Made by a program: the position numbers and the translations under genes. Shown here piece after piece: positions 1 through 11,109 of a stretch of 11,109 nucleotides of DNA (position 1 is its first letter; each line of letters starts with the position of its first letter). Source of the DNA: Verrucomicrobiota bacterium (GTDB taxonomy: Bacteria; Verrucomicrobiota; Verrucomicrobiia; Opitutales; Opitutaceae); the NCBI GenBank assembly GCA_003694825.1, contig RFJS01000367.1:1-11109 (forward strand). Direction: 5' to 3'. A model generated the notes under the pieces. It worked only from the letters and a program-made list of their open reading frames with translations, made no database searches and was not told where the DNA came from.

Positions 1-212
1 GCCGCGGCGATCACCGCGAGTTCGGTTTCCGCACGGGAGCGCCGGCCCCGCTCGGTCACGCTCTGCGTCAGACCGATCGCGATCGTCATGAGGATCCCCA
101 CGAGCAGCAGAACCAGCGACAGTTCGATCAGCGTAAACGCCGCCCGGTTCGCACCCGACGCCAGAATACGGCTGGTTGCTCCGGTTTTCCCGAGCGATAC
201 AGGGTTGGACAT
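1..212 (-). CDS. Type IV pilin-like / pseudopilin protein, N-terminal part (runs off the window)
   Basis: Reading the minus strand from the ATG at 212 gives 70 codons with no stop before the window edge, so this is the N-terminus of a longer protein. Residues 1-25 form a basic prepilin leader. The class III signal follows as AAFTLIELSLVLLLVGILM (residues 24-42), with Phe26 as mature residue 1 and Glu30 as the conserved Glu+5, then a hydrophobic helix to about residue 46. Proteins of this type are trimmed and N-methylated by prepilin peptidase and assemble into type IV pili or type II secretion pseudopili in the inner membrane. The residue before the cleavage site is Ala rather than the usual Gly. 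A GTG four codons upstream is an alternative start. The C-terminal globular domain is missing, so pilin, pseudopilin or general secretion protein cannot be told apart. It is divergent from the gene at 487. Confidence 0.85.
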   Translation of the reverse strand, partial: MSNPVSLGKTGATSRILASGANRAAFTLIELSLVLLLVGILMTIAIGLTQSVTERGRRSRAETELAVIAA

Positions 213-444
213 CGCGTGGTTCACAGGCAGCAGCAATCCCGCGGACAGTGGCGCATCGTCTGACACGGATCAACCATCTGTTGCAAACGGAGGCATAGAC
301 CAGCCGTTTCCCTTTTCCGAAAACCCATGCCGCCCGGCACGATCGTCCACCGGCAGGCGACATCGCCGCCGAAACGTGTGCGGGGGGCAGGTTTTTCCCG
401 CGCCGCGCCTTCAGCCGGGCTCCAACCACGAGTCGCCAACGAAA

Positions 445-473
445 GGCGGTTGCCGTCGGTTTTCGCAATCGCC
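445..473 (+). promoter_or_regulatory. Hairpin just before the start codon of the 487 gene
   Basis: Bases 445-453 (GGCGGTTGC) can pair with 465-473 (GCAATCGCC), giving nine pairs with one G-U and an 11-base loop. The 3' arm ends 13 bases before the ATG at 487 and so lies in the expected ribosome-binding zone. No Shine-Dalgarno sequence is visible there. The rest of the 274-base divergent spacer (213-486) shows no clear promoter and no convincing gene. The structure may influence translation or may be chance in GC-rich DNA. Confidence 0.3.
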
Positions 474-486
474 AATCTCCGATGTC

Positions 487-993
487 ATGGACCTTGGGCA
501 GTTGATGCACGCCTATCGCAATCTCTCCACCGCCGACAAAGAGCGTTTCGCGGTTCTCGTGCGTGCCCATCAGGTCTTTACCTCGCCGATGCTCGTGCGC
601 GAGCTGGCCAGACGCCACATGGAGATCGACTCCGGCATGAACCCCAGGCGCGGCGAGGTCCAGGAGGCGCTCACGCCCTGGCAACTTCCAGAGGACACCC
701 TCGACGCCTTGCGTCGTTTCGCCCGCTTCTGCTCGGGCTCTCTCGAGGAACTCACGCTCCTTGCCCGGCAGAATCCTCACGATGCCGAGCGGCTGCTGAT
801 CACCATCGCGACATTCGCAAAGACGATGGCGGAAGGCGGGGCTCCCGTCACTGACGCCGACACGCTTGAGACGACCGATGAAATGGGCCGCACTAACACG
901 ATCGCAGTGATACAACGCGCCGTCTGCGTCTACTGGCTCGACGCCGCTCTGCGCCGCATCCGCTTCCTCGCTTTTCGGCGTGCCCTCGAATAG
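487..993 (+). CDS. Hypothetical helical protein, 168 residues
   Basis: I do not recognise this family. The frame is open from position 88, but the translation before 487 is Ser/Arg/Pro-rich and does not look like protein. From the ATG at 487 it becomes balanced (MDLGQLMHAYRNLSTADKER at the start). No signal peptide or obvious membrane segment is seen. The sequence is rich in Leu, Ala, Arg and Glu and looks almost wholly alpha-helical, with an acidic stretch near residues 120-135 and a very basic C-terminus. A hydrophobic stretch near residues 140-160 contains a Trp but is broken by Arg residues, so it is more likely an amphipathic helix than a membrane helix. No catalytic motif stands out. 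No Shine-Dalgarno is visible; a second in-frame ATG lies at 505. It is convergent with acs and probably a single-gene unit. Confidence 0.6.
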   Translation: MDLGQLMHAYRNLSTADKERFAVLVRAHQVFTSPMLVRELARRHMEIDSGMNPRRGEVQEALTPWQLPEDTLDALRRFARFCSGSLEELTLLARQNPHDAERLLITIATFAKTMAEGGAPVTDADTLETTDEMGRTNTIAVIQRAVCVYWLDAALRRIRFLAFRRALE

Positions 994-1057
994 CCGGCAG
1001 GAAGCACCCGACCGGCCGCCGGGCGCCCCTGCCCCGAAAACACACCGGCCGCTCCGT

Positions 1058-1089
1058 CGATGCCCTCGGGGCGAACCTCGCGGGCATCG
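1058..1089. terminator. Candidate bidirectional terminator hairpin between the 487 gene and acs
   Basis: CGATGCCC (1058-1065) pairs perfectly with GGGCATCG (1082-1089). A second small stem, GCGA/TCGC, nests on the 3' side of the loop. It lies 9 bases beyond the acs stop codon and 64 bases beyond the stop of the convergent gene. On the minus strand a short T run follows about 13 bases later, too far for a textbook intrinsic terminator. It may act as a 3'-end stabiliser or a weak terminator. Confidence 0.4.
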
Positions 1090-1098
1090 CGGCGTGGC

Positions 1099-3048
1099 TC
1101 AATCCGCCTTCTGCAACGACGCCAGCACGCTGAAATCCTCGAGTGTGGTCGTATCGCCCTTCACCTCGCCTCCGGCGGCGATCTCCTTGAGCAAACGTCG
1201 CATGATTTTGCCCGATCGCGTCTTGGGCAGAGCCGCGGCGAAGCGAATCACGTCCGGCCTGGCGATCGCTCCGATCTCGCGCGCCACGTGCTTGCGCAGC
1301 GTCTCCTTGAGCTTCTCGGACGCCTTCACGCCGTCCTTGAGGGTCACAAAGACCACGAGCGACTGCCCCTTGATCTCATCGGGCCTGCCGATTGCCGCGG
1401 CCTCGACCACACTCGGATGGCTCACCAGCGCGCTCTCGACCTCCGCGGTCCCGATCCGATGTCCTGATATATTCAATACATCGTCGATCCGGCCGACGAT
1501 CCAGAAATAGCCGTCCTCATCCTGGCGGCACCCATCACCCGTGAAATAGATCCCCGGGTAGTCCGACCAGTATTGACGCTTGAAACGGTCATCATCCCCC
1601 CAGAGCGTGCGCAGCATCGAGGGCCACGGCTGAGTGATAACCAACTTGCCTCCCGTGTTTCGCGGCACCTCGCGGCCTGTTTCGTCCACCACCTTCGGGA
1701 CGACGCCGAAAAACGGCAGCGTCGCCGACCCCGGCTTCTGCGGAATCGCGCCGGGCAGCGGCGTGATCATGATCGCGCCGGTTTCCGTCTGCCACCAGGT
1801 ATCGACAATCGGACAACGCCCGCCGCCGATCACCTTGTAATACCACATCCACGCTTCGGGATTGATCGGCTCGCCGACGGTCCCGAGCAAGCGCAGGGAC
1901 GAAAGGTCGTGCCGCTTCGGGTGCTCGTCGCCCCACCGCATGAACGCCCGGATCGCAGTCGGCGCGGTATAAAAAACAGTCACGCGGTGCCGGTCGATAA
2001 TCGACCAGAAACGATCGGGCCCGGGATGGTTCGGCGCGCCTTCATACATCAGCGTCGTCGCTCCATTGGACAAAATGCCATAGACGACGTAACTGTGGCC
2101 GGTGATCCAGCCGACATCGGCGGTGCACCAATACGTATCCGTCTCCTTCAGATCGAAAACATACTTCGAGGTGATCGTGGTGCCGAGCAGATAGCCGCCG
2201 CTCGTATGCAACACGCCCTTCGGTTTTCCGGTGCTTCCGCTGGTATAGAGAATAAACAGCGGGTTTTCCGCATCGAATGCCTTCGCCCGGTGCACGTGCG
2301 CCGCCGCCGGCACCACATCGTGCCACCAGATATCCCGATCCTTCTTCATCCGCACCCGACTGCCGGTGCGCCGCAGGACAAGCACTTTCTCGACCGAAGG
2401 CGTTCCCTCGAGCGCCCGATCCACGTTCTCCTTCAGCGGCACCACTTTGCCGCGCCGCCATCCGCCGTCCGCCGTGATGACGAGCCGCGCCTCGCAATCG
2501 TTCACGCGATCCTTGATCGCTTCTGAACTGAAGCCGCCGAAAATCACTGTGTGCACCGCGCCGATACGGGCACATGCGAGCATGGCAATGGCCGCCTCCG
2601 GCACCATGGGCATGTAGATGGCGACGCGATCGCCCTTCCCGAGACCGAATCCTTCCAGCACATTCGCCAGGCGGCACACCTCATGATAAAGCTGCTTGTA
2701 GGTCAGCGTGCGCTCATCGCCACCTTCGCCCTCGAAAATGATCGCCGCCTTATTCTCCCGCGCCGTGCCGAGATGGCGATCGAGACAATTTTCAGCCACA
2801 TTGAGCCGGCCGCCCACGAACCACTTCGCGTGTGGCGCCTTCCACTGCAGAACCTTCCGCCACTTCTTTCGCCACAGAAGCAACTCTTCAGCCTGCTTTG
2901 CCCAGAATTCCTCTGGATTATTGACAGATTGGCGATAGAGCCTACGGTATTTCGCCAAACTTCCGATATGGGCCTGAGCCTGGAATTCGTCCGGGGGGTT
3001 GAACTTGCGATTTTCGCGGGTAACAGAGGTAATATTCTCGCTCGACAC
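1099..3048 (-). CDS. acs: Acetyl-CoA synthetase (AMP-forming)
   Basis: Cytoplasmic enzyme that converts acetate, ATP and CoA to acetyl-CoA, AMP and pyrophosphate through acetyl-AMP. The protein is collinear with E. coli Acs over its length. Seen motifs include NCLDRHL near residue 90, [22 protein letters not shown], the ATP-binding A3 loop [13 protein letters not shown] (268-280), [10 protein letters not shown], the hinge/A8 region VDDVLN-like with SGHRIGTAE, and [11 protein letters not shown] with the catalytic and regulatory lysine at about 614 (E. coli Lys609). No ATG lies near the N-terminus. I chose GTG at 3048 (VSSENITSV...), which gives 649 residues against 652 in E. coli. GTG at 3153 would add 35 residues that look unlike Acs, though a weak purine stretch precedes it. 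The conserved lysine suggests control by Pat/CobB-type acetylation, as known for the family. It is divergent from rho. Confidence 0.96.
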
Positions 3049-3277
3049 GGTTGGATCAGTCTGAAAGACGGTTGTCGTGTTGGGGTGAAAAACGGGACGT
3101 CTTTTTGGGCGAAATTCCGACTCGGTCAATCCCGGAAGTCCCGTCCGTAACACGGAACGTCCGCCGCCCGTGGGGTGCGCGTGACCCTCTATTGAACGGA
3201 CGCCCCGCCGGCAGCGATCCTCCCTGACCGCTGCTCAAATCCATTCGCGGGCCCACCCGCATCGATTTACCTGCAAC
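3049..3277. promoter_or_regulatory. Divergent acs-rho intergenic region
   Basis: These 229 bases must hold the promoters of both acs (minus) and rho (plus), but I cannot point to a convincing -35/-10 pair for either. An inverted repeat pairs ACGGGAC (3092-3098) with GTCCCGT (3138-3144). Inside it, TTCCG pairs with CGGAA (3133-3137), directly abutting the outer 3' arm, which would make a bulged stem. If acs instead starts at GTG 3153, the left half would be coding. The rho leader shows no Shine-Dalgarno. Confidence 0.4.
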
Positions 3278-4411
3278 ATGGAAGACACCACAGCAAACCA
3301 ACCCGAGACCATCCAGGTCGAGGGAATCCTCGAGATCACAAACAACAAGACCGGCACGCTGATCGATCCGGTTCGCGGCGGCAAGGGTCGCCCCACCGAC
3401 CCCTTCGTCCCGCGGGAGCTGATCCGGCGCTTCAAACTCAAGCCCGGCAGCCACATCGTCGCCACCGCGAATCCCGACAAGCGCTTTCCGAATCCGAAAG
3501 TTCGCTACATCGAATCGGTCGACGGGATGGCGGTCGATGAGCGCCGCAAGGTCCTCGATTTCACGCAGCTCACGACGATCACCCCGAACGAACAGATCAT
3601 TCTCGAGTCGAAGCGCGAGCAGCGCATGACCACCCGGATGATGGATCTGTTCTGCCCCATCGGCAAGGGGCAGCGCGGTCTCATCGTCGCGCCGCCTCGC
3701 ACGGGCAAGACCACGCTGCTGCGCGACATCGCCCTCGGGGTCATTGAAAACCACCCCGAGTGCCACGTGATGATGCTCCTCATCGACGAGCGCCCGGAAG
3801 AGGTCACCGACATGCGCCGCAACGTCCCGGCCGAAGTCTGGGCCTCCTCCAATGACGAGGAAATCAAGAACCACGTGCGCGTCGCCGACCTTTGCATCGA
3901 GCGCGTCAAGCGCCTCGTCGAAGCCGGCAAAGACGTCGTCGTTCTCCTCGACTCCATCACCCGGCTCGCCCGTGCGCACAACAACCTGCGCAGCAGCGGG
4001 CGCACCGGCAGCGGCGGCCTCGACGTCCGCGCCCTCGAAAAGCCCCGCCAGCTCTTCGCCGCCGCGCGCAACACCGAGGAGGCCGGCAGCCTCACCATCA
4101 TCGCCTCGGCCCTGATCGAAACCGGAAGCCGCGCCGACGAAATCATTTTCCAGGAGTTCAAGGGCACCGGCAACATGGAGATGGTCCTCGACCGCAAGAT
4201 CGCGGACATGCGCATCTGGCCGGCCATGAACATTGCCGCCTCCGGCACCCGCCGCGAAGAACTGCTCATCGACGCCGACAAGCTCGAGGCCATCCACTTC
4301 TTCCGCCGCGCCCTCGTGTCGCTCAAGGTCGAGGAAGCCGCCGAGACCGCGGTCACCCGCCTGAGCAAGACAAAGACCAACGAGGAATTCCTCAAACTCA
4401 TCTCCCGGTAA
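3278..4411 (+). CDS. rho: Transcription termination factor Rho, short form
   Basis: Hexameric RNA-dependent ATPase/translocase that ends transcription. The ATPase core is clear: Walker A APPRTGKT (138-145), the catalytic-Glu stretch LLIDERPEEVTDM, Walker B VVVLLDSITRLAR with Asp225, the R-loop segment EFKGTGNMEM, and the arginine finger in SGTRREELL (Arg325). At 377 residues it is shorter than E. coli Rho (419) and lacks the N-terminal helical subdomain; the OSB-like RNA-binding domain begins almost at once (VEGILEI, 14-20). In that domain the E. coli motif DGFGFLR is replaced by NKTGTLI, so the positions of Phe62 and Phe64 are Thr25 and Thr27. The core is otherwise complete, so the gene is probably functional. 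ATG at 3278 starts directly before the conserved part, with no visible Shine-Dalgarno and no in-frame extension that looks coding. Such a form may be normal for its lineage. Confidence 0.96.
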   Translation: MEDTTANQPETIQVEGILEITNNKTGTLIDPVRGGKGRPTDPFVPRELIRRFKLKPGSHIVATANPDKRFPNPKVRYIESVDGMAVDERRKVLDFTQLTTITPNEQIILESKREQRMTTRMMDLFCPIGKGQRGLIVAPPRTGKTTLLRDIALGVIENHPECHVMMLLIDERPEEVTDMRRNVPAEVWASSNDEEIKNHVRVADLCIERVKRLVEAGKDVVVLLDSITRLARAHNNLRSSGRTGSGGLDVRALEKPRQLFAAARNTEEAGSLTIIASALIETGSRADEIIFQEFKGTGNMEMVLDRKIADMRIWPAMNIAASGTRREELLIDADKLEAIHFFRRALVSLKVEEAAETAVTRLSKTKTNEEFLKLISR

Positions 4412-4639
4412 GCCTGCGTGATCGTCCTCCCGGAAAAGCCCGATTCCGTTCGCCCAGCGCCGCGCCGCATCCGTCTCACTGGCCGCCTCACCGCCTCCGC
4501 GGCACCCTCTGAACGGGATTCACCTTTTCATGGGAACTTCACGCTTGATCCTCCGGCGGTAAACCGGGAAAACCACCACCTTTTTCCGCTGTCGGGATAG
4601 TCCGGCTTGGTTGTCCATCCCCTGCACAAACAGTCATTT
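4412..4639 (+). other. rho to 4640-gene intergenic spacer
   Basis: These 228 bases hold no convincing gene. A weak hairpin CGGAA/TTCCG (4431-4448) lies 19 bases after the rho stop. A second AT-rich one, GGAAAA (4567-4572) with TTTTCC (4582-4587), lies about 50 bases before the next ATG. No clear promoter is visible, though the gap suggests the next gene has its own. Confidence 0.3.
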
Positions 4640-6397
4640 ATGCAAAGTTTCTCAGCTCAATGCCTCGACATGGCGCGTTCGATGCTTGGCCACAACCTTT
4701 CGGCCATCAACCCTGACGGATCGATCACGCCGGTTGAGGGTGAGGAGCCCCGTTCCGACGAACCAGGACACGCCGCGCTCGCCATCGGCGAATTCTATCG
4801 CGCCACCGGTGAGACCACACTCGACGGAGTCGACCTCGTCGACCTCGCCGCGCGCTGCATCACCGCCCAGGCCTTCAGCGAGCCCGCCGGCGAAAACGGC
4901 CTCGCCTACGCGGCCCTCGCCCTGCTCTCCTTTGGTCCCTCGAAGGAACGCAACGTCGTCTGGGAACGTCTCGTCGACGAGACCCGCCAGCGGCTCGACC
5001 GCCAGCTGCTGCATCGCAGCGACTACGACAACCACTGGCAGGCCTTCAACATCGCCAAGGCCGTCTGCCGCTACTCCCTCGGCCTTTCCAGAAAAGACGA
5101 AACCGGCCGCCTCATCGAGCGCTTCGTCAGCCGCATCAAGGAGACCAGCTCCGCCGGATTTTTCGACGACTGCGACAGCAAGGGCATCGGCGGCAATTTC
5201 GACATCTACGGGCCGATGAGCTTCGTCTTCATCCGGCAGGCTCTCCAGCTCCATGCCAACGCCGGCCTGCGTGAGCGCAAGCTCCCCACGCTGCGGACTT
5301 TCGCCGAGAAATACATCAAGCTGCTGCCCGACCTCGTGCGTCACGACGGTCTCGGCTGGGGCTATGGCCGCTCTGCCGGCGCCTATGGCCAGATGCACTG
5401 CATCTCGCTTCTGCTGCAGAGCTTCCGCGACAACTGGATCGCTCCCGAGCAGCAGGAACGCTATTTCGACATCCTCCGGCGGCTCTTCTACTTCTTCTAC
5501 GTCACCTACCTGGACCAGGAGCACGGCTACCTCGTGATTCGCGACGCCGAGCGGGCCACCGTGCCTCAGCACACTACCCGCATGGCGAATTTCGACGGCG
5601 CCCGCTACCTCTGCCAGTGGTCGCGTCTCGCCAGGCAGATCGACGCCCCGGAAAACCCGAAGCCGCAGCCGGCCCGCACCGCCGGTCGTTACGTCATCTT
5701 CGACAAATCCAACCGCAAAGAGCAGGGCCTCTTCCTCTACCGCGACGCCGAAAGCGGACTGCACATCCAGCTCCCGCTCGTCGGCATGCATGGCCACGCC
5801 ACCGCAGACGGTCTGCCCTTCCCGCATTGCCCGGGCATCTTCGACTGGCCGAGCAATGTCTACCTGCCGATCCTCCTGCCGGAGCTTCAGGTTGGCGAAC
5901 ATCGCTTCATCCCCGCCTTCTACGGCAAGCGCTGCAGCGCGGGACTGGGAGTCCGCAACTCCTTCTTCTTCCGTTACGAACAGCCCGAGTGGATCAATAC
6001 CAACGAGGAGATTGTTCCCGGTCTGGGCACCTGCAAGGTCAGCTGGACATTCTCCGGCAACAAGGTCACCAGCGACTTCATCTACACCGTCAAGAGCCAA
6101 GTGCAGCTCGACCAGTTCCGCTACGTCCTCGCCATCGGGTCGCCACACTCCCAATACCACACCGACAGCTCGCCCATGCTCGGCGAGGCCGGTCTGCGTT
6201 GTGCCGTCGTCAAGGATGACTTCCAGGGCATCTGGACCGAAACCGAGGTCGTGACCAACGATCCGGCCTATCGCTCCAACTACGGCAACATCCACTACCT
6301 GCAGACGCTCATCCGGGATCATCCGCTGATCATGCGTCCGGGAAACACCTACCGCCTCACCGTCACCTTCGAGCCCGACATCTCGATCGTCGGCTGA
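4640..6397 (+). CDS. Protein of unknown function, probable helical toroid plus C-terminal beta domain
   Basis: I do not recognise a named family. The protein has 585 residues, no signal peptide and no membrane segment, so it is probably cytoplasmic. Residues 1-340 look alpha-helical with repeated helix pairs, as in alpha/alpha toroids. Conserved-looking clusters are DYDNHWQAFNIAK, GGNFDIYGPMSF, HDGLGWGYGRSAGAYGQM (about 235-252) and FDGARYLCQW (about 318-327). Residues 345-585 look beta-rich (VIFDKSNRKEQGLFLYRD, HGHATADGLPFPHCPG, and a C-terminus TYRLTVTFEPD). This two-part architecture is typical of polysaccharide lyases and some glycosidases, and the DG...YGRS motif faintly recalls DUF2264-type proteins. 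A carbohydrate-active role is therefore possible but unproven. ATG at 4640 was chosen over an upstream TTG at 4607; neither has a Shine-Dalgarno. It lies 54 bases before hisF, which may mean cotranscription rather than shared function. Confidence 0.85.
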   Translation: MQSFSAQCLDMARSMLGHNLSAINPDGSITPVEGEEPRSDEPGHAALAIGEFYRATGETTLDGVDLVDLAARCITAQAFSEPAGENGLAYAALALLSFGPSKERNVVWERLVDETRQRLDRQLLHRSDYDNHWQAFNIAKAVCRYSLGLSRKDETGRLIERFVSRIKETSSAGFFDDCDSKGIGGNFDIYGPMSFVFIRQALQLHANAGLRERKLPTLRTFAEKYIKLLPDLVRHDGLGWGYGRSAGAYGQMHCISLLLQSFRDNWIAPEQQERYFDILRRLFYFFYVTYLDQEHGYLVIRDAERATVPQHTTRMANFDGARYLCQWSRLARQIDAPENPKPQPARTAGRYVIFDKSNRKEQGLFLYRDAESGLHIQLPLVGMHGHATADGLPFPHCPGIFDWPSNVYLPILLPELQVGEHRFIPAFYGKRCSAGLGVRNSFFFRYEQPEWINTNEEIVPGLGTCKVSWTFSGNKVTSDFIYTVKSQVQLDQFRYVLAIGSPHSQYHTDSSPMLGEAGLRCAVVKDDFQGIWTETEVVTNDPAYRSNYGNIHYLQTLIRDHPLIMRPGNTYRLTVTFEPDISIVG

Positions 6398-6398
6398 T

Positions 6399-6415
6399 CC
6401 GGGCAACGCGCCCGG
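6399..6415 (+). terminator. Compact GC hairpin directly after the 4640-gene stop
   Basis: CCGGGC (6399-6404) pairs with GCCCGG (6410-6415) around a 5-base loop, starting one base after the stop codon. No T run follows, so it is not a standard intrinsic terminator. It could stabilise the 3' end or partly separate the gene from hisF. Confidence 0.3.
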
Positions 6416-6451
6416 AAACGTTCCTCCATCACACGGCCAGCGACACCAGCG

Positions 6452-7216
6452 ATGCTCGCCCGGCGGATCATTCCGTGCCTCGACGTCACCGGCGGACGCG
6501 TCGTCAAGGGCGTCAACTTTGTCGACCTCGTCGATGCCGGCGATCCGGTCGAGTGTGCCCGTGCCTACGACCAGCAGGGTGCCGATGAGCTCGTCTTCCT
6601 CGACATCACCGCATCCTCGGACGGGCGTGACATCATGCACCACGTCGTCGAAGCCACCGCCTCCCAGTGCTTCATGCCGCTCACTGTCGGAGGCGGACTG
6701 CGCAGCGTCGACGACATCCGCCGCATGCTCCATTCCGGCGCAGACAAGGTCAGCCTCAACTCCGCCGCCATCGCCCATCCCGATCTCATCCGCGACGCCG
6801 CCCGGGTCTTCGGCAACCAGTGCATCGTCCTCGCCATCGACGCGCGCCGCGTGCCCGGTGAAGAGCGCTGGGAAGTCTATTCGCACGGCGGCCGCAAACC
6901 CACCGGCCTCGATGACATCGAGTGGGCGCGGCGCGGCGTCTCGCTCGGCGCCGGCGAAATCCTCCTCACCAGCATGGACTGCGACGGCACCAAAGCCGGC
7001 TACGACATCGAACTGACCCGGCGCGTCAGCGAGGCCGTCGAAGTCCCTGTCATCGCCTCAGGCGGTGCCGGCACGCTCGACCACCTCGTCGAAGTCCTCG
7101 AAAAAGGCGGGGCCAGCGCCGTGCTCGCCGCCTCGATCTTTCATTTCGGCACGTTCACGGTCCCACAGGCGAAAAAACATCTCGCCGAACACGGGATCCC
7201 GGTCCGGCTCACCTGA
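6452..7216 (+). CDS. hisF: Imidazole glycerol phosphate synthase, cyclase subunit HisF
   Basis: Cyclase half of IGP synthase. It takes ammonia from the HisH glutaminase and converts PRFAR to imidazole glycerol phosphate plus AICAR, linking histidine and purine synthesis in the cytoplasm. The 254 residues form a complete (beta/alpha)8 barrel of normal length (E. coli 258). The start [19 protein letters not shown] contains catalytic Asp11. Asp130 lies in VLAIDARR. Phosphate-binding loops are VGGGLRS (79-85), GADKVSLNS (96-104), DGTKAGYD and ASGGAGT. No HisH or HisA is encoded in this window, so the his genes are not all clustered here. The ATG at 6452 directly precedes the conserved N-terminus and has no Shine-Dalgarno. 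It lies 54 bases after the upstream gene on the same strand and faces a convergent gene downstream. Confidence 0.97.
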
Positions 7217-7224
7217 GCCGCCGT

Positions 7225-7263
7225 GCCGGCGTCCGACACGGCTGGACGTGTCCCGCCGCCGGC
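7225..7263. terminator. Extended hairpin between convergent hisF and the 7281 gene
   Basis: An outer stem GCCGGCG (7225-7231) / CGCCGGC (7257-7263) and an inner stem GACACG (7235-7240) / CGTGTC (7247-7252) are joined by a 3/4-base internal loop and capped by a 6-base loop. It starts 8 bases after the hisF stop and ends 17 bases before the stop of the minus-strand gene, the right place for a shared terminator. No T run follows on either side. Confidence 0.5.
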
Positions 7264-7280
7264 CCGCCGGAGCGCCTCCG

Positions 7281-7910
7281 TCAGCGGGCTGGAGCCGCCG
7301 GTTCGCGAGGTGAATCGGGCTCATCGGGTTCTTCGGCCTGCGCCGCGCCCTGCGTCTCCCCGGCCGCCTCCGGCGCGTCCGACGCCTCCCCGGCCGCACC
7401 TTGCCTCCCGCCACGCGGCTCTCCAAGCAAAACGCCGAGCTTCTCCCGCACACTCACAAAAAACGCTGCATCCATCTCCCCGGCCGGCACCTCGACCACG
7501 CGCTTCGACGATCGATGCTCGTAGAGAATCACATCCGCACCGGGCTTGCGGCCGCGGTTGCGCAACACCCGCTTGCGCTCGAGCATCAACGCCAGGAACT
7601 GCTTCAGCGCCGCATTCTCCTCGACCGGATCATCCGATTCCGCCGTCAAGGAGAGAAACAGCGACTCCGCCGTCAGCTTCAGCTCCTTTTCCGGGTTCTC
7701 CTGCGCCACCGGCGGCTTGTAGCGGCGCACCCACCGGCAAACGACATCGCCCAACGGCTCCGCCCGTCCATCCTCGGACTCCAGCCAGTCCAGCCGCACA
7801 TAATCGCCGGCGGCAACCCGCACCAGGTGGCTCACCACCCGGTCATCCTTTCGGAACTCGACCCCCGAGATGAAACACCGGCCGGACTGTGGCTGTAGAT
7901 GCAGATCCAT
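7281..7910 (-). CDS. Conserved hypothetical protein, PVC-type
   Basis: Function unknown. The 209-residue protein has three visible parts. The N-terminus has a treble-clef-like beginning, GRCFISGVEFRKDDRVVSHLV (Cys12), plus a second Cys at 58 in DVVCRWVRRY. The middle is helical, with an ALKQFLALMLERKRVLRNR motif followed by a beta-like VILYEHRSSKRVVEVP segment (about 100-145). The tail from about 165 is Ala/Glu/Pro-rich and disordered. From memory, short proteins with a Cys-xxx-Gly start and an 'LALMLxRKR' helix recur as hypotheticals in Verrucomicrobia and Planctomycetes. With only two cysteines in this part a complete four-Cys zinc site is not present. ATG at 7910 sits just before the conserved Cys. 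It is divergent from the metallophosphatase (62 bases) and convergent with hisF. No signal peptide. Confidence 0.8.
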   Translation of the reverse strand: MDLHLQPQSGRCFISGVEFRKDDRVVSHLVRVAAGDYVRLDWLESEDGRAEPLGDVVCRWVRRYKPPVAQENPEKELKLTAESLFLSLTAESDDPVEENAALKQFLALMLERKRVLRNRGRKPGADVILYEHRSSKRVVEVPAGEMDAAFFVSVREKLGVLLGEPRGGRQGAAGEASDAPEAAGETQGAAQAEEPDEPDSPREPAAPAR

Positions 7911-7956
7911 TGTTGCAGAAAACGAATTCGCTCGCAGCGAGGAAACCGCGCAACAA
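7910..7956. promoter_or_regulatory. Nested dyad in the 62-base divergent spacer
   Basis: The outer arms TTGTTGC (7910-7916) and GCAACAA (7950-7956) are a perfect inverted repeat. Inside lie the palindrome CGAATTCG (7923-7930) and the near-palindrome CTCGCAGCGAG (7931-7941). This short spacer must contain both promoters for the 7281-7910 and 7973-8632 genes, so the dyad is a candidate operator. The left arm touches the minus-strand start codon. No clear -35/-10 pair is seen. Confidence 0.35.
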
Positions 7957-7972
7957 AACCGTCGAGCGCGAC

Positions 7973-8632
7973 ATGATCAAGGGTCGAGTCATTGCCATTG
8001 GGGACGTCCACGGATGCATCGACGAGCTCCGCGATCTCCTCGACACGCTTGCCCCCGCCGCCGACGACTACGTCCTCTTCCTCGGAGACCTCGTCAACCG
8101 CGGCCCCGACAGCCACGCCGTCATCCAGACCGCCCGCGAGATCGGCGCCCGGGCCCTCCTCGGCAACCACGAACTGCGCCTGCTCCAATATCGAAAGACC
8201 GGCGACAAATCCCGGCTGCGCCCCAACGACTTCGACACGATCCGCCAGCTCACCGATGCCGACTGGCGCTACCTCGAAAACATGGCGCTCCATCACCACC
8301 GGCCCGACCTCGACACCGTCTTCGTCCATGGCGGCTTCATTCCCGGCCGCGATTGGCGGACGCAGCCGGCCGAGGTCGTCACCCGCATCCAGGTGCTCGG
8401 TCCGGACAACAAACCGCTCCGCCGCGGCGAGGCCCCCTACGCCCCGATCTGGGCCGATCTCTGGCGTGGCCCGCCCTTCGTCGTCTTCGGCCACACCCCC
8501 TTCATCGAAGCCTATCGCGCGCCCGCGGCTCTCGGCATCGACACCGGGTGCGTCATGGGCGGCAAACTGACCGCCTTCGTTCTCCCCGAACGCCGCCTCG
8601 TCCAGGTCAAGGCCCGGCGTCGATACGCCTGA
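7973..8632 (+). CDS. Metallophosphatase of the PPP/ApaH-like family
   Basis: Two-metal phosphoesterase of the family that includes ApaH (diadenosine tetraphosphatase) and bacterial PrpA/PrpE-type protein phosphatases. The metal and phosphate motifs appear in order: GDVHGC (10-15), GDLVNRGPDS (38-47), GNHE (64-67), VHGG (118-121) and FGHTP (172-176), followed by IDTGCVMGGKLTAF. The third-last residue of the second motif, usually Asp in PPP enzymes (GDxxDRG) and Ala in ApaH, is Asn42. At 219 residues it is shorter than E. coli ApaH (about 280), closer to the compact PrpE-like type, so substrate (Np4N, capped RNA or phosphoprotein) cannot be assigned. No signal peptide; cytoplasmic. I chose ATG at 7973, right before the conserved strand; GTG at 7889 would run into the divergent gene. 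No strong Shine-Dalgarno. A GC hairpin follows its stop. Confidence 0.92.
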   Translation: MIKGRVIAIGDVHGCIDELRDLLDTLAPAADDYVLFLGDLVNRGPDSHAVIQTAREIGARALLGNHELRLLQYRKTGDKSRLRPNDFDTIRQLTDADWRYLENMALHHHRPDLDTVFVHGGFIPGRDWRTQPAEVVTRIQVLGPDNKPLRRGEAPYAPIWADLWRGPPFVVFGHTPFIEAYRAPAALGIDTGCVMGGKLTAFVLPERRLVQVKARRRYA

Positions 8633-8636
8633 CCTC

Positions 8637-8651
8637 CCGGCCGCCGGCCGG
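8637..8651 (+). terminator. GC hairpin after the metallophosphatase stop
   Basis: CCGGCC (8637-8642) pairs with GGCCGG (8646-8651) around a 3-base loop, starting 4 bases after the stop codon. No T run follows. It may be a partial terminator or processing signal within the cluster, leaving it open whether the phosphatase is cotranscribed with the next gene. Confidence 0.3.
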
Positions 8652-8724
8652 ACTGTGTCCGTCGCGCGCCGCTCGTCGCTGGTTCGAGCTTGTGCCCGAT
8701 GCCGCGGCTCTCACACTGCGCGAA

Positions 8725-10065
8725 ATGGGCCGAAACCCGAACGACAAAGGCGAAATCCTCGACGCCGTCGCCCTGCTCGTCATCGACATGCAGGACGCCT
8801 TCCTCGACGCCATCCCCGATGGCCGCTCCATCACCGAACGCTGTGCCTTCGCCATCGAAGCCGCGCGGCTCTTTGGCATCGACACCATCTTCACCGAGCA
8901 GGTACCGGAAAAGCTGGGACGTACCACCTCCGCGCTGCGCAACCTCGCCCCCAACGCCCGGGTCTTCTCCAAAAACACCTTCCCCGCGCTTGCCGCTCCC
9001 GGCCTGATGGACCACCTCAAGCGCCGCGGCATCTACCACCTGATCATCGTCGGCATCGAGACACCGATCTGCGTCTATCAGACGGCCCTTCAGGCTCAGG
9101 ACGCCGACCTCGATGTCACGATCATCAGCGACGCTGTCGGCGGCCGCCGGAGCGAGGACTGCCGCACGGTCATCGATGCGCTCGCCCGCTCGAGTGCTCA
9201 CGTGCTCCCCGCGGAAGCGATATTCTACAGCATGCTCGGCTCCACCGCGCATCCGCGCTTCCGCGACTTCACCCGGCTCGTCAAACACTACAACGGCCCC
9301 GAGCCTCTCGCCAGCCGTCCCGAGCTGGGCAAGACCCAGCGCGCCGACGAACCCCGCCAACAGACCCCGACCGACGAGACATCCGCCCCGTCCTCCGGCG
9401 AATCCACCAGCGGCAGCTCGCGCCGCCGGCGCCGTCGCGGCCGACGCGGCCGCCGTCAGGAATCGCCCCAGGAACCGGGCACGACTCAAGAGACAGCGAC
9501 GCCGGCCACCACCGACGAGGGCGCCAAAGATGATGACGGCAGGAAGAAGGATCAGACTTCATCCACGCCCAGGACGAAGCGCGAAGAGTCCGAATCCCCG
9601 GAGTCGGCGACACCAGCCGCCGCTGAATCGGCCGAGCCCTCCCCGGTCGCCGCCGTCCCCGAAGATTCCGCCCAAACGGAGGCGCCACAGGAAAAGGACG
9701 CCGCGGCGAGTGACACCCGTGTCGACAAACCGGCCGATCGCGATGAAGCGGCCACGGACGCGCCAGCGCCCGCCACCGAGCCGGCCGAGGCCGCTACCGT
9801 CGAAACCACCGCCGAAACCGTGGAGAAACCGGCGGCCAGGAAAAAGACGGCTCGCAAAAAAACCGCGCGGAAAACCGCCACTCGAAAATCCACCGGCACC
9901 ACCACCGCCACGAAGAAAACCGCGGCAAAGAAGAAATCGACCACCACGCGCAAGCGCACCGCCTCCACCACCACGAAAAAGAAAGCCGGCAAAAGCAAAA
10001 AGGCGGCATCCGCCGCCGGCGACGACTCCAGCGCCGCCACGCCGTCCGAATCGTCTGCCGAGTAA
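8725..10065 (+). CDS. ISOC-type cysteine hydrolase fused to a long disordered basic tail
   Basis: Residues 1-190 are an isochorismatase-like hydrolase. The Asp-Lys-Cys triad is visible: Asp21 in LLVIDMQDAF, Lys83 in VFSKNTFPAL and Cys116 in VGIETPICVYQTAL. The segments TEQVPEKLGRT and STAHPRFRDF match the ISOC1/ISOC2/YcaC side of the family, whose substrates are largely unknown. It lacks the His metal ligands of nicotinamidase. Residues 192-446 are low complexity in three parts: an Arg cluster RRRRRRGRRGRR (233-244), an acidic Pro/Thr/Glu/Ala stretch (245-367), and a Lys/Ala/Thr/Arg segment (about 368-424) like histone H1 tails or AlgP. The tail may bind DNA or RNA (inference). ATG at 8725 was chosen; GTG at 8692 would add 11 plausible residues. 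The open frame upstream of that is the shadow of the phosphatase gene. It ends 12 bases before the exonuclease gene, so the two are very likely cotranscribed. Confidence 0.9.
   Translation: MGRNPNDKGEILDAVALLVIDMQDAFLDAIPDGRSITERCAFAIEAARLFGIDTIFTEQVPEKLGRTTSALRNLAPNARVFSKNTFPALAAPGLMDHLKRRGIYHLIIVGIETPICVYQTALQAQDADLDVTIISDAVGGRRSEDCRTVIDALARSSAHVLPAEAIFYSMLGSTAHPRFRDFTRLVKHYNGPEPLASRPELGKTQRADEPRQQTPTDETSAPSSGESTSGSSRRRRRRGRRGRRQESPQEPGTTQETATPATTDEGAKDDDGRKKDQTSSTPRTKREESESPESATPAAAESAEPSPVAAVPEDSAQTEAPQEKDAAASDTRVDKPADRDEAATDAPAPATEPAEAATVETTAETVEKPAARKKTARKKTARKTATRKSTGTTTATKKTAAKKKSTTTRKRTASTTTKKKAGKSKKAASAAGDDSSAATPSESSAE
9841..9885 (+). repeat. Tandem KKTAR-type coding repeats in the basic tail
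   Basis: Three 15-base units encode KKTAR, KKTAR and KTATR (residues 373-387), with looser K/T/A repeats continuing to about 9996. The first two units use different codons for the same residues (AAG/AAA, ACG/ACC, GCT/GCG, CGC/CGG). This points to selection on the protein rather than recent DNA slippage. The stretch is A-rich compared with the rest of the window, simply because of its lysine codons. Confidence 0.7.
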
Positions 10066-10077
10066 GCCCGACCGCCC

Positions 10078-11109
10078 ATGCCCGTCCGCCTCAACGTCGC
10101 CGAACTGCGCTCCCCCGACCGCCGCGAGAACGAGGAATTCGAGGCACTTCTGCTGCTCAAGCGCTGCACCGAGCGCACCGCCCGCAATGGCAATCCCTTC
10201 TACGTCGCCGAGTTTGGCGACCAGCATGGATCCTTCACCGCGAACGTCTTCGCCGACAGTCCCGCCTGTGAAGCGCTCCTCGCCACCGAACCGGGCTCCG
10301 TCGTGCACATCTCCGGCAAGGTCGAGTCCTATCAGGGCCGTTTTTCGCCGCGCATCAATACGGTGCGCAAGGTCAGCGAGGATGAGCTCCAGCAGCTCGG
10401 CGGCATCGAAAATCTCATCGAAACCCCGCCCGAAGATGGAGCCGCCCTCCGCCGCGAACTCGAAGAGGCCGTCACCCGCATCACCCACGAGCGCCTCCGC
10501 CGCACCGTGGAACTCGCGCTCGAGGAAGTCGGCGACTCTTTCTTCACCGCTCCGGCGGCCGTGAGCATGCACCACGCCTACCGGCACGGCCTCGTCGAAC
10601 ACACCGTGCACATGGTGCGGGCATGCGAGGCGCTCCTGCCGCTGTATCCGGAAGTGCATGCCGATCTCGCCCGCGCCGGCGTGATCGTCCACGACATCGG
10701 CAAGACGATCGAATACACCGATTCACTCGCCCCGCAGAAGACGCGCACCGGCATCCTTCAGGGCCACGTCGTCCTGGGCTACCGCATCGTGCGCAAGGCC
10801 GGCATGAAAGCCCGGCTCGACGCCGACACGCTCGAACGCCTCGAACACATCGTGCTCAGCCACCAGGGCGAACTCGAGTGGGGCGCCGCCGCCATGGCCG
10901 CGACCCCCGAGGCTGTCTTTGTCTCGATGATCGACAACCTCGACGCCCGCATGGGCATGGTCCAGCGGGCCCTGCGCATCGGCAACGACGCCGAATTCTC
11001 CGACTACCTGCCGGGCCTCAAAGCCCCATTGCTGCGCACGCCGCCCGCGATCGCCGCGGCCGAGTCCGCCGAACAGGCCGACCTTCCCCTCGACGACGAC
11101 ACGCTCTGA
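10078..11109 (+). CDS. YhaM-like 3'-5' exonuclease (OB-fold plus HD domain)
   Basis: Predicted metal-dependent 3'-5' exonuclease. YhaM of Bacillus subtilis and its relatives degrade RNA and also single-stranded DNA. Residues 1-105 form the OB-fold nucleic-acid-binding domain (FYVAEFGDQHGSFTANVF, GSVVHISGKVESYQGRFSPRI). Residues 110-160 form a helical linker, and about 160-320 the HD domain: SMHHAYRHGLVEHT (His165, His166, His175), the signature IVHDIGK (His205-Asp206), GHVVLGY (His230), HIVLSHQG (His257, His262) and SMIDNLDARMGM (Asp286, Asp289). The 343-residue length is near that of YhaM (about 314) plus a short acidic tail. The tail holds QADLPL (333-338), which resembles a sliding-clamp-binding motif. 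ATG at 10078 starts 12 bases after the upstream gene, so the pair is probably one transcript. No Shine-Dalgarno is visible. The stop codon is the last three bases of the window. Confidence 0.93.
   Translation: MPVRLNVAELRSPDRRENEEFEALLLLKRCTERTARNGNPFYVAEFGDQHGSFTANVFADSPACEALLATEPGSVVHISGKVESYQGRFSPRINTVRKVSEDELQQLGGIENLIETPPEDGAALRRELEEAVTRITHERLRRTVELALEEVGDSFFTAPAAVSMHHAYRHGLVEHTVHMVRACEALLPLYPEVHADLARAGVIVHDIGKTIEYTDSLAPQKTRTGILQGHVVLGYRIVRKAGMKARLDADTLERLEHIVLSHQGELEWGAAAMAATPEAVFVSMIDNLDARMGMVQRALRIGNDAEFSDYLPGLKAPLLRTPPAIAAAESAEQADLPLDDDTL
11074..11091 (+). other. Candidate sliding-clamp-binding peptide at the exonuclease C-terminus
   Basis: Codons 333-338 read Gln-Ala-Asp-Leu-Pro-Leu, five residues from the C-terminus in a Pro/Ala/acidic tail that looks unstructured. 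It combines features of two known E. coli beta-clamp ligands: QADMF in DNA polymerase III alpha and QLSLPL in Hda. A hexapeptide can arise by chance, so this is a candidate only. Confidence 0.4.

Follow-up and report, generated by a model that had tools for sequence, protein, structure and literature searches.

The window, by which we mean the whole stretch of 11,109 nucleotides analysed here (contig RFJS01000367.1, from an Opitutaceae genome), carries at 8725–10065 on the forward strand a single open frame (446 codons and a stop), in which an isochorismatase-fold cysteine hydrolase runs on into a long charged tail. The features of this gene and of the neighbours discussed below are as follows.

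3278..4411, forward strand: compact Rho (Rho1), 4.3 kb upstream of the hydrolase; elsewhere in the genome is another Rho, which has a long low-complexity region
7889..8632, forward strand: ApaH/ALPH/Pnkp-like metallophosphoesterase, upstream of the hydrolase (PF00149, E 1.1e-19; solved diadenosine tetraphosphatase 2qjc, E 2e-30)
8725..9297, forward strand: isochorismatase-fold (MAR1/YcaC-like) cysteine hydrolase domain, residues 1–191, with Asp21, Lys83 and Cys116
9298..10062, forward strand: predicted disordered C-terminal tail, 255 residues (192–446), from pLDDT and from its position, which is that of the tails of the other tailed proteins
9421..9456, forward strand: Arg/Gly block RRRRRRGRRGRR, residues 233–244, from sequence composition
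9457..9825, forward strand: acidic spacer, residues 245–367, net charge -20 (31 Asp/Glu), from sequence composition
9826..10008, forward strand: Lys/Ala/Thr block, residues 368–428, net charge +25, no Asp/Glu, from composition; HC2-like only below cut-off
10078..11109, forward strand: OB+HD protein, relative of the YhaM 3'-5' exoribonuclease, downstream of the hydrolase (solved YhaM 9h3f, E 8.9e-43, residues 18–310)

The hydrolase gene is separated by 92 bp from that of the metallophosphoesterase and by 12 bp from that of the OB+HD protein, which scores over the cut-off of PF01966 and, with 179.7 bits, under the cut-off of 460 for NF010007. The window also encodes an acetyl-CoA synthetase-like protein of 684 aa (1099–3153, reverse strand; PF00501, PF13193 and PF16177) and, at 4607–6397 between rho and hisF, a DUF2264-like protein scoring 21.6 bits, under the cut-off of 25.

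The hydrolase domain and its tail

The first-pass annotation of this DNA had proposed an intact isochorismatase-fold domain with Asp21, Lys83 and Cys116, and this was borne out by a PF00857 match over residues 16–164 (E 9.6e-29; 101.1 bits against a curated cut-off of 27) and by the three residues themselves, which are unvarying in 48/48 aligned sequences, tailed and tailless. An Asp-Lys-Cys catalytic triad is a feature of the isochorismatase superfamily, whose fold the window protein has, and a Cys-Lys-Asp triad is typical of amidases and related hydrolases. Because the triad does not vary among the tailed and tailless sequences aligned, the suggestion that the hydrolase fold now serves as a mere scaffold is unsupported. 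Sequence comparison and Foldseek both gave MAR1-'ribonuclease'/YcaC-like hydrolases as the nearest solved structures; 2b34, which is named MAR1 ribonuclease, ranked first in two comparisons and third in another, 1x9g and 1xn4 were also found, and the Asp, Lys and Cys of the window protein align with those of 2b34 as well as with 8rl0 and 8rkz. These hydrolases (2b34, 8rkz, 8rl0, 1x9g, 1xn4 and YcaC, 1yac/4wgf) have the same fold and domain length as the window protein; however, their PDB chains comprise 192–220 aa and they therefore lack its 255-aa tail. A nicotinamidase identity was ruled out, as NCBIfam equivalog models scored far under their cut-offs (nicotinamidase/pyrazinamidase, 20.5 against 174; RutB, 16.4 against 377.95; BiuH, 26.4 against 370; YcaC, 28.3 against 310), and the metal-binding DxHxxxH motif of nicotinamidases appears to be absent from the window protein. 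A role in anti-phage defence was also rejected, the protein having no PADLOC match. Judged from its sequence, the window hydrolase is orthologous to a MAR1/YcaC-type cysteine hydrolase conserved in Opitutales and has its active site intact.

In the homologue alignment P0002 starts 11 residues upstream of the window protein, and P0003, P0004 and P0006–P0010 start precisely where the domain alignment does, at residue 1, which favours the ATG at 8725 as the start codon. A frameshift, a chimera or a wrong start was ruled out by the occurrence of tailed homologues, all in one clade, in many other genomes, so that hydrolase and tail are one protein, as first annotated, and not two. The anatomy originally described for the tail, an Arg/Gly cluster, an acidic spacer and a Lys/Ala/Thr segment, agrees both with its composition and with a shuffling test, in which none of 10,000 shuffled tails reached the Arg/Gly run of 12 and none the charge of +25 per 61 residues seen in the Lys/Ala/Thr block. 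The 255 residues had also been called disordered, and in the AlphaFold2 model block means of pLDDT are 94–98 for residues 11–190, 83 for residues 191–200 and 42–60 for residues 201–446, with secondary structure absent beyond residue 203; the values of 42–60 amount to long predicted disorder of the BtRho type. The likeness to histone H1 or AlgP held for composition only: the histone H1-like HC2 model PF07382, whose cut-off is 40 bits, scored 18.5, which rules out a true HC2 member, and a tandem KPAA array of AlgP/PhaF type is absent from the window tail, where a single KPAA is found. When the tail was searched for in the rest of the window's genome (80.6% complete), nothing matched beyond its own locus except one sequence attributable to chance (E 5.3).

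Distribution and origin of the tail

In a first protein search 42 of the 43 proteins recovered were tailed, the window's own included; its filters on length and on words in the record are biased towards such proteins, and its length window omits proteins of about 190 aa. The domain alone gave 653 matches, and many of the best 120 were tailless proteins of 178–204 aa with 49–59% identity; among the listed proteins the number of residues after the domain was bimodal, either 0–15 or at least 53. Within the same GTDB family (Opitutaceae) a hydrolase match was present in 140/200 genomes and none in 60/200, and the 130 loci read (one per genome, each with a match above 120 bits) comprised 26 with a tail (68–255 aa) and 104 without (at most 9 aa after the domain), the 68 residues of L004 being a minimum as its tail is truncated at a contig end. 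The tailed loci span nine genera (g48, nine loci; g20, eight; g33 and g13, two each; g1, g14, g34, g9 and g30, one each), and the four for which two or more tailed loci were examined (g48, g20, g33 and g13) have no tailless locus among the 130. Named sources of tailed proteins are Pelagicoccus (L032, L033) and Congregicoccus parvus (P0010). Outside the family, 28 loci (14 from the order, 14 from the class or phylum) end 0–10 residues past the domain. The locus comparison dropped L001 (which duplicates the window locus) and the distant L088 and L089, and the counting of identical domains once reduced 186 loci to 156 (26 tailed, 130 tailless).

It had been asked at the outset whether close homologues mostly lack the tail. 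The closest are tailed (42/43, with filters that favour such proteins), whereas the family is mostly tailless (104/130), its tailless members lying elsewhere in the tree. Tailless Opitutales orthologues such as L040, L050, L060 and L194 have the same domain (48–53% identity) together with ApaH-like and YhaM-like neighbours but, unlike the window protein, stop at the domain end. Since tailless orthologues are the majority, the tail is not needed for core function; nevertheless, comparison across genomes indicates that its fusion to the hydrolase is a real, stable and clade-specific architecture.

A domain tree of 241 sequences (71 tailed, 170 tailless), rooted on 14 more distant homologues from the phylum, placed 71/71 tailed sequences in one clade (SH-aLRT 85) nested among tailless ones, and required one tailed/tailless state change where shuffled labels need about 61. 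P0044, a protein 34% identical to the query in which kinase-type P-loop domains are fused ahead of the isochorismatase domain, was too distant to serve as outgroup. A thinned, more careful tree of 88 rows (32 tailed, 56 tailless) gave the tailed branch support of 98/88, and of 200 bootstrap trees 96% required a single state change. The 71 tailed rows consist of the window, 24 loci and 46 proteins, near-copies included and some species twice; the trees omitted loci whose match started past residue 25 and proteins sharing more than 95% identity with the query, and of the tailless proteins among the best 120 of the 653 domain-search matches they kept one in six. Because the tailed rows form one clade nested in tailless ones, a single gain of the tail is most likely, and, no loss being seen among the 71 rows, every sampled descendant has kept it. 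The idea that a detached tail gene might lie beside the tailless orthologues was rejected: in 101/114 tailless loci a YhaM match starts less than 150 bp past the hydrolase stop, leaving no space for one, and in the remaining 13/114 the gap between hydrolase and YhaM is 158–993 bp.

The tails of the 71 rows are 53–269 aa long, and every one of them (71/71) contains a basic cluster of at least seven Lys/Arg within some 15 residues, with at least eight in 67/71. A block comparable to RRRRRRGRRGRR, namely RRRRGGARRRRA, occurs in 11/71. Net charge varies, and 13/71 tails, all from close relatives of the window protein, are net negative, so plain polycation binding is not the whole story. Values of dN/dS for the tail were 0.30, 0.52 and 0.53 in the three non-independent pairs that L014, L018 and L021 form, and the remaining 15 pairs were saturated; the estimates are rough because tails diverge fast, tail dN being about 3–8 times domain dN, and they indicate weak purifying selection on the tail.

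Gene neighbourhood and other charged extensions

Among distinct loci whose flank on the side concerned exceeds 1 kb, a phosphatase homologue lies within 1.5 kb upstream of the hydrolase in 92/127 tailless against 4/25 testable tailed loci, and a YhaM homologue within 1.5 kb downstream in 114/128 against 4/15; the window, which is tailed, has both neighbours. In 14 loci from other families of the order, most with only 1.5 kb of flank, the phosphatase was found upstream in ten and a YhaM homologue in none, and the phosphatase pairing therefore looks older than the YhaM pairing. Two tailed loci without the trio (L032 and L035) have a convergent TsaD gene downstream.

Two Rho matches were found in 20/20 surveyed genomes of the family, one resembling the window's compact Rho and one of low-complexity type (Rho2), in which a long low-complexity region precedes the conserved part (20/20 genomes; e.g. 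G000:C209, L282). Rho1 is not compact everywhere, as G074 has up to 179 open-frame residues before the match. A Rho gene lies within 10 kb of the hydrolase in 7/9 surveyed tailless genomes (both Rho genes in three) against 2/11 tailed ones, and five of the nine remaining tailed genomes carry Rho on other contigs. In a Pelagicoccus genome (G157), the second-best match of the genome's own tail was the Rho2 low-complexity region (E 3.8e-7; 73% over 40 aa). The Rho2 region was nonetheless rejected as the source of the tail, and we do not claim common descent, because the similarity is strong only in the low-complexity Lys/Ala part and in this one genome. Across 11 tailed genomes, uncorrected for kinship and with the Rho2 of G000 truncated by a contig end, tail and Rho2 region were correlated in K/A density (Spearman 0.82) and uncorrelated in K/(K+R) (Spearman 0.15).

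Pyruvate phosphate dikinase (PPDK, PF01326) was seen by eye to have a short Lys/Ala-rich N-terminal extension in 17/18 genomes (L249, L292–L308), with tailed and tailless hydrolases alike. The first-pass remark that no reason was known for such a tail was thus too strong: with comparable extensions on PPDK (17/18) and on the second Rho (20/20), the hydrolase tail is not unique, and charged extensions are a habit of these bacteria that extends to nucleic-acid-binding proteins and at least one metabolic enzyme. Ribbon-helix-helix proteins (PF01402) with a long Lys/Ala tail were also observed, in G012 and G157 (L250, L251).

Possible roles of the tail

The explanation that we favour, and to which we give about an even chance, is that the tailed hydrolase is an enzyme tethered to a polyanion, most likely RNA, by a disordered polyampholytic tail that was gained once. 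The folded domain would carry out the chemistry, and the tail, with its one or more dense Arg/Lys blocks, would act as a multivalent electrostatic tether holding the enzyme, probably as an oligomer, on a polyanion that would most likely be RNA or RNA–protein condensates and less likely DNA or polyphosphate; the tail may in addition affect catalysis. The attachment to RNA, nucleoid or ribosomes proposed in the first-pass annotation is thus plausible. A tether is consistent with the single origin and retention of the tail, the basic cluster in 71/71 tails, the tail dN/dS below 1 and the predicted disorder, and is opposed by the tailless majority, the 13/71 net negative tails and the presence of phosphatase and YhaM neighbours in few tailed loci. 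RNA is suggested by genomic context and by the likeness to Rho, namely by the phosphatase and YhaM neighbours of tailless loci, the nearby Rho genes, the resemblance to Rho2 and the folds named MAR1 ribonuclease. However, the RNA-specific reading is weakened because PPDK, a metabolic enzyme, has a Lys/Ala-rich extension even in genomes with a tailless hydrolase; the lack of correlation with Rho2 in K/(K+R) and the negative RNase result for CrcA (PMC10213629) also count against it.

Known systems offer partial parallels. According to the commentary PMC10284900, Krypotou et al. demonstrated phase separation for a Rho that contains an intrinsically disordered region. Like the window protein, this Rho joins a conserved protein to a lineage-specific, compositionally biased disordered region, but the region precedes the RNA-binding domain, whereas the hydrolase tail is C-terminal and its disorder predicted. 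CrcA (PA1677) of P. aeruginosa, an isochorismatase-like protein of RNA-based regulation, is dimeric in crystals and proposed to act through Crc binding, and the authors of that study looked for RNase activity and detected none (PMC10213629). With a mass of about 22 kDa this possible relative has no tail comparable to that of the window protein. In the literature searched (one library) we found no description of an isochorismatase with a comparable tail; enzyme fold and tail type are known and their lasting combination is new.

A tail that is instead an AlgP/PhaF-like, histone-H1-like tether to DNA and/or polyphosphate granules, and not to RNA, is possible, if rather unlikely. To our knowledge AlgP and PhaF have neither an Arg/Gly block nor an enzyme domain, and the Arg/Gly blocks of the window protein's closest relatives are un-AlgP-like; the HC2 model stays under its cut-off, and the neighbours are RNA and nucleotide genes. 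PPDK, a phosphate-handling enzyme with a Lys/Ala-rich start in 17/18 genomes, fits such a tether. So do the Lys/Ala-rich disordered tails of AlgP and PhaF, described as DNA-binding and as organising polyP/PHA granules (PMC9239181), and the polyphosphate-binding lysine-rich regions described in PMC12345225, among them the basic one of RNase R together with its S1 domain. AlgP and PhaF resemble the window protein in joining another domain to a long Lys/Ala-rich tail that is disordered and presumed to be a polyanion tether, but their tails have tandem KPAA repeats where the window tail has one KPAA and no array.

We consider it improbable that the tail has no partner of its own and arose by near-neutral expansion of low-complexity sequence where the C-terminus tolerated it. 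The wide variation in tail sequence and length (53–269 aa), a tail dN some 3–8 times that of the domain and the charged low-complexity extensions on several proteins in these genomes are what such an expansion would leave, but from one origin there are no losses among 71 tailed rows, the basic cluster persists in 71/71, dN/dS is below 1 and g48, g20, g33 and g13 have no tailless locus among the 130.

Highly improbable in our view, though of interest if true, since the isochorismatase fold would then have an RNA-linked activity that is new for it, is that ApaH-like phosphatase, hydrolase and YhaM-like exoribonuclease form an Opitutaceae unit for RNA-end processing, in one lineage of which the hydrolase gained a tail targeting it to RNA or condensates. 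Caps or ends would be removed, the cysteine hydrolase would act on an amide or ester attached to RNA or derived from it, and 3'-5' decay would follow; a hydrolase with its own targeting tail would no longer need its operon neighbours, and most testable tailed loci indeed lack the linkage. As for a true MAR1-type ribonuclease whose tail raises substrate affinity, which we think the least probable, its closest solved relative by sequence and Foldseek (2b34) is so named, as are 1x9g and 1xn4, and a YhaM-like exoribonuclease gene adjoins, but the Cys-Lys-Asp triad is that of amidases and related hydrolases. Furthermore, in PMC10213629 the MAR1 name is traced to one biochemical study (Alfonzo et al. 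1998), and RNase activity was not found in the isochorismatase-like CrcA.

Whatever polyanion the favoured tether would engage, the tailed hydrolase amounts to a clean experiment of nature: within a single enzyme family a tail was gained once, related genera supply sister orthologues that lack it, and the 71 tailed rows show no loss. Because orthologues exist with and without the tail, the role of charged disordered tails on bacterial enzymes becomes testable, and the ApaH-like and YhaM-like neighbourhood, often with Rho nearby, is a lead on the substrate of MAR1-type hydrolases.
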